Shown piece after piece: positions 1 through 64,000 of a stretch of 64,000 bases of DNA. Position numbers and translations under genes: made by a program. This stretch comes from Fidelibacterota bacterium (lineage in GTDB: Bacteria; Fidelibacterota; Marinisomatia; Marinisomatales; TCS55), in contig JACNKN010000032.1 in the NCBI GenBank assembly GCA_014382015.1, positions 1 to 64,000 on the forward strand. The letters are read 5' to 3'. The notes beneath the pieces are model-generated. The model made no database searches, had not been told where the DNA came from, and was given only the letters and a program-made list of their open reading frames with translations. Position 1 is the first letter of the stretch. The number at the start of each line of letters is the position of its first letter.

Positions 1-1120
1 CTCTATATAGCAATTCATTAGGTCTCCTTGGAGACCCAATTAAGTTGACACTACCTAATTCTATATGATCTAAAGATGTTGTTAAATCACTATTATATTG
101 TTTTTCTCTTAAATCATTTAACTGGTGAAAAAGAGAAACCAACTCGGGCGATTGAACGTTCATTTCATGGAGAAGAATAATCTTTTCTAGTGTGGTAATA
201 TTAATCTGGATAAACCCATATTTTTCAGAAATGGGAATAATTTTATCTAAATATGTCATTGCCGATTTTAGTTGTTTACTCCTTTCATAATATGTTGCAA
301 TAGTCAGATAAAGTGTTGCCAAATATTTTGGATTGAAGTCCGATAAATAATTACTCTCTGCCGCAGCAAAATGAACCATCGCTTTTTTTGATTTACCTGT
401 CTTTATATACATCTCCATTAAGGATTGATGCGTAAGTCCTTTTATGTTCCCCTCTCCCTCTGGGATGCCCACGGTCAATAGTTTATCAAAAGTCTCTTTG
501 GCGTTTTTATAATGCCCCAATTTTAAATGTAAATCTCCGATATACTTGTAAGAATGGAGAATTAAATAGGGTTCTTTCTTATAGTTTATTCTACGTTGAA
601 GGGCATCTTCAAAATACACAAAAGCTTGGTTGTAATTTTCTCGTTTAATTTCAACCAAAGCCAAATTATTAATGCCTGTTCCTTGCCCCACTATATTTTC
701 TGTGAGTTCAAATATATTAACTGCTCTTTTAAACTTTCTTTCAGCTTCCTTAAAATAATGACGCTGATAATAAATATTACCCATTTCAATAAAATACCAT
801 CCCAGTTGTAAAGTGTCTTCTTTTTCGATATGAAATTCAACACTTTTAACCAAATGCTCCATGGCTCTTACTGGGAATCCTTGTTCTTTCAGAATAACAC
901 CAATTAACGCATGTACCTCTGAAATGTCGAAATCCAGAGTAGACTCACTTTTGCTCAATAGATTAAACCCCATTTCTAATGCCAATTTTGGATTCGATGA
1001 TTGATAAAAATTCATAGAATCTAACTGAGAAACAAAATGAGGTTGATCTAAGTTTTGTCCTGAAATTAAGACCACAAAATAAAAATAAAAGAGAAAACAC
1101 CTTTTTGTGTGGGTTAACAT
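1..1120 (-). CDS. TPR-repeat protein, exported, C-terminus beyond window
   Basis: The frame is open from an ATG at 1120 down to the window edge, giving about 373 residues with no stop. The first 22 or so residues form a basic then aromatic/hydrophobic signal segment ending near ISGQ. The rest reads as consecutive tetratricopeptide repeats of about 40 residues, with TPR spacings such as LGWYFIEMGNIYYQRHYFKE and YKYIGDLHLKLGHYKNAKE. Proteins of this shape often end in a membrane segment followed by a histidine kinase, LytTR or LuxR-type output domain, but that part is not visible here. It lies downstream of tRNA-Ser on the same strand. The reading frame is clear; the function is unknown. Confidence 0.75.
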   Translation of the reverse strand, partial: MLTHTKRCFLFYFYFVVLISGQNLDQPHFVSQLDSMNFYQSSNPKLALEMGFNLLSKSESTLDFDISEVHALIGVILKEQGFPVRAMEHLVKSVEFHIEKEDTLQLGWYFIEMGNIYYQRHYFKEAERKFKRAVNIFELTENIVGQGTGINNLALVEIKRENYNQAFVYFEDALQRRINYKKEPYLILHSYKYIGDLHLKLGHYKNAKETFDKLLTVGIPEGEGNIKGLTHQSLMEMYIKTGKSKKAMVHFAAAESNYLSDFNPKYLATLYLTIATYYERSKQLKSAMTYLDKIIPISEKYGFIQINITTLEKIILLHEMNVQSPELVSLFHQLNDLREKQYNSDLTTSLDHIELGSVNLIGSPRRPNELLYR

Positions 1121-1270
1121 ATAGAAAATTTACAAATGAAAATAAAAAGAATATATCACCATCTTATTTATCCATACCCGTATAGGGTAATCCTTATGAT
1201 TTCAACACGGAAGTACATCAAATAAATATGCCATGCCTAACCTGGTTATGGCAATGAGGATAAAAATGAG

Positions 1271-1359
1271 CGGAGGGGGTGGGATTCGAACCCACGTTAG
1301 GATATTTCACCTAAAACACCTTAGCAGGGTGCCGCCTTAAGCCGCTCGGCCACCCCTCC
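1271..1359 (-). tRNA. tRNA-Ser (anticodon GCU)
   Basis: On the minus strand an 89-nt cloverleaf can be drawn. The acceptor arm GGAGGGG pairs with CCCCTCC, followed by discriminator G. The D-arm contains GGCCGAGCGGCTTAAGGC. The anticodon stem GCACC/GGTGT holds loop CTGCTAA with anticodon GCT. A long variable arm follows (class II, as expected for serine), then a T-arm containing GGTTCGAATCC. The 3' CCA is not encoded. It lies between dprA and a TPR gene. Confidence 0.96.
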
Positions 1360-1425
1360 AAATCGGGTAAAATTCTTTAAAATGTACTTCTGAAATTACT
1401 GTATTTAACCGAAAATCAAAATAAC

Positions 1426-3553
<2,128 letters not shown>

Positions 3554-3561
3554 TCATCAAA

Positions 3562-4794
3562 TTACATATGGGCGATTATCGCTTCACCAAAACCTGAACA
3601 GGAAACTTTCGTTGCCCCATCCATTAATCTATGAAAATCATAGGTAACCGTTTTCGCTTTTATTGCTCTTTCAATTCCCTGTGTGATTAATTCTCCTGCT
3701 TCGGACCAACCCAAATGATCAAACATCATTACCCCAGATAATATAACTGACGAAGGATTCACCATATCTTTTCCTGCATATTTCGGTGCAGTCCCATGTG
3801 TAGCTTCAAAAATGGCATGGCCCGTCATATAATTAATATTCGCCCCAGGCGCAATGCCGATTCCACCTACAATTGCGGCCAGTGCATCTGAAATATAATC
3901 TCCATTTAAATTTAGGGTTGTAATCACATCGTATTCCCCAGGACGCAATAATATTTGCTGCAAAAATGCATCTGCGATCACATCTTTAATAATCAGTTGT
4001 TTCCCATTGTTATCAATCACCTGCCAAGGGCCGCCCTCATAATCTTTAGCACCATATTCGCGTTTAACTAAATCATATCCCCATTCTTTAAACTTCCCTT
4101 CTGTGAACTTCATAATATTGCCTTTATGAACAATAGTAACGCTGTCTCTTTTTTGGGAAATTGCAAAATCCATTGCTGCCTTTACAATCCGTTCAGTCCC
4201 TTCAATCGAAACAGGTTTGAGTCCAATAGAAACAGTATCCGGAAAGCGAATATTTTTGACATTCATTTCTTCTTTTAGAAACGATTTGACTTTTTCCACT
4301 TCCTCGGTGCCATGCAACCATTCAATTCCGGCATAAATATCTTCTGTATTTTCACGAAAAATAATCATATTCACTAATCCCGGTTCTTTCACGGGCGAAG
4401 GAACACCTTCAAACCATTTAACAGGACGTACACAGGCATACAAATCAAGGATTTGTCGCAAAGCCACATTCAAGGATCGAATCCCACCACCCACAGGTGT
4501 AGTCAATGGTCCCTTGATAGCAATTAAATATTCTCTCAAAATGTCAATTGTTTCATCAGGAAGCCATGACCCGAAATGGTCATTCGCTTTTTCACCGGCG
4601 AATACTTCCTTCCATTCGATGGCCCTTTCACCATGATACGCTTTTTCAATTGCTGCTTCAAAAACAGATCGAGAAGCTCTCCATATATCCGGACCAATAC
4701 CATCCCCTTCAATAAAGGGTATGATAGGATGATTCGAAACATTTAATTGACCATCTATACATGTAATTTTTTCACCTTGTTTTGCACCACTCAT
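3562..4794 (-). CDS. icd: Isocitrate dehydrogenase, NADP-type
   Basis: A 410-residue E. coli-type isocitrate dehydrogenase, converting isocitrate to 2-oxoglutarate and CO2 in the TCA cycle. Visible family motifs are [14 protein letters not shown] near the N-terminus, [20 protein letters not shown] (substrate loop with Ser and Arg), [14 protein letters not shown] (catalytic Arg and Tyr), [13 protein letters not shown] (catalytic Lys), and [20 protein letters not shown]. The Lys-Tyr in the last motif matches NADP-preferring enzymes. The ATG overlaps the fmdB-like gene by 4 nt, and a strong terminator follows the stop. Confidence 0.96.
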
Positions 4795-5051
4795 GATTTT
4801 GTACTTTCTTTTACGGGTTTCTTCTTTCCTGTTTTTGTTGATTTTTCTGTCTTTTTTTCATTTGAATTCTTTTTGGCATAATCGGTAAGATAAAATCCAC
4901 TTCCTTTAAAAATAAGACCGGATCCGCCACTGACCAATCTGCGTACTTTTCCGGTACATTCAGGACAATTTGTTAATGGTAAATCAGACATAGTTTGAAA
5001 GAATTCGAAAATATGGTCGCATTTTTGACATTTGTAATCGTACGTAGGCAT
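4791..5051 (-). CDS. FmdB-family zinc-ribbon protein
   Basis: An 86-residue protein beginning [16 protein letters not shown]. Cys pairs CQKC (residues 8-11) and CPEC (29-32) form the single zinc ribbon of the FmdB/CxxC family, followed by [23 protein letters not shown], a sequence common to these regulators. The tail from about residue 60 is Lys/Thr/Ser-rich and probably disordered. Its exact role is unknown; the name derives from a regulator of formamidase genes. It overlaps icd by the ATGA junction, so the two are co-transcribed. Confidence 0.85.
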
Positions 5052-5140
5052 TTTGTTATTTATTTCCTAAAAATAAAGTATAGAATTTACAGAAAACCGA
5101 GAATTATTATTGTCGGTAAAGTTACATATTGAAAAGAAAA

Positions 5141-5623
5141 TTATTTTGGGAAATATTTTTCGTTCAATTTTGCCATAACATTCATCGGAACAAATTTTGA
5201 TATATCGCCTTTGAGACGGGCCACATCTTTAACGACTGTTGAATTAATATGTATGAATTTTTCTGATGTTACCATCAGTAGTGTTGAAACATCAGAATTT
5301 AGATGATGATTCATTGTAGCCATTTGGAATTCAAATTCAAAATCAGACACATGCCGAAGACCCCGAATTAAAGCTACAGCATTTTTCTCCCTGGCAAAAT
5401 CGGCAACCAATCCGTCTATGGAAAACGCTTCAACATTAGTTAGGTGAGTTGTAGCACCCAAAATTAGTTCGATACGTTCTTCCGCCGTAAACATAGGATC
5501 TTTCTCCGTATTAACGGCGATGGCGAAGATGACCTTATCGAATAACGCAGATGCACGCTCTGCAATATCGATATGACCGCAATGGATTGGATCAAATGTG
5601 CCTGGATAAATTATGGTTCTCAT
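5141..5623 (-). CDS. coaD: Phosphopantetheine adenylyltransferase
   Basis: CoaD transfers AMP from ATP to 4'-phosphopantetheine, the penultimate step of coenzyme A synthesis. The 160-residue protein starts MRTIIYPGTFDPIHCGHID, carrying the nucleotidyltransferase HxGH motif (HCGH), and has the late motif HINSTVVKD, which corresponds to ISSTxVR. I choose the ATG at 5623 because it matches the family N-terminus and overlaps the rsmD stop as ATGA; a longer start at 5638 would add five non-conserved residues. The rsmD-coaD order is very common in bacteria. Confidence 0.96.
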   Translation of the reverse strand: MRTIIYPGTFDPIHCGHIDIAERASALFDKVIFAIAVNTEKDPMFTAEERIELILGATTHLTNVEAFSIDGLVADFAREKNAVALIRGLRHVSDFEFEFQMATMNHHLNSDVSTLLMVTSEKFIHINSTVVKDVARLKGDISKFVPMNVMAKLNEKYFPK

Positions 5624-6132
5624 TGTTCTTTTTTCCAAAAAGTTAGCTGTGTATCGCCATATTCCTTTACTCTCGCTGGTGAAATTGAATACGATCGAGG
5701 GGAAGATTCAAGTATAAAAAACCTGTTTTCATTTAACTGATTGATGCACGATTCAATTAATAAATTTGTTTGATCGTATTCATAGGGCGGGTCGGCCATA
5801 ATTAAATCAAAATGATTAGACTGTTTCATGAACTTGAGCGCATCCATCCGAACATAATTAATTTCAGTATCCTTAAAAAATGATCCATTTATTTTTAACA
5901 AAGATGAAATTCTCATACTGGTTTCAACAAATGTTACCGATTTTGCCCCTCTGCTGGCAGCTTCAAACCCAAGTATTCCTGAACCAGAAAATAAATCCAA
6001 TACATGATACCCAGTCAAATCCCCGAGTATATCGAACAAACTTTTCCGGACAAGTGCCATTGTGGGGCGATAAGACACGTTCGCCACTGTTTTTATCCGA
6101 CGGCCTTTATACCGACCGGCGTGAATCTGCAT
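5620..6132 (-). CDS. rsmD: 16S rRNA (guanine966-N2)-methyltransferase
   Basis: A 170-residue SAM-dependent methyltransferase that modifies G966 of 16S rRNA. It starts MQIHAGRYKGRRIKTV, as RsmD proteins do. Motif I is VLDLFSGSGILGFEAASRGA and motif IV is DLIMADPPYEYD, the DPPY type of N2-guanine methyltransferases. It runs directly into coaD through a 4-nt ATGA overlap, and its start lies 3 nt after the stop of the preceding GspL/PilM-like gene. Confidence 0.94.
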   Translation of the reverse strand: MQIHAGRYKGRRIKTVANVSYRPTMALVRKSLFDILGDLTGYHVLDLFSGSGILGFEAASRGAKSVTFVETSMRISSLLKINGSFFKDTEINYVRMDALKFMKQSNHFDLIMADPPYEYDQTNLLIESCINQLNENRFFILESSPRSYSISPARVKEYGDTQLTFWKKEQ

Positions 6133-6135
6133 CCC

Positions 6136-7866
6136 CTATTCCTGAGGGACTGATTTTGGTGGTAAAAACAGGGAAATATAAAAAATAGCAGATTGGGTAA
6201 ATTTTTCAAGTTCACTTACATATATAAACTTTTCTAACGCCAGATTTTGACCGGACGTAGATAATTTGAATAAAATATGTTTTATATTATCCAACCCACT
6301 TATCTTGACAATAACGGGCGTTTGAGACTGACCGCCTCTTTCGATGGGGTCCAGAATTTTAATGAATGATGATTCAATACTTGAAACCAATAATTCTAAC
6401 CCTGCAACGGATATATCTGTTTGATTTATTGGTTCTTCTAAGAGTGGATATTTGACTAAATAGCCATGTTTAAATTGACTATCCACATTTACCTGCCTAA
6501 GTGAATAGTTCAAAACATCTCCCAGGGAGTCTATCGGTGTATCCATTGTTTTATCGCCGACTAATTCTAAATCCATTCGTCCGGTTCCAATAGATAATAA
6601 AGTAATATTTTGTGAACTGGACATTTGAAGAGTGCGGATTACCGTGGAGATTAAACTTTGAGACTCAATAATAAACTTCGGAATATTAGTTTTAGATGAT
6701 TCCACCTTTTGTTCCACAGTGGGTACCATATCAGGTTCTGGTGCGTTTATAATTTCTGACTTTTCTTCTACGTCTCTCAAATAGATGAAATCTAACAATT
6801 CCGGTTTTTGATCATAAATAAGCATGATACCGATAACGGCAAAGAAAAAGAGATAAAGTGCCGTCTGGAGTATGTTTTTATCTTTTTTAACCTTTTTCTT
6901 TTTAGGTTTTATCTTCTTTTTCTTTGTTTTATTCTTTTTGGATTTAATGCGTTCCGGCTTAGGTGTTTCTATTACTTCAGGTTTCTCATACTGATAAGGT
7001 TGAAGCCCCGGCCGGTTAAAGAAATTAAGGGTAGGTCCATGAATTTGTACTGTGGCAATTGCCGTTAAAATATAGAGATCATCTTCCTTCATATCTTTTG
7101 GGAGAATTTCACCCTCTACTGCTAACCCTTTAAGGGCGGTCAGTTGTTTAATCCTACGGCCTTTAAAATTAGCTTTTCTTTTATCTGACAGTTTCCCTGC
7201 AAAAACAAAATCCCCTTTAAATGCTTCCTCATTCGAATCGCTTCCGACAATTGGATGTAGTTTCCATTGATTCTTAATATATCGTGCGGTACCATTTTGA
7301 AAACTGTTTTGAGAATACTGGTAATATCTATAGCCATTGCTTTCCGGAAGGAATACTGTACATCCCGTTTCAGGATAAAGTCCAAAAAATGTACTGGATT
7401 CTGTCCCCATCCAAACCGGATCACCGGCCAATTCCTGAATGGCCAATTTAATCGGCTCAATAATTAAATTTGGAACGCGAATTGCATAAACTGATTGTGG
7501 TTTTCCTATGAAGGATCGTCCATAATACTGATAGGAATCTTTAGATGTCCATCTTTGGTTAATTGTCCATCGAGCAAATTCCCAACCGTCATTTTCAGTC
7601 AAATCCGGATCTACCGGCACCAAGACATCGTTGCAATATTTATCAGGAATTGTCACATACACTTTATCTCCATCAAAAGGAATGTCTTCTCGGATTAAAT
7701 GTAATCCAGCATTTAAAACCGAAATTATTTCCGATTCTGAATCACTAAATACATCCAGGGGTCTTGAAAGCGCTTTATAAGAAAAAGAAGTGAGGATTTG
7801 ATGACCGTCTTTTACGGACCATTGGGCGCATAAAAGATGGCTATCTGAAATAGCAAGATGGATCAC
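6136..7866 (-). CDS. GspL/PilM-PilN-like inner-membrane assembly protein
   Basis: A 576-residue protein of unusual build, starting at a GTG. Residues 1 to about 290 look like an actin-fold PilM/GspL cytoplasmic domain (MIHLAISDSHLLCAQW, then DKVYVTIPDKY) ending in LTAIATVQIHGPTLNFFNRP, which resembles the N-L-L segment preceding the membrane helix in GspL/PilN. A strongly basic Lys-rich linker (about 308-330) leads into one membrane helix (about 332-351) and a periplasmic part of about 220 residues. This is the topology of GspL or of a PilM-PilN fusion in type II secretion and type IV pilus platforms. It follows a pseudopilin-like gene and comEA. Family assignment is inferred from architecture; a lineage-specific protein is the alternative. 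Confidence 0.55.
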   Translation of the reverse strand: MIHLAISDSHLLCAQWSVKDGHQILTSFSYKALSRPLDVFSDSESEIISVLNAGLHLIREDIPFDGDKVYVTIPDKYCNDVLVPVDPDLTENDGWEFARWTINQRWTSKDSYQYYGRSFIGKPQSVYAIRVPNLIIEPIKLAIQELAGDPVWMGTESSTFFGLYPETGCTVFLPESNGYRYYQYSQNSFQNGTARYIKNQWKLHPIVGSDSNEEAFKGDFVFAGKLSDKRKANFKGRRIKQLTALKGLAVEGEILPKDMKEDDLYILTAIATVQIHGPTLNFFNRPGLQPYQYEKPEVIETPKPERIKSKKNKTKKKKIKPKKKKVKKDKNILQTALYLFFFAVIGIMLIYDQKPELLDFIYLRDVEEKSEIINAPEPDMVPTVEQKVESSKTNIPKFIIESQSLISTVIRTLQMSSSQNITLLSIGTGRMDLELVGDKTMDTPIDSLGDVLNYSLRQVNVDSQFKHGYLVKYPLLEEPINQTDISVAGLELLVSSIESSFIKILDPIERGGQSQTPVIVKISGLDNIKHILFKLSTSGQNLALEKFIYVSELEKFTQSAIFYISLFLPPKSVPQE

Positions 7867-7876
7867 TTATGAATAA

Positions 7877-8650
7877 TCACCTATCCCAGCTTTTTGAACC
7901 GTCGTCAATAAATCCGTGGTTCATAGCTTTAAAAGCAAAAATGGCATACCGATTTCGAACCACTGTGTCTTCAATAGGACTGTCCACCCGAACTGTATTT
8001 CCTTCATCCTTGATAGAAATTAAATATGGTTTTTCTGTCACCGGACAAAAGTACATAGAAGAATCAGGCATATATGAATCATAATAATTCACAACTTCTA
8101 CACGTTCAGTTCCCACTTGATCTAATAGAGCAACAAAATTTGAATCCGATTGAAAATGATTCAATCTTTTCTTTTGAATATAAATCGTATCATTCCGGGA
8201 TAAATCCTCGGAAAACATTACGATTGTAGCTGTCGTATCCAGAATGGTATCCCGACGCATCATTGGAAAACCAAATGTGGTATCAAAATCAATATCATAC
8301 CCTTTTGGAACATTTACCGTAAAGGAATTGCCATTTAATGTTATGGATTGCTCCCCAAGATATGTAGAATCACCCGTAAGAGAATCCCGAACTGAGTTTA
8401 CAACATTCATAACCCAAAGACCATCCGAATCGTATTCTTCCATAAGTGAATTATAAAAATTTTGGACATCAAACATATTTTCCATATAGAATCTACTTTT
8501 ATTTTCAAAATACGCTTCTTCATCCCAAATCGCTCTTGGAACATAAATGCTAATAATCAGAAAGATAAAAGCGAGCACAATAGCCACTTCCAATAAATCA
8601 GAATGCAGTTTTCTTTTTTTCGTTAATTCAGAAATATTTTTGTTAGACAT
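7877..8650 (-). CDS. Single-pass membrane protein, pseudopilin- or PilO-like
   Basis: I do not recognise this 257-residue protein with certainty. A charged N-terminus (MSNKNISELTKKRK) precedes one hydrophobic segment, LLEVAIVLAFIFLIISIYVP (about residues 19-38). The LLEVAIVLAF stretch resembles the hydrophobic helix of type IV pseudopilins, and the rest is extracytoplasmic. A late motif FCPVTEKPYLISI recalls the C-P-x-T-x-x-P-Y signature seen in some pseudopilin-like proteins. It is 10 nt upstream of the GspL/PilM-like gene and 4 nt downstream of comEA, suggesting a joint role in pilus or DNA-uptake assembly (inference). Confidence 0.5.
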   Translation of the reverse strand: MSNKNISELTKKRKLHSDLLEVAIVLAFIFLIISIYVPRAIWDEEAYFENKSRFYMENMFDVQNFYNSLMEEYDSDGLWVMNVVNSVRDSLTGDSTYLGEQSITLNGNSFTVNVPKGYDIDFDTTFGFPMMRRDTILDTTATIVMFSEDLSRNDTIYIQKKRLNHFQSDSNFVALLDQVGTERVEVVNYYDSYMPDSSMYFCPVTEKPYLISIKDEGNTVRVDSPIEDTVVRNRYAIFAFKAMNHGFIDDGSKSWDR

Positions 8651-8654
8651 TCAG

Positions 8655-9062
8655 TTAATCCTCTACCTTAATATAGGTTTTTATTTTCTCTAATGTTTTA
8701 GGGCCAATACCCTTCACGTTTAATAAATCTTCAACAGAATTAAATAATCCATGATCTTCTCTATGGAGTATGATTCTTTCAGCAGTTACAGGGCCAATTC
8801 CGGGAATGGTCATCATATTCGCTTTATTTGAAGTATTAATATTAACACTTTTCAGTAATTGATTCTGCTTGTTTTCATCTGGATTATTTTCTATTTCCTC
8901 AGCCATACGTACAGCCGCAGCTTTAAAAGCCATAATCTCTTCTTCCGCGGAGGGCACTGATTTCCCGAACCAATGTCGGTAACCTGTCACAACGATGCCA
9001 AGCATGATGACACCCAATAGAAAATTTATGATTAATTTTTCCTGCTGGGTAAAAATACTCAA
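8655..9062 (-). CDS. comEA: ComEA-like helix-hairpin-helix DNA-binding protein
   Basis: This 135-residue protein has one N-terminal membrane helix (about residues 9-25) and a C-terminal tandem helix-hairpin-helix domain, with [16 protein letters not shown] followed by [16 protein letters not shown]. ComEA binds double-stranded DNA in the periplasm and pulls it across the outer membrane in naturally competent bacteria. The N-terminal anchor plus C-terminal HhH layout and length match ComEA. The start overlaps the end of dnaJ by 4 nt, and two pilus-like genes follow. Confidence 0.82.
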
Positions 9063-10180
9063 TCTAACTCGACGCGGGTAAACACAGGATTCGATTTCCC
9101 ATTTAATGACGATAATTCTTCCAAAAGTTTTTTCTGTTTACTCGATATTGATTTGGGCGTTTTTATCTGAATTTTTACCAGTTGGTTGCCTCGGGATGAT
9201 CCTCTGACTCTTGGAAATCCCTTACCTCTCATACGTAAAATTTGTCCAGACTGAATTCCTGGTGGAATTTTTAGTTTAGCTTTCCCCTCTAATGTAGGTA
9301 CTTCCAGAACAATCCCTAACGCCGCCTCATGGAATTGTATTTGAGCTTCCGTGATCACATCTTCTCCATTTCGAGTAAAAACGGGATGTTCTTTTTCCTC
9401 AAAATACACAATTAAATCTCCTGGATGATTCCCTTTTGGGCCTTTATTCCCTTGACGATTAAGGGTCATATAATTTCCTTCTGAAACACCTGCGGGAACT
9501 TTAACTTTTATTTCTACCGTTTTGCGGACGATTCCATTCCCACCACAGGAACGGCATGGATTTTCAACCATTTCACCAGAACCATGACAGACGGGACATT
9601 CCCGAACCACAACGGATTGTCCAAAAAAGGATTGAGACATTTGACGGATTTGGCCTGAGCCGCTGCAATGTCGACAGGACGTGGGCATTGTTCCCGATTG
9701 AGCACCACTCCCGGAACACGAATCACACGTTTCATGGCGTTTGATTTTAATTGTTTTATCGACACCTGTGACGATTTCAGAATAATCCAATTTGAGCGCA
9801 ACCTTCAGGTCCCGGCCTTTTCGTACACCCCTTCTTCCGTCACCGCCAAACATACCGCCAAATGGATCAAAGTTTCCGCCGAAAATATCACCGAAATTGC
9901 TGAAAATATCTTCCATGGACATATGTCCTTGAAAACCACCACCTCCCGGCGTATCACCCAATCCTACTCCAGCATGACCGAACTGATCATATTGGCTTCT
10001 TTTCTGATTATCTGAAAGGATTGAGTAGGCGTCCGCTGCATCCTTAAATTTATGTTCTGCTTCAGAATCACCTGGATTTTTATCCGGGTGAAATTTCATA
10101 GCGATCTTGCGGTAAGCCTTTTTGATTTCACCATCACTGGCACCTTTACTTACACCCAGTATGTCGTATAAATCTTTCAT
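9059..10180 (-). CDS. dnaJ: Chaperone DnaJ
   Basis: A full-length 373-residue DnaJ (Hsp40) co-chaperone that stimulates DnaK and delivers unfolded clients. The J domain (1-70) has the HPD signature in [11 protein letters not shown] Gly/Phe-rich linker follows (about 75-120), then four CxxCxGxG zinc motifs ([32 protein letters not shown]) and the C-terminal substrate-binding domain. It is last in hrcA-grpE-dnaJ with a 4-nt overlap to grpE; dnaK is not in this window. Confidence 0.98.
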
Positions 10181-10719
10181 GAAGATGACGACTGGTTTAC
10201 AACCACTTTAGCATGTCGAATCACGCGATCTTTATATCGATATCCCTTTTCAAAAACTTCCAATATTTCATTCTCACTTTTCCCTTTTTCAGAACGCATC
10301 ATGAGTGCATCGTGCAATTCAGGATCGGCTAATTCTCCCGGCTCAGTAAATGGGTTAACTTCCAGATCTTCAAAACGTTTATTTATTTTATTTTTTATCA
10401 GGTCAATACCTTCTTTGATTTTTTCTGAATTGCTATTGCCATTTTCATCCGACGCCTTAGATAATCTTTCTAAGTCATCTAAAACAGATAAAAACCCTTT
10501 AATGATAGATTCACCATCATATTTTAACAAACTGATAAATTCTTTTTCTTTTCGTCGACGGTAATTATCAAACTCAGCTTTTAACCGTAGATATCTGTCA
10601 CTTTGAATTTCCGATTCAGCTTTCAGAATATCTATTTTTTCGTTGAGCTTTGCTGTGGGAGAAAGTTTGGTTGCTTTTGCTTTCCCTTTTGTTTTTGTTT
10701 CTGATTTTTTAGAGGGCAC
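10177..10719 (-). CDS. grpE: Nucleotide exchange factor GrpE
   Basis: GrpE dimerises through a long helix and releases ADP from DnaK. The 180-residue protein has a basic, low-complexity start, a coiled-coil region (about 25-70) containing [19 protein letters not shown], and the C-terminal beta-domain with [20 protein letters not shown], the family signature. It overlaps hrcA by 11 nt and dnaJ by 4 nt, forming a classic heat-shock operon. Confidence 0.97.
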
Positions 10720-11740
10720 TATGAATTATCTCCGCAAATTTTTCCAAGATGGCTTGGACTGACATATAAGGAATTCGTTTGGGTCCAACGACACCAATTC
10801 TTCCTTTAATGAGTCCACTGTCAAACTGGGTAGTGATGATAGCACAATCATTCAGTAACTCATCCTCATTTTCTTTTCCGATAAGAGTTGCGCTTGAATG
10901 ATCGGTAAAATTGATTTTAAAATGTTTGTTTAAATATGTTTTATCCAATGCAGGTAAAATGCGTTGAAAATTAGAAATATTTTGAAACTCAGGTTGGTTA
11001 AGTAATACATTAACTGATGAAGTGTATATAGATTTATTACGATCTATATGGAAATATTTACTACTCCCTTTTATCAAGACCTGTACCAGTTCATGGGAAT
11101 ACATTTCTGTATCATTCAAACGACTGTTTATCGTGGATTGAATTTCTTTTAATGAACAGCCCACGAGTCTTTCCTTCAAAATGTAAGTAATCTTTTGAAT
11201 TAATTTAGGCTGAATGGTCAAATTCAGGTTTAGTACAATGGATTCTACCAATCCCGTATCCATGGCCAATACGAGCATGACACGATTTCCTTCGAGTACA
11301 ACCAATTCAATATCCGTTAGAATACTCTTTTGATATCCCGACACCAGGATAATACCAAACATATGGCTCACCTTCGCCAGCATAAATGCAGTGGCATCTA
11401 ATAATTCATCTACGTTATTAGATATGATTAATAATTCCTGTTCTATCTTTTCCGAAATCTGATTATCAAGAGAGTGGGATTCCGGTATTATATTCACATA
11501 AAATCGATATCCAATATCAGTTGGAATTCGACCGCCGGATGTATGTAAATGAGTTAAATAACCTTTTACCTCCAGAGATGACATGGCGCTTCTTATGGTA
11601 GCAGAAGAAATATTCAACCTGCAGTTCTTTTTAAGGTACCCCGAAGAAACCGGGTTGCCGGTCTCAATATAGGTCTCAACAACGGCAGAAAGAATTTCTG
11701 CCTCCCTTTTCGTCAAATCTGGAATATTAATGGATAACAT
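10709..11740 (-). CDS. hrcA: Heat-inducible transcription repressor HrcA
   Basis: HrcA represses class I heat-shock genes by binding CIRCE operators and is kept active by GroEL. The 343-residue protein has an N-terminal winged helix with LTKREAEILSAVVETYIETG, GNPVSSGYL, SSATIRSAMSSLEVKGYL and HTSGGRIPTDIGYRFYV, all standard HrcA blocks, followed by a GAF-like middle domain. The gene lies 52 nt downstream of ftsX. I could not find a CIRCE inverted repeat (TTAGCACTC-N9-GAGTGCTAA) just upstream, so its own operon may be read through from ftsEX or controlled elsewhere. Confidence 0.95.
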   Translation of the reverse strand: MLSINIPDLTKREAEILSAVVETYIETGNPVSSGYLKKNCRLNISSATIRSAMSSLEVKGYLTHLHTSGGRIPTDIGYRFYVNIIPESHSLDNQISEKIEQELLIISNNVDELLDATAFMLAKVSHMFGIILVSGYQKSILTDIELVVLEGNRVMLVLAMDTGLVESIVLNLNLTIQPKLIQKITYILKERLVGCSLKEIQSTINSRLNDTEMYSHELVQVLIKGSSKYFHIDRNKSIYTSSVNVLLNQPEFQNISNFQRILPALDKTYLNKHFKINFTDHSSATLIGKENEDELLNDCAIITTQFDSGLIKGRIGVVGPKRIPYMSVQAILEKFAEIIHSAL

Positions 11741-11792
11741 AGCTAGTAAAATTAAATGGATTAATTTTCATCAGTCAAGAGGTGAATCGTTT

Positions 11793-12662
11793 CTATTTTA
11801 AAAATCTTGAAATAGCCCGGCTACTGCCTAAAATGCTGATGACGACACTCAAGGAAGTTAATATTCCAATGAGGACTAATGGGCTGTATTGAATTGTTAT
11901 TTTGCTGACTGAATAGAGAATATCAGACCCAATTTCCAAACCGATGATTAAAATGGCTGATGCTAACATGGCACCAATTAAACCGTGGAAAACTCCCTCG
12001 ATTACAAAGGGTGCCTTCACGAATGATCGTGTTGCACCAATCAGTTGTAATGCTTGGATGAGTTCCTTTTTAGCAAAAATTGTCAACCGAACCGTATTTG
12101 AAATAATAAATACAGAAATAACTAAAATGAGAATGAGTAATGCAGTCATGATTTGAACAAATTTCTGATAGTAAGTTTCGATTCGATATATGAGCCTGCC
12201 CTGATATAGAACTTCATCGACCTCGGGGTAACTTTTAATCCGTTCCACAATAGGCAGAATATTCATTTTATCACTTTGAAATTTTACCACATTCACAACG
12301 CAACTGGCGGGCAATGGGTTATATCCGACAATATCTAATATATTTTCACCAAATTGGGATTTGAATATTTTTTCCGCATCTGATTTTGAAATTATAGTTG
12401 TAGATCGAACACCATTTATTTTATTGAATTCCTTCACAACAGCATTAATCTGTTTGTCGGGTACACTTTCTTTAAAAAATACTTCGATTTTATATTTGCC
12501 TCTCAGATATTCAATGACCTTATTTGTATTTTGCCCAACAATCATCAACGATCCTGCCACTGCAAGCGTAAGAAATGTTGAAAAGATTGCTGTAAAGGCT
12601 GTGAGTTTATGGCGCCAAAGATTTTTAAGCCCTTCGGAAAACAGGAACATCATTTTATCCAT
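11793..12662 (-). CDS. ftsX: Cell division protein FtsX
   Basis: FtsX is the membrane subunit of the FtsEX complex, which activates peptidoglycan hydrolases at the division site. The 289-residue protein has a first membrane helix at about 21-43, a periplasmic loop with the IEVFFKESV block, and three further helices in the C-terminal half; FAKKELIQALQLIGATRSFV is a typical FtsX cytoplasmic motif. Its ATG overlaps the last base of ftsE. The periplasmic loop is of ordinary length. Confidence 0.93.
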   Translation of the reverse strand: MDKMMFLFSEGLKNLWRHKLTAFTAIFSTFLTLAVAGSLMIVGQNTNKVIEYLRGKYKIEVFFKESVPDKQINAVVKEFNKINGVRSTTIISKSDAEKIFKSQFGENILDIVGYNPLPASCVVNVVKFQSDKMNILPIVERIKSYPEVDEVLYQGRLIYRIETYYQKFVQIMTALLILILVISVFIISNTVRLTIFAKKELIQALQLIGATRSFVKAPFVIEGVFHGLIGAMLASAILIIGLEIGSDILYSVSKITIQYSPLVLIGILTSLSVVISILGSSRAISRFLK

Positions 12663-13315
12663 CAGGATTGCCTTACGCTTCCTTCCTGGATTTCGACAAT
12701 TCGATGCCCCCGGCCTTTGATTAAATTATAGTCATGAGATGCCATGATCACAGCCGTGCCCTCTCGATTAACTTCTTCTAATAATTTAATCAATTCAAAA
12801 GAAGTAACTGGATCCAGATTTCCTGTCGGTTCATCCGCTAATATAATATCCGGGTTTTTAACAAATGCACGGGCAATGCAGGCGCGCTGCTGTTCACCGC
12901 CTGACAATTCTTCCGGATAACGATCTTCTTTTCCATTAAGCCCCACCTCTTCAATAGATTCCGTAACACGATCTACAATTTCGTCTTTTGAGCATCCAAT
13001 CACGTGCAAAGATAAAGCGATATTATCAAATAAATTTCGATCATCTAACAAATGATATTCTTGAAAAACCATGCCAATTTTCCTTCGCAAAAAAGGAATT
13101 TTTCGTGGTTTAATTTTTTTAGAGTCAAATTCGTCCACCACCACTTTTCCTACTTGGGGTAATAAATCCATATATATCATTCGGAGAAGTGTGGTCTTTC
13201 CGGAACCGGTTGGACCAATAATGAATGCAAACTCATCGTTTCCGATTGTTAAGTTTATATTCGAAACTCCACTGCCTTTAGGGTAGTTATATGAGGCGTT
13301 ATCAAGTCGAATCAT
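12662..13315 (-). CDS. ftsE: Cell division ATP-binding protein FtsE
   Basis: FtsE is the ABC ATPase partner of FtsX. The 217-residue protein shows Walker A GPTGSGKT (about 34-41), the Q-loop in IGMVFQEYHLL, signature LSGGEQQRACIARA, Walker B ILADEPTGNLDP and H-loop ASHDYNL. It is immediately followed by ftsX with a 1-nt overlap, which separates it from LolD/MacB-type ATPases. All catalytic motifs are intact. Confidence 0.95.
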   Translation of the reverse strand: MIRLDNASYNYPKGSGVSNINLTIGNDEFAFIIGPTGSGKTTLLRMIYMDLLPQVGKVVVDEFDSKKIKPRKIPFLRRKIGMVFQEYHLLDDRNLFDNIALSLHVIGCSKDEIVDRVTESIEEVGLNGKEDRYPEELSGGEQQRACIARAFVKNPDIILADEPTGNLDPVTSFELIKLLEEVNREGTAVIMASHDYNLIKGRGHRIVEIQEGSVRQS

Positions 13316-13509
13316 GGGATTAATCTAAACGAAGGCTTTGCAGAACCCAAAGCTTAAACTAAAAATGAAAAAATTAATCAGTTTACTATTAGGAAACTGA
13401 TTAATAGCGATATTTTTACCTACAATCCCTGTCCCAATCAAACAAAATTTCTCTCTTTTTATTTCACACATTATGCTTCGAAATTCCTTCTTTTTCGTTT
13501 TATGCATCG

Positions 13510-14430
13510 TTAAAACAGGAGATACAGAAAAATAAAATAACCTGACAATAGAATAAACGACGTAAATCTGTTTATGGGTTGCGGCAGTTTGGCAACGAGA
13601 AGCATCGCAAATCCATACCCAATCATAATGGGCACTTCTAAAGACATAATCGATTTTGGTGAATCCAACGGCTGAATGATAGACGCAATCCCTAATACAG
13701 ATAAAATGTTAAATATATTGGAACCAATTATATTCCCAATAGATATGGCACTCTCCTTACGAAATGCTGCCATGGCAGAGGTGGCTAATTCCGGCAGGGA
13801 TGTTCCAAAGGCAACTACACTCATTCCGATGGCGATTTCGGAAACGCCTAACAATCGTGCCAGGTAAACAGCACCGTCCACAAATAGGTCTGCACCAAAA
13901 CCCAATAAAATTATGCCAGCAATGAGGGTTGCCAACAGCCGTCCCATCCTTCCTTCTGCACCTTCTTCAGACGTGGACTCCTCTCCATTTGGATGTTTAA
14001 TACTCAGTAATACATAAAAAATAAGGCTAATGAAAAATACCATTCCTTCAAATCGGCTTATTCGTCCATCAAAAGCGAAAAGTGCAAATAGAGCACATAC
14101 GCCCAAGTAGATAAATAAATCACGCCTGAGATGGCCGTAATGAACTGATATGGGGAAAATAAGTGCGCTTAATCCCAAGACTAAACCAACATTCGCAATA
14201 TTAGAACCCACTACATTCCCAACAGCGATTTCGGAACTACCTTCTATCGCAGCAATAATACTCACCACAAGCTCTGGCAGTGATGTACCAAAAGCAACAA
14301 CGGTTAATCCTATGACTAAAGGAGGAATCCCTAGGCGATCCGCAATACTGATACCACCTTTTACAATCCACTCTGCACCGAAATACAGCATGGCTGAACC
14401 CACAACCAGAAAAATGAGACTCATCAGCAT
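13510..14430 (-). CDS. Calcium/sodium antiporter, CaCA family (YrbG-like)
   Basis: A 306-residue integral membrane exchanger with two inverted alpha repeats. Repeat 1 has VVAFGTSLPELVVSI and GNVVGSNIANVGLVLG; repeat 2 has VVAFGTSLPELATSAM and GNIIGSNIFNILSVLG. The Glu and Asn residues in these blocks coordinate the transported cation in the CaCA family. About ten hydrophobic segments are visible, with a short cytoplasmic linker (about 148-160, acidic). It most likely exchanges Ca2+ for Na+ or H+; the exact ions cannot be told. It lies 4 nt after nadD. Confidence 0.9.
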   Translation of the reverse strand: MLMSLIFLVVGSAMLYFGAEWIVKGGISIADRLGIPPLVIGLTVVAFGTSLPELVVSIIAAIEGSSEIAVGNVVGSNIANVGLVLGLSALIFPISVHYGHLRRDLFIYLGVCALFALFAFDGRISRFEGMVFFISLIFYVLLSIKHPNGEESTSEEGAEGRMGRLLATLIAGIILLGFGADLFVDGAVYLARLLGVSEIAIGMSVVAFGTSLPELATSAMAAFRKESAISIGNIIGSNIFNILSVLGIASIIQPLDSPKSIMSLEVPIMIGYGFAMLLVAKLPQPINRFTSFILLSGYFIFLYLLF

Positions 14431-14434
14431 AACA

Positions 14435-15016
14435 CTAATATAAATTATATTTATTAATAAAAGTCCATACCGGTTGGGTTACCATATATCGAATTGTTTT
14501 ATCTTTCACCCATCGGGCGCGAATTTGTGTTGAAGAGATTTCTATTCGTGGAATATTCGCAAATTGTACTTTTGCCAGAATCCAGTTTGGAATATCACTG
14601 GGACGAAACCCCGGACGAATAGCCACAATTAATTGGCACTCGTCTAAAATTGCTTTTGGATTTTGCCACGTCTGAAATTGTTTTAGTGAATCGCTTCCAA
14701 TTAGATAGTATAAATCTCCCCTACCCAATCCAGTTTGCTCTTTATACGTTTGAATTGTTTCTAAAGAATAGGAAATGCCGCCGCGTTTTAATTCGATATC
14801 TGAAATTTCAAAATTCGGATTATCCATTGTGGCAATTTTTAGCATTTCAAGCCGGAGTTCAACTGATGATATTTTCCGTTCTTTTTTATGTGGCGGAATA
14901 TGGGCAGGCACAAATACAATTTTATCAAAATGCTCTGCTTCAAATATGGTTTGCGCCACAATTAAATGTCCGAAATGGGGCGGATCAAACGTGCCGCCGA
15001 ATAAACAAGTTTTCAC
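14435..15016 (-). CDS. nadD: Nicotinate-nucleotide adenylyltransferase
   Basis: NadD adenylates nicotinate mononucleotide in NAD synthesis. The 193-residue protein starts MKTCLFGGTFDPPHFGHLIV with the HxGH motif, has IPPHKKE (the PPHK motif) and YYLIGSDSLKQFQTW, and ends with the ISSTQIRAR nucleotide-binding motif, all diagnostic of NadD rather than CoaD. It overlaps the bamD-like gene by 4 nt. Confidence 0.95.
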   Translation of the reverse strand: MKTCLFGGTFDPPHFGHLIVAQTIFEAEHFDKIVFVPAHIPPHKKERKISSVELRLEMLKIATMDNPNFEISDIELKRGGISYSLETIQTYKEQTGLGRGDLYYLIGSDSLKQFQTWQNPKAILDECQLIVAIRPGFRPSDIPNWILAKVQFANIPRIEISSTQIRARWVKDKTIRYMVTQPVWTFINKYNLY

Positions 15017-15777
15017 TCGAGTTCAAGCCTGTCAATGACTTCACCTCGATTGAACCATTCATCAACGAGATCGTCCATTTTTATATTTTCGATATTTTTA
15101 CGCTTTAAATCGTAATGTTCTTGAGCCTTGTCTATTTCTCCCCTGTGGAAATAACATTCGATTATTTTCAAATGGGTTTTGTCAATGTAGTCCGTATCAT
15201 AATACAAATCCGTCACTTGTTTAAACGTAAGTAAAGCAGATTTATACTCCTCCATTTTCATATAGAGAATCCCTGTTTCATACGATTTATGAGACATTTT
15301 ATTTCTAAGTGATTTGATATCTTTTTCCGCTTCCGTAATACGGTCAGAATTCGGATAGTCATCGATGAACTCTTGTAGTTTCCCTAAAGCCTTTTCTGAA
15401 TAGGTTTGATCCCGATAATATTTAGGCGACAATATCACATACGAATTTGCGATCCGATATCGTGCCTGCTCCACAAATGGACTAAAAGGCATCCGGCGAA
15501 TTAAACGATCGTACTCCGCAATAGCCATGATGTACTCTTTGGCGTAATAATGGGATTCTCCCATGTAAAATAAGGCATCATCTCCTAATTCTGTATGGGA
15601 AGCTCCGATTACTACTGTGTTAAAGAGTAGTTGAGCTTTTACATATTTCTTTTTATTAAAGGCAGTTTTCCCTTTTTCAAACTCCGCCTCATAGTCAATA
15701 TCTCTAAGTGGCTTGTTCCCGGCACACCCTGTAAAGACCATTGTCATACACAATAAAAAAACAACTGCATTACGCAT
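15013..15777 (-). CDS. bamD: BamD-like outer membrane assembly lipoprotein
   Basis: A 254-residue TPR lipoprotein of the BamD/YfiO type, part of the machine that inserts beta-barrel proteins into the outer membrane. I use the ATG at 15777, which gives a clean lipoprotein signal (MRNAVVFLLCMTMVFTGC); a longer start at 15870 only adds a poorly conserved stretch. TPR-like units include KGKTAFNKKKYVKAQLLF, DDALFYMGESHYYAKEY and ARYRIANSYVILSPKYYRDQ, the last typical of BamD. It follows the surface-protein operon and overlaps nadD. Confidence 0.83.
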   Translation of the reverse strand: MRNAVVFLLCMTMVFTGCAGNKPLRDIDYEAEFEKGKTAFNKKKYVKAQLLFNTVVIGASHTELGDDALFYMGESHYYAKEYIMAIAEYDRLIRRMPFSPFVEQARYRIANSYVILSPKYYRDQTYSEKALGKLQEFIDDYPNSDRITEAEKDIKSLRNKMSHKSYETGILYMKMEEYKSALLTFKQVTDLYYDTDYIDKTHLKIIECYFHRGEIDKAQEHYDLKRKNIENIKMDDLVDEWFNRGEVIDRLELE

Positions 15778-15814
15778 TAAATCTTTTCTTTCTATCAATT
15801 TTTGAACGAGGAAT

Positions 15815-16642
15815 TTACCACGTAAAAGTGATTCCCACACCCCCAACTCCCCACTTATTTCGCGGATCATAATTCAGGTGAAACCCTGGGAGATGTTTAT
15901 CTTTTTTATTGGCAGTCCACGCCGCTTCCATTCCACTGACAATATGATTAAACATCACCACCGATACGGCATAACGAGAATAATGTTTCAATAAATTACT
16001 CCGATGTCGAAGGTCTCGATAATAATCTTTTTGTTTTGTGAGGATAATCGACTCTACACTGCCTTTTTGAACAGTCCACCAATTACCTACAGTATCAAAT
16101 GGATCATCATACGCGTCATCCCAGCCACCCACAAACTGATCATATTTTCCGATATTTTCATAAAAATCTCTATCACGAATGACAGAAATTTCCGACCAAG
16201 AATGGTAGACCAACAAATCGGTTAATTCATCAGTATGATAATAATCCCCATTAATTTTTAATCCCATCTTATGTGTACCAATGATAATATTTTCCCACAT
16301 ATCTGGGAAAATAGTTTTGGTTTGTGTATACCACCGTTCAATCTCCCAATGTATATCTCCATATGATTCAAAATCTCTTCGAATATCCTCGGCGCGATTA
16401 CTATAACGATTGGAAGAGACCCAACCCAGAGTTTCTACACCTGCAAAAAGAACAGGTTTCCACCATGGGTCTTTATTTTGAAGTTGCCCCCATCCAGGAA
16501 TAATTAATGATTTAAACATGGCCTTGACCGGGAGTGGTAACCCAATAGAATCCCGCTGCACAGGAAAATTAGCCTTGTTATACAGATCGTACTGGGCCGT
16601 TCCATTTGACAAAAACAATAAACATAGAATAGTAAATCTCAT
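15815..16642 (-). CDS. DUF5683-like envelope protein
   Basis: A 275-residue protein with a short signal peptide (MRFTILCLLFLSNGTAQ) and the block SLIIPGWGQLQNKDPWWKP, which resembles the PGWGQ-Y-N-G-x-x-W-K-x-P signature of DUF5683-type proteins common in the FCB group. The middle is rich in Trp, Tyr and Asp; the C-terminus ends in alternating hydrophobics (WGVGGVGITFTW), consistent with a terminal outer-membrane strand. I take the ATG at 16642, 2 nt after the upstream stop. Function unknown; its position between a barrel fusion and bamD suggests an outer-membrane role (inference). Confidence 0.6.
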   Translation of the reverse strand: MRFTILCLLFLSNGTAQYDLYNKANFPVQRDSIGLPLPVKAMFKSLIIPGWGQLQNKDPWWKPVLFAGVETLGWVSSNRYSNRAEDIRRDFESYGDIHWEIERWYTQTKTIFPDMWENIIIGTHKMGLKINGDYYHTDELTDLLVYHSWSEISVIRDRDFYENIGKYDQFVGGWDDAYDDPFDTVGNWWTVQKGSVESIILTKQKDYYRDLRHRSNLLKHYSRYAVSVVMFNHIVSGMEAAWTANKKDKHLPGFHLNYDPRNKWGVGGVGITFTW

Positions 16643-16643
16643 A

Positions 16644-19577
16644 TTAGAACCCGAATAATACCGTAAAATACATTCGATTTTCTCCACCATACTGAATAGG
16701 ATTTCCATCCCCAATATCCATTTCGAATGTGTTTAAGCCTCTGTGATATTCCAAACCGATAGATGTGGGATAATTATAAAAAGAATAACCGGAGAACCTC
16801 AGTTCAATGCCTGCAGAATATTTCGTGCTAAATGAAGAGACATCACGGTTCCAAGCATCCCCTGATTGACTGATAAAACCAATGGTTGCATGTTGAAGCG
16901 TGAACCAGCCCAAGGGGATATGTTTTTCCCTAAACAATGGTATTCGTAATCCCAATTCTCCAATAGCCATATTGGTACCTTCAAGACTGTAAAATGGATA
17001 TCCTCTCAATCCGGGCATTCCACCCGCAAAAAAGTGGAAAAATGAATCAGCAGATGTATTAGACATCCAGCCAACCTGACCACCCAAAGAAAGTGTCCAT
17101 CGGTTTGTTTTGGGAATCTCCCATAAATATTTTCCATTTATTTCCGACCGAACCAGATTATGTTTATTAAACTTTGATATTAATGTACCAGATTCGGATA
17201 AATCCAGTCCATCAATAAATTGATTCCACTCATTCGCCATGCTCACATTTAATTCATATCCCACAGGATTGATGTTTTGATCTATGCGTCTTTTATACTG
17301 GCGGATTGACCACTTTGCCCCCGCTTTATTTCCCAAAAAATAATCATATCCAAAACCAGACTGGAGTTGAGGCTTTCCCACCACTTGATCCTTGATAGAG
17401 GCGCGATATCGAGACCAAGATCCAAACAATTCAAAATTAGACCCATAAAATGGAATGCGTAATCCACCGCGAAATTCGATCAATCTGAACTTGAGATTGG
17501 TGTCCAATTTGTAAACAGAATATGCCGATCGATCTTCGGTGTTTCGGGTGAGATAAAACATTTCAAAAAAGTATGTGGGAAATAAATGTTTATACTCAAA
17601 CAAGAAAAACAAATCCAGATCTTTCGATCGATTTGCAGAAGCACCCCCAAGAAGAGATACTTTTTCTAATACCTCCGATGAATAAAAATAGAATCCCGGT
17701 TTAAATGTGCCATAATCCATGGTGATTCTTGGCATGGTAAACATGGGCGGGAAGTGATCTTTATACTTAGATGGATCTAAATCCATCTTTTCATTAATGG
17801 GAGATGATAAGTTTTTATTCCGTTGGAAATAAAGTGGTGTGTAGCCCACATTTGAATCATCCATGATTGAAATGGAATCCAGTACTGAAATTTTATATGC
17901 ACCATTTTCAAATAATGAATAGGCGATTTTGCCACTTTTATGGGCATCTGCCATAAAAGCCCCACCGGGGACGTTCGTTAAATAGCCCTGATGATCTTCT
18001 CCAATAAAATACAAATTAAAAATTCCTGAACGGTCATCACTGTAAACCATCCCATTTGATATAAAATCTGCCTGGCGCTCATCCCACAACGCATTTTCTG
18101 TAATTCCACCTAATGTACTGTCAGCTAATGATAAAAATTGAATATCCTTAAAATGATGAGTGGTTATATCATAAATCAATCGATCACTTTCCGAATCATA
18201 GTTCAATCCACTTAATATTTCTCTATTTTTAAAATCGGTCAATTGTTCGGTGGATTTTGAATTGAGATCTATTTTAAAAATATTTTGGGTACCATCTTTC
18301 GTGGATAAATAAAATATTACACTATCATTTTCACTAAACACCGGAGAAAAAGCTCTCGAATCTTGGGTGATTTGAAATTCTTTTTTCGATTCAAAATTAT
18401 ATTCAAATAGATCATAATACTTCGACCCCACTTTATTGGGTCTCTTCGATTTTTTTGAGTAGTAAATGATATTTCCATTCCATGCAGGTTTTGAATAAAC
18501 ACCCTTGGCTATTTTTGTCGATTCTTTTGTTTTCTCATTGTAGATAAATAAATCTGTACTGCCAAAGTAATCGTATTCTTGATTGGACAAAAAAGCTATT
18601 CTCAAACCGTCTTCACTCCATGTGGGAAATAAATTTGCGGTACCACTCTCCTGAATAATACGCCCTTTCACTTCATTCTCCAGAATAGATTGCGTTAATG
18701 TTTTATATCGTGTTTCTAATACAGTTACAAAATCATTGTAAACACTTTTACCTTCTTTCCCAGTTGCATCCTTGATGGCTTTATTGATTGAATAATTCAT
18801 AGGTTTTCTCAAAGAAGCCATAATCTTTTTTAAGGATTCAGGACCATACTTCACGGATAAATATCGAGACAATGCAAATCCTGCATTATAGACAGATTCA
18901 TTCCCAATACCGCTTTTACCGAACGTATTCATTTCCTGCCATGAAAGCATATTATTGTTCAATATTCTGTCCCGTAAAATCATATCCCGAACTGAATCCC
19001 AGTTATCCCAATCTGCACCGGCATACATATATTGAGCGACCCCTTCTGCCAACCACGGCGGTACAGCCGTCCCCGGGAGTGGATAACTCACAAGCGTGTT
19101 GGGGTACCCATAGAGTACATCGGGTCGTTTTTCTTTTTCGTAACCGATCCATTGGACATATCCACCGGGGATGGACTTTCCAAATTTCTGGGCTCGTTGG
19201 ATAGAAACAATATGGGTGAATTCATGGGTGATCACGTTTTGCAGCCAACGGTGGGAACCGCGAAGTTCAAAATCTAATGGACTCGTCCAGATAATAATTT
19301 TATTATCATAAAAATAGGCAGCGCCGTTGGAGATGTCATCTACGTCGGTGAATACAATATCGGTCTTATCAAATGGTTCGTACTTGTAGAGTTTGGTGAC
19401 AAAGGGATAAATCCGCTCTGCCACATAGGCTCCCTCCCGTGCTGACTGCTCCGTCTCTGAATAATAATGAATCCGGAAATGATCGGTCTCAATAGTCTGC
19501 CAATCCAACTCTGGATGATTGTAACTCACTTGCCCGAAAGCGACGGATATCAATAAAACTACCCAACACTTCATCAT
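16644..19577 (-). CDS. Metallopeptidase-like / TolB propeller / Omp85-like barrel fusion
   Basis: A 977-residue exported protein with three visible modules. After a signal peptide (about 1-15) an MA-clan peptidase-like domain carries HEFTH (118-122) and a downstream Glu in WLAEGVAQY (E178), which together make a gluzincin zinc site. From about 300 to 600 it has TolB/WD40-like propeller blades (FPTWSEDGLRIAFLSNQ, FSPVFSENDSVIFYLS). The remainder is beta-rich and ends with GGMPGLRGYPFYSLEG followed by GELGLRIPLF, the Omp85 surface-antigen signature, and a terminal Phe. Similar FCB proteins exist, but the substrate is unknown. It overlaps the M6-like gene by 4 nt. Confidence 0.75.
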   Translation of the reverse strand: MMKCWVVLLISVAFGQVSYNHPELDWQTIETDHFRIHYYSETEQSAREGAYVAERIYPFVTKLYKYEPFDKTDIVFTDVDDISNGAAYFYDNKIIIWTSPLDFELRGSHRWLQNVITHEFTHIVSIQRAQKFGKSIPGGYVQWIGYEKEKRPDVLYGYPNTLVSYPLPGTAVPPWLAEGVAQYMYAGADWDNWDSVRDMILRDRILNNNMLSWQEMNTFGKSGIGNESVYNAGFALSRYLSVKYGPESLKKIMASLRKPMNYSINKAIKDATGKEGKSVYNDFVTVLETRYKTLTQSILENEVKGRIIQESGTANLFPTWSEDGLRIAFLSNQEYDYFGSTDLFIYNEKTKESTKIAKGVYSKPAWNGNIIYYSKKSKRPNKVGSKYYDLFEYNFESKKEFQITQDSRAFSPVFSENDSVIFYLSTKDGTQNIFKIDLNSKSTEQLTDFKNREILSGLNYDSESDRLIYDITTHHFKDIQFLSLADSTLGGITENALWDERQADFISNGMVYSDDRSGIFNLYFIGEDHQGYLTNVPGGAFMADAHKSGKIAYSLFENGAYKISVLDSISIMDDSNVGYTPLYFQRNKNLSSPINEKMDLDPSKYKDHFPPMFTMPRITMDYGTFKPGFYFYSSEVLEKVSLLGGASANRSKDLDLFFLFEYKHLFPTYFFEMFYLTRNTEDRSAYSVYKLDTNLKFRLIEFRGGLRIPFYGSNFELFGSWSRYRASIKDQVVGKPQLQSGFGYDYFLGNKAGAKWSIRQYKRRIDQNINPVGYELNVSMANEWNQFIDGLDLSESGTLISKFNKHNLVRSEINGKYLWEIPKTNRWTLSLGGQVGWMSNTSADSFFHFFAGGMPGLRGYPFYSLEGTNMAIGELGLRIPLFREKHIPLGWFTLQHATIGFISQSGDAWNRDVSSFSTKYSAGIELRFSGYSFYNYPTSIGLEYHRGLNTFEMDIGDGNPIQYGGENRMYFTVLFGF

Positions 19578-22393
19578 TTAATAACGCCCACTTTAATAAT
19601 CTTTTCTTCCGATTTCCCATCTTTACTCACCACAACTCTTGCTAAATAAACGCCTGACTGAATATTGGATACGTCCCATTTAATTTCGTGTGCACCAGCG
19701 TTTGGCGATAACAGGGTAACACCTGGCCCCGGAATATCACTTATTTTAAATAATTGTTCTTCAAGTTTCTTTATGGGAAACCCGGCAATGTCATAGATAT
19801 TAATTTCAATATAATCAGCCCATCCGATTTGAACTCTAAATATAACATTTTCACCATAACTTGGGTTTGGGTATGCATAGGATTGATCCTTGTCCAAAAT
19901 AAAATATTTTGGAGTCATAGTAGTGTCAACCCTTAATAATCGAGAATTGTCTGGTGTAGCATATGTGTAATTCCACGCATTGCCACGGTAATCTAAACTC
20001 TTTTTATATGAAATAATTTTGTGATCCGTAATGATAGAATGATTTCCATTATAAAATCCGAGCCCCATTAATTCATTTCCGGAAGAAAATCGTTCCATTA
20101 CCTCTCCATCCATATTCAGTACTATTATATTTCCATCGATACTTTCATATACCAATTCCGGACTTTTATCTCCAATTAAATCCAACCCCAATACTGGTCC
20201 GACAGAACTTGTCTCAATAGGAAAACCATATTTATAAATATATTTAGAATCCAATACATGGATATTGCCCTTATAATCGGTAAGAACGATCTCTACATAC
20301 CCATCATTTTCGAGGTCAATTAATGAAAAATATTTAAAATCCCCTTCAAAGTTTAAATTTCCCATCGTTGGATCCCACCCTTTTCTTACCCCGGTAGAAT
20401 CAAAATAATAGGATTCCCCTTTGTAACGATTACGGTAGACAAAAGGATCATTATCCATTAATAAATTTTCAATTTCATCTTTCGTAATTGTAAGAAGAAA
20501 TTCTTTTTCCTTTATCCATACTTGTTGGTCATTTGCCTTTAGTAGTTGAATAGAACCTAAAACTGGTTTCTTATTTTCCCATATTCTTACAAATTCTTTT
20601 ATGGTTGGATCAAACTCAAACCATTCAACCACCCAATCATTATCCACAGATCTGAGTGTAGCTAATGCTGTTGGATTCGTATTTTGCGCTACACAAACTT
20701 GAAGATCCTTGCCTTCATTTTTGTAAAATGCATTTATATCATTTAGGTCATCTCCCCACCAGAGAGAATCGCCTGCTCCGATAAAATCCAAGTCACCATC
20801 ACCATCCACATCCCACTGAAAAAGAATGGATTTATTTTCATCCTTCAAATAAGCCACATCATAACTTGATGAAAGGGTAAACGACATGTTTTCCCCAGCT
20901 TTGGAGATGTTGCTGATATTGATGCCCGAATTCGCGCCAGAATTCGATTTTGTATTGGGATAGGTGAAAGATGAAAAATCCATACTTCCTTCTGCATTGG
21001 CGCGAAAATATTCCGGATTATCAGCAAACCACATATCGCCCCAATATCCGGAAGATGGGTCTGTAAATAGATTCGATATATATCCCATATCCTGGGCGCC
21101 GTCCGCTTCTTCCAGATCAATACCTCGATGTTTTCTATCGGAATTAATAGAAAATAAATCCAACCCTTCTCGAATTTTCTTTTCGTCAATATGCCAGATT
21201 AATAATCCCGATGCAGGCAAGCCCAAATTATAATTCAATATTTCCGTTATAACACCAGAATCATTCTTTTTTACACCTACAGAATCCATCAACACATGTA
21301 TAAAAGGAGGATATTCATCCGTTTTTTCCCAGACGACATACTGAGCGGAATCAACACTAACTCTATTTCTATACCAATTATTCCGATTTTCGATTAAAAA
21401 ATATTCATCTGTGCTAATTGGAATTTTGATAATACCAATTTTAGTATCACTGCTCATTGCAATATTTCCAGGATATTTAATCGTAGATGGAGTCTCCCAA
21501 CCGGCATAAATCCGCGTCCATGCATCTGGTGGTGCAGGGATTATACCTCTCCCATTATTTGACCCTTGATCCATAAGGGAAAAAACACCCACACCAGATA
21601 GGCCGGATTCCAAATCCCATAATGGAGGTAAACCAACCGCAAAACCTATCATCATGGCAAATGTACCCGTGATACTGTATTGTATATCACAAGGGCTGGA
21701 CAATTGATTAAAAATAGAATCGTCGTAAAAAAGATGATTTTGTGTTTCAGGAATAACAATTCCATTGGGGATGAACATCCGCCCAACTTGTATAGGTCCA
21801 CCCAAATGGGTATTGACCATATTTTTATCCACGTAAGTGGATGGAATATCTTCCGGTGTTGGATCGAGGAATGGTAAATTAAAATCCTGTCCTACGCCGG
21901 GATGAACAATCGTAATTAAATCAAATTGGCTAAAGTCAATATTATCCACTTCATATGCTCTATTAGTAGCATCCCTTAATAATTCGGTGATCCGTTTCTC
22001 ATGGACTTCATCCTGGCTAATCTCATGGTAATAATTCATGGGAGTATTGATTAAATAGCTGGATTCATTGGCTGAGGGAAATACTGTAGAATTCTGCAGA
22101 TCGATCCCAAACTTTCCATAAGACACTGATCGGTAATAGTTATCAACCGCTATAAGATGGGATTGAAAATAATTTTTATCATGCGGCGGCGGATCGATGG
22201 TATAATCCCCGCATTCGATTGGTTTTGCAGTATATAGAAAATCCCCGTTTCCTGAAACGCCAGGGTAATCCTGAACAGGAAATGACACACGAATGACTGC
22301 CACTTTCAAGTCCCCCAGGACTTGGGCATTTAGGGAGATCAATGCAGAAAGCAGAAGGACAATTGTCCACCTGCTCAATGGAGAATGGTTCAT
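19574..22393 (-). CDS. M6-like peptidase homologue lacking the zinc motif, with Por-type sorting domain
   Basis: A 939-residue secreted protein. A signal peptide (1-23) leads into an M6 (immune inhibitor A)-like domain containing VDNYYRSVSYGKF, VHPGVGQD (163-170), DAWTRIYAGW and FSLMD (271-275). At the position where M6 enzymes have HEFGHALGLPDLYD, this protein reads MMIGFAVGLPPLWD (247-260), so both zinc His residues and the catalytic Glu are gone. A repeat-like middle region with DxDGDxD (WDVDGDGDLDFIG) follows. The last 100 or so residues (YAYPNPSYGENVIF to VYLARVVVSKDGKSEEKIIKV) form a type IX secretion C-terminal sorting domain. It is probably a surface adhesin or scaffold rather than a protease (inference). 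It follows the PorV-like gene by 12 nt. Confidence 0.78.
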   Translation of the reverse strand: MNHSPLSRWTIVLLLSALISLNAQVLGDLKVAVIRVSFPVQDYPGVSGNGDFLYTAKPIECGDYTIDPPPHDKNYFQSHLIAVDNYYRSVSYGKFGIDLQNSTVFPSANESSYLINTPMNYYHEISQDEVHEKRITELLRDATNRAYEVDNIDFSQFDLITIVHPGVGQDFNLPFLDPTPEDIPSTYVDKNMVNTHLGGPIQVGRMFIPNGIVIPETQNHLFYDDSIFNQLSSPCDIQYSITGTFAMMIGFAVGLPPLWDLESGLSGVGVFSLMDQGSNNGRGIIPAPPDAWTRIYAGWETPSTIKYPGNIAMSSDTKIGIIKIPISTDEYFLIENRNNWYRNRVSVDSAQYVVWEKTDEYPPFIHVLMDSVGVKKNDSGVITEILNYNLGLPASGLLIWHIDEKKIREGLDLFSINSDRKHRGIDLEEADGAQDMGYISNLFTDPSSGYWGDMWFADNPEYFRANAEGSMDFSSFTYPNTKSNSGANSGINISNISKAGENMSFTLSSSYDVAYLKDENKSILFQWDVDGDGDLDFIGAGDSLWWGDDLNDINAFYKNEGKDLQVCVAQNTNPTALATLRSVDNDWVVEWFEFDPTIKEFVRIWENKKPVLGSIQLLKANDQQVWIKEKEFLLTITKDEIENLLMDNDPFVYRNRYKGESYYFDSTGVRKGWDPTMGNLNFEGDFKYFSLIDLENDGYVEIVLTDYKGNIHVLDSKYIYKYGFPIETSSVGPVLGLDLIGDKSPELVYESIDGNIIVLNMDGEVMERFSSGNELMGLGFYNGNHSIITDHKIISYKKSLDYRGNAWNYTYATPDNSRLLRVDTTMTPKYFILDKDQSYAYPNPSYGENVIFRVQIGWADYIEINIYDIAGFPIKKLEEQLFKISDIPGPGVTLLSPNAGAHEIKWDVSNIQSGVYLARVVVSKDGKSEEKIIKVGVIK

Positions 22394-22405
22394 TCGAAAT
22401 TCAGG

Positions 22406-23767
22406 TTAAAACTGAATATTCATGGAGAACCGCATGGTATTGGTCAGAGGGTGACCCGGTTGCCCAGATGTATATCCAAAATCAAAACCATAATTAGAGA
22501 AGCGCAATCCAACCCCAAAAGTTGGGTTTTGAATTTTCCCGGTTTTATCAAAATAATAACCGGTTCTCAAAGCAAAATAGGAGGAGTACCAATACTCTAA
22601 ACCAAAGTTATGCACCAACTTATCTAATTCATCAGAAATAGAACGGTCTTTGGCTGACCCCACTTCTTTTTGGCCCCATTCGTTATATATTCCCCAATTA
22701 TCATCTCCAAATGTGGCACCATATTCATTGGCTGTATTGATCATTTCTTCCGGATCGCGATTTCCATTGTCATTGGCATCCCCTGCCCATTCCCAGCCAC
22801 CAATCTTTTTATCCGATTCTTCCCCAGCGGGAGACCGATCAATATCACCTCCCAATAGCCAGTCATCTACCCAAGACGTAAATATGGCTTTAAATAGCCG
22901 ATCCTTGTGTGCGGATTCCAGTACACCATTTTGATTATAATTCGCATTTTTTATCGCCGCTTTCCCATCTTTATCAAATCCACCTACAATACCATCACCA
23001 TCCCAATCCATGTCTGGATAGGACGCCACTAAGAGTTTATCAACATCATACACCATTTTAAGGCTGTTATAATCATTTTTGAATATTTCGTATGCCAGCC
23101 CAAGAGTCAGATTAGTCGGCTGGGGATCTGCCTGATCCGGATCAATGAATGAAACCTTAGGGCCAATGTTTGTCATAGTGACACCTATATCCAACTTGGG
23201 TGTTAAGAATTCTTTATGCATATAACCTAAATCGAAGCCAAAATCAGTGGAGGTTCCTTTTCCCTTTTCTGACCCGGTACCCAATTCAACTAAATGCTGG
23301 TAGGATATTTTGGCATTCATGCCAAAAGATGATGTGGACGAAAGTTTCGTACTATAAGAGAGGGCTGCAGCCGTCATATAAGAAGTGAATTTCCCTTGAT
23401 ATTGAGCGTATTCATCCATCCGGACTTGTTCACCCAGATTTAAATAAATTAAATGACCACCCAGACTTCCCAAAGTCGGAAATGTTTTCCGAAATCCTAA
23501 AAATTCGTAATACAAGTCATCGGCTAAGTTCGGGAGCCAATTCACGTGCATAAATGCAATTTCAGATCCAGTTTGAAAAGCGAGCCCTGCAGGATTCCAA
23601 TAACTGGCATATGCATCATTGGCAATGGCAACTTGTGCTTCTCCCATACCACCGGCACGTGCACCGGGAGATATGAGCAGAAAAATAGCGCCTGCTTCAC
23701 TTTGCGCATTGAGGGACGGACTGCAAAAAAGCAGAAGCGCCGCCACAATTGAATATATTCGTTTCAT
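22406..23767 (-). CDS. PorV/PorQ-family outer membrane barrel
   Basis: A 453-residue beta-barrel with a signal peptide (1-21) and the family block PGARAGGMGEAQVAIANDAY followed by YWNPAGLA. This is typical of the PorV/UPF0164 family, whose best-known member shuttles sorting-domain proteins in the type IX secretion system. Late strands such as FGVGLRFSNYGFDFGYT and MRFSMNIQF close the barrel. It carries an extra loop region (about 250-345) with Asp-rich stretches (DMDWDGDGIVGG, GDANDNGNRDPEE) resembling calcium-binding thrombospondin-3 or dockerin loops. It heads an operon whose next gene encodes a sorting-domain protein, supporting a PorV-like role (inference). Confidence 0.82.
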   Translation of the reverse strand: MKRIYSIVAALLLFCSPSLNAQSEAGAIFLLISPGARAGGMGEAQVAIANDAYASYWNPAGLAFQTGSEIAFMHVNWLPNLADDLYYEFLGFRKTFPTLGSLGGHLIYLNLGEQVRMDEYAQYQGKFTSYMTAAALSYSTKLSSTSSFGMNAKISYQHLVELGTGSEKGKGTSTDFGFDLGYMHKEFLTPKLDIGVTMTNIGPKVSFIDPDQADPQPTNLTLGLAYEIFKNDYNSLKMVYDVDKLLVASYPDMDWDGDGIVGGFDKDGKAAIKNANYNQNGVLESAHKDRLFKAIFTSWVDDWLLGGDIDRSPAGEESDKKIGGWEWAGDANDNGNRDPEEMINTANEYGATFGDDNWGIYNEWGQKEVGSAKDRSISDELDKLVHNFGLEYWYSSYFALRTGYYFDKTGKIQNPTFGVGLRFSNYGFDFGYTSGQPGHPLTNTMRFSMNIQF

Positions 23768-23911
23768 AGAAATAGTCCTTTCCCCGATTCGGGGTATAAT
23801 GTTTAAAAATGTTTGAAACGTATCAACCGTTAGCGATGTTTTATTGGCACTCCTGTGATTTGTATGAAATTACCCTATTCTGATCTATCGAGGCAAGGAA
23901 TTGTAAAATTA

Positions 23912-25702
23912 TTAATTGACAGTCCATGTAGATAAAATCGGGATATAAGTGATGGCCAAAACACTCAAAAGCATGACCATAAAAAATGGCAAAGTGGATT
24001 TATATATGGTAGGCATATTCTCGTCAAATCGATAGGCAGACAAAAATAAATTCATTCCAACAGGGGGCGTTAAAAACCCAAGTTCAAGGTTTGCAATAAA
24101 TATAATGGCTAAATGAACCGGGTCTATACCAAAATAAGCACCCAAGGGCGTAATGAGGGGTACCACAATGATAATTGCGGAAAAAATATCCATCATGCAA
24201 CCAACGGCGAGTAGGAAAACATTTAGCATCAATAGAAAAACCAATTTCGAGCTGATAAATGTTTTAACCCAAGCCAGCAGTTTAAATGGAATTTCTGCAT
24301 CCACTAAATAACTGGTCAATCCCATAGCCACACCTAAGATAATCAGAACGCCGCCAATCAGCGTGGAGCAATCAAGGATAATTTTCCTCAAATCTTTACT
24401 CTTTAAATCTTTATATACAAATACCTCTATAATAAATACGTAAACGACTGTCATCGCAGCCGTTTCCACCAATGTTGTAAATCCGCCAAAAATTCCGAAT
24501 AAAATAAAAAAGGGAATCATGGCTTCCCATTTCGTTTCAATTATGGATTCTTTGATTTTCGTTAAATCGAACTTCTGTCGTCTTATGTGTTGTGCTTCGC
24601 CCTGCCAGACGGCCCATCCACCGATTATAGCCACTCTCAAAAATCCTGGAACGATTCCGGCCAGAAAAATCGTTTTCACTGAGACTGCTGCCGTTACGCC
24701 ATAAATAATTAAGGGTAAACTGGGTGGAAATAGTAAACCTAAAGATCCAGCAACCGTTATGAGTCCCAAAGAAAATTGTTTTGAATACCCTTCTTTTGTT
24801 AACAATGGATACAGCAACCCACCCAACGCCAGTATGGTGACGCCGGAACCGCCTGTTAAAGCAGTAAAAAATCCGCATAAGAGAACGAGGACAATTGGTG
24901 TCCCTCCCGGGATCCATCCAAAAGATGCCCGAAATAATCGAACTAACCTTTCAGAAGCACGGCTTTCAGCCAGGATATACCCCGCCAATGTAAAAAGAGG
25001 TATGGTGGATAATGTCGGTGAAACAACAATTCGATATGCTTCAGCTGGTATAGCTGAAAGTGGTATATATTCCCGCCAGAAAAAAAGAATGGCTAATCCG
25101 CCCAAACCAATAAATATAGGTGCACCTTTGTAAATTGCAAATAATATGAAAAGGATACTCACCCACATGAAAACGGTTGATTCACGTAAAAAGTTAAATC
25201 GATTTACCTGGGCTAAGAGAACAACACCCATCAGGAGAATTCCACGATTCCGCCATTTGTTATATCCGTTCATAAACAAATGAATCACAATGAGAAATAA
25301 ACCGATTGGCATAACAAGCTGGGCCACCCACCGTGGCAAATATGGCGCAATATTCATGGGATAAGCCATTTCAACTTTTACTAATTCCCAACTGCCGTAT
25401 GCCAAAGCTAATACAATAAAAATAGTCGTGATTTTACCAATAAACTTTGCCCAGTTAATGGACGGATTCACAGCAAATAACGGCTCGGTTGTCAGCGCCA
25501 ATAATTTATTCCGCCGCGCTGCAATAACAGCACCGGTAAAACCAATCCATAAGGTTAAATGCTGCACAAGAACAGGAGAAGCGACAACACCTGTCGTCCC
25601 AAATAACCGTGTTATGACTTCAATAGCCGGTAGTAATACAAGTGCAATAAATACAAATAAGGTAAAATACTTTTCGATGGATTTTATATTAAAATAATGC
25701 AC
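23912..25702 (-). CDS. TRAP transporter fused small/large permease (DctQM)
   Basis: A 596-residue membrane protein joining the four-helix DctQ domain (about 1-165, with LTLWIGFTGAVIAARRNK) to the large DctM permease (about 170-596, with TLFTLAGYILAESRASERLV-like and FFTALTGGSGVTILALGG blocks). DctM catalyses Na+-driven import of substrates, often organic acids, delivered by the periplasmic binding protein. It is the last gene of a TatT-DctP-DctQM set, with 12 nt to the binding protein. Substrate unknown. Confidence 0.92.
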   Translation of the reverse strand: MHYFNIKSIEKYFTLFVFIALVLLPAIEVITRLFGTTGVVASPVLVQHLTLWIGFTGAVIAARRNKLLALTTEPLFAVNPSINWAKFIGKITTIFIVLALAYGSWELVKVEMAYPMNIAPYLPRWVAQLVMPIGLFLIVIHLFMNGYNKWRNRGILLMGVVLLAQVNRFNFLRESTVFMWVSILFILFAIYKGAPIFIGLGGLAILFFWREYIPLSAIPAEAYRIVVSPTLSTIPLFTLAGYILAESRASERLVRLFRASFGWIPGGTPIVLVLLCGFFTALTGGSGVTILALGGLLYPLLTKEGYSKQFSLGLITVAGSLGLLFPPSLPLIIYGVTAAVSVKTIFLAGIVPGFLRVAIIGGWAVWQGEAQHIRRQKFDLTKIKESIIETKWEAMIPFFILFGIFGGFTTLVETAAMTVVYVFIIEVFVYKDLKSKDLRKIILDCSTLIGGVLIILGVAMGLTSYLVDAEIPFKLLAWVKTFISSKLVFLLMLNVFLLAVGCMMDIFSAIIIVVPLITPLGAYFGIDPVHLAIIFIANLELGFLTPPVGMNLFLSAYRFDENMPTIYKSTLPFFMVMLLSVLAITYIPILSTWTVN

Positions 25703-25714
25703 AAAAAATGAAAT

Positions 25715-26710
25715 TTATTTCTTACGGGAATCCATTTCGTTTTTGACCTCCATTAGCCGGTCAAAAGTGACTTCATCTATTAGAGTTCCCCTAAAATCAG
25801 GATACATTCTTTCGATAAGTGCTTTCCACTCCATTACCTGTTCTGGAGTGGGTGTATTCACCTTAAGCCCGTATTCCACCATAACATCAATCGCTTTACC
25901 CGATTCATGTCTGTTTTTTTCCTGAAAACCTGTCCCAATTTTTTGTGCAATTTCCATCATCGATGCTTGGTGTTCCGGTTTTATGCGACGCCAAGTTCGG
26001 TTATCAATCACGATGGCAGCTGTCAAATTTCCCCATTTCATGTTAAGCATGTTATCGGCAATTCCAAACAATTGCTGAGATAATGCATAAATTGGATTGA
26101 AACCAAGAGAATTCACCAAACCCGTTTGTAAACCGGATAAAACATCTGTCATAGCCAAAGGAACGGGTTGGTATCCGTGTTTTTCATAAAGCTGAGCTGT
26201 TTTATAATCTCCAGCCCAAATAAATATTTTTGTTTTTTTAAGATCCTCTGGTGTGTAAACAGGTTCCGATGAAAACCAATACGCCCATCCCACATCAACC
26301 ATGGTTAAAATTTTGAATCCGTTTTTTTCCGTTACTGACAATAATTCATGACTGAGACGAGAGCGAACAAAATCAACTTCTTCATACGTTTGATAGAGCA
26401 TGGGCATATAGAATGCAGTAAAATATGGATTAATTTCTGTCATTCCCTCATTGGTAATTGCAGCACCATGGATTTGGCCAATACGCATTTTACGAATCAT
26501 ATCCCTTTCATCCCCCACGACGCCTCCGGGGTAAATCCGTAATCGCACCTCACCGTTAGTGACTTCTGTCCATTGCTGACCTAAATCAACAAGTAAACCA
26601 TGCCATTCAGTGCCTTCCGGTGCTAATGTTGCCATTTTTACAATAATCTTTTTTGCCCATAATAACTGGACAGAAAAACAAATAATGAGAATGAGAATGT
26701 GTCGTTTCAT
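25715..26710 (-). CDS. TRAP transporter substrate-binding protein (DctP)
   Basis: A 331-residue periplasmic binding protein with a signal peptide (MKRHILILIICFSVQLLWAK) and DctP-family blocks: IVKMATLAPEGTEWH, EVRLRIYPGGVVGDERDMI, MRIGQIHGAAIT and LPLAMTDVLSGLQTG-like LAMTDVLSGLQTGLVNSLG. The protein captures a ligand, usually a carboxylate, for the QM permease. It sits between the TatT lipoprotein gene and DctQM. The ligand cannot be deduced from sequence. Confidence 0.92.
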   Translation of the reverse strand: MKRHILILIICFSVQLLWAKKIIVKMATLAPEGTEWHGLLVDLGQQWTEVTNGEVRLRIYPGGVVGDERDMIRKMRIGQIHGAAITNEGMTEINPYFTAFYMPMLYQTYEEVDFVRSRLSHELLSVTEKNGFKILTMVDVGWAYWFSSEPVYTPEDLKKTKIFIWAGDYKTAQLYEKHGYQPVPLAMTDVLSGLQTGLVNSLGFNPIYALSQQLFGIADNMLNMKWGNLTAAIVIDNRTWRRIKPEHQASMMEIAQKIGTGFQEKNRHESGKAIDVMVEYGLKVNTPTPEQVMEWKALIERMYPDFRGTLIDEVTFDRLMEVKNEMDSRKK

Positions 26711-26716
26711 AGTTTT

Positions 26717-27628
26717 TTATTCATAGAAGAATTCATCAATATTATCCAGAAGCCATTGGGCCCGATTACGGTTGATTTGATTTGCCAAAGATATATCTTT
26801 GTCTTCCTTCATATCAATATTTAACGCCTTATATAATAGATTAGTGAATTCATTTCGATTCTGAGTTTTAATAGCAACACTTTCAGCCATGGTTACATAC
26901 GGTCCTAAATCATGACCTTTTGATGCAGTCACTGCTTTTTCAAAATATTCCTTCGCAATAATTTCTTTATCATCCGGAGGGTCATGTCGATTCATGGTAA
27001 AGGAAATCATCGCTGAATATAAAGCGCCCTTATTCCAATCCGGATCGATAGATAGTGCAGTTTCCAAAAGGCTCCCTACCCTTGGGAGTAAAACCACCCA
27101 TTCGGGATTGGCTCTGCTTGATTTAATTGCACCGCCATAAGCCGCTGCTGTCCAATACAATTTTGGAATATCTGACTTATCAAATTTTGGCATTTGATTT
27201 GATTGATTACTAATCCAACTATCATATTCACCATAGGTTATTGATAATGATTGATTCCCGTACTCCACTGCTTGGCTAAAATATTTGTTTGCCTCTACAT
27301 ACAATATTTTTCCATCATTATAATCAGTCATAATCAGTCGATCTGCTTCTTCCATTATAAACCCAAATGTGTACTGGGTTAAGGCTTGGCATCCTTTCTG
27401 TAATAACTCAGGGTCTTCCTGATTTTTTGAAAGTTTATTTTCGATTCTTCCAACATAATAATGATATCCGCCCTTAGCCCATTCCGGTTTTTGCTGAAGA
27501 ATTATCATTTGGGGGCTGCATGCTAAGCCCGCAAATATGATGAAACTCAATAATAATTTGGAGAAATTTTGTTGAATGAGGACCGAAAAATTAATCGTGT
27601 AATTCACGATATAGAGGGAATGAATCAC
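26717..27628 (-). CDS. TRAP-associated TPR lipoprotein (TatT-like)
   Basis: A 303-residue lipoprotein with a lipobox GLAC (Cys37) and an all-helical body ([34 protein letters not shown]) that resembles TatT/TP0956, the trimeric TPR-like partner of the binding protein in Treponema TRAP systems. The order TatT-DctP-DctQM is the same as tp0956-tp0958. The annotated ATG at 27628 lies inside glyA, overlapping it by 38 nt, and gives a long n-region (24 residues) before the hydrophobic core; no better ATG is present, but a shorter non-ATG start is possible. Confidence 0.78.
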
Positions 27629-28910
27629 AGATGGTGTTTACCTCTGACTTCACGCGGTCGTTAGTTGTATCATTTTCTATGTCTGAAATGACCTGATCAA
27701 TAAGATCCACAATATGGTTCATTTCATTTTTACCCATACCGCGCGTTGTAATGGCTGGGGTTCCCACACGCATTCCACTGGTAACAAACGGACTCCGTTC
27801 ATCGAATGGAACCATATTCTTATTCACCGTAATGCCAGCTCTTTCTAATGCTTTTTCTGCTGCTTTCCCTGTAACACCTTTATGTGTAAGGTCTATGAGA
27901 ATCACATGAGTATCCGTACCACCGGAAACCAATTGATAGTCTTTTTCCAAGAGTGCATTTGCCATGGTTTGGGCATTGTCCACAATTTGTTGGGCATAGG
28001 TTTTGAACTCCGGCTTCAATGCTTCACCAAACGCAACTGCCTTTGCAGCAATAATATGCATGAGTGGACCGCCCTGGATTCCAGGCATTACTGTGGAATT
28101 TAATAATTCTGATATCATTTTTGTCCGGCCGGACTTCGGTGCAACAACTCCCCATGGGTTTTCAACATCTTTATCCATTAAAATCATTCCACCTCTCGGC
28201 CCACGAAGTGTTTTATGGGTGGTGGTGGTCACCACATCGCAATAAGGCATGGGAGAGGGGTGAATACCTGTGGCCACCAATCCAGCAGGATGGGCAATAT
28301 CAGCCATTAAAAAGGCACCGACTTCATCAGCGATTTCACGAAATTGTTCAAATTCAATAAACCTTGGATAGGCACTTCCCCCGCAGATAATAATTTTAGG
28401 TTTATGTTCCTTCGCCTGTTTACGACATTCATCAAAATTAACGCGACCCGTTTCTCGGCTAACTTGATATGAGACAACATTATATAATTTCCCCGAAAAA
28501 TTTACAGGGCTGCCATGGGTCAAATGTCCACCATGAGCTAAATCCAATCCCATAATGGTATCACCCACATTCAGGAATGTCATGAGTGCAGCCATATTCG
28601 CTTGTGAACCGGAGTGGGGCTGAACATTGGCATAGCCGCAATTGAAAAGTTTTTGAGCCCGTTCCCTGGCCAAATTCTCAGCTTCATCTACATGCTCACA
28701 TCCCCCATAATATCTTGCGCCGGGATATCCTTCTGCGTATTTATTGGTCATGACCCCGCCGGCCATTTCAAGAACAGGGTAACTGACAAAGTTCTCTGAC
28801 GCAATTAACTCTAGAGTATGATCCTCTCTGGAGACTTCGCGCATTAATATATCATATAATTCAGAATCTGTATTTTGTAGAAAAGTATAAGGCTCTTTGG
28901 TGGATACCAC
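27591..28910 (-). CDS. glyA: Serine hydroxymethyltransferase
   Basis: GlyA interconverts serine and glycine with tetrahydrofolate, supplying one-carbon units. The 439-residue PLP enzyme starts at a GTG and has [38 protein letters not shown], the PLP-lysine block [16 protein letters not shown] and IRVGTPA-like [13 protein letters not shown]. All active-site blocks are intact. It lies 3 nt after the TPR lipoprotein gene and overlaps tatT. Confidence 0.97.
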
Positions 28911-28913
28911 TAT

Positions 28914-30179
28914 TTACCATCCTTTTCCTTTATTCAGCCTTTCAGATACCCAACTGTAACAACTGCTTTCTGCTTTAATATATCCACGATTTTTCACAGT
29001 TGCATCCATCATAAACCATTGTGGCTTTCCAAATAAAACTTCATTCTCTTTCAACCAATCTTTGGAACGATTATAGCGCGAATATCCTTTTTCCTCTGCA
29101 TCATCAAACAGTTGATATGCTAATGTTGCCACTACGCGATCATCTACAGAAATTTCTCCGGTACGACATGCCTGGAATCCTTTATAATAAACATTTCCTT
29201 TAGCGCCAAAGGCCTCTCCTTCACCAGAAATAGTTACTGCTTTATCCGCCCAATCGAAAGCAGACTTATAATCCTGTTCTTCAATATATGCTTCTGCAAT
29301 TTTTATAGCCACCCGAAAATCACGGGGATCTAAACGGAACAATCGTTCGTATGTTTTGGCTGCGTCTGATAATCGATCTCCCTTATCATAAGCCTCAGCC
29401 AGTCTGCGATAACCCACTTTACTTGTTGGATCTGCCGCAACAACTTGTTTTAAAACTTTTGCTGCATCATCCGGGCGATCTGCCGTCAACAATTTATCTG
29501 CATAATCTAATCCATAAGAAATATTGTCTGGATTATTGTTAAATCGCTTTTTATAAACGTCTAATGGATCTCGTCCGCTTAATTCATACGCACGTGCTAT
29601 ATCACTTTGGGCACCCTCATTGGTGGGTTGGAGTTTGAGAATGGAATTTAATACAGCTATTTGGTCATCGAATCTTTCTTTATCGGCATATAGCTCCGCC
29701 AATTCAATTTTAATATCTACATCTTCAGGAGCCAAAAAAGTCAACCGGTCCAATTCGTCCATTCGAAGTTCTGCTTTTCCTTGTTTATCATAAGCATAAG
29801 CAAGACGTTTTCTTAAATCCACATTATCCGGAAGAAAAGTAAGTCCCTTTAACAGGACAATTTCAGAACTATCATATTTTCCCATATACTCATAGGCAAT
29901 TGCATAATAGAGGTACACCTCCTTGGGATCATCACGATCACAACCTAAATCAGTTAATTCATCATAAGCACGAACGGTGGCTGCCCAGTCACGATTTTTA
30001 TAAAATTCTGCCGCACTACTGAAAACCCGAGGACAACGCACTTTCCGAATAGAATCCAGCCGTGCTTGTTCCGCTGCATCCGCATCCGCATCAGACTGTT
30101 CCGGCGGGGCACACATGGTCATAAAAACGGATGCCACACCCAACATTAATAACTTTTGAATAAATTTTTTATGAATCAT
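28914..30179 (-). CDS. TPR lipoprotein
   Basis: A 421-residue lipoprotein using the ATG at 30179, which overlaps the stop of the upstream barrel gene as ATGA. The signal ends in FMTMC (Cys23). An acidic linker of alternating Asp and Ala is followed by seven or more tetratricopeptide repeats, for example AYEYMGKYDSSEIVLLKGL, YADKERFDDQIAVLNSIL and LAEAYDKGDRLSDAAKTYER. It probably scaffolds an outer-membrane or periplasmic complex together with its two upstream barrel and lipoprotein partners. No specific function is recognised. Confidence 0.75.
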   Translation of the reverse strand: MIHKKFIQKLLMLGVASVFMTMCAPPEQSDADADAAEQARLDSIRKVRCPRVFSSAAEFYKNRDWAATVRAYDELTDLGCDRDDPKEVYLYYAIAYEYMGKYDSSEIVLLKGLTFLPDNVDLRKRLAYAYDKQGKAELRMDELDRLTFLAPEDVDIKIELAELYADKERFDDQIAVLNSILKLQPTNEGAQSDIARAYELSGRDPLDVYKKRFNNNPDNISYGLDYADKLLTADRPDDAAKVLKQVVAADPTSKVGYRRLAEAYDKGDRLSDAAKTYERLFRLDPRDFRVAIKIAEAYIEEQDYKSAFDWADKAVTISGEGEAFGAKGNVYYKGFQACRTGEISVDDRVVATLAYQLFDDAEEKGYSRYNRSKDWLKENEVLFGKPQWFMMDATVKNRGYIKAESSCYSWVSERLNKGKGW

Positions 30180-31435
30180 TGTTTTGCTCTCCTTCTGAGA
30201 AACCAAATATCTCCCAGGCTAAGTCCTATAGTAAATTCTTGAATTGATTCTTTATAATCTTTCGTCATAAATCTAGAACCGGTTCGATAAGCTATATCTA
30301 ACTGATTTCCAGTGGCGGCGAATTTAAATCCAATCCCCACTGAAATTCCATTCTCATTTATTTTTCTTCCACTATTTTTTAAAACATAAGATTCCTTAAA
30401 TGTGCCCAATCGCATTGTGATTCGATCCTGCCAAGATCTTGCACCCATTTTTCCAAATTTAATTACGCCACCGCCAAGATGTGTTTTAGACCCAATTTGA
30501 TCTGTGTAAATACTGGAATAATTACCATTTGTCGCCTGATCATTCCATAGTTGGAATTCCCCAAAAATATTCAAATCATTTTTAAATCCAGCATTCAGTC
30601 CAATGCTAAAACTACTGGGAGCATAAATATTTGAAACATCGATGGTATCTACACCAATCGTTGCTGGATAATCGTCCGTATCAAAAGAATAATTATCATT
30701 CTTATCTTCAAATAAATCGAATTGATATTGAGTGCCGGAAATCGGTTCTCCCGTCATACTAATTCTCGCATAACCTGTTACCATAATATCTCGTTCATCA
30801 TAAAATTTTCCGGCAAAATTTAAACTAAAAGTTGAACCACTGTACGTTTTGATATTAAATAGGCGATAATGGACTGAATCTAATATTAATGTTTCTTCAT
30901 CCCTGGACGATCCGAATAATCTATCAAAAGACAAACCAAACCCCATCCGGTCGTTCATGGGCAAGGATATTCCAAATGATCCAGCTAATATTCCGCCGCC
31001 TGACCTAAATTCTTTGTTGAATATTATATCCCGTCCTTGAAAATTCATCCGAGTAGAATCTGTTTTAAAGTAGGCATTATGGTCATTGACTGGTTTAAGG
31101 GAAAGACCGATAGCAAATCGATTCTTGATTGGTATTACAAATTGGATTTTATCAAAACCATTGCCATAATTTCGATTGCCATTTTTGCCAATTCCTATGC
31201 TTCGATTCCCATAAGATCCACTGACATAAGAAAAATTCAATCCAGGCCATGTTGCGGGATTATCTAATGAAACACCGGGGTAAAACGAGGGTACAAGTCC
31301 AATGCTCCCTGCACCGGCCGAAGCGGTATGATGGGTACTTATTGACATACCCAAACCGTAAGCATTAAATACGGATTGAGCACCCAATAAACCTATAAAT
31401 AATATGGTAATGCTTAATTTATTACGGAAGTACAT
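30176..31435 (-). CDS. Outer membrane beta-barrel protein (FadL/PorV-like fold)
   Basis: A 419-residue exported protein with a signal peptide (about 1-19) and many amphipathic strands such as FAIGLSLKPVN, MGFGLSFDRLFG and TFSLNFAGKFYDERDIMVTG, ending in EFTIGLSLGDIWF. The N-terminal GLGMSISTHHTASAGAGSIG and LDNPATWPGL recall FadL/PorV-type barrels, in which a plugged N-terminus is followed by an N-P-A motif. It overlaps the DUF4270-like lipoprotein upstream and the TPR lipoprotein downstream, suggesting one assembly unit. Substrate unknown. Confidence 0.7.
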   Translation of the reverse strand: MYFRNKLSITILFIGLLGAQSVFNAYGLGMSISTHHTASAGAGSIGLVPSFYPGVSLDNPATWPGLNFSYVSGSYGNRSIGIGKNGNRNYGNGFDKIQFVIPIKNRFAIGLSLKPVNDHNAYFKTDSTRMNFQGRDIIFNKEFRSGGGILAGSFGISLPMNDRMGFGLSFDRLFGSSRDEETLILDSVHYRLFNIKTYSGSTFSLNFAGKFYDERDIMVTGYARISMTGEPISGTQYQFDLFEDKNDNYSFDTDDYPATIGVDTIDVSNIYAPSSFSIGLNAGFKNDLNIFGEFQLWNDQATNGNYSSIYTDQIGSKTHLGGGVIKFGKMGARSWQDRITMRLGTFKESYVLKNSGRKINENGISVGIGFKFAATGNQLDIAYRTGSRFMTKDYKESIQEFTIGLSLGDIWFLRRRAKQ

Positions 31436-32651
31436 AAATCACTCGCATAACTGGATAATAATCCTGATTATTTAACCCGTAAAATTGAACGGTAGTAAAA
31501 GGGTCATTATTAAAGCTGGATTGGAGTTTAAATCCAAAATTAGTGAATTTCTTTTGTCCTATTTCGGAGGCGACTTTTCGATGATTTATTTTCAGCACAT
31601 TATTCACAATATTAGTGGATGTAAAGAAGTTCAAATCCTCATCATAAGGATCATTCGTAAATGAAGTAAATTGATCATAAATCCCATCGCTGGTCATGGG
31701 ATGAGAAATCACTTTGAATGGTGCAATCGAATCTGTTTCAACACGATTGAATATTAATTCCGCTGATGAAACGATTGACTTAGACGGCAATGTCCAGCCG
31801 TCCATATCGACAAACACTATCGATTTAAGTCCTTTTGCCATGCTTACAGACAACATAGCAGTGTCCTCATTGGAAATTGGAGCCGGAGACATAATGGTTA
31901 TATCCGCTACGGAAAGGTATGAGCGAGATGTGGTATCCATTACAACCGTATCAGACAAAAATACTCGATAGAATACAGTCAACTCAGGTTTGGTTCCTGC
32001 CTGAATGTCTGTACTGTGAAAATTAAACGATTCCGCAGATTCATTTTCTAATTCTACAAGAAATGAGCGGTTAAAATCCAACACACTCGTATCCCTGAAT
32101 GCATTTACGATTGAGGAATCCAGCATGAAGTTTAAATAAACTTCAGTCTTATTGGTATCAATTGAATCAGTTTCCATTTGTGCTGTGCTGATTATATCCG
32201 ATGCAATCCCTTGATCAAAATTTAAGTAATTTGATTCTAAATCACTAAATACTGAATCGCCGCCATTTGGGAAATACCGAAGTTGGAATCCAACATTGTT
32301 AATAATAGAATCCTTTTCAAACCGCAATGATAATTTCAAGCTGTCCACAATGACTAAAGAATCATTATAAAAAGAAAATGGTGTATTTGCTGTAACACTG
32401 GAACTGTCAAATTTGATTAAATTATATTGGAAATCATACCCATCTTGTTTCCCAAAATATAAATATTCGGTCTTCCCCATTTCCGGTGGAGATTGGTAGG
32501 CAATGGCTTTAACAACAGGAAATGAAATTGTATCCAAAGAAATTGGGGTGTCATCCGCACTGACGGGTATGGCCGCTTCCTCACAGGCAGAAAGGACAAA
32601 CAGACCCATGAGACACAAACCAATGGTTGTGTTCAAAATATTATTTTTCAT
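31422..32651 (-). CDS. DUF4270-like lipoprotein
   Basis: A 409-residue lipoprotein (lipobox LSAC, Cys23) made largely of beta-strands. The block TEYLYFGKQDGYDFQYNLIKFD and the later repeated serine/valine-rich strands resemble DUF4270/DNRLRE-type extracellular beta-sandwiches. In Bacteroidetes a DUF4270 lipoprotein gene commonly follows the short GT5-like glycogen synthase gene (from memory), and the same order is present here with a 33-nt gap. The match is by pattern only; function unknown. Confidence 0.55.
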   Translation of the reverse strand: MKNNILNTTIGLCLMGLFVLSACEEAAIPVSADDTPISLDTISFPVVKAIAYQSPPEMGKTEYLYFGKQDGYDFQYNLIKFDSSSVTANTPFSFYNDSLVIVDSLKLSLRFEKDSIINNVGFQLRYFPNGGDSVFSDLESNYLNFDQGIASDIISTAQMETDSIDTNKTEVYLNFMLDSSIVNAFRDTSVLDFNRSFLVELENESAESFNFHSTDIQAGTKPELTVFYRVFLSDTVVMDTTSRSYLSVADITIMSPAPISNEDTAMLSVSMAKGLKSIVFVDMDGWTLPSKSIVSSAELIFNRVETDSIAPFKVISHPMTSDGIYDQFTSFTNDPYDEDLNFFTSTNIVNNVLKINHRKVASEIGQKKFTNFGFKLQSSFNNDPFTTVQFYGLNNQDYYPVMRVIYVLP

Positions 32652-32684
32652 GAATGGTTATTTAGGAAGTACTGCTACGATAAA

Positions 32685-33512
32685 TCAAGAAAAATGTTTC
32701 ATCAATTCTTCATTCAGTGCATCCGCAGTGGCTTTGAAATTCGGCGATTCCTCATCGTCGATAGATATAGAGACCAATTTCTTTTTATTTGCTTGAATGC
32801 CGGGTAATTCCAAAAGTTTAGATGTCACATCATTCGTTGGAGAATTTACCGCCACAATCAAGTCGGCAAAGGGGGCTGCTGCTTCATAGCAATTCACCGT
32901 ATCGCCCTTAATCGTTTTAGGTAGTGTCACACCCACTTTATCATATGAACTTCGTGAAAAATGACAATATTCATCTACAGAATGGACGGTTAGAACCGTT
33001 TTAATTTTCCCGTAGAAATCTTTAGAATCATAAATCTGTTGATAAATGAGAGGTACAAACGAACTTTGCCATCCATTACAGATCAGAACGTCTGGTTTCC
33101 AAAATAAATGAGGTAAAGTTGCAATAGCTGCCTTTGAAAAATAGGCGTATCGTGCCTCATTATCAGATAGGATGCGACCATTTTTTGCTTTGTAAAGCAA
33201 ATTAGTTAATGATTTATAGAACTCAACATTCTCCAAAAAGTATACTTGAACTCTCGTCTTTGGAATAAATGCACTTTTCGCTGACGTAATTACTTCTTCA
33301 CCATCGAATTCAAATGGAATTTCTCGAAGCCGAATCACCTCCCTTAATATATATTTTCTTTCACTGACAAATCCGTATTTTGGAATCATCGTTCGAACAT
33401 CATGTCCTTTTGTTTGAAGGGATAAGGGAATAAAAACGGAATAATCTCCCAAATGAGATGTACTCGCAAAGGGGGATATTTCAGTGGTGAGATAAAAAAG
33501 TTTTAAAGACAT
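32685..33512 (-). CDS. Truncated GT5-type (glycogen/starch synthase-like) protein
   Basis: A 275-residue protein corresponding only to the N-terminal Rossmann domain of glycogen synthases (MSLKLFYLTTEISPFAS, MIPKYGFVSERKYILREVIR, WKPDVLICNGWQSSFVPLIY). The C-terminal donor-binding domain is absent. The ADP-glucose-binding KxGGLGD motif is replaced by STSHLGD (17-23). This matches the roughly 270-residue proteins of Bacteroidetes annotated as glycogen/starch synthase, which also lack these features. Catalysis is doubtful; a regulatory or sugar-sensing role is possible (inference). Confidence 0.75.
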   Translation of the reverse strand: MSLKLFYLTTEISPFASTSHLGDYSVFIPLSLQTKGHDVRTMIPKYGFVSERKYILREVIRLREIPFEFDGEEVITSAKSAFIPKTRVQVYFLENVEFYKSLTNLLYKAKNGRILSDNEARYAYFSKAAIATLPHLFWKPDVLICNGWQSSFVPLIYQQIYDSKDFYGKIKTVLTVHSVDEYCHFSRSSYDKVGVTLPKTIKGDTVNCYEAAAPFADLIVAVNSPTNDVTSKLLELPGIQANKKKLVSISIDDEESPNFKATADALNEELMKHFS

Positions 33513-33525
33513 ATTCTCTCTATTT

Positions 33526-34347
33526 CTATTGGATATTTAGTTGCTTTAAGGATTCCCGACCTTTATCATAAAACTCGGAACCGGGAAAATAATCAATTAA
33601 TCTTTGATATTCTTCTCGTGCTTTATCAATATTTCCCATACTGCGGTGGCAATGCCCAAGCTTTAATTGCGCATCGTCATCTTTATCCGTTCCCGGGAAC
33701 ATAAATACTTTTTCAAATTCAATAATCGCACGTTTATAATTTTTCATTGTATAATAACATTCGCCAAGCCAGTATTGGCTGTTATCTGCCAATACATTAG
33801 ATGGATCACTCATCACCAAACCAGCAAAACCAGTGACTGCTTTTTCTAAATCTCCGTTTTGATATGCAGAAAGTGCATCGATATAGGTTTTCTTATATTC
33901 AGCAGGACTGATTTTCGAACTCACCCTATCGCTTACTTTGTTATTTCGCAAATTATACATTTCAGTAAAACTGTTGGTCAGGGTTACAATTTTATTTTCA
34001 ACCATAACTAACTGCGCTAATATTTCAAAATTGACACTATCGATATAGGCTGCTTTATCCTCCATTAATCGCATTTTATTTTGTATCGTGTTGATACGAT
34101 TAATTAATAATATTGCGACAGAATCCGTTTGTTCTTTGGCTTTCAAATTTGCTTTAAGTGCGTTTTGTAATTCAGGCAGCAGGAGTCGAATTTGTGTATC
34201 TAAAGAATCTACCCTTACATTTCCTCTGTCAATTTTTGCATTAAGCCGTTTTAATTCTCTCTTCGTCGCTGTATCCTGACCATATATAGTGGTGCAGGAA
34301 ATTAGTACAATTAGGGTAACGATAGATTTGAGAAGTCGATTCATCAT
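33526..34347 (-). CDS. CpoB/YbgF-like periplasmic coiled-coil TPR protein
   Basis: A 273-residue exported protein. I use the ATG at 34347, which has GAGG nine bases upstream and gives a compact signal peptide (MMNRLLKSIVTLIVLISC). Residues 25-120 are coiled coil, and the C-terminal third has TPRs of the CpoB/YbgF type: YIDALSAYQNGDLEKAVTGF, SQYWLGECYYTMKNYKRAII and KLGHCHRSMGNIDKAREEYQ. In Proteobacteria CpoB links PBP1B activity with Tol-Pal during division. No tol or pal genes are nearby; here it follows rodA, which fits a cell-wall role. Confidence 0.8.
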   Translation of the reverse strand: MMNRLLKSIVTLIVLISCTTIYGQDTATKRELKRLNAKIDRGNVRVDSLDTQIRLLLPELQNALKANLKAKEQTDSVAILLINRINTIQNKMRLMEDKAAYIDSVNFEILAQLVMVENKIVTLTNSFTEMYNLRNNKVSDRVSSKISPAEYKKTYIDALSAYQNGDLEKAVTGFAGLVMSDPSNVLADNSQYWLGECYYTMKNYKRAIIEFEKVFMFPGTDKDDDAQLKLGHCHRSMGNIDKAREEYQRLIDYFPGSEFYDKGRESLKQLNIQ

Positions 34348-34435
34348 GAATATTAGCCTCGGATTAAACATTCAAATTTCAGTTTAGAATTTACCGCCGA
34401 TAATGCCAAACCGGCATTATCTTTTTCAAGTAGGT

Positions 34436-35662
34436 TCAGTCTAATTTTTCCCGACCAAAATTTAGGACTAAGCCGATCATCATAAAGCAGGATAATAAAA
34501 ATGATCCTCCATAAGAAACGAATGGGAGCGGTAAACCCTTTACCGGGATCATACCAGCAGTCATGGCGCAATTCACGAAAACATGACTCAAAAAAATAGT
34601 TGAAATGCCAACTAACACCAAAGATGAGAACCGATCTGTGGAATTCAAAGCCAATCGGATTATTTTGATAATGAGCCATGAAAATAGCACAAGCATGATG
34701 ATCAAAGTCAAAAACCCGAATTCCTCTCCGATCACACTCACGATAAAATCTGATTCCTGAACTGGTAGAAATTTTAAATGAGTCTGAGTACCCTGTCCCC
34801 AACCTTTACCCAAAAAACCACCAGAACCTAAAGCTGTTTTACTTTGAATAATTTGATATCCTGCACCAAGTGGATCCAGTTCAGGATTAACGAGAGTTAA
34901 GATACGGTTTTGCTGATATGGGCGAAGAGAATTCCACAATAATGGAAAAATTAACCCTAAAAATATATTTCCGAAATATAACCCGACTGCATGCCATAAT
35001 CTTAATCGAGCCAAAAAGATTACACCTGCCATGATAGCTGCCCAAATAGAAAATACGATTACATTAAATGCCGTAAGAATACTGAATAATGGTGCCATGA
35101 TTAGAAATAAATGGATGGGGCGTGCACCAACCCAAAACAGCATGGTAAAAACAGGAATCATCATCACGAATGCCGTTCCTAAATCGGGCTGACTAAGAAC
35201 GATCACTGTTGGAATTAAGGCAATAATAAATGGAATAATATTTGATCCAAAGTTTTTCATTTTAAGATTATGGTCGGATAAATATCGAGCAAGTGCAATC
35301 ACAATAACCCATTTGGCGATTTCTGAAGGCTGCAGTCCAAAAGGGAGGCCTAAATTTATCCAACGATATGTACCGGCTATTTTTTCACCAAAAAACGGAA
35401 GTGTGACTGCAATAACAATAATCCCATATACCATAAAAATATATTTATGAATTACCCGTCGAGAAGCCATGAGCATAATAAACATTAAGATCAATGCGGG
35501 GACTAAGAAAATAAGCTGCTTGGACAAAGCATTGGGTGGTGGCTGTCCTTGTGTGGCAGTAATACTGAATAATGTTGATAATCCAAGAAGCAACAACCCC
35601 CCAACAGAGAGAAGTACGCTATAGGGAGATTCAATTATTTTTTTTCTAAAATCAAGTAACAT
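34436..35662 (-). CDS. rodA: Rod shape-determining peptidoglycan polymerase RodA
   Basis: RodA is the SEDS-family glycosyltransferase that polymerises glycan strands in the elongasome with PBP2. The 408-residue protein has about ten membrane helices. Family blocks include FFGEKIAGTYRWINLGLP-like GTYRWINLG, QPSEIAKWVIVIALARYL, LSQPDLGTAFVM and ALGSGGFLGKGWGQG. The late block IPVKGLPLPFVSYGGS is a hallmark of SEDS proteins. Its ATG overlaps the mrdA stop by one base. Confidence 0.97.
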   Translation of the reverse strand: MLLDFRKKIIESPYSVLLSVGGLLLLGLSTLFSITATQGQPPPNALSKQLIFLVPALILMFIMLMASRRVIHKYIFMVYGIIVIAVTLPFFGEKIAGTYRWINLGLPFGLQPSEIAKWVIVIALARYLSDHNLKMKNFGSNIIPFIIALIPTVIVLSQPDLGTAFVMMIPVFTMLFWVGARPIHLFLIMAPLFSILTAFNVIVFSIWAAIMAGVIFLARLRLWHAVGLYFGNIFLGLIFPLLWNSLRPYQQNRILTLVNPELDPLGAGYQIIQSKTALGSGGFLGKGWGQGTQTHLKFLPVQESDFIVSVIGEEFGFLTLIIMLVLFSWLIIKIIRLALNSTDRFSSLVLVGISTIFLSHVFVNCAMTAGMIPVKGLPLPFVSYGGSFLLSCFMMIGLVLNFGREKLD

Positions 35663-37428
35663 TAATTTTTAGCTAACTTAGAATTATTCGAACCGAAATA
35701 ATGTTTAAAAACATTACGGGCGATTGGTGTTGCCACTTCCCCGCCATGCCCGCCATTTTCAACCATTATAACAAGTGATATCATTTCACCGTCTTTCTCA
35801 CCATAGGCAATATACCATGCGTGAGGCTCACCGTGGGGGTTTTCTGCTGTTCCTGTTTTACCCCAAATTTTTAAACCGGGGATTTTTGGATTTGACCGTC
35901 GCCCTGTTCCCTTTGGCGCAGTCACAACTTTTCCCATATAGTCCTGCATTAATTTCCAAGACCGATCATTGATGAATATTTCTGGGATTACATTACTATT
36001 TTTCTCAACAATATGAAGTGTTCGCGTTTTACCTTTCGTTGCTAAAATGTTAATGTATCGGGCCATTTGGAGTGGCGTAACTAAAATTTCTCCCTGACCA
36101 ATCGCCATATTTAGTAATGCCCCTTGTGCCCATCCCCATCTGCCATGCAGTTTATTCATGAATTGTCTGGTAGGCATTCGCCCTTTCATTTCTGATGGAA
36201 TATCGATATTTGTTTCCAGACCAAACCCAAATTGTTTTGCTACGACCGCTAATTCATCCAATTTTATTTTCTGGATAGCTTGATAAAAATAGACGTCACA
36301 TGATTGAACGATTGCTTTTTCCAGATTTACTTTACCATGACCATTTTCGCTCCAGCAGCCAAACGTACGGTCATAAAAATCATAAGATCCGGTGCAGAAG
36401 ATTTCTATTTGGGGCGTGATTATTTTTTTTTCTAACAATGCAATGGCTACCACCATTTTAAAAATGGACCCCGGCGGATAGGTCCCATTTGCTACGCGAT
36501 CTAATAGAGGTCTGTTGGTATCCGCAATGACGGACTGCCAAACTGCATTGGAAATTATTCCGGTGAATAAGTCTGGTGTATAATCAGGTGCACTGACGTA
36601 AGCTAAAATTCCACCTGTTTTCGGACGAGATACAATTGCCACTCCACACCTACCACTCAATTCATTCTCAAGTAATTGCTGTAGAGATACATCCAATGTG
36701 GTTGTGATATCGTTTCCAGGGTTGGGTAGTATATTTTCTTCGCCCCCAATTTGTCCCGCTTCCCTACCGAAAGCATCCACCTGATAATATGCGACTCCTT
36801 TTTCCCCTCGAAGGATTGACTCGTATTTTTTTTCTATGCCTGACCACCCGATTAAATCACCATATTCATATCCATCTTTATTTGTTGATTTTTCCATGGG
36901 CAATTTGTCTATTTCTTTCACATACCCCAGTATATGTGAAGCATTAATTTTTTGGTTATAAATCCGTTCTGGATATTGCTTATATATGATGCCGCTTAGC
37001 TCATTTTTTTCTTCTTCTAAACGACTCAATTGATTGATAGTCAAATCTTTGGCAAGACGTGTTGGAATAAATCGATTTCGATAATAATTTTTATAATTCT
37101 TTTCGAGAATCCCTATATCAATCCCTGTTGATTGACTGATGACGTCATAATTATGCTGTTTATCTATTATTTCAGCTCCAATTCCATACAGTATATATGT
37201 GGGGTAATTATCAACAATAATTTCTCCATATCGATCAAGGATTAATCCACGTGGTGCTGGAATAGACATGGCGCGAATCCGATTACTTTCTGCCCGCTGA
37301 CTGTATAGGTTAAAATCGATAATCTGTAATTTAAAAAATCGATATGCAAGCACAACGTGCATAAGCACCACAATACTTATCAAAACCCAATAGGTTGATT
37401 TTGAAACTGAATTAGGTGATTTCAGCAC
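35662..37428 (-). CDS. mrdA: Penicillin-binding protein 2
   Basis: PBP2 is the class B transpeptidase of cell elongation. The 588-residue protein has one N-terminal membrane helix (about 11-31), a dimerisation domain with IPAPRGLILDRYG, and a transpeptidase domain with SxxK in PPGSIFKMV, an SxD/SxN-type motif in IVQSCDVYFYQ and KTG in IWGKTGTAENP. It starts at a GTG, overlaps mreD by 17 nt and rodA by one base. All catalytic motifs are intact. Confidence 0.96.
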   Translation of the reverse strand: MLKSPNSVSKSTYWVLISIVVLMHVVLAYRFFKLQIIDFNLYSQRAESNRIRAMSIPAPRGLILDRYGEIIVDNYPTYILYGIGAEIIDKQHNYDVISQSTGIDIGILEKNYKNYYRNRFIPTRLAKDLTINQLSRLEEEKNELSGIIYKQYPERIYNQKINASHILGYVKEIDKLPMEKSTNKDGYEYGDLIGWSGIEKKYESILRGEKGVAYYQVDAFGREAGQIGGEENILPNPGNDITTTLDVSLQQLLENELSGRCGVAIVSRPKTGGILAYVSAPDYTPDLFTGIISNAVWQSVIADTNRPLLDRVANGTYPPGSIFKMVVAIALLEKKIITPQIEIFCTGSYDFYDRTFGCWSENGHGKVNLEKAIVQSCDVYFYQAIQKIKLDELAVVAKQFGFGLETNIDIPSEMKGRMPTRQFMNKLHGRWGWAQGALLNMAIGQGEILVTPLQMARYINILATKGKTRTLHIVEKNSNVIPEIFINDRSWKLMQDYMGKVVTAPKGTGRRSNPKIPGLKIWGKTGTAENPHGEPHAWYIAYGEKDGEMISLVIMVENGGHGGEVATPIARNVFKHYFGSNNSKLAKN

Positions 37429-37903
37429 GGGAGGCTTCCTTGACTGGATAAAAGAATTGGGTAATGAAAAAGAACATCATTGTGTATGAGAAAGACATAA
37501 ACCATAACTTCCAAAATGTGATTGGGTCGGATACAAATACAGTTTGAAATCGGAAATATGAAATTAAAAGAAAGTGAAAAGCAATGATGGAAATCCATGT
37601 GCCATGGAATACATAAGGTAAAAGACGTTCATACTTCCCATGCAAGATTCCTGTTAAATAAGCCGTAATCGATAACGTGAGTGGAGACAACCCAAATAAT
37701 GAACCTACTCCGGATAAATCGGACAATAATCCTAAGGAAAATCCCACAATCACTCCGGGGGTTTTTCCAAAAACCAAACTAATATAAAAAATGTAAACCA
37801 CCATGAAATCTGGACGAATCATTTTTAAAGAGAGAAAATCAACCAGGAAAAATTGAGCCAAAAATACAGCTACGGCCGATATCATAATGTTAATCAACTT
37901 CAT
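37412..37903 (-). CDS. mreD: Rod shape-determining protein MreD
   Basis: A 163-residue protein with about five membrane helices, including LMKLINIMISAVAVFLAQFF and FLVDFLSLKMIRPDFMVVYI; the PD motif after the first helices is typical of MreD. I prefer the ATG at 37903, giving a 14-nt overlap with mreC; a longer start at 37930 would overlap it by 41 nt. MreD is an inner-membrane elongasome component of uncertain biochemical role. It lies between mreC and mrdA as usual. Confidence 0.93.
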   Translation of the reverse strand: MKLINIMISAVAVFLAQFFLVDFLSLKMIRPDFMVVYIFYISLVFGKTPGVIVGFSLGLLSDLSGVGSLFGLSPLTLSITAYLTGILHGKYERLLPYVFHGTWISIIAFHFLLISYFRFQTVFVSDPITFWKLWFMSFSYTMMFFFITQFFYPVKEASRAEIT

Positions 37904-38690
37904 CAATTTCCTCAATGACAATAAATACATTTAACAATGCACCTAAATTGGGTCTAATTCTCACTTTTGCAACGGTTTGAAAACTCCCTCTTTCGTCCAC
38001 CACTTCAATCACTTCACCAACGGGTAGATTCTCCGGATAAATTTGACTAAACCCTGATGTCACCACTTTATCACCTACAGATATGGTTGAATTCTTCTGT
38101 AATTCGCGAACTTCGCAATAATCTTGGGCAATATACTGAAGGATTCCTGCATTCCCTGACGGCATAATCCTGACAGAAAGTCTGTAGTTTCCATCCTTGA
38201 TAATTTGAACAGTGGCTGATTTTTCACCGACAACGACTGTTTTCCCAATCACTCCCTCCGGGACTAAAACGGGTTGATTAACCATTACGCCATGATCAGA
38301 TCCAATATCTAGGGTGATTGAGGTTAGATTTGATGATGCGCCCATATTGATTACCCGTGCGGCTAATAATTTCAACTTACTTTCTCGCTTGAAACCAAGT
38401 AAATCCCGCAGTTCATTATTTTCTCCCTGGGCGATTAACATGGCTTCCATTTCCAAAGTTAACTGGATATTTTTATCACGGAGAAGCTGGGTTTCACCCT
38501 GAAGTTGAGTCATACTCTTTACCCAGGCAAATGGGGAGGAAATAAATGAAAAATAATCGCTGAATTTTCCCCGAACGATTAAAACATCTGGTGTATCATT
38601 TTTCAACAACAACGAAAAGGATAGCGTTACAGCTATCAGAAAAATTAAATGGTCTTTATATTTTAAAAGGGCTAAGTATAGATTCCGCAT
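37890..38690 (-). CDS. mreC: Rod shape-determining protein MreC
   Basis: MreC connects cytoplasmic MreB to periplasmic PBP2. The 266-residue protein has an N-terminal membrane helix (about 14-29), a coiled coil (about 58-95, LQGETQLLRDKNIQLTLEM) and the double beta-barrel domain with VINMGASSNLTSITLDIGSD, GVIGKTVVVGEKSATVQII and KVVTSGFSQIYPENLPVGEV, all family blocks. It lies 7 nt after mreB. Confidence 0.95.
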   Translation of the reverse strand: MRNLYLALLKYKDHLIFLIAVTLSFSLLLKNDTPDVLIVRGKFSDYFSFISSPFAWVKSMTQLQGETQLLRDKNIQLTLEMEAMLIAQGENNELRDLLGFKRESKLKLLAARVINMGASSNLTSITLDIGSDHGVMVNQPVLVPEGVIGKTVVVGEKSATVQIIKDGNYRLSVRIMPSGNAGILQYIAQDYCEVRELQKNSTISVGDKVVTSGFSQIYPENLPVGEVIEVVDERGSFQTVAKVRIRPNLGALLNVFIVIEEIDEVD

Positions 38691-38697
38691 TCAAATG

Positions 38698-39726
38698 TTA
38701 AATCAGAACTGACTCATATTTTTTAACATCTTCAAGTACTTTCCCCGTTCCTTTTACAACAGATAACAGCGGTTCTTCATCAATATTTACAGGAACATTT
38801 GTTCGCTCTCGAATTAATTGATCAATTCCCTTGAGCATACTTCCCCCACCCGTCATAATAATACCGCGATCAAGAATATCAGCTGAAAGTTCAGGGGGGG
38901 TTAACTCCAATGCCCTTTTAACCGCTTCAACAATGGCATTGATGGGATCTTTAAGGGATTGACGAATTTCATCCGATGATACTTCAATCGTTTTTGGAAT
39001 GCCCGAAACAAGGTCTCGCCCCTTCACACCAATCATTTCACTTTTAATCCGCATTGCAGATCCAACCGTTTTTTTAATGGATTCAGCTGATGAAGTACCG
39101 ATATCCAATTTATGTTCGTTCCTGAACCACTGAATAATTGCTTCATCCATTTCGTCGCCAGCGACCCGAATAGCTTCTTTAGTCACAACGCCATTTAGAG
39201 CAATAACCGCAATTTCTGTCGTGCCGCCGCCAATGTCGACAATGATGTTACCAATAGGTTTTGATATATCCAGCCCCATTCCAATCGCAGCAGCCACCGG
39301 TTCTTCAATTAAAAATACTTCACGGGCATTGGCTCGTTCTCCTGAATCCCGCACAGCCCTTCGTTCAACTTCTGTCACACCAGATGGTACACAAATGACC
39401 ATCCTGGGACGGGCCAGACGATTCATATTTATTTTCTGAATAAATCCTTGAATCAATCCATCCGTCATTTCAAAATCTGCAATGACCCCATCTCTAAGTG
39501 GACGAATGGTTTCAATTTCTCTATGGGTGCGGCCCACCATCGCTTTGGCCTCATATCCAACGGCAATAATTTTACCATTATGAACAGATCTGGCAACAAT
39601 AGATGGCTCGTTCACCATAACGCCTTTACCCTTTATGTAAACAAGTGTATTAGCTGTACCCAAGTCGATAGCTATATCGCCGGATATCCAATTTAATGGT
39701 TTGGTAATAGATGTAAAAAATCCCAT
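38698..39726 (-). CDS. mreB: Rod shape-determining protein MreB
   Basis: MreB is the actin-like filament that directs cell elongation. The 342-residue protein shows the phosphate 1 loop DIAIDLGTANTLVYIKGKG, the block FLIEEPVAAAIGMGLDI, phosphate 2 IVDIGGGTTEIAVIALNG and adenosine motif IIMTGGGSMLKGID. It is the first gene of mreBCD-mrdA-rodA, preceded by a 94-nt gap that should contain the promoter, although I see no convincing consensus there. Confidence 0.98.
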   Translation of the reverse strand: MGFFTSITKPLNWISGDIAIDLGTANTLVYIKGKGVMVNEPSIVARSVHNGKIIAVGYEAKAMVGRTHREIETIRPLRDGVIADFEMTDGLIQGFIQKINMNRLARPRMVICVPSGVTEVERRAVRDSGERANAREVFLIEEPVAAAIGMGLDISKPIGNIIVDIGGGTTEIAVIALNGVVTKEAIRVAGDEMDEAIIQWFRNEHKLDIGTSSAESIKKTVGSAMRIKSEMIGVKGRDLVSGIPKTIEVSSDEIRQSLKDPINAIVEAVKRALELTPPELSADILDRGIIMTGGGSMLKGIDQLIRERTNVPVNIDEEPLLSVVKGTGKVLEDVKKYESVLI

Positions 39727-39820
39727 TTTAATAGTCTTTTAATATTTTATGCTCGGATTAATGACTATAAATCTAATTTAAAATCACCCATGGATTCATC
39801 AATAAAAATGAGAATAGTAT

Positions 39821-40330
39821 TTATTTTTTTCCTTTCAATCGACCCGCTTTTGCCAGTTGATCTGCCGCATCATTTTTTTCACGTAGAACATGGCTAAATG
39901 TCCAAGCATCCATGTGACGAAATTGGTCCATCGCCTTTTGATACAACGCTTGCATTCGAGGATTCCTTACCTTGTACTCCCCTTTTATTTGTTTGACAAC
40001 AAGCTCGCTGTCCGAGAATATGTTTGCATTAAATAATTTCAACTGAATGAGGCATTTTAATCCGGTGATCAATGCAGAATATTCCGCTTCATTGTTTGTG
40101 GCATCATGAAGGTATTCAGAAAAAGAATATACCTCTTCCCCATCTTTTGTAATAATACCACCAATACCAGCTGTTTTCGAGTGCAAATCTGCAGCACCAT
40201 CTATATATAAACTCACTTCACTCTTGGATGTCATTTTATTGTATAAATTATCCAGGGATTCATCAATTCTATTTTTTGGATCAGAAAGCAGTGCTTTCAA
40301 TGCATTTATCTCATTATTATTTAATCTCAT
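39821..40330 (-). CDS. RNase HI-like ribonuclease
   Basis: A 169-residue protein with an RNase H fold starting near residue 38. Catalytic acidic residues are in place: D44 (LYIDGAAD), E83 (NNEAEYSAL), D107 (IFSDSELVVKQI) and D157 (NDAADQLA). The block KVRNPRMQALYQKA is typical of the archaeal/RnhA-like group (YpdQ/Rv2228c style) rather than E. coli RnhA. The N-terminal 35 residues are helical and lack a hybrid-binding domain. It cleaves RNA in RNA/DNA hybrids. It lies 6 nt after the Cas4-like nuclease gene. Confidence 0.88.
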   Translation of the reverse strand: MRLNNNEINALKALLSDPKNRIDESLDNLYNKMTSKSEVSLYIDGAADLHSKTAGIGGIITKDGEEVYSFSEYLHDATNNEAEYSALITGLKCLIQLKLFNANIFSDSELVVKQIKGEYKVRNPRMQALYQKAMDQFRHMDAWTFSHVLREKNDAADQLAKAGRLKGKK

Positions 40331-40336
40331 TGTATC

Positions 40337-41125
40337 CTATATGTAAGGGTTTGTCCCCTGTTTAATTGAACATTCTTCCCAATAATAGCACCAGTTGCAT
40401 AGAATTGATTTTTTGGGTATAAATGCACCTCCATTTTGAATATACTCTCGAATACCGTCAATTCTTGATTTTGTATTATCCCTCAATTCATTCAATTGTT
40501 CTTCATTTCTATGCGAATATATTGTTTGATTATATTGAAGAAAATGCCATACAAGTTTTACGGACTTAACATTTTCATAAGAATGTTGAAGCGCAATTTG
40601 ATACAGGGCCAATTGACCATCTTTATCTGCTGCATTTTGAGATAACATTCGTTTCCCACTCTTATAATCATGAATTTCATAGTTCCCATTACCATCATGA
40701 TCCAAACGGTCCATAATTCCTTTCATCATATAATCTTTTGATTGATTAACTGAAAAAACGAATTCAATTTCTGTCCCGACCGCAGGTTGATCAAAAGGCG
40801 TATGGGTACGGTAATAAGCTGCGATACACCGTTCCCCCAGTTCAAAATAAAATTTCGGTTTATTTTCTTTCCGGACAATAGCAATTCGATCATGCCAGTT
40901 TTTATCCCACACCTCATGATACTTTTCCATAACACCATCCATAAATGGCAGACGGTGCGCCATAACTTCTTCATATAAATATTCCAATGCTTCATGAACC
41001 CGTTTGCCCATGAATGCTTCGATCCCTTCATCATTTTTATATATTTTATCGATATATCGGAATCGAAATTGCGCCGGGCATTTCTTATAAGTCTCAAGGC
41101 TGCTATATGAAAATCGTTCAATCAT
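40337..41125 (-). CDS. PD-(D/E)XK nuclease with Fe-S cysteines (RecB/Cas4-like)
   Basis: A 262-residue protein starting MIERFSYSSLETYKKCPAQF, the typical N-terminus of RecB-family nucleases. Nuclease motifs are GIMDRLDHD and YEIHDYKSGK (the D...E-x-K/D-x-K core) with a downstream Gln/Tyr pair (DGQLALYQIAL). Cys16 plus C243, C246 and C252 (CNWCYYWEEC) match the four-Cys iron-sulfur cluster of AddB/Cas4. There are no CRISPR or AddA genes nearby, so it is a stand-alone DNA-processing nuclease, probably in repair (inference). Confidence 0.85.
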   Translation of the reverse strand: MIERFSYSSLETYKKCPAQFRFRYIDKIYKNDEGIEAFMGKRVHEALEYLYEEVMAHRLPFMDGVMEKYHEVWDKNWHDRIAIVRKENKPKFYFELGERCIAAYYRTHTPFDQPAVGTEIEFVFSVNQSKDYMMKGIMDRLDHDGNGNYEIHDYKSGKRMLSQNAADKDGQLALYQIALQHSYENVKSVKLVWHFLQYNQTIYSHRNEEQLNELRDNTKSRIDGIREYIQNGGAFIPKKSILCNWCYYWEECSIKQGTNPYI

Positions 41126-41189
41126 TTGTAATCCTGTCAGGGAATAAGTTAAAAGTTACGGTTTGAATATAGAATAAAACTATCTCAGA

Positions 41190-42233
41190 TCAAGATGTTG
41201 CCATTTTATCTGATAATTTGGAACAAATAAAGTCCCCGATTTCAATGGTACCCATACTTCCTCCAAGATCTCGCGTCACCCAATCTGCGCCAATAGCTTC
41301 CTCAATAACATTGCGGATCGCAACACCAATAGATTCCTTTTTTTGTGAATTTAAGAATTCAGCTATGGCCAGAATGGCACCAATAGGATCCGCTGCATCC
41401 TTTCCTACATAACGACGACTGGCAGGATGCATGACCTGGAATAATGTTTGTTTGTTTTTTGAACTATGGTACTCGAATCCGGCCCCAAGCCCTCCTTCCA
41501 GTGCCGAAACCATTTTTGAAAATATTCTTCCGTAAGGAGAGACCGTTAATACTAAGTCGAATTGGTCCGGTTTTTTCAAAATATTATAATAGAACTGATC
41601 TACAGAAGACCATTGTATATGAATCCCGCGATCCGCCAATTGATTTGCAGGTTCAATCCATGGACTATCCATTTTTTTCAATTCATCCGGTAACACCAGA
41701 AGTAATCGATTGCGACTGCCCGTTTCAATTAAACTTTGGGCTTCACTAAAAATAGATTCCAAATGGGATTGTGATAGATAAGTTGTCATTATATTTAATT
41801 TTTGCTCACTCACAAAAGTAGCCGGTAATTCGCTGGAGACTGTATGAGAGTAATAATTGCTCTCAATTAACAACACATCAATTGGATTATCCGTTTGAAT
41901 TTTTTGAAGGGATGGCAATGGTTTAAAATGACGGTAAAAAAACTCCAGACCCTGATCGGAACATATTTCTTGTACAATATTTTTTCGATTATATCCTTTC
42001 AGTTTGGATTGGTTTGTGACTGGGCCTAACCAGATTGAATCTGCTTCGTCCGCCATTTTATGTAATACTTTTGGAATGAGTATATTTGTATCACGATAAT
42101 GAGATTCACTGATATCCAGTGTTTGGCTAGATATTCTCAATCCAAAAACGGAATGAATGGTTGCGATTAACTTATGAACTTCAGCCGCTAATTCATTCCC
42201 GACACCATCACCGGGAATGAGGAGAATTTTCAC
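41190..42233 (-). CDS. Isocitrate/isopropylmalate dehydrogenase-like protein, catalytic residues lost
   Basis: A 347-residue homologue of the beta-decarboxylating dehydrogenase family, recognised by the start MKILLIPGDGVGNELAAEV and the late block GKDAADPIGAILAIAEFL. The catalytic core has changed: the R-E-N-T-E-G-x-Y site reads IESNYYS (123-129) and the metal-binding FGDILSD reads YGRIFSK (234-240), losing the Arg and two Asp. D212 remains. The protein is therefore unlikely to be a normal dehydrogenase and may be regulatory or have a different activity (inference). A complete icd is elsewhere in the window. It overlaps the GWxTD gene by 4 nt. Confidence 0.72.
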   Translation of the reverse strand: MKILLIPGDGVGNELAAEVHKLIATIHSVFGLRISSQTLDISESHYRDTNILIPKVLHKMADEADSIWLGPVTNQSKLKGYNRKNIVQEICSDQGLEFFYRHFKPLPSLQKIQTDNPIDVLLIESNYYSHTVSSELPATFVSEQKLNIMTTYLSQSHLESIFSEAQSLIETGSRNRLLLVLPDELKKMDSPWIEPANQLADRGIHIQWSSVDQFYYNILKKPDQFDLVLTVSPYGRIFSKMVSALEGGLGAGFEYHSSKNKQTLFQVMHPASRRYVGKDAADPIGAILAIAEFLNSQKKESIGVAIRNVIEEAIGADWVTRDLGGSMGTIEIGDFICSKLSDKMATS

Positions 42234-43495
42234 CAGCTTCTCCCGCGGAAGAATGGGGTGGATAAACGATAATCGCCAAAGCCATTCTCGTCGATAAAAT
42301 CAAAATATTTATTGATACGATAATAATGCCACCGTTGTGAATATATTCGACTCATGGGATCGTTATAGACTTCTAAATCATCAGGGGGACCAAATAAAAT
42401 ATAAATCATTCCCATATCGGTTTTCCAACCGGGCAAATAAGATTTAAAACTATTGTTAGAATAACTGACACGCGTAAAATATTCATCCATCACTTCATTC
42501 TCAGGTGTCTCAGGTGTCGGATCTCGACTCGCCCAATACTCAAGAAAAAGAGTTTCTTTATCGGTACCCTTTGATTTACTCAATTTTTTCCACTCATCAT
42601 CATGAAGGATATATCTCATATTTTCAACAGCTTGATCAATATTGCTGATGGTTGCAGAAATACCAATTCTGCTCAACGATAATATGACCGATTCTTTCTT
42701 TTTTTCTGATCCCTGCGTTAAAACGATATCTACTTTTTTCCGCAATCCCTGTTTGGCAATATTTTCTGGAATGATAATTCTCTGGTGAAAATAACCCTTA
42801 TCTGAATTCGACTGGAATGATTTCTTCCATATTTCTTTTTTCTTTGAACTAAATACATTCACATCTAAAGTATAGTCGCCAGGTTTTATTTTTCCTGAAA
42901 CAAATACAGACGCACGTGTAACTTTGACCCCCATGATATTTTGAAACATGGGAATTTCATTTTCGTTTAACCCCCAATTCCCGGATAAATAATCCAGGAA
43001 AAAGGGTGTATATAAAGCAATTTCACCTTCATGTTCAGTATATTCCAGTTCTTTTTGCCGAACCCCGCTATCTTTCGAATCCCCATCCAGCACTTCGGCA
43101 GATATGACATAATCTCCTGGAGCGACTTTAAACTCAACTTGATGAATGGTAAAAATATCTTTTGAAGTGGATTCAAGATAATCTATTGTTTTTAATTTGT
43201 TCGACCAATTGCGACGCCCCACCAGATTTCCCTTTTTTCTTTTCAGGGAAATGGTGGCTTCATATTCCGCTTCAAACCCATCTTTAATTTTTAGGAATTG
43301 CAGCACATGATTTGGGACAGAAAGAAACGCTAACACACGGATTGAATCAGAATGTGCATCCGCCACACTATATACAGAAAATCCATATTGCCGAATTGTT
43401 TCCTGATTGCGACCACTATTCGGCCGCATTTGCGCGAACAAAACCTGGGTAAAAAGTAATAGCGTGATTATGATATATTTATTGATATTTTTCAT
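42230..43495 (-). CDS. GWxTD domain-containing protein
   Basis: A 421-residue exported protein with a signal peptide (about 1-21) and beta-rich N-terminal region. The C-terminal domain has WASRDPTPETPENE, YFTRVSYSNNSF and PGWKTDMGMIYILFGPPDD, the GWxTD signature found in secreted proteins of Acidobacteria, Gemmatimonadetes and the FCB group. Its function is not known. It is preceded by a propeller protein (4-nt overlap) and followed by the degenerate dehydrogenase (4-nt overlap), so these three form one unit. Confidence 0.85.
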   Translation of the reverse strand: MKNINKYIIITLLLFTQVLFAQMRPNSGRNQETIRQYGFSVYSVADAHSDSIRVLAFLSVPNHVLQFLKIKDGFEAEYEATISLKRKKGNLVGRRNWSNKLKTIDYLESTSKDIFTIHQVEFKVAPGDYVISAEVLDGDSKDSGVRQKELEYTEHEGEIALYTPFFLDYLSGNWGLNENEIPMFQNIMGVKVTRASVFVSGKIKPGDYTLDVNVFSSKKKEIWKKSFQSNSDKGYFHQRIIIPENIAKQGLRKKVDIVLTQGSEKKKESVILSLSRIGISATISNIDQAVENMRYILHDDEWKKLSKSKGTDKETLFLEYWASRDPTPETPENEVMDEYFTRVSYSNNSFKSYLPGWKTDMGMIYILFGPPDDLEVYNDPMSRIYSQRWHYYRINKYFDFIDENGFGDYRLSTPFFRGRSW

Positions 43496-45105
43496 CTATA
43501 TCGATACGAGATAAGTCCTTCAGTAGTTCCCAACCAAATTTTCCTCCCCTTAATATACATGTCGTTTACCTGTCCTATAAATGAATAATTAAACACATCC
43601 ATCAGGTTTTTTTTCATATCATATTGGACAATGCCATTTTCAGTAGCGATAAATACTATATTTTTATGCAATGCCATGGTTTTTATTTCTAATCCGCCAA
43701 ATATTGAAGGATCAACTGCATTAGACCACCGTCGATCCTTAAAATTAAATTTCAATACACCGGATCGATTCGAAGTCAATATGTGCTGTGAATCCTGTGT
43801 AAAAGCTGTATAATCATAATATTTTAAAGGAAAGGTAACATCTTTTGCTTTATATCCGTATGTGGTGTATTCTTGTATAATTTGTTTTTCCAGATCATAT
43901 AAAAAAAGTCCTGTTTCAGTTCCAATCCAAATTTTATTTTTTCCTACTGCCAAGTCATATATATAAATATTATTGAAGTATTTTTCTACTTTTGACACTA
44001 TGGGTTTTTTATCAATCTTTTTTAGGATCGTAACACCTTGTGAACTGCCCACCCATACATGCTCACCAACATCAATCATGGATGTGGTCCAACTCTTTCC
44101 TCCGCCCAAGCGTAATTTATATGTCCGCCAGAAATCCTTCTTTTTATCATAAACCAAGAGGGCATTTTCTCCTCCAAACCATATTTCTTTTTTTAACTCT
44201 AATATGGAGGAAATAGATGTTTGATCTAAATTGATTGTTCTACTAAAAATATAATTATCAGCAATTTCTCGATCCGCATCAAAATAAGTCAGCCCGGATT
44301 CATGGGTTGCCAACCGCCCCCCAAGCCAAAATGAATCACCTCCACTGATGGTTTGAATATCATTGCTGGCAAGACTAAATCGGAATGGTGACATGGTTTT
44401 CATGGTAGGGTCACTTCGAAAAAAGGTGCCATCTTCTGTACCAATCCACACTTCGTTGAATGAATTTTTTGCAATCGTAGTAATATCAATATACTGTCCG
44501 TTTGGATGTACCAAATTTTGCAAATCTGTCATCCACCCATCCAAGAATGAATATTCAATAAGAAATTCAGATATATCAGGTTGGAACCGTAATAAACCTG
44601 AACTCCAAGCCACAGGTTCATCAGGGCTCGCCATGATGCCAATCATTATACCGGTCAATGGATCAAGGCGATAAACCAATCCTGGCGTATCTAACCAAAT
44701 ATAATGCTCTGACTCACCAATTCGCTCTATATAGGCTCCAGAGGGGAGTCCTAACATATCTCTGTCAATAAAATGCCAATCGCCCTTTTCATCCAAGCTG
44801 GATTCAATTCCCATGGGTGTTGCTACCCATAACATACTATTTGATGATCGATGAATAGCTGTAATCGTGTTACTATGTAGACCCTGTGCTCGCGTAATAG
44901 GTTCTTCAAATCTATCCGAAAAAAGATTAAATCGCACGACACCGCCGGATTGAGTACCCATATAGGCAAACCGATCACTAAAAGTGATTGAATTCACTTT
45001 TCCTGTGTAACGATACTGAACCCAATCGAATGTTTGAAATCTTAATTCAGGCTGAGCGAAGGAAAAACCAACTGATAAAATGGTGATAAGAATGTGACGA
45101 ATCAT
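43492..45105 (-). CDS. Secreted beta-propeller protein (two-component-regulator-like propeller)
   Basis: A 537-residue exported protein (signal peptide about 1-17) made of propeller blades of the reg_prop type. Repeated W-I/V-G-T motifs are visible: LWVATPMGIES, VWIGTEDGTFF, IWFGGENALLVY, VWVGSSQGVTIL, IWIGTETGLFLYD and IWLGTTEGLISYRY. Such repeats form the periplasmic sensor of hybrid two-component systems, but here no kinase domain follows. It probably works at the cell surface with the GWxTD protein (inference). Confidence 0.8.
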   Translation of the reverse strand: MIRHILITILSVGFSFAQPELRFQTFDWVQYRYTGKVNSITFSDRFAYMGTQSGGVVRFNLFSDRFEEPITRAQGLHSNTITAIHRSSNSMLWVATPMGIESSLDEKGDWHFIDRDMLGLPSGAYIERIGESEHYIWLDTPGLVYRLDPLTGIMIGIMASPDEPVAWSSGLLRFQPDISEFLIEYSFLDGWMTDLQNLVHPNGQYIDITTIAKNSFNEVWIGTEDGTFFRSDPTMKTMSPFRFSLASNDIQTISGGDSFWLGGRLATHESGLTYFDADREIADNYIFSRTINLDQTSISSILELKKEIWFGGENALLVYDKKKDFWRTYKLRLGGGKSWTTSMIDVGEHVWVGSSQGVTILKKIDKKPIVSKVEKYFNNIYIYDLAVGKNKIWIGTETGLFLYDLEKQIIQEYTTYGYKAKDVTFPLKYYDYTAFTQDSQHILTSNRSGVLKFNFKDRRWSNAVDPSIFGGLEIKTMALHKNIVFIATENGIVQYDMKKNLMDVFNYSFIGQVNDMYIKGRKIWLGTTEGLISYRYR

Positions 45106-45153
45106 GAAATTTGAGATATTAATGTTGTGAATTTAGAAAAATAAATTGATGAA

Positions 45154-46128
45154 TTAAATGCTGTTATGGTGATCGAGCATTTCATTCAGCATATCAAGTG
45201 TAATGGGCACCACACCCACTTCTTCACAAACTCGGCCTGCGGCATAATTCGAAACTGCCACCGATTCTTCAGGGGTAGCACCGCATAGATCCGATAATGT
45301 AAACACAGCTATCACCGTATCACCTGCACCGGAGACATCATGCACGTGACGGGCTTTGGTTGGTATATGATGATAATCGGAACCATTAAATAGGGAGACA
45401 CCTTCCGATCCGCGGGTAATCATTAGAATGTCCGTATTTAACTCATTCTTTAACTTAAATCCCGCCACTTCTAAAGACTCATTCTCTGCGTAAGCATTTT
45501 TAAATTCAACTAAATTCGGTTTAAATAACCGAACATTTTTATATAAATTAAAATTATCCTTTTTCGGATCAACATAAATTGGTTTTCCTGCCTTGTTAGC
45601 CATTTGAATCAAATCGATTATTGAAAATGAATTAAGAACACCCTTGTTATAATCTTCTAATACAACCGCATCTACATCATCCAAATTTAATTTCACAGCT
45701 TCGGCCAATGCTTTATTCGATATTTCAGATAGATCAGTAACAACTTCTCTGTCCGCTCGAACCACTTGTTGATTATGGGCTATAATTCTGGATTTTACTG
45801 TGGTAGGTCGATTGTCACTTTCCACCAAATTGGTGCATACAATATTTCTTTGATCGAGAATCTTTGTTAATATTTTTCCTTCTTCATCGGACCCAATCAA
45901 TCCAATCACAGAAACTTGGCACCCCAATGATGCGAGGTTTAGGGCAACATTTGCTGCGCCACCAGGGTTATGTTCGATTTTATTGACTTTTACAATTGGG
46001 ACCGGTGCTTCCGGTGAAATTCTTTCTGCATTTCCCCACAGGTATGTATCCAACATCAAATCGCCCACAACCAGAACTTTTTTCTCTGCAAAACCAGATG
46101 TGATTTCTTGAAATCGATTGAACCTCAT
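45154..46128 (-). CDS. rfaE1: D-glycero-beta-D-manno-heptose-7-phosphate kinase
   Basis: A 324-residue PfkB/ribokinase-fold enzyme that phosphorylates heptose-7-phosphate for ADP-heptose and LPS core synthesis. It contains VLVVGDLMLDTYLWG, ERISPEAPVPIVKV, PGGAANVALNLASLGC, an YNKGVL block (VVLEDYNKGVL) and DVSGAGDTVIAVF with the catalytic Asp. It equals the N-terminal half of HldE; the adenylyltransferase half is absent, so a separate rfaE2 is expected elsewhere. Confidence 0.93.
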   Translation of the reverse strand: MRFNRFQEITSGFAEKKVLVVGDLMLDTYLWGNAERISPEAPVPIVKVNKIEHNPGGAANVALNLASLGCQVSVIGLIGSDEEGKILTKILDQRNIVCTNLVESDNRPTTVKSRIIAHNQQVVRADREVVTDLSEISNKALAEAVKLNLDDVDAVVLEDYNKGVLNSFSIIDLIQMANKAGKPIYVDPKKDNFNLYKNVRLFKPNLVEFKNAYAENESLEVAGFKLKNELNTDILMITRGSEGVSLFNGSDYHHIPTKARHVHDVSGAGDTVIAVFTLSDLCGATPEESVAVSNYAAGRVCEEVGVVPITLDMLNEMLDHHNSI

Positions 46129-46272
46129 GAAAGCACACTCCCACGAGAAATATTACTAACACGAAAAAAATTACTCTCAGAATTAAGTATATTAATGATT
46201 GCCATTAATTCAAATAGGGATCTTATCATTTTCATGTGTTTTACAGGAAATATCTCAAGCTAATTCCATCGT

Positions 46273-46893
46273 CTAAATATCTTCTGTACTGACAATTTGT
46301 TCTGGCAAAAGTAACGCTAAAATAATATAAAGTAATACACCCACACCAATACTCATAAACGTACCGAATACCCATAGAACACGAACAATATTCGAATCGA
46401 TCCCCAGGGATTCACCTAATCCCCCGCATACACCTGCTAACTTTTTATCATTGGCAGATAAATGTAATGGATTATTCATGACATCTTCATTCATGGATTT
46501 CAATTCTCTTTGCCGGTTATAGAGAAGATAAATTCCGATTCCCAGCAACATAAAAGCAACAGACATGTTAAGGAAATTTCCCCAGAAGGCGGCCCATAAA
46601 AGGAAAAAGATATGATCATATTGAAGGAAAAGAATAATGCCAGCAAAAATAAAAAGTATGCCCCAGAGCGGATTACTTTTTAGGGAGTCGATGTTTAAAA
46701 ACCGTTCATACCCATTTCCATCTGGAATCATTATTGTTGCAATGATATAAGCCAATAATCCAGATCCACCAAATAAGGTGAAAAATATCCAAATTAATCT
46801 AACAATTGTAGGATCAATTGAAAAATAATGTGCCACGCCGCCGCATACGCCAGTCAGAACGCGATCAGACTTGGATCTTGTTATCCGCTGCAT
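46273..46893 (-). CDS. Tandem PspC-domain membrane protein
   Basis: A 206-residue membrane protein with two PspC domains. The first (about 1-58) has RVLTGVCGGVAHYFSIDPTIVRLIW followed by two membrane helices, and the second (about 143-200) has KLAGVCGGLGESLGIDSNIV followed by two more. Between them lie two further hydrophobic segments. PspC proteins sense envelope stress in the Psp system; no pspA is nearby. It lies 18 nt after an unusual ABC-type ATPase gene. Confidence 0.87.
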   Translation of the reverse strand: MQRITRSKSDRVLTGVCGGVAHYFSIDPTIVRLIWIFFTLFGGSGLLAYIIATIMIPDGNGYERFLNIDSLKSNPLWGILFIFAGIILFLQYDHIFFLLWAAFWGNFLNMSVAFMLLGIGIYLLYNRQRELKSMNEDVMNNPLHLSANDKKLAGVCGGLGESLGIDSNIVRVLWVFGTFMSIGVGVLLYIILALLLPEQIVSTEDI

Positions 46894-46911
46894 GTGTAAA
46901 ATTTACATCAA

Positions 46912-47649
46912 TCAAGAAGATTTACGATAATTTCTTTGCCCTCCCCGCCGAGATTGTTTTCTATCCTTATTAAAACTACCTCTTCCAACTCCGGGGCGAA
47001 TTTTAGAAATATGACCATTATCAAGATAAATGAGTACAGAAGCAACACGTTTTATATGCTGATCTGACGGCGCGGCTAAAACAATGGTCGTTCCCAAATC
47101 TTTATTCATTCGAACAATTTTTTTCCGAAAATCCGATTCCATATTTTTATCGAAGAATACGCCATAATCATCAATCATTAATACCCGTGGATCAGATTCT
47201 AAAGCTATAATCATATTCAGCAAGGAAAGTTCTCCGGGAGAAAGAGCGGCTAACTTTCGCTTTAATAAAACTGAAAGGGATCCATTTTGAAAATAATTAG
47301 ATGTATGTTTTTCTAATCTGTTTTTATCGATAGATTTTACAATATCGGATACAGTAGATCCACTGGATATAGAGGCAAAATTTGCCAGTGCTATTTCCCG
47401 ATTTTGTTTGATTTTTCCTAACCAGTTTGTTTCAAACTCTTCATTTTCAAACTTGACTGTACCATCAGTTTGTTTTGTAACACCGGCGAGAATATTAAGA
47501 AAGGTTGATTTTCCAGAACCAATGGACCCGATCATGCCATAAATAGTTCCCCGATGGATTTCCAGCCGTCGGATATTTAATATTAGATGATCCCCATAGG
47601 ATTTTTTCAATCCCTTAATATCGTAAATTGTAGTCGTTCTTTGACTCAT
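46912..47649 (-). CDS. Degenerate ABC ATPase with basic C-terminal tail
   Basis: A 245-residue protein with an ABC ATPase fold: Walker A GSIGSGKST (41-49), signature LSPGE (136-140), and Walker B VLMIDDYG (156-163). However, the catalytic Glu after Walker B is Asp161, the H-loop His is Pro194 (LAAPSDQ), and no Q-loop Gln is visible in the expected region. The last 25 residues are rich in Arg, Gly and Lys (RGSFNKDRK, RRGGQRNYRK). It can probably bind but not efficiently hydrolyse ATP, and may bind nucleic acid or membrane lipid (inference). No permease gene is adjacent; the neighbour is a tandem PspC protein. Confidence 0.72.
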   Translation of the reverse strand: MSQRTTTIYDIKGLKKSYGDHLILNIRRLEIHRGTIYGMIGSIGSGKSTFLNILAGVTKQTDGTVKFENEEFETNWLGKIKQNREIALANFASISSGSTVSDIVKSIDKNRLEKHTSNYFQNGSLSVLLKRKLAALSPGELSLLNMIIALESDPRVLMIDDYGVFFDKNMESDFRKKIVRMNKDLGTTIVLAAPSDQHIKRVASVLIYLDNGHISKIRPGVGRGSFNKDRKQSRRGGQRNYRKSS

Positions 47650-47690
47650 CTTTCACTCCTTTTTAGTAAAAAGATGAATCGAAAAGTTAT

Positions 47691-48620
47691 CTAAGTATTC
47701 TGGCTTTCTAAAAACCGTTCAGCATCAATGGCTGCCATACAGCCTGATCCTGCAGCTGTAACTGCTTGGCGATAAACATGATCCTGAACATCACCACAGG
47801 CAAATACACCTTCAATATTTGTGGCAGTAGTACCGTTGTTGGTAACCAAATAACCTGCTTGATCAGAATTGAGAATATCGATAAATAATTCTGTGTTTGG
47901 TTTATGACCTATAGCCATAAACACACCATCACAAGATTCTTCACGAATGTTTCCGTTTTGCGTATCTTTCATTTTAACGCCATGGACACCTTTTTCTTTG
48001 GTGCCAAGAATCTCATCAATGACAGAATTCCATGCCACTTTAATTTTGGGATGAGCCAGTGCACGTTCAGCCATTATCTTAGACGCCCGGAATTCCTCCC
48101 GGCGGTGTACGATAATCACTTCTGATGCAAATTTTGTGAGATAAGTTGCTTCTTCAATGGCTGAATCGCCGCCACCCACAACAAGTACTTTTTTATCACG
48201 ATAGAAAAATCCATCGCATGTGGCACAGGCAGAAACACCGTATCCCATCAGTTCCGCTTCACTTTCAAGACCAAGCATTTGCGCTGAAGCACCAGTGGCA
48301 ACTACGATAGTTTCACCTGCATATTCTTCATCACCTACCCACACTTTAAATGGGCGCTTGCTTAAGTCAACTTTCGTCACATGTTTGAAATGGCATTCTG
48401 CGCCAAATCGTGTCGCTTGCTCACGGAACAAATCCATTAGTTCAGGTCCCATGATCCCTTTAGGAAACCCTGGATAATTTTCTACATCAGTCGTAATGGT
48501 CAATTGACCCCCTGGCTGATTTCCTTCTAATACCAATGGATTTAAGTTGGCCCGGGCTGAATACAATGCTGCAGTTAATCCTGCAGGACCCGAACCGATA
48601 ATGATAACCTTTCGATTCAT
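47691..48620 (-). CDS. trxB: Thioredoxin reductase
   Basis: A 309-residue FAD/NADPH flavoenzyme that reduces thioredoxin. It has the FAD-binding [16 protein letters not shown], the redox-active disulfide CATC in [13 protein letters not shown], the NADPH motif [15 protein letters not shown], and [19 protein letters not shown]-type terminal FAD motif. It lies 15 nt after trxA on the same strand, so the pair can be expressed together. Confidence 0.97.
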
Positions 48621-48635
48621 TGTCTATGAATTAAA

Positions 48636-48962
48636 TTAAATAACTGTATCGAGTATTTCAGTTATTTTTGTTTTGGGTACAGCGCCAACAATTTGATTGA
48701 CCACTGCTCCCTTATTGAATATTAAAAGCGCCGGAATACTCCGGACACCGAATTGCATGGCCATTTGATTTTCATTGTCCACATTTAGTTTACCTACTTT
48801 GACTTTTCCATCATATTCATTGGCCACTTCTTCTACTATCGGCGCAATGGCACGACAGGGTCCACACCACTCTGCCCAGAAATCCACGAGGACAGGTGTA
48901 TCGGACTTAATTACATCAGCATCAAAATTGGCTGAAGTAAATTCTTTGACATTTTCAGACAT
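48636..48962 (-). CDS. trxA: Thioredoxin
   Basis: A 108-residue thioredoxin with the active site WAEWCGPCRAIAP, the conserved cis-proline in VRSIPALLIF and the usual length. It is a general disulfide reductase of the cytoplasm. A good Shine-Dalgarno (AAGGAG) precedes the ATG, and a promoter-like sequence lies about 50 nt upstream. Confidence 0.98.
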   Translation of the reverse strand: MSENVKEFTSANFDADVIKSDTPVLVDFWAEWCGPCRAIAPIVEEVANEYDGKVKVGKLNVDNENQMAMQFGVRSIPALLIFNKGAVVNQIVGAVPKTKITEILDTVI

Positions 48963-49009
48963 GTCTTCTCCTTCATTAGAGGTTAAAAATCGGCTGGAAA
49001 GTTACCCGA

Positions 49010-49039
49010 ATTATATGTGTGTAGAAACATGAAAATCAA
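49010..49039 (-). promoter_or_regulatory. Candidate promoter for trxA-trxB
   Basis: On the minus strand TTGATT (49039-49034) is followed 18 nt later by a perfect TATAAT (49015-49010), giving a leader of roughly 40 nt to the trxA ATG. The -35 half overlaps an AT-rich inverted repeat GAAAATC-AAAA-GATTTTC (49031-49048), which could act as a weak terminator for the phosphatase gene or as an operator. Read by eye only. Confidence 0.5.
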
Positions 49040-49084
49040 AAGATTTTCTGTTTTATCACATTCAAAGGAAATTTACTTCTTCAT

Positions 49085-50686
49085 TTACTCTTCAAGAGGT
49101 ATTGCTTTTCCATCGATGTTTTCTGGAAATTGAACATTTAAGTATTTTGAAATTGTTGGTGCAATATCCACAGATTCAATCCGTTTGGAATTTACTTTTG
49201 AGTTGAAACCTCCTCGAGAGAATAGGAGAGGAATATGGGTATCATAATCATAGGGCGTACCATGACTAGCGCCATAGGGAAACCGGAATGTCCAATATTC
49301 CTTTGGAATTAAAAATACATCAGGACTTTTTTGCGGATGAACCATATTTTTTAATCGACGTTCATAAACACTATTCCCACCCTCTAATATTTCTTTTTTT
49401 GTAATGACACTTCTTATGCCATCTAATTTTAATAAGGATGATTTTAGAATATCCGTCGCTAACTCGCGTTCCAATTGATTCATTGAGTCGTTATAGTAAA
49501 ATGAATTACCATTTCGATAAACTTTATTTATTCCAATCTGCAGTTCAATTTTAGTTTTAACATCAGTATAAAGAGAATCTTTCGTTGGTTTTGAAATTCG
49601 ACCCGCATCTATACCTTTTGCCTTTAGATACTCGGGAAGTTCAATAGATCCATGATCACTCGTTAATATATAAAGCGTATTCCCAATTCCAACAGACGAT
49701 TCAATTGATTCGATAAATGATCCTAAATGTTTATCTACTCGAAGATAATTATCTAATTGTTCATGTGAATGTGGTCCAAATTCATGCCCCACGCCATCCG
49801 TGGCGGAAAGGCCTAAAAACAAAATGTCCGTATTTTCGTCTTCACCTAATTCATGTTTTTCTGTTGCAATCAATCCTAACTGCAACATCGCCGCATCACC
49901 AAAAGGTGTATATGGAAAAGAACCAAGCATAGATTTTATTCCCCGTTCTTTAAAAGTGATGGGGAAAGTTGGACTATAACCATTATCCTGAGACCAATCC
50001 GCTTCTCCTTCATAATGGTCCGCACGAGTGTTTGAGGTATATATGGATTCATCTAATAGGCGATTCCATACCGTATCAACGTATGATGGAACATTCAATT
50101 GAGAATTAAATGATGAAACCCAATCTGGAATATTTGAAGAATAATAAGTTGACGTTGTCCATCCCCCATGCTTTCCATACCATAAGGACATATCTGGATT
50201 TTTTCCACCCAACAATACAGCTGCCCTGTCCTTACCAGATATGGACACCACCTTAGCATTTAGATTTGAAGTTTTTAACCAATCACCCAAAGTAGTCACA
50301 TTTATATTTTTGTATGAACGGCCTGCGTTCCCATTGATTACATCAGTTGCAATCGTATCCTCCACGCAATACCAACTCTCTTTTGTGTCTCTGTTAAACC
50401 AAAAATTACCAATGACGCCGCCACTACTAGGATACCTACCAGACGACAAAACAAAATGCCCTGGCCCTGTAACTGTATAGCCGTAATCGTGGTGAGTATT
50501 GCTGAATGAGATACCATTATCTTTAAGCCAGCGATATCCACCAGTAAAAAGGTGATCGTATTTATTCAAAAGTTCAGGCATTCCCTGGTCCACAACAATG
50601 AATACAACCAGTTTTGGTTTTTTCTTATCGCTACAACCTACAAAGAAAAATGCCGCTACAAGCGGCATTAAAAACCATTTTTTCAT
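49085..50686 (-). CDS. PafA-like alkaline phosphatase/phosphodiesterase lipoprotein
   Basis: A 533-residue lipoprotein (lipobox FVGC, Cys18) of the alkaline phosphatase superfamily. Metal and nucleophile motifs resemble Paf[16 protein letters not shown] (Asp33), [16 protein letters not shown] with likely nucleophile Thr73, [31 protein letters not shown] and [16 protein letters not shown]. PafA-type enzymes are calcium-activated periplasmic phosphomonoesterases of Bacteroidetes; the Thr nucleophile is characteristic. It overlaps tyrS by the ATGA junction. Confidence 0.87.
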
Positions 50687-51888
50687 TTCACCCTCAAAAA
50701 TCTTCTTTTCCCGACTTTAATCACACCCTTAAATCCTTTTGATATGACAAAATTCATATCGATTATTTTTTCACCGTCAATGCGCACTGCACCCTGCTGA
50801 ATCAAGCGTCGTGCATCCCCTTTGCTTTTCGTTAACCCTTCTGATGAAATCAAATCAATAAGAGCTATGTCAGTTTTAAGCACTATGTCATCCATCTCTT
50901 CCGGTATATCTTTATTGACAACCACACGATCAAAATGTTGTTCAGCGGATTGTGCTGAATTGTCACCATGATAAAGCGCTACAATCGTACGGGCCAATTC
51001 CCGTTTAATATCCCTTGGGTTCTGGGTTGAATCATTTAATTGTTTCCTGATCCTTGTTAAAGTTTTTGGTTCAACATCTCCAGCCAATACAAAGTACTTT
51101 ACAATCATTTCGTCAGAAATAGACATAGTTTTTCCATACATATCCTCTGGGGAATCTGTCAATCCAATATCATTCCCATATGATTTTGACATTTTTTCAA
51201 CACCATCTGTACCCTCCAATAATGGTAAGGTAATAATGGATTGAGGCGCTTGGTCATATTCCCTTTGTAAATCTCGCCCAACCAAAAGGTTGAATTTTTG
51301 ATCTGTTCCCCCTAATTCAACATCCGCTTTTAATTCAACTGAATCCATCCCTTGTGCCAAAGGATACATAAATTCGTGGATAGATATGGGAATTTCAGAT
51401 TTATAGCGTTTGGTAAAATCGTCCCGTTCTAACATTCTTGCTACGGTATAGTGACTGGATAGCCTGATTACATCACTAAATAACATTGCATTTAGCCAGG
51501 TTGAATTATATACAATTTTCAATGAATCAATATCTAAAATATGTCCAGCTTGCTCTATATATGATTTCGCATTTTCCTTTGCTTCCTCCAATGTTAACTG
51601 GGGACGCGTTTTATTTCGGCCAGAGGGGTCACCAATCATTGCGGTAAAGTCACCAATAACGAGAACAGCCTCATGACCTAAATCTTGAAAATGTCGCAAT
51701 TTTCTTAATACAACACCATGTCCCACATGTAAATCAGGACGACTGGGGTCACAACCTAGCTTAATGATTAAGGGAGTCCCACTTTTTCGAGACTTTTCTA
51801 ATTTTACTCTCAGTTCTTTCTCGGGGATAATCTCCTCAGCACCACGACTGATGAGTTCCCATTGTTTATCTACACTTAAAAAGGCCAC
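50683..51888 (-). CDS. tyrS: Tyrosyl-tRNA synthetase
   Basis: A 401-residue class I aminoacyl-tRNA synthetase with the HIGH motif as HVGH (54-57, [14 protein letters not shown]), KMSKS in [12 protein letters not shown] and a C-terminal S4 RNA-binding domain (about 335-395, [18 protein letters not shown]). It starts at a GTG that overlaps the smpB stop by one base. The closest type is the TyrRZ-like group. Confidence 0.96.
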
Positions 51889-52340
51889 TATCTATTCCGT
51901 AATTCTCGTTGTGCATCTCGTTGAATATCTCTTTCTCTAATTGTTTTCTTTTTATCATACGTCTTTTTTCCTTTGGCAATTCCTACTTCAAGTTTGGCCC
52001 GTCCATTCGGATTAAAATATAATTCCAATGGAATTGCTGTTAATCCTTTTTGATCTAACAAACTTTTTATTTTTCCAATTTCACGTTTATGAAGTAATAG
52101 CTTTCTATCTCTAACTGGTTCATGTCCCATATCTCCCGTATGCGAATAGGGACTGATATGGACGCCAATTATAAAAGCTTGACCTTTTCTTATGGTAATA
52201 TATGCTTCTTTTAAATTCGCGCTACCTTCCCTAAGACTTTTAACTTCACTACCCAATAATTCAATCCCAGCTTCATATTTATCCAGTATATGATATTCAT
52301 GGTAGGCTTTGCGATTTTTGGTGACACTTTTCGTTTCCAT
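51888..52340 (-). CDS. smpB: SsrA-binding protein SmpB
   Basis: SmpB delivers tmRNA to stalled ribosomes. The 150-residue protein has [41 protein letters not shown] and the basic tail [20 protein letters not shown] typical of SmpB. tmRNA itself is not found nearby. It is the first gene of the smpB-tyrS-phosphatase unit. Confidence 0.97.
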
Positions 52341-52443
52341 AGACGTTATTTCGACGGTAAAAGTAAGGAATTACTATCTGCCCTTCCAAGTTTATTCCTT
52401 GCTCATTCCACATTCAAAAATGTAATTTTAGAAGTTGTTTATA

Positions 52444-52527
52444 GCCCGGGTGGCGGAATTGGTAGACGCGCTAGGTTCAGGATCTAGTGTTCGCAAGAAC
52501 GTGCTGGTTCGATTCCAGTCTCGGGCA
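52444..52527 (+). tRNA. tRNA-Leu (anticodon CAG)
   Basis: An 84-nt class II tRNA. Acceptor GCCCGGG pairs with CTCGGGC (one G-U), followed by discriminator A; no CCA is encoded. The anticodon stem CTAGG/TCTAG encloses loop TTCAGGA with anticodon CAG. A variable arm (TGTTCGCAAGAACG) and T-arm with GGTTCGATTCC follow. It closely resembles E. coli tRNA-Leu in the first 36 nt. It is immediately followed by the 3' end of a toxin-antitoxin pair on the opposite strand. Confidence 0.96.
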
Positions 52528-52541
52528 CAAAATTATCTATC

Positions 52542-52812
52542 CTACCTAAATAATTCTGAATGGGAACCCGTCCGAACAAGTTTAATGTTTTCACCATTAT
52601 CATTCCAGATTATTAACCAATCCGGTTCTAAATGGCATTCAAAATGATGTATCCATCTTCCTTTTAATTGATGTGGAGAATATTTAGATGGTATGCGATT
52701 TCCCTCTTCTAAATAATAAATTATTCTCTTTAGTTCTGCCATGTTTTTTTTGCTTTTTTACCCGTTTTAAATCTCGTTTAAAACTATTGGTGACCTTTAT
52801 GGTTTTTGTCAT
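52542..52812 (-). pseudogene. yafQ: YafQ-family mRNA interferase toxin, frameshifted
   Basis: A YafQ/RelE-family toxin in two frames. From the ATG at 52812 (overlapping the antitoxin stop as ATGA) the frame reads MTKTIKVTNSFKRDLKRVKK, the normal YafQ start, but after the A8 run at 52744-52751 it stops at 52684 (42 residues). The remaining family sequence (MAELKRIIYYLEEGNRIP, LKGRWIHHFECHLEPDWLII, LVRTGSHSELF) is in the next frame, 52742-52542. Removing one A from the run restores a complete toxin. It could be a true inactivation, a slippage-controlled gene or a sequencing error. All C-terminal RelE-fold residues are intact. Confidence 0.83.
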
Positions 52813-53075
52813 TTGTTGGCGATTCCATGATCTTCAAACATTTCATCCGCATTTTTAAATGTTGTTAGATTTCGATTAAACTCGGAGTCAAGTATTGCTT
52901 CCATCGATTCTTCATTTGGAATTCGCAATTCAAAAGGGAGCCCTTTTTCAATGATAACTCTTCTTAAAAATAAATTAATTGCTTCAGATGTTGTGAGGCC
53001 AAGATGTTTGAGAATAGCTTCGGCTTGTTTTTTTGTTTTAGGTTCTGTTCTGATACTAATGCTTGCTGTACGCAT
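52809..53075 (-). CDS. relB: RelB/DinJ-family antitoxin
   Basis: An 88-residue antitoxin with an N-terminal ribbon-helix-helix (MRTASISIRTEPKTKKQAEA, LGLTTSEAINLFLRRVI) and the standard DinJ block GLPFELRIPNEES; the C-terminal acidic tail (DSEFNRNLTTFKNADEMFED) should wrap the toxin. It has a strong Shine-Dalgarno (AGGAGG) 5 nt before the ATG and an operator-covered promoter. It sits directly before the YafQ-like toxin. Confidence 0.93.
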   Translation of the reverse strand: MRTASISIRTEPKTKKQAEAILKHLGLTTSEAINLFLRRVIIEKGLPFELRIPNEESMEAILDSEFNRNLTTFKNADEMFEDHGIANK

Positions 53076-53088
53076 ATTTTCCTCCTAT

Positions 53089-53118
53089 AATGTATCGCAA
53101 ATGTGATACATTGTCAAT
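53089..53118 (-). promoter_or_regulatory. Promoter and operator of the relB-yafQ pair
   Basis: On the minus strand TTGACA is followed 17 nt later by TACATT. An inverted repeat AATGTATC-N8-GATACATT (8-bp perfect arms, 53089-53112) spans the spacer and -10, as expected for autorepression by a ribbon-helix-helix antitoxin. The transcript leader before the relB ATG is short. Seen directly; the regulatory role is inferred from related systems. Confidence 0.65.
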
Positions 53119-53172
53119 ACACAATCAAGATAAACTAAGAAAGTAGAAATCCATATTTGGTTAAATTCACCA

Positions 53173-54279
53173 ATGAATATCCTCATAATCGATCCATACT
53201 TCACCGGTTCCCACAAAAGTTGGGCGGAAGGATATAAATGTCATAGTAATCACACTATTAATCTTCTCACCATGAAGGGACAGTTCTGGAAGTGGCGCAT
53301 GCATGGCGGTGCAGTTACCTTAGCCAATCAATATCTAAATTCGGATTTTAAGCCGGAGTTAATTCTGGCCACCGATATGTTAGACTTCTCTACCTTTTTG
53401 AGTCTGACACGACAAAAAACAGCTCACATTCCCACCGCTATATATTTCCATGAAAATCAGTTATCCTATCCCTGGTCACCCACGGATAGAGATGTAAAAG
53501 AGAATCGAAACAAACATTACGGTTTCATCAATTTTACCTCCGCATTATCATCAGACAATGTTTTATTCAATTCCCAATATCATTTGGATTCTTTTATTCA
53601 AGAAGCCAGTCTGTTACTTAAACATTTCCCAGATAACAACGAAATTGAATCCGTTCAAATTATTCGGGATAATAGTCAGGTACTATACCTTGGTCTTGAC
53701 TTGAAGCGGTTTGATGCTCATCAATCTCACTATGATGGTCCGCCGCTCATCCTTTGGAACCATCGTTGGGAATATGATAAAAATCCTGAATTATTTTTTG
53801 AGACCTTATTTCTATTACAGGCAGATGGCATAGACTTTAGACTTGCAGTTTTGGGTGAAAATTTTAAAACAACACCATCCATTTTTGACGAAGCACAGAA
53901 TAGATTACGTGACAAAATTCTTCATTTTGGATATTGCGAATCTTTTAATGAGTATGCCCAATGGGTGTGGAAAGCAGATATCCTTCCTGTCACCAATATT
54001 CAGGACTTCTTTGGTATTAGTATTATGGAGGCAATGTACTGCAATGTTTTTCCGCTCCTTCCCAACAGACTTACATATCCGGAGTTATTTCCTGAGGTAT
54101 TCCACCAAAATCATATATATAAAAATGAAACAGATTTATTACAAAAACTTAAAGAATACATTGCAAATGTAAATGAAAAAAGGAAAATACAATTTAGCCA
54201 TATCGCAAAGCCATTTGATTGGGATATGATGGCACCCGTTTACGATAATCTATTTACAAAACTTATTTCTAATCCTTAA
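53173..54279 (+). CDS. tRNA-queuosine alpha-mannosyltransferase-like (DUF3524)
   Basis: A 368-residue glycosyltransferase with an N-terminal DUF3524 domain: MNILIIDPYFTGSHKSWAEG, LLTMKGQFWKWRMHGGA, IYFHENQLSYPW, and HYGFINFTSAL-DNVLFNSQYH. The C-terminal GT4 part has LILWNHRWEYDKNPE and VTNIQDFFGISIMEAMY. This matches GTDC1, the animal enzyme shown to mannosylate queuosine in tRNA-Asp; bacterial relatives are widespread. It is preceded by a divergent relB promoter and overlaps the convergent aminotransferase gene by 11 nt at their 3' ends. Confidence 0.85.
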   Translation: MNILIIDPYFTGSHKSWAEGYKCHSNHTINLLTMKGQFWKWRMHGGAVTLANQYLNSDFKPELILATDMLDFSTFLSLTRQKTAHIPTAIYFHENQLSYPWSPTDRDVKENRNKHYGFINFTSALSSDNVLFNSQYHLDSFIQEASLLLKHFPDNNEIESVQIIRDNSQVLYLGLDLKRFDAHQSHYDGPPLILWNHRWEYDKNPELFFETLFLLQADGIDFRLAVLGENFKTTPSIFDEAQNRLRDKILHFGYCESFNEYAQWVWKADILPVTNIQDFFGISIMEAMYCNVFPLLPNRLTYPELFPEVFHQNHIYKNETDLLQKLKEYIANVNEKRKIQFSHIAKPFDWDMMAPVYDNLFTKLISNP

Positions 54280-55495
54280 ATAGTTCCGGATTAATACTCA
54301 TTGCAGAGGTGACTTTTTCAAAAGCATCAATAATATCTTGCGTATCTTCCTCATTCCCCAATAGATGGTTTTGTTTTAACCACACAGCTTCTTCATCTGC
54401 CAACCGTTCTGTTACAGGAAATTCCAAAGAAGCAAAATCATAATCCTTTAGCCAGGGATATTCGTTACCATCCGTAACAAATAATTTTTCTCTATACAGG
54501 GGTGTATATCCCATATAAGTATAAACTCCTTCCGCCTGCATGGCTTTGTAAAATTTTTCACGGGGAATACCGTTAAAATATTCCGATTTGTACCGTGTTA
54601 AATATATATGATTTGATTGCCGAGTCGTACCCCTATAGGCAATATTAATAGTAATACCATCCAATTGGCCTAAGGCATCATCCAATTTCTTCCTGTTCTT
54701 ATCCCTAAGTGTCATATCCTCTTGAACCGTGTCAATTTGAGGAATAAGCATACTTGAGGCCATAGCATTCAGCCGAAAGTTACCACCTAAAAATTGATGC
54801 TCATAAAATGCACCACCTTTAGTTCGACCACAATTATGGTAAGAATAACAAATATCATAAAATGTCTCATTATTTGAAACGATTGCTCCTCCCTCACCAG
54901 CTGACATATTTTTGGACGTTTGAAAACTAAAAATCCCTCCTGTACCCAGAGCACCTACTTTGTTATTTTTCCATTCTGCCCCGTGGGCTTGGGCTGCATC
55001 TTCTATTATTGGAATATTATGTTTTATTCCAATGGATAAAATTCGATCCATATCTACCGGATTCCCTGCAATATGGACAGGCATAATCGCTTTTGTTTTT
55101 CCCGTAATTGCGTCTTCGATAAGTTCCGGATCAATATTAAAGGTGTTTTCATCAATATCTACAAAAATTGGCACCGCATTGGCCATGAGTACTGCAGATG
55201 CTGTTGCAATAAACGTATATGGCGGCACAATCACTTCATCACCCGCCTTAACTCCGGCGGCTTTTAATGCCACCCATAGGGCCGTGGTTCCGGAACTGGT
55301 GCTGATACAATATTTTGCATCGTGAAATTCAGCAAATTTTTCCTCAAATCGAGCTATGGCTTGACTCCCAACGCCCCATCCTTCATTTTCTAATGTTGAT
55401 ATGATTGCATCTTTCAGCTCAGATGTGGGGCGCGGCCATTCCGGGAATGGTTTGGTTCTAACGGGTTCCCCGCCGTGTATTGCAAGTTTTGACAT
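54269..55495 (-). CDS. DegT/DnrJ/EryC1-family sugar aminotransferase
   Basis: A 408-residue PLP aminotransferase with the family blocks GSQAIARFEEKFAEFHDAKY, STSSGTTALWVALKAAGV, DEVIVPPYTFIATASAV, IIEDAAQAHGA and FQTSKNMSAGEGGAI with PLP Lys195. Family members aminate keto sugars for LPS or antibiotic sugars, or act on inosose compounds. The start SKLAIHGGEPVR resembles the AHBA/scyllo-inosose branch. Substrate undetermined. It is convergent with the mannosyltransferase. Confidence 0.85.
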   Translation of the reverse strand: MSKLAIHGGEPVRTKPFPEWPRPTSELKDAIISTLENEGWGVGSQAIARFEEKFAEFHDAKYCISTSSGTTALWVALKAAGVKAGDEVIVPPYTFIATASAVLMANAVPIFVDIDENTFNIDPELIEDAITGKTKAIMPVHIAGNPVDMDRILSIGIKHNIPIIEDAAQAHGAEWKNNKVGALGTGGIFSFQTSKNMSAGEGGAIVSNNETFYDICYSYHNCGRTKGGAFYEHQFLGGNFRLNAMASSMLIPQIDTVQEDMTLRDKNRKKLDDALGQLDGITINIAYRGTTRQSNHIYLTRYKSEYFNGIPREKFYKAMQAEGVYTYMGYTPLYREKLFVTDGNEYPWLKDYDFASLEFPVTERLADEEAVWLKQNHLLGNEEDTQDIIDAFEKVTSAMSINPELFKD

Positions 55496-55662
55496 TATAA
55501 TAGCTGCTTATCCTTCGTTCGTGAATGGTGATATTACTTCATTAATAAAATTCAAACCAATAATCCTTTATCATTGGACTACTTTTCATACGCCCACGCC
55601 ATATTGCCATATGCGGGTGTCATATAGGCATGCCACTATGTAAAATGGACAAAACATTATTT

Positions 55663-55679
55663 TTGGCACGAAGATTGAA
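55663..55679 (+). promoter_or_regulatory. Sigma-54-like promoter upstream of hsp20
   Basis: TTGGCACG-AAGA-TTGAA closely matches the sigma-54 consensus YTGGCACG-N4-TTGCW, except that the -12 GC reads GA. It would give a start near 55690, about 38 nt before the hsp20 ATG. No IHF or activator site was identified, although an imperfect hairpin lies at about 55588-55614. The alternative is chance similarity. Confidence 0.42.
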
Positions 55680-55727
55680 ACATGTTGAGTGAAATATTTT
55701 TGAAACAAAAACAATAAGGAGTCAACA

Positions 55728-56162
55728 ATGACTTTAGTAAAATGGACACCAACTCGCTCAATTACAACCGATTTCGATCGGATGCTTAACAGTATCTTTA
55801 ATGATGGCTGGAATGGCATGCCCACAAATAAGCCCAACACAATCGCTGTGGATATTAATGAAAACGACACAGCATTCATTATGACGGCTGATTTCCCTGG
55901 GTTTGATAAAAAGGATGTGAGTCTAAAAGTAGAAGAAAGTGTTCTGACACTTAGTGCAAATCGTGATTCTAAAAATGAATCTAATGATGGTTCTTATCGA
56001 ATCCGTGAACGCAGAACTGGATCTTTTAGCCGCAGTTTCAACTTACCTGAGAATGTTTTGGCTGAGAATATCAATGCTAAATTCAAAAACGGATCGTTAA
56101 AAATAACGATTCCAAAAGCGGAAGAAGTCAAACCAGATATACATCAAATAAAGATCGGGTAA
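55728..56162 (+). CDS. Hsp20/alpha-crystallin small heat-shock protein
   Basis: A 144-residue small heat-shock protein. A variable N-terminus (WTPTRSITTDFDRMLNSIF) precedes the alpha-crystallin domain (about 43-135) with VDINENDTAFIMTADFPGFD, GSYRIRERRTGSFSRSF and NINAKFKNGSLKITIPK. The C-terminal I-x-I-like motif is IHQIKI. It acts as an ATP-independent holdase. A clear Shine-Dalgarno AAGGAG precedes the ATG. Confidence 0.95.
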   Translation: MTLVKWTPTRSITTDFDRMLNSIFNDGWNGMPTNKPNTIAVDINENDTAFIMTADFPGFDKKDVSLKVEESVLTLSANRDSKNESNDGSYRIRERRTGSFSRSFNLPENVLAENINAKFKNGSLKITIPKAEEVKPDIHQIKIG

Positions 56163-56173
56163 TAATATTCTTA

Positions 56174-56201
56174 CAGAGGAAGCATCAATACTTCCCTTGT
56201 A
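56174..56201. terminator. Possible bidirectional terminator between hsp20 and the flavin reductase-like gene
   Basis: ACAGAGGAAG pairs with CTTCCCTTGT with one mismatch and one G-U across an 8-nt loop. It lies 12 nt after the hsp20 stop and 5 nt after the stop of the convergent gene. There is no strong T-run on either side, so termination may be weak. Confidence 0.42.
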
Positions 56202-56205
56202 ATAA

Positions 56206-56700
56206 TTATACCAAATCAACTAACCCCTGGAGGATTCTCTTTGCTGAGTCTTCTTTCAGGGGTTTTTCTTTAGTAACGGAAATTGTTCGAGCCAGCACAT
56301 TTGTCCCCAAATATTCTAACTGACTTCGAAAAGCCGTCAAAAACCGATACCCATCGCCACCACTATGGGTTCCGATAATTGCATATTTTCCATTAAATAC
56401 ATCACGCCAATTTTTGGATTTGACAGATATCCACGTAATGGCATTTGATAGAACCGGCGGCACGCCGCCATTGTATTCGGGTGAACAAAAAATAAATCCA
56501 GATGCGAGATTCATTTTATCGATTAATTCTTCTACAATACCGGGATCAACTTCCGCTTCATAACTGTATAATGGCAATTCCAATTTGTCCATTACAATAA
56601 GATCGCTCTCCATTCCCATTGATGACAACAAAGACTGGAGTTCATTTGCCAGTTCCAGGTTTTTATCTGCAGTAGCAGAGATAATTAAAATTTTAGACAT
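56206..56700 (-). CDS. NADPH-dependent FMN reductase-like flavoprotein
   Basis: A 164-residue flavodoxin-like protein starting MSKILIISATADKNLELA, with CSPEYNGGVPPVLSNAITW (the SPEYNxxxPxxLKN motif that binds FMN) and IGTHSGGDGYRFL. Members of this family reduce FMN, quinones or chromate with NAD(P)H. It shares a one-base junction with the SDR gene upstream. Confidence 0.88.
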   Translation of the reverse strand: MSKILIISATADKNLELANELQSLLSSMGMESDLIVMDKLELPLYSYEAEVDPGIVEELIDKMNLASGFIFCSPEYNGGVPPVLSNAITWISVKSKNWRDVFNGKYAIIGTHSGGDGYRFLTAFRSQLEYLGTNVLARTISVTKEKPLKEDSAKRILQGLVDLV

Positions 56701-57428
56701 TAAACTACCACGCCTCCATCCACATTCAGGACCGTACCACTAATATAAGATGCTTCGTCACTGGCGAGAAAACAATAGGCATTGGCCACATCTTCAGGAT
56801 CTCCCCATCTTTTGACCGGTACCTTATCTCCCATCATTTTGATAATTTTTTCCGGCATTTGAGCCGTCATTTCTGTTGTAATAAATCCAGGGGCAATGGC
56901 ATTGACCCGTATCCCATCCTTGCCTAATTCCCGTGCCCATACTTTGGTCATACCGATTACACCTGCTTTCGTTGCCACATAATTCGTTTGACCAAAATTT
57001 CCATTGTGAGCAACTACAGACGATGCATTTAATATGACACCGCTCCCTTGTTCTTTCATAATAACTGCTACGGCACGGCCACAAAGATATACGCCTTTTA
57101 AATTGACATTGATGACAGCTTCGAATTGATCTTCCTCCATTTTTATCAAGGTGCCATCCATTAAAATACCTGCATTATTGATTAGCACATCTACACGACC
57201 ATATTTGTTCATCACTTCTTTAAATAAGGAATTTACACTTGATTGCTCGGCCACATTCGTTTGCACAAATAATCCGCCAATATCATCAGCGGCTTTCTGA
57301 CCCGTTGATTCATCAAACTCCGCGATGATCACTTTTGCACCCTCTTCGGCAAATTTGACAGCGGTGGCAAATCCAATCCCGCGACCGCCTCCTGTGATAA
57401 TACAAATTTTTCCATCTAACAAGTTCAT
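56700..57428 (-). CDS. FabG-like short-chain dehydrogenase/reductase
   Basis: A 242-residue classical SDR with the cofactor motif GGGRGIGFATAVKFAEEGA, NNAGILMDGTL, catalytic Ser in ASSVVAH and YxxxK in NYVATKAG, plus the FabG-like C-terminus YISGTVLNVDGGVVV. It could reduce 3-oxoacyl-ACP, acetoacetyl-CoA or another ketone; the genomic neighbours (a flavin reductase-like protein and a cystathionine synthase) do not decide this. The gene is divergent from the downstream PLP enzyme. Confidence 0.85.
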   Translation of the reverse strand: MNLLDGKICIITGGGRGIGFATAVKFAEEGAKVIIAEFDESTGQKAADDIGGLFVQTNVAEQSSVNSLFKEVMNKYGRVDVLINNAGILMDGTLIKMEEDQFEAVINVNLKGVYLCGRAVAVIMKEQGSGVILNASSVVAHNGNFGQTNYVATKAGVIGMTKVWARELGKDGIRVNAIAPGFITTEMTAQMPEKIIKMMGDKVPVKRWGDPEDVANAYCFLASDEASYISGTVLNVDGGVVV

Positions 57429-57506
57429 TGGTATAACTCCATTGTAATTTCATTAATTTCTGAGCGTAAAATTACTCTTTGGAATTGATTTAATGAAAGC
57501 AAACAC

Positions 57507-58460
57507 ATGATTTTAGAAAATATTTTGGGCGCTGTTGGAAACACCCCTATTGTAAAACTGAATTCTATCGGAAAAAATTTAGATTGTGAACTATATGTAA
57601 AGTGCGAATTTTTTAACGCCGGCGGATCTCTTAAAGATAGAATTGGACTTCGGATGGTGGAAAATGCGGAAAAGTCCGGTCGCATAAAACCGGGAGATAC
57701 ATTGATTGAACCGACCTCAGGAAATACGGGGATCGGTCTGGCTTTGGCGGCGGCAGTTAAGGGGTATCGCATGATTATCGTTATGCCGGAAAAAATGAGT
57801 ATGGAAAAGGAATATACACTCCAGGCTCTTGGCGCAGAAGTAGTTAGAACACCTACAGAAGCGGCCCACGACGATCCGGAAGGATTAATTGAAGTGGCAA
57901 AACGCATGAATAAAGAAATTCGCAATTCTCATATTTTGGATCAATATGAAAATCCAGACAATCCCGATGCCCATTATGAAGGAACGGCAGAAGAAATATG
58001 GAATGATTTTGGGGCTGATTTGGATATGGTTGTGATCGGAGTCGGTACTGGCGGTACCATCACTGGGATTGCCAAAAAACTCAAGGAAAAAAATCCCAAT
58101 ATTCAAATTGTGGGAGCGGATCCTTTCGGTTCAATCCTCGGAGGTGGTGATGAGATTTTTCCTTATCATGTGGAGGGAATCGGTTATGACTTTTTCCCCG
58201 ATGTTTTGGATAATTCACTGGTAGATCAATATGTCAAAATCAATGATCAAAATTCATTTGATGTAGCGCGGCGTTTAATTAAAGAAGAAGGCTTACTCTG
58301 CGGTGGCTCTAGTGGTACCGTGGTTTGGGCGGCACTTCAAGCAGCAAAATCATTAAAACCTGGACAAAAGTGCCTTTGCATCCTTGCCGACGGCATTCGA
58401 AATTATTTAGGCAAATTTGTATCGGATGATTGGATGACAGAAAACGGGTTTACTGTTTGA
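57507..58460 (+). CDS. Cystathionine beta-synthase-like PLP enzyme
   Basis: A 317-residue fold-type II PLP enzyme. The lysine block is [20 protein letters not shown] (Lys43), followed by [20 protein letters not shown] and [17 protein letters not shown]. It resembles eukaryotic cystathionine beta-synthase more than Cys[54 protein letters not shown] and [14 protein letters not shown] all match the CBS core. The heme and CBS-pair domains are missing. It may make cystathionine or cysteine. Confidence 0.85.
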
Positions 58461-58477
58461 CAGTCACTGATAAGATC

Positions 58478-58750
58478 ATGACACTTCACCCCAACCCTTC
58501 TAAAAATGGGGTGAATATTTCAAAAGAGAAATATGATCAAATGAAGGGGGCCATTCTTGAATCCATCGAAATGGCCGGTGAAATAAAATTCATGACGGAT
58601 TTAAGGCATGAAGTGAATCGAAAATTAGGCAAAAGTTTTGAAGGATCAATCGGTTGGTACCTCACTTCGGTCAAATTGGACCTTGAAGCTCGGGGATTAA
58701 TTGAACGGGTGCCGGGCAAAAAGCCACAGTATTTGCGATTGGTGTCGTAA
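58478..58750 (+). CDS. Small winged-helix-like conserved protein (DUF6958-like)
   Basis: A 90-residue protein. I use the ATG at 58478 because the conserved sequence starts there (MTLHPNPSKNGVNISKEKYD); an upstream start would overlap the PLP enzyme gene. The pattern HPNP-K-x-G-x-x-I, EGSIGWYLTSVKLDLEARGL and IERVPGKKPQYLRL resembles a widespread small family I recall as DUF6958, with a helix-turn-helix look. Its role is unknown. The direct repeat begins right after its stop codon. Confidence 0.72.
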   Translation: MTLHPNPSKNGVNISKEKYDQMKGAILESIEMAGEIKFMTDLRHEVNRKLGKSFEGSIGWYLTSVKLDLEARGLIERVPGKKPQYLRLVS

Positions 58751-58894
58751 AGACCCGGCCTGTTCACCCGCCCTTAGTGATTCAGTGCCCTTACTCGCTC
58801 AATTCTTTGGATTGAAATGATGAACGATTTGCTGACGAAAGAATAGTGCAACCCTGTTGTGAATCATTTCGTATCTTTTGAGTCGCAACGATTA
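58751..58894 (+). repeat. Direct repeat, copy 1 (144 bp)
   Basis: Positions 58751-58894 match 60003-60146. The first 120 bp differ at only two positions (58765 and 58843), and the rest shows several changes before a final identical TCGCAACGATT. The unit contains inverted arms GAAATGAT (58814-58821) with ATCATTTC (58863-58870), and TGATTCA (58778-58784) with TGAATCA (58860-58866), so it can fold. No convincing coding content is seen. The repeat pair brackets a HigBA toxin-antitoxin pair. Confidence 0.9.
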
Positions 58895-58930
58895 GTCTAC
58901 CTTTTGCTACACTTTCCTCTATAGAGTTAA

Positions 58931-58979
58931 TTGTAAATTATTACTTTAAAGTTATATAACTTGTAGGTTATATTCCTAC
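58931..58979 (+). promoter_or_regulatory. Promoter and palindromic operator for the HigB/HigA pair
   Basis: TTGTAA (58931-58936) is followed 16 nt later by TATATA (58953-58958). A perfect 14-bp palindrome AAGTTATATAACTT (58949-58962) covers the -10, and a second inverted repeat GTAGG-N7-CCTAC (58963-58979) ends one base before the toxin ATG. This is a plausible site for autorepression by the HTH antitoxin. No Shine-Dalgarno is visible, and the second repeat may sequester the start. Confidence 0.5.
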
Positions 58980-59339
58980 ATGATTTGGGAAGTGGAATTC
59001 ACAGATGAATTTGAAGAATGGTGGAATATACTTTCCGAAACAGAACAGAATTCAATTGCAGCAATCGTAGGGGTATTAGAGAAGAAAGGCCCTCGGTTAC
59101 CATTTCCATATAGTAGTGAGATTGAATCTTCGCGGCATAGTCACATGAGAGAATTGAGAATACAACATAGTGGTAACCCTTACCGAATTCTGTACGCATT
59201 TGATCTACGAAGAACAGCATTACTTCTCATTGGCGGAAACAAAACCGGTGACGACCGATGGTATGAACAATTTGTACCCCAAGCCGACAATTTGTATGAC
59301 AAACATTTGATAGAATTAAAAAAGGAAGGATTAATCTAA
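58980..59339 (+). CDS. HigB/Gp49-like (RelE-superfamily) toxin
   Basis: A 119-residue toxin of the phage Gp49/HigB2 branch: MIWEVEFTDEFEEWWNILSE, GPRLPFPYSSEIESSRHSHM, MRELRIQHSGNPYRILYAFD and LLIGGNKTGDDRWYEQFVP are family blocks. It lies first in the pair, with the antitoxin start overlapping the stop by one base, the usual order for HigBA. The fold suggests ribosome-dependent mRNA cleavage. Confidence 0.9.
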   Translation: MIWEVEFTDEFEEWWNILSETEQNSIAAIVGVLEKKGPRLPFPYSSEIESSRHSHMRELRIQHSGNPYRILYAFDLRRTALLLIGGNKTGDDRWYEQFVPQADNLYDKHLIELKKEGLI

Positions 59340-59674
59340 TGGCCAAACAATTTAGCACACTCTTAAAAAATATGCCCAAAGAGAGAAAAAATCAAATAAA
59401 AACACAGACCGAAAATATCTTAAAAGATATAGATCTTCAAGAATTACGAAAAGCTCTGGAACTAACACAAAATGAACTGGCAGATACACTTCACATTAAA
59501 CAAGCTGCTGTTTCTAAAATTGAAAATCAATCAGATATGTTTATTAGCACCCTTCGCCGTTTTCTTATTGCTATGGGTGCCAATTTAAAAATCATTGCAG
59601 AATTCGAAGATCACGAAGTCGTCATAAACCAGTTTAATGAATTTTCTAAAAAACGTATTCCTCAAAAAGTGTAA
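59339..59674 (+). CDS. HigA-like XRE antitoxin
   Basis: A 111-residue protein with an XRE helix-turn-helix at about 39-80 (LRKALELTQNELADTLHIKQ, AAVSKIENQSDMFISTLRRF) and the family tail MGANLKIIAEFEDHEVVI. It should neutralise the upstream toxin and repress the operon by binding the palindrome before it. Confidence 0.92.
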   Translation: MAKQFSTLLKNMPKERKNQIKTQTENILKDIDLQELRKALELTQNELADTLHIKQAAVSKIENQSDMFISTLRRFLIAMGANLKIIAEFEDHEVVINQFNEFSKKRIPQKV

Positions 59675-59743
59675 AACATTATTTGCCAAGTCTTAATCGT
59701 CATTCCAAATGAATTATGATTTTTTGATTATTTCAACAGAACC

Positions 59744-59951
59744 ATCCGTCTCCGGCGGATAAATATTCTTTACTATTTCATCTGATCGTTCAGGACGTGT
59801 CGTCCTGAAAATACATATATTTATAGGTATAATGTCTTGTTTCATCAAAGTACTCGCAGGACGGCACGTCCTGCAGGAGGTATAGTTGGATAACCATCCA
59901 TGGTTGTACACGACAAGCCACGTCATAGGCAGACAAGCAAAATGCTTGTCG
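59744..59951. repeat. Cluster of five palindromic hairpins 3' of the HigA gene
   Basis: Within about 210 bp lie five inverted repeats with very short loops: ATCCGTC/GGCGGAT (59744-59760, one G-U); TTCAGGACG/CGTCCTGAA (59789-59809); GCAGGACG/CGTCCTGC (59856-59874); AACCAT/ATGGTT (59892-59905); and GACAAGCA/TGCTTGTC (59932-59950) inside a wider CGACAAGC/GCTTGTCG pair (59911-59951). Two share the core AGGACG/CGTCCT with different loops. They resemble REP-type palindromes. The 59675-60002 gap holds no supported gene. Confidence 0.75.
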
Positions 59952-60002
59952 AACAATTTCAGCAACAGCATCAGGCTATTATTTCCCAGTGTATTGTTGT
60001 AG

Positions 60003-60146
60003 AGACCCGGCCTGTTTACCCGCCCTTAGTGATTCAGTGCCCTTACTCGCTCAATTCTTTGGATTGAAATGATGAACGATTTGCTGACGAAAGAGTAGTG
60101 CAACCCTGTTGTGAATCATTTCAGAATTTTTAAATCGCAACGATTC
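60003..60146 (+). repeat. Direct repeat, copy 2 (144 bp)
   Basis: This is the second copy of the repeat at 58751-58894, in the same orientation and displaced by 1252 bp. It ends about 30 bp before the stop of convergent uvrC. The same foldable arms (GAAATGAT and ATCATTTC) are present. The 5' part is nearly identical between copies, while the last 24 bp has diverged. Confidence 0.9.
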
Positions 60147-60177
60147 GTACTCTCATCGCTCCAATCCGATAGAAGGA

Positions 60178-61995
60178 TCACCCTTTATTTTTTGCCAATT
60201 CTATAATCGCCTCCGCGATCAATTTCGGGAATCTCAATCTCTCCTTTATTTGTTCCGGTTTTAACTTTGCGATGGTTTTTACATCTTTATATTCTGACAA
60301 TAATTTCTTCACCCGTTTCTCACCCATTCCCGGCAATGCATGAAAAATGGATTTGGTGACAGAATCTGTACGTTTTTGTTTTTGGTAGGTAATGGCGAAA
60401 CGGTGTGCCTCATCCCGGATTCGACGTAATAAGATCAATCCCGGACTTTGTTTATGTATGGATTGAGCTTCAGACTGCCCGGGGACAAAAACTTCTTCCA
60501 ATCGCTTTGCCAATCCAATAATGGGTAAATAGTCCAAACCCAATTCTCTCAAAGCTGAAACGGCCATGGATAATTGCCCTTTGCCTCCATCAATCAAAAT
60601 TAAATCGGGAAGTCCTGCGCCCTCTTCTTTCACTCTTTTATATCGCCGGAATACAATTTCCCGCATGGATGCGAAATCATCAATCCCATCAACAGTCTTT
60701 ACCTTGTACTTTCGATATTCCGATTTTCTGGGCTTTCCATCTACAAAACAAACCATTGATGCTACCGTATTTGTGCCGCCCAAATGAGAAATATCAAATG
60801 CTTCGATGCGCCGAGGCGGCACTTTCATCTGTAAATCATCCTGGAGTTGATTCACCATTTTTGGTACCAATTCTCTTCGCTTCTTGCGGTTTATCATCCA
60901 TTCACCCAAAAGAAGTTTTGCATTCTGAAAGGCCAATCGGACTTCCTTTGCTTTTTCCCCTTTTTGGGGCACTGTAAGATGAATCGCCCCATGTCGTTTT
61001 GCTTTCAGCCAGGCAACCAACTGATCCTGATTTTCTGGTCCTACAGGAAGAGTAATCTCTTTTGGAATAAAATCAGTTTCCAGATAAAACCGTGTAACAA
61101 TTGTCTCCATCATTATAGCTTCCGAATCGTCCAAGTTTCGCAGAGATATTTTTTCTCTACTTGCAATACGACCATTCCGAATTCGTACAATCACAGCAAT
61201 ACCGTAATCTTCTTCTTTCGCCAATGCAAAAACATCCCGATTTTCAAAGTCAGCAGATACTTTACGCTGACGATCTTTAAAGCGCCCAATAGCATGGAGT
61301 TGATCCCGATACATCCCCGCATCTTCAAAGCGCGTCTCTTTTGATGCTCTCTCCATTTGATTTTGGATATACGTTTCTGTTTCCTTCGTCCGTCCATGCA
61401 AAAACTGAATGACCTGTTGAATCATTTCATTATAGTCTGCCTCTGACACCATTCCCTCGCAGGGCCCCTGGCATTTTTTAATATGGTAGTCCAAACAAAG
61501 ACTTACTTTTTTAGCTTTAATTGACTCATCATTTATAAAATAATCACAACTGCGAACAGGGAATATTTTATGGACAGCTTTCAATGATCGACGAAGGTGT
61601 AGCACATCTGTATATGGACCATAATATTTGGATCCATCCCTGACGATCACACGGGTGATAAAAACACGTGGAAAGGGTTCTTTGGTAATTCGGATATAGG
61701 GAAATGACTTATCATCCTTGAGGCTCACATTGTAATGGGGCTGATGTTTTTTTATCAGGTTGGCTTCTGTAAGGAATGCTTCTACTTCGCTTCGAACCAC
61801 AAGCCATTCCACATCCGCAATCCGTTTGATCATGGATATATTTTTCGCAGACTGATGTTTACTCTGTTGAAAATATGATCGAACACGATTCCGAAGTTGT
61901 TTGGCCTTCCCGATATAAATAATTTCTCCTGCTTCATTCTTAAAGAAGTAGACACCGGGTTGGGTTGGGATTTGTTTAATTATATTTTGCTTCAT
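60178..61995 (-). CDS. uvrC: Excinuclease ABC subunit C
   Basis: UvrC makes the dual incisions in nucleotide excision repair. The protein has the GIY-YIG domain (PGVYFFKNEAGEIIYIGKAK), Cys-containing region CLDYHIKKCQGPCEG, a UvrB-binding helix (about 205-240), the RNase H-like second nuclease with IEAFDISHLGGTNTVASMV and LILIDGGKGQL, and C-terminal helix-hairpin-helix motifs (HALPGMGEKRVKKLL). I prefer the ATG at 61995 (605 residues) because it gives the normal distance to PGVY; an in-frame ATG at 62046 would add 17 residues. Neither has a good Shine-Dalgarno. Confidence 0.95.
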   Translation of the reverse strand: MKQNIIKQIPTQPGVYFFKNEAGEIIYIGKAKQLRNRVRSYFQQSKHQSAKNISMIKRIADVEWLVVRSEVEAFLTEANLIKKHQPHYNVSLKDDKSFPYIRITKEPFPRVFITRVIVRDGSKYYGPYTDVLHLRRSLKAVHKIFPVRSCDYFINDESIKAKKVSLCLDYHIKKCQGPCEGMVSEADYNEMIQQVIQFLHGRTKETETYIQNQMERASKETRFEDAGMYRDQLHAIGRFKDRQRKVSADFENRDVFALAKEEDYGIAVIVRIRNGRIASREKISLRNLDDSEAIMMETIVTRFYLETDFIPKEITLPVGPENQDQLVAWLKAKRHGAIHLTVPQKGEKAKEVRLAFQNAKLLLGEWMINRKKRRELVPKMVNQLQDDLQMKVPPRRIEAFDISHLGGTNTVASMVCFVDGKPRKSEYRKYKVKTVDGIDDFASMREIVFRRYKRVKEEGAGLPDLILIDGGKGQLSMAVSALRELGLDYLPIIGLAKRLEEVFVPGQSEAQSIHKQSPGLILLRRIRDEAHRFAITYQKQKRTDSVTKSIFHALPGMGEKRVKKLLSEYKDVKTIAKLKPEQIKERLRFPKLIAEAIIELAKNKG

Positions 61996-62435
61996 TTTAG
62001 AGATTATTTGATTCTGAATCTTGATGGAATTTATCCCTGTTCTCATGATAAACTAAATTTTCGTTTCAACTTCTCTCCATTATATTTAGCCTGGATTATT
62101 CGCCACAAAATGCTCAAAATTCACAAAAGGTTGATAACATGGGAATTACAATGAATATTGTAAATATATTTTGTAATTTTATTTTTGTCATCATTTTATC
62201 TTTTTTCTTCGTGTTGTAAATCCCGATTCAGCGGGGAAACTTCGCGACATTCGTGGCTGATGAATTAATCAGGTTAGAATATATATTTATTGAATGTGGA
62301 AATAAAACAAACGTGTAATATATTCGCGCCCTCGATTTAGGGTTAGGAGATTCAACTGAATAATAATATTGATGATAATCGACTCAAATCCTTGGTGAGG
62401 CAACACATTTTAGATCCAAAATTTCGGAGCACACA
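61996..62435. other. Intergenic region between uvrC and the ABC-F gene
   Basis: The gap separates divergent genes. I see no supported coding region. A short CCCT-N6-AGGG inverted repeat is near 62333-62346. The promoters for both genes should be here, but no strong -35/-10 pair stands out; a TTGAAT with a TAATAT lies at about 62291-62322 with spacing that is too long (20 nt). Confidence 0.5.
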
Positions 62436-64000
62436 TTGATTTCAACTTCCAATATTTCTATCCAATTTGGTGAAAAACCACTCTTTGAACATATATCTAT
62501 CACTTTTGGTAAAGGTAACCGCTATGGCCTTATCGGTGCCAATGGGTCGGGAAAATCGACCTATATGAAAATCCTTTCTGGTGAACAAGAGCCCACAACC
62601 GGAAATGTAGCCATCGATAAAAATGACCGTGTTGCAAAATTAAATCAGGATCAATTTGCCTATGAAGAAATGACTGTTATCGATTGTGTCATCATGGGCC
62701 ATGGAAAATTATGGGAGATTAAACAGGAACGCGAACGAATCTACGCCCTTCCAGATATGAGCGAGGAAGAAGCCATGAAAGTAGGTGACTTAGAAATGGA
62801 ATTCGCCGAAATGGATGGATACACTGCCGAATCACGCGCCGGGGATTTATTGTTAGGTGTTGGTATTCCTTTAGAACAGCATGAAGGCATTATGAGTGCT
62901 ATTGCACCCGGTTGGAAACTTCGTGTACTACTTGCACAAGCACTCTTTGCAGATCCGGATATTTTGCTTTTAGATGAGCCCACTAACAATTTAGATATTA
63001 ATACAATTCGATGGTTAGAAGAAATTCTGAATCGTCGAAACAGCACCATGATTATTATTTCTCATGATCGCCATTTTCTAAATAGTGTTTGCACCCATAT
63101 GGCAGATTTAGATTATGGTGAACTTCGCATTTATCCCGGAAATTATGACGACTTTATGACTGCATCTACCCAGGCGCGTGAGAGGATGCTTCAAGATAAT
63201 GCGAAGAAAAAAGCACAAATCGCTGAATTGCAATCATTTGTTAAACGGTTTTCCGCCAATGCATCTAAAGCAAAACAAGCCACATCTCGTGCAAATCAAA
63301 TGGCTAAAATCAAATTGGATGATATAAAAAATTCCAGCCGCGTTTATCCTTTCATTCGATTCAACCAAGAAAAAAAACTATTCAATACCGCATTAGAAGT
63401 AAAAGATTTTACCAAAGGATTCGATGACATATCTCTTTTCAAAAAATTTAACTTATTAATTGAAACAGGCGAACGGGTAGCCATTATTGGGCCAAATGGA
63501 ATTGGAAAAACAACATTATTAGAATGTTTAACTGATAATCTACTACAGGATAGTGGTGAAATTAAATGGTCCGACAATGCAAAAATCGGCTATTTTTCCC
63601 AAAACCATGGGGCTGACTTTAAATCAAATATGTCATTAATCGATTGGATGGCCCAATGGAAAAGTGATGAGGATGACATGCAGGTCATCCGAGGTACACT
63701 CGGACGGTTATTGTTTTCCCAAAATGATATTAACAAACCCGTTAATGTTATTTCCGGTGGTGAACAAAGGCGAATGATATTTGGAAAATTAATTCTACAA
63801 AAACCCAATGTGATTATCATGGATGAGCCCACCAATCACCTGGATATGGAATCGATCGAGTCCCTAAACGGCGCTTTAGATAGTTTCCCAGGAACACTCA
63901 TATTTGTGAGCCATGATCGAGAATTCGTTTCAACCCTCGCGACGAGAATTATTGAACTCGCCCCAAATAAAGTGTTAGAATATAATAGTAATTATGACAG
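62436..64000 (+). CDS. ABC-F family ATPase, YbiT-like, 3' end beyond window
   Basis: A duplicated ABC ATPase of about 522 visible residues, starting at a TTG with Shine-Dalgarno CGGAG seven bases upstream. Both halves are intact: Walker [10 protein letters not shown] and GPNGIGKTT, signatures and Walker [13 protein letters not shown] and [13 protein letters not shown]-loops ISHDRHF and VSHDREF, plus the charged linker [20 protein letters not shown]. It aligns by eye very closely with E. coli YbiT. ABC-F proteins act on ribosomes rather than as transporters. By length only about ten residues are missing at the window edge. Confidence 0.93.

Follow-up and report, generated by a model that had tools for sequence, protein, structure and literature searches.

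A conserved ABC-type ATPase of Marinimicrobia that lacks catalytic residues and an adjoining permease, and its possible role as an ATP-binding switch

RESULTS

An ABC-type ATPase encoded between thioredoxin genes and a tandem PspC gene

The window analyzed here, a 64,000-nucleotide stretch of a Fidelibacterota genome, encodes an ABC-type ATPase that lies between trxA-trxB and a gene for a protein with two PspC domains (Table 1). The ABC_tran profile (PF00005) matched the ATPase with E = 1.5e-16 and 61.7 bits against a cut-off of 25, and Pfam detected both PspC stretches in the downstream protein (E = 4.3e-43). On the minus strand, no terminator-like site was found in the trxB-ATPase or the ATPase-pspC interval; this is no proof of co-transcription, but it is compatible with it, and the arrangement is consistent with trxB, the ATPase gene and pspC forming one transcription unit.

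Table 1 Features of the ATPase locus in the window
Feature	Position	Strand	Remarks
ABC-type ATPase domain ORF	46912..47649	minus	245 aa; from ORF list and Pfam
Walker A of ATPase			GSIGSGKS, residues 41-48
Signature of ATPase			LSPGE, residues 136-140
Walker B of ATPase			RVLMIDD, residues 155-161
Basic C-terminal tail of ATPase	46912..46995	minus	residues 219-245 and stop
Tandem PspC protein	46273..46893	minus	206 aa; two PspC domains; 18 bp downstream of ATPase
trxB, thioredoxin reductase	47691..48620	minus	41 bp upstream of ATPase
trxA, thioredoxin	48636..48962	minus	upstream of trxB

Further downstream, positions 42230-45105 encode two proteins, a beta-propeller that matches a PorZ-type domain and one with a GWxTD domain; these genes lie downstream of a PfkB/HldA-like kinase gene and trail the ATPase locus in many members of the order. 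Near the end of the window, a frame of 549 aa (62487-63836) carries two ABC domains and possibly encodes an ABC-F protein.

The ATPase retains the nucleotide-binding motifs and lacks three catalytic features

The ABC_tran match, Walker A, signature and Walker B Asp place the protein in the ABC ATPase superfamily, and these motifs are kept in 66 orthologues. The hallmarks of a catalytically competent nucleotide-binding domain (NBD) are missing: Asp161 occupies the position of the catalytic Glu, Pro194 that of the H-loop His, and no Gln is present at the Q-loop column, which was set by sister orthologues. As a control, further ABC domains encoded in this genome were aligned in the same way; almost all have the Glu and the majority the His, so the missing residues are not an alignment artefact. 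An initial annotation, made from the window's letters and open reading frames, had read the intact Walker A and all three absences in just this way.

The AlphaFold2 model (pLDDT 85) has an ordinary ABC NBD fold, with lower confidence for residues at about 91-130 and for the tail (pLDDT about 55), and its best Foldseek matches are ordinary transporter NBDs. By sequence, the PDB entries closest to it are those of EttA and RNase L inhibitor; these matches are weak and lie mostly over the nucleotide site. None of the NCBIfam equivalogs came near its cut-off, the best being TupC (NF041774) with 76 of 400 bits, in agreement with the earlier view that no named family fits, and a literature search found no paper on this ATPase family. 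An anti-phage role was considered and rejected, as the PADLOC matches (mad8, mad3) reflect weak P-loop similarity.

The tail (residues 219-245) contains 6 Arg, 3 Lys and 5 Gly. It is basic in nearly all orthologues, with a median of 40% Lys/Arg and a median Gly content of 8%; the Arg/Gly composition stressed in the initial annotation does not define it. Its length after residue 219 ranges from 3 to 229 residues (median 22.5), and two members of the class have no tail. Very long low-complexity basic tails also occur, of about 150 residues in L042 and 229 residues in L154; the latter is one of the long Arg/Gly-rich tails found in some members of sister orders.

The gene is widespread in one class and under strong selection

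A profile built from 59 orthologues (E <= 1e-25) detected the ATPase in 115 of the 130 genomes of the window's order and, outside this order, in 35 of 41 genomes of its class of Fidelibacterota ("Marinimicrobia"), that is, in 150 of 171. A relatives search likewise gave strong matches to the window ATPase in the majority of the 101 order genomes that it covered. The gene is retained in streamlined genomes of 0.7-1.0 Mb; it was not found in 15 of the 130 genomes of the order, and most of these 15 are incomplete assemblies. Nearly all genome-collection sources of the gene are labeled Candidatus Neomarinimicrobiota or Marinimicrobia (NCBI phylum Fidelibacterota); the scan of these contigs used order-specific peptide patterns, and a wider spread is thus possible. 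Contigs labeled Thaumarchaeota and Dokdonia (L077, L145) carry a Marinimicrobia-type gene and are likely mis-binned.

Against three close relatives, the dN/dS of the ATPase is 0.07-0.11, compared with 0.06-0.08 for trxB. More than 15 positions are invariant in the orthologues of the order, including, across the 66, His32, Tyr37, the Walker A Gly and Lys, Asp153, Gly186, Thr188, Gly212 and Arg218. The substitution ratios and invariant residues indicate that the gene is under strong selection and is not a decayed gene.

Catalytic residues were probably lost in steps

Among 66 members of the order, position 161 is Asp in 56, Asn in 8 and Glu in 2, one of them L042, and position 194 is Pro in 32, Thr in 11, Ser in 7, Ile in 6, Ala in 4, Gln in 3 and His in 2; no conserved Gln was found in the columns around 86-92. 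In the sister orders of the class (n = 22), the Q-loop Gln is present in 19 proteins and the catalytic Glu in 17, with the H-loop His in only 2. Since the sister orders keep Gln and Glu yet lack His, the His was probably lost first, with Gln and Glu following later, in the window's order. Walker A and the signature are retained, as is the greater part of the D-loop and A-loop residues.

In the phylogenetic tree, the order and the rest of the class are united with support of 98/94, and two f23 proteins whose genes neighbor pcm join this family with 95/85. Both f23 proteins also lack the H-loop His, and one has Asp in place of Glu. Separately, a frame of 439 aa in the window's genome (L201, G000:C9:57300-60000) codes for two ABC domains; in the first, Asp likewise replaces the catalytic Glu, and Ser occupies the His column.

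trxA-trxB is the constant neighbor and PspC a variable one

trxA-trxB lies directly upstream of the ATPase gene in all 70 loci of the order, with a gap to trxB of at most 120 bp; these two genes are the constant partners of the ATPase in the window's order. The window ATPase contains no cysteine, which makes its direct thiol regulation by TrxAB unlikely. In sister orders, the locus reads trxA-trxB-endonuclease III-GATase1-ABC-HDAC-PspC in various subsets, and the neighbors of the ATPase gene comprise GATase1, endonuclease III, HDAC-like, PspC and GpmI-like genes. The GATase, HhH-GPD and PspC assignments were confirmed by Pfam on the homologues in the genus f24 described below; HDAC-like and GpmI-like genes were recognized by eye.

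The PspC gene directly follows the ATPase gene in 17 of the 70 loci and is one gene away in 12. In 37 loci, no PspC gene appeared although 1.4 kb or more of sequence was available downstream; the other 4 loci, on short contigs, could be assigned to none of these groups. Any PspC domain occurs in 68 of the 171 genomes of the class, as against 150 for the ATPase, and one genome that is 96% complete (G015) has the ATPase and no PspC. The tandem PspC protein is therefore a variable neighbor and not an obligate partner. Although the window protein has two PspC domains (PF04024, TIGR02978), it scores 88.9, below the TIGR02978 cut-off of 104, and has no conserved link to the ATPase. In genome G003, the ATPase gene is directly followed by a short leftover of PspC sequence that contains a stop codon (G003:C69:10521-10616), as though pspC had been lost in place.

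No permease adjoins the ATPase gene in the class loci examined

No permease adjoins the ATPase gene in the 70 loci of the order or in the class loci read. PF00528, which represents importer-type permeases, matched nothing in the window's genome (94% complete) or in four of five streamlined genomes tested; this profile misses the f24 permease. NF038017 (ABC_perm1 type), which does detect that permease, gave nothing in the window's genome and no match over its cut-off in the 171 class genomes. Together with the loss of the Q-loop Gln, these results on adjoining and importer-type permeases make it probable that the ATPase is no transporter component, as the initial annotation had suggested.

A permease gene next to that of a similar ATPase came to light in f24, a distant genus of another class (L183, L184), where the locus reads trxA-endoIII-GATase1-permease-ABC-Nfi-Pcm-PspC (Nfi, GATase, HhH-GPD and PspC by Pfam, Pcm by eye). 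This permease resembles ABC_perm1/TupB below the cut-off, and no homologue was found elsewhere in 245 genomes of the phylum. The f24 ATPase keeps the Q-loop Gln and the catalytic Glu and lacks the H-loop His. In the tree it groups weakly with other ATPases, and its placement in one clade with the family was not rejected (p-AU 0.35); a permease-linked ancestor of the family is a possibility. The initial annotation had named canonical close relatives with an adjacent permease as evidence against its reading. Relatives fit this description only in part: the sister orders provide the Q-loop Gln and the Glu but no permease; the f24 genus provides the permease, Gln and Glu but not the His, in an ATPase that is a possible orthologue.

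DISCUSSION

Based on these data, we consider it rather likely that the ATPase is a permease-less NBD that binds ATP and acts as a slowly hydrolyzing or non-hydrolyzing dimeric switch or scaffold. The protein would bind ATP and close into a homodimer, and hydrolysis at both sites of this dimer would be very slow or absent. ATP occupancy, and not turnover, would thereby set its state, and the ATPase would be a cytoplasmic switch or scaffold that holds ATP, with the disordered basic tail probably docking it on a polyanion. Because the tail is basic, we guess that its target is RNA or the ribosome sooner than the membrane, and we hold this part only tentatively. In ABC exporters, sites with Glu replaced by Asp hydrolyze ATP much more slowly than the transport cycle proceeds, changes of the Walker B Glu often accompany H-loop changes, and Asp at the catalytic position can still support slow hydrolysis (PMC7756269). 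Against a switch stand this slow hydrolysis with Asp, the two members of the order that keep Glu, the two with His at the H-loop column, and the Foldseek preference for ordinary transporter NBDs; moreover, the claim of an essential tail is weakened by lineages in which it spans only a few residues.

How the ATPase works with other proteins could be read differently. The initial annotation had paired it with PspC as a possible envelope-stress sensor. The 18-bp gap in the window and the adjacent or near-adjacent genes in 17 and 12 of the 70 loci speak for such a pair, as does the occurrence of PspC near the ATPase in both the sister orders and f24, which makes the neighborhood an old one. The pairing stands for part of the window's genus and for some other lineages, but not for the family: the conservation in relatives that had been proposed as a check is missing, G015 does without PspC, PspC domains are far rarer than the ATPase among class genomes, and unrelated genes intervene between the two in sister lineages. 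With trxA-trxB as the partner conserved in 70 of 70 loci, we regard a PspC-linked sensor as very improbable; it is not supported as a conserved function and is possible in lineages with both genes. Alternatively, the ATPase may drive an unlinked permease in trans, as do ATPases shared among importers. Sharing of NBDs by several transporters is described (PMC7658222), the fold is that of a plain importer or exporter NBD, and in f24 the corresponding locus encodes a TupB-like permease adjacent to a similar ATPase. However, PF00528, which covers the importer type only, found no candidate in the window's genome or in four of five streamlined ones, the Q-loop Gln that couples an NBD to its transmembrane domain is lost along with Glu and His, and the f24 permease has no homologue in any other of the 245 phylum genomes; transport in trans is thus doubtful.

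An RNA- or ribosome-associated factor, similar to ABC-F or ABCE proteins with one NBD, would be a special case of the switch. The EttA and RNase L inhibitor matches, weak and mostly over the nucleotide site, point in this direction together with the basic tail, which is long and Arg/Gly-rich in some sister-order members such as L154 (229 residues). The protein has no ABC-F linker, second NBD or Fe-S domain, Foldseek prefers transporter NBDs, and the tail is absent or very short in some members, so we rate this form as unlikely, if somewhat less so than transport in trans. Least probable of all is a decaying pseudo-ATPase that owes its persistence solely to its location within the trxAB transcription unit. 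Loss of catalytic residues in steps and absence from 15 of 130 genomes of the order would fit such a course, but the low dN/dS (0.07-0.11), the more than 15 invariant positions and retention in genomes of 0.7-1.0 Mb run counter to it, and most missing cases are incomplete assemblies.

The protein can be compared with several known systems. It resembles type I importer NBDs of the TupC/WtpC/CysA/MalK group in whole-domain fold, Walker A, signature and Walker B framework, and through the TupB-like permease beside a similar ATPase in f24, but it has no permease, Q-loop Gln, catalytic Glu or H-loop His, and it remains far from TupC itself (76 bits, cut-off 400). It also recalls the degenerate sites of heterodimeric ABC exporters (MRP1 NBS1, TAP), in which Glu is replaced by Asp, the H-loop is often changed and Walker A is intact, and which bind ATP and hydrolyze it slowly (PMC7756269). 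In those proteins, one of two sites is degenerate and the signature is altered too, whereas the window ATPase, a soluble single NBD with an intact signature, would form two identical degenerate sites. ABC-F proteins (EttA) and ABCE1/Rli1 are likewise non-transport ABC proteins and its top PDB sequence matches, weakly; they have two NBDs per chain, a linker or Fe-S domain and the catalytic Glu, and the window ATPase has one NBD in 245 residues.

The gene is conserved in a large, mostly uncultured marine phylum and kept even in genomes below 1 Mb, and general annotation would probably call this transporter-type ATPase a transporter subunit. The fullest version of our proposal is a soluble single-NBD family, confined to one phylum in these data and permease-less, that lost His, Gln and Glu in steps, became an ATP-occupancy switch on RNA or the ribosome and is expressed with thioredoxin genes; taken as a whole, we put it forward as a long shot. 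If true, the family would provide a natural series from proteins with the Q-loop Gln and Glu to proteins with neither, in which the function of an ABC dimer that can dispense with hydrolysis could be studied.
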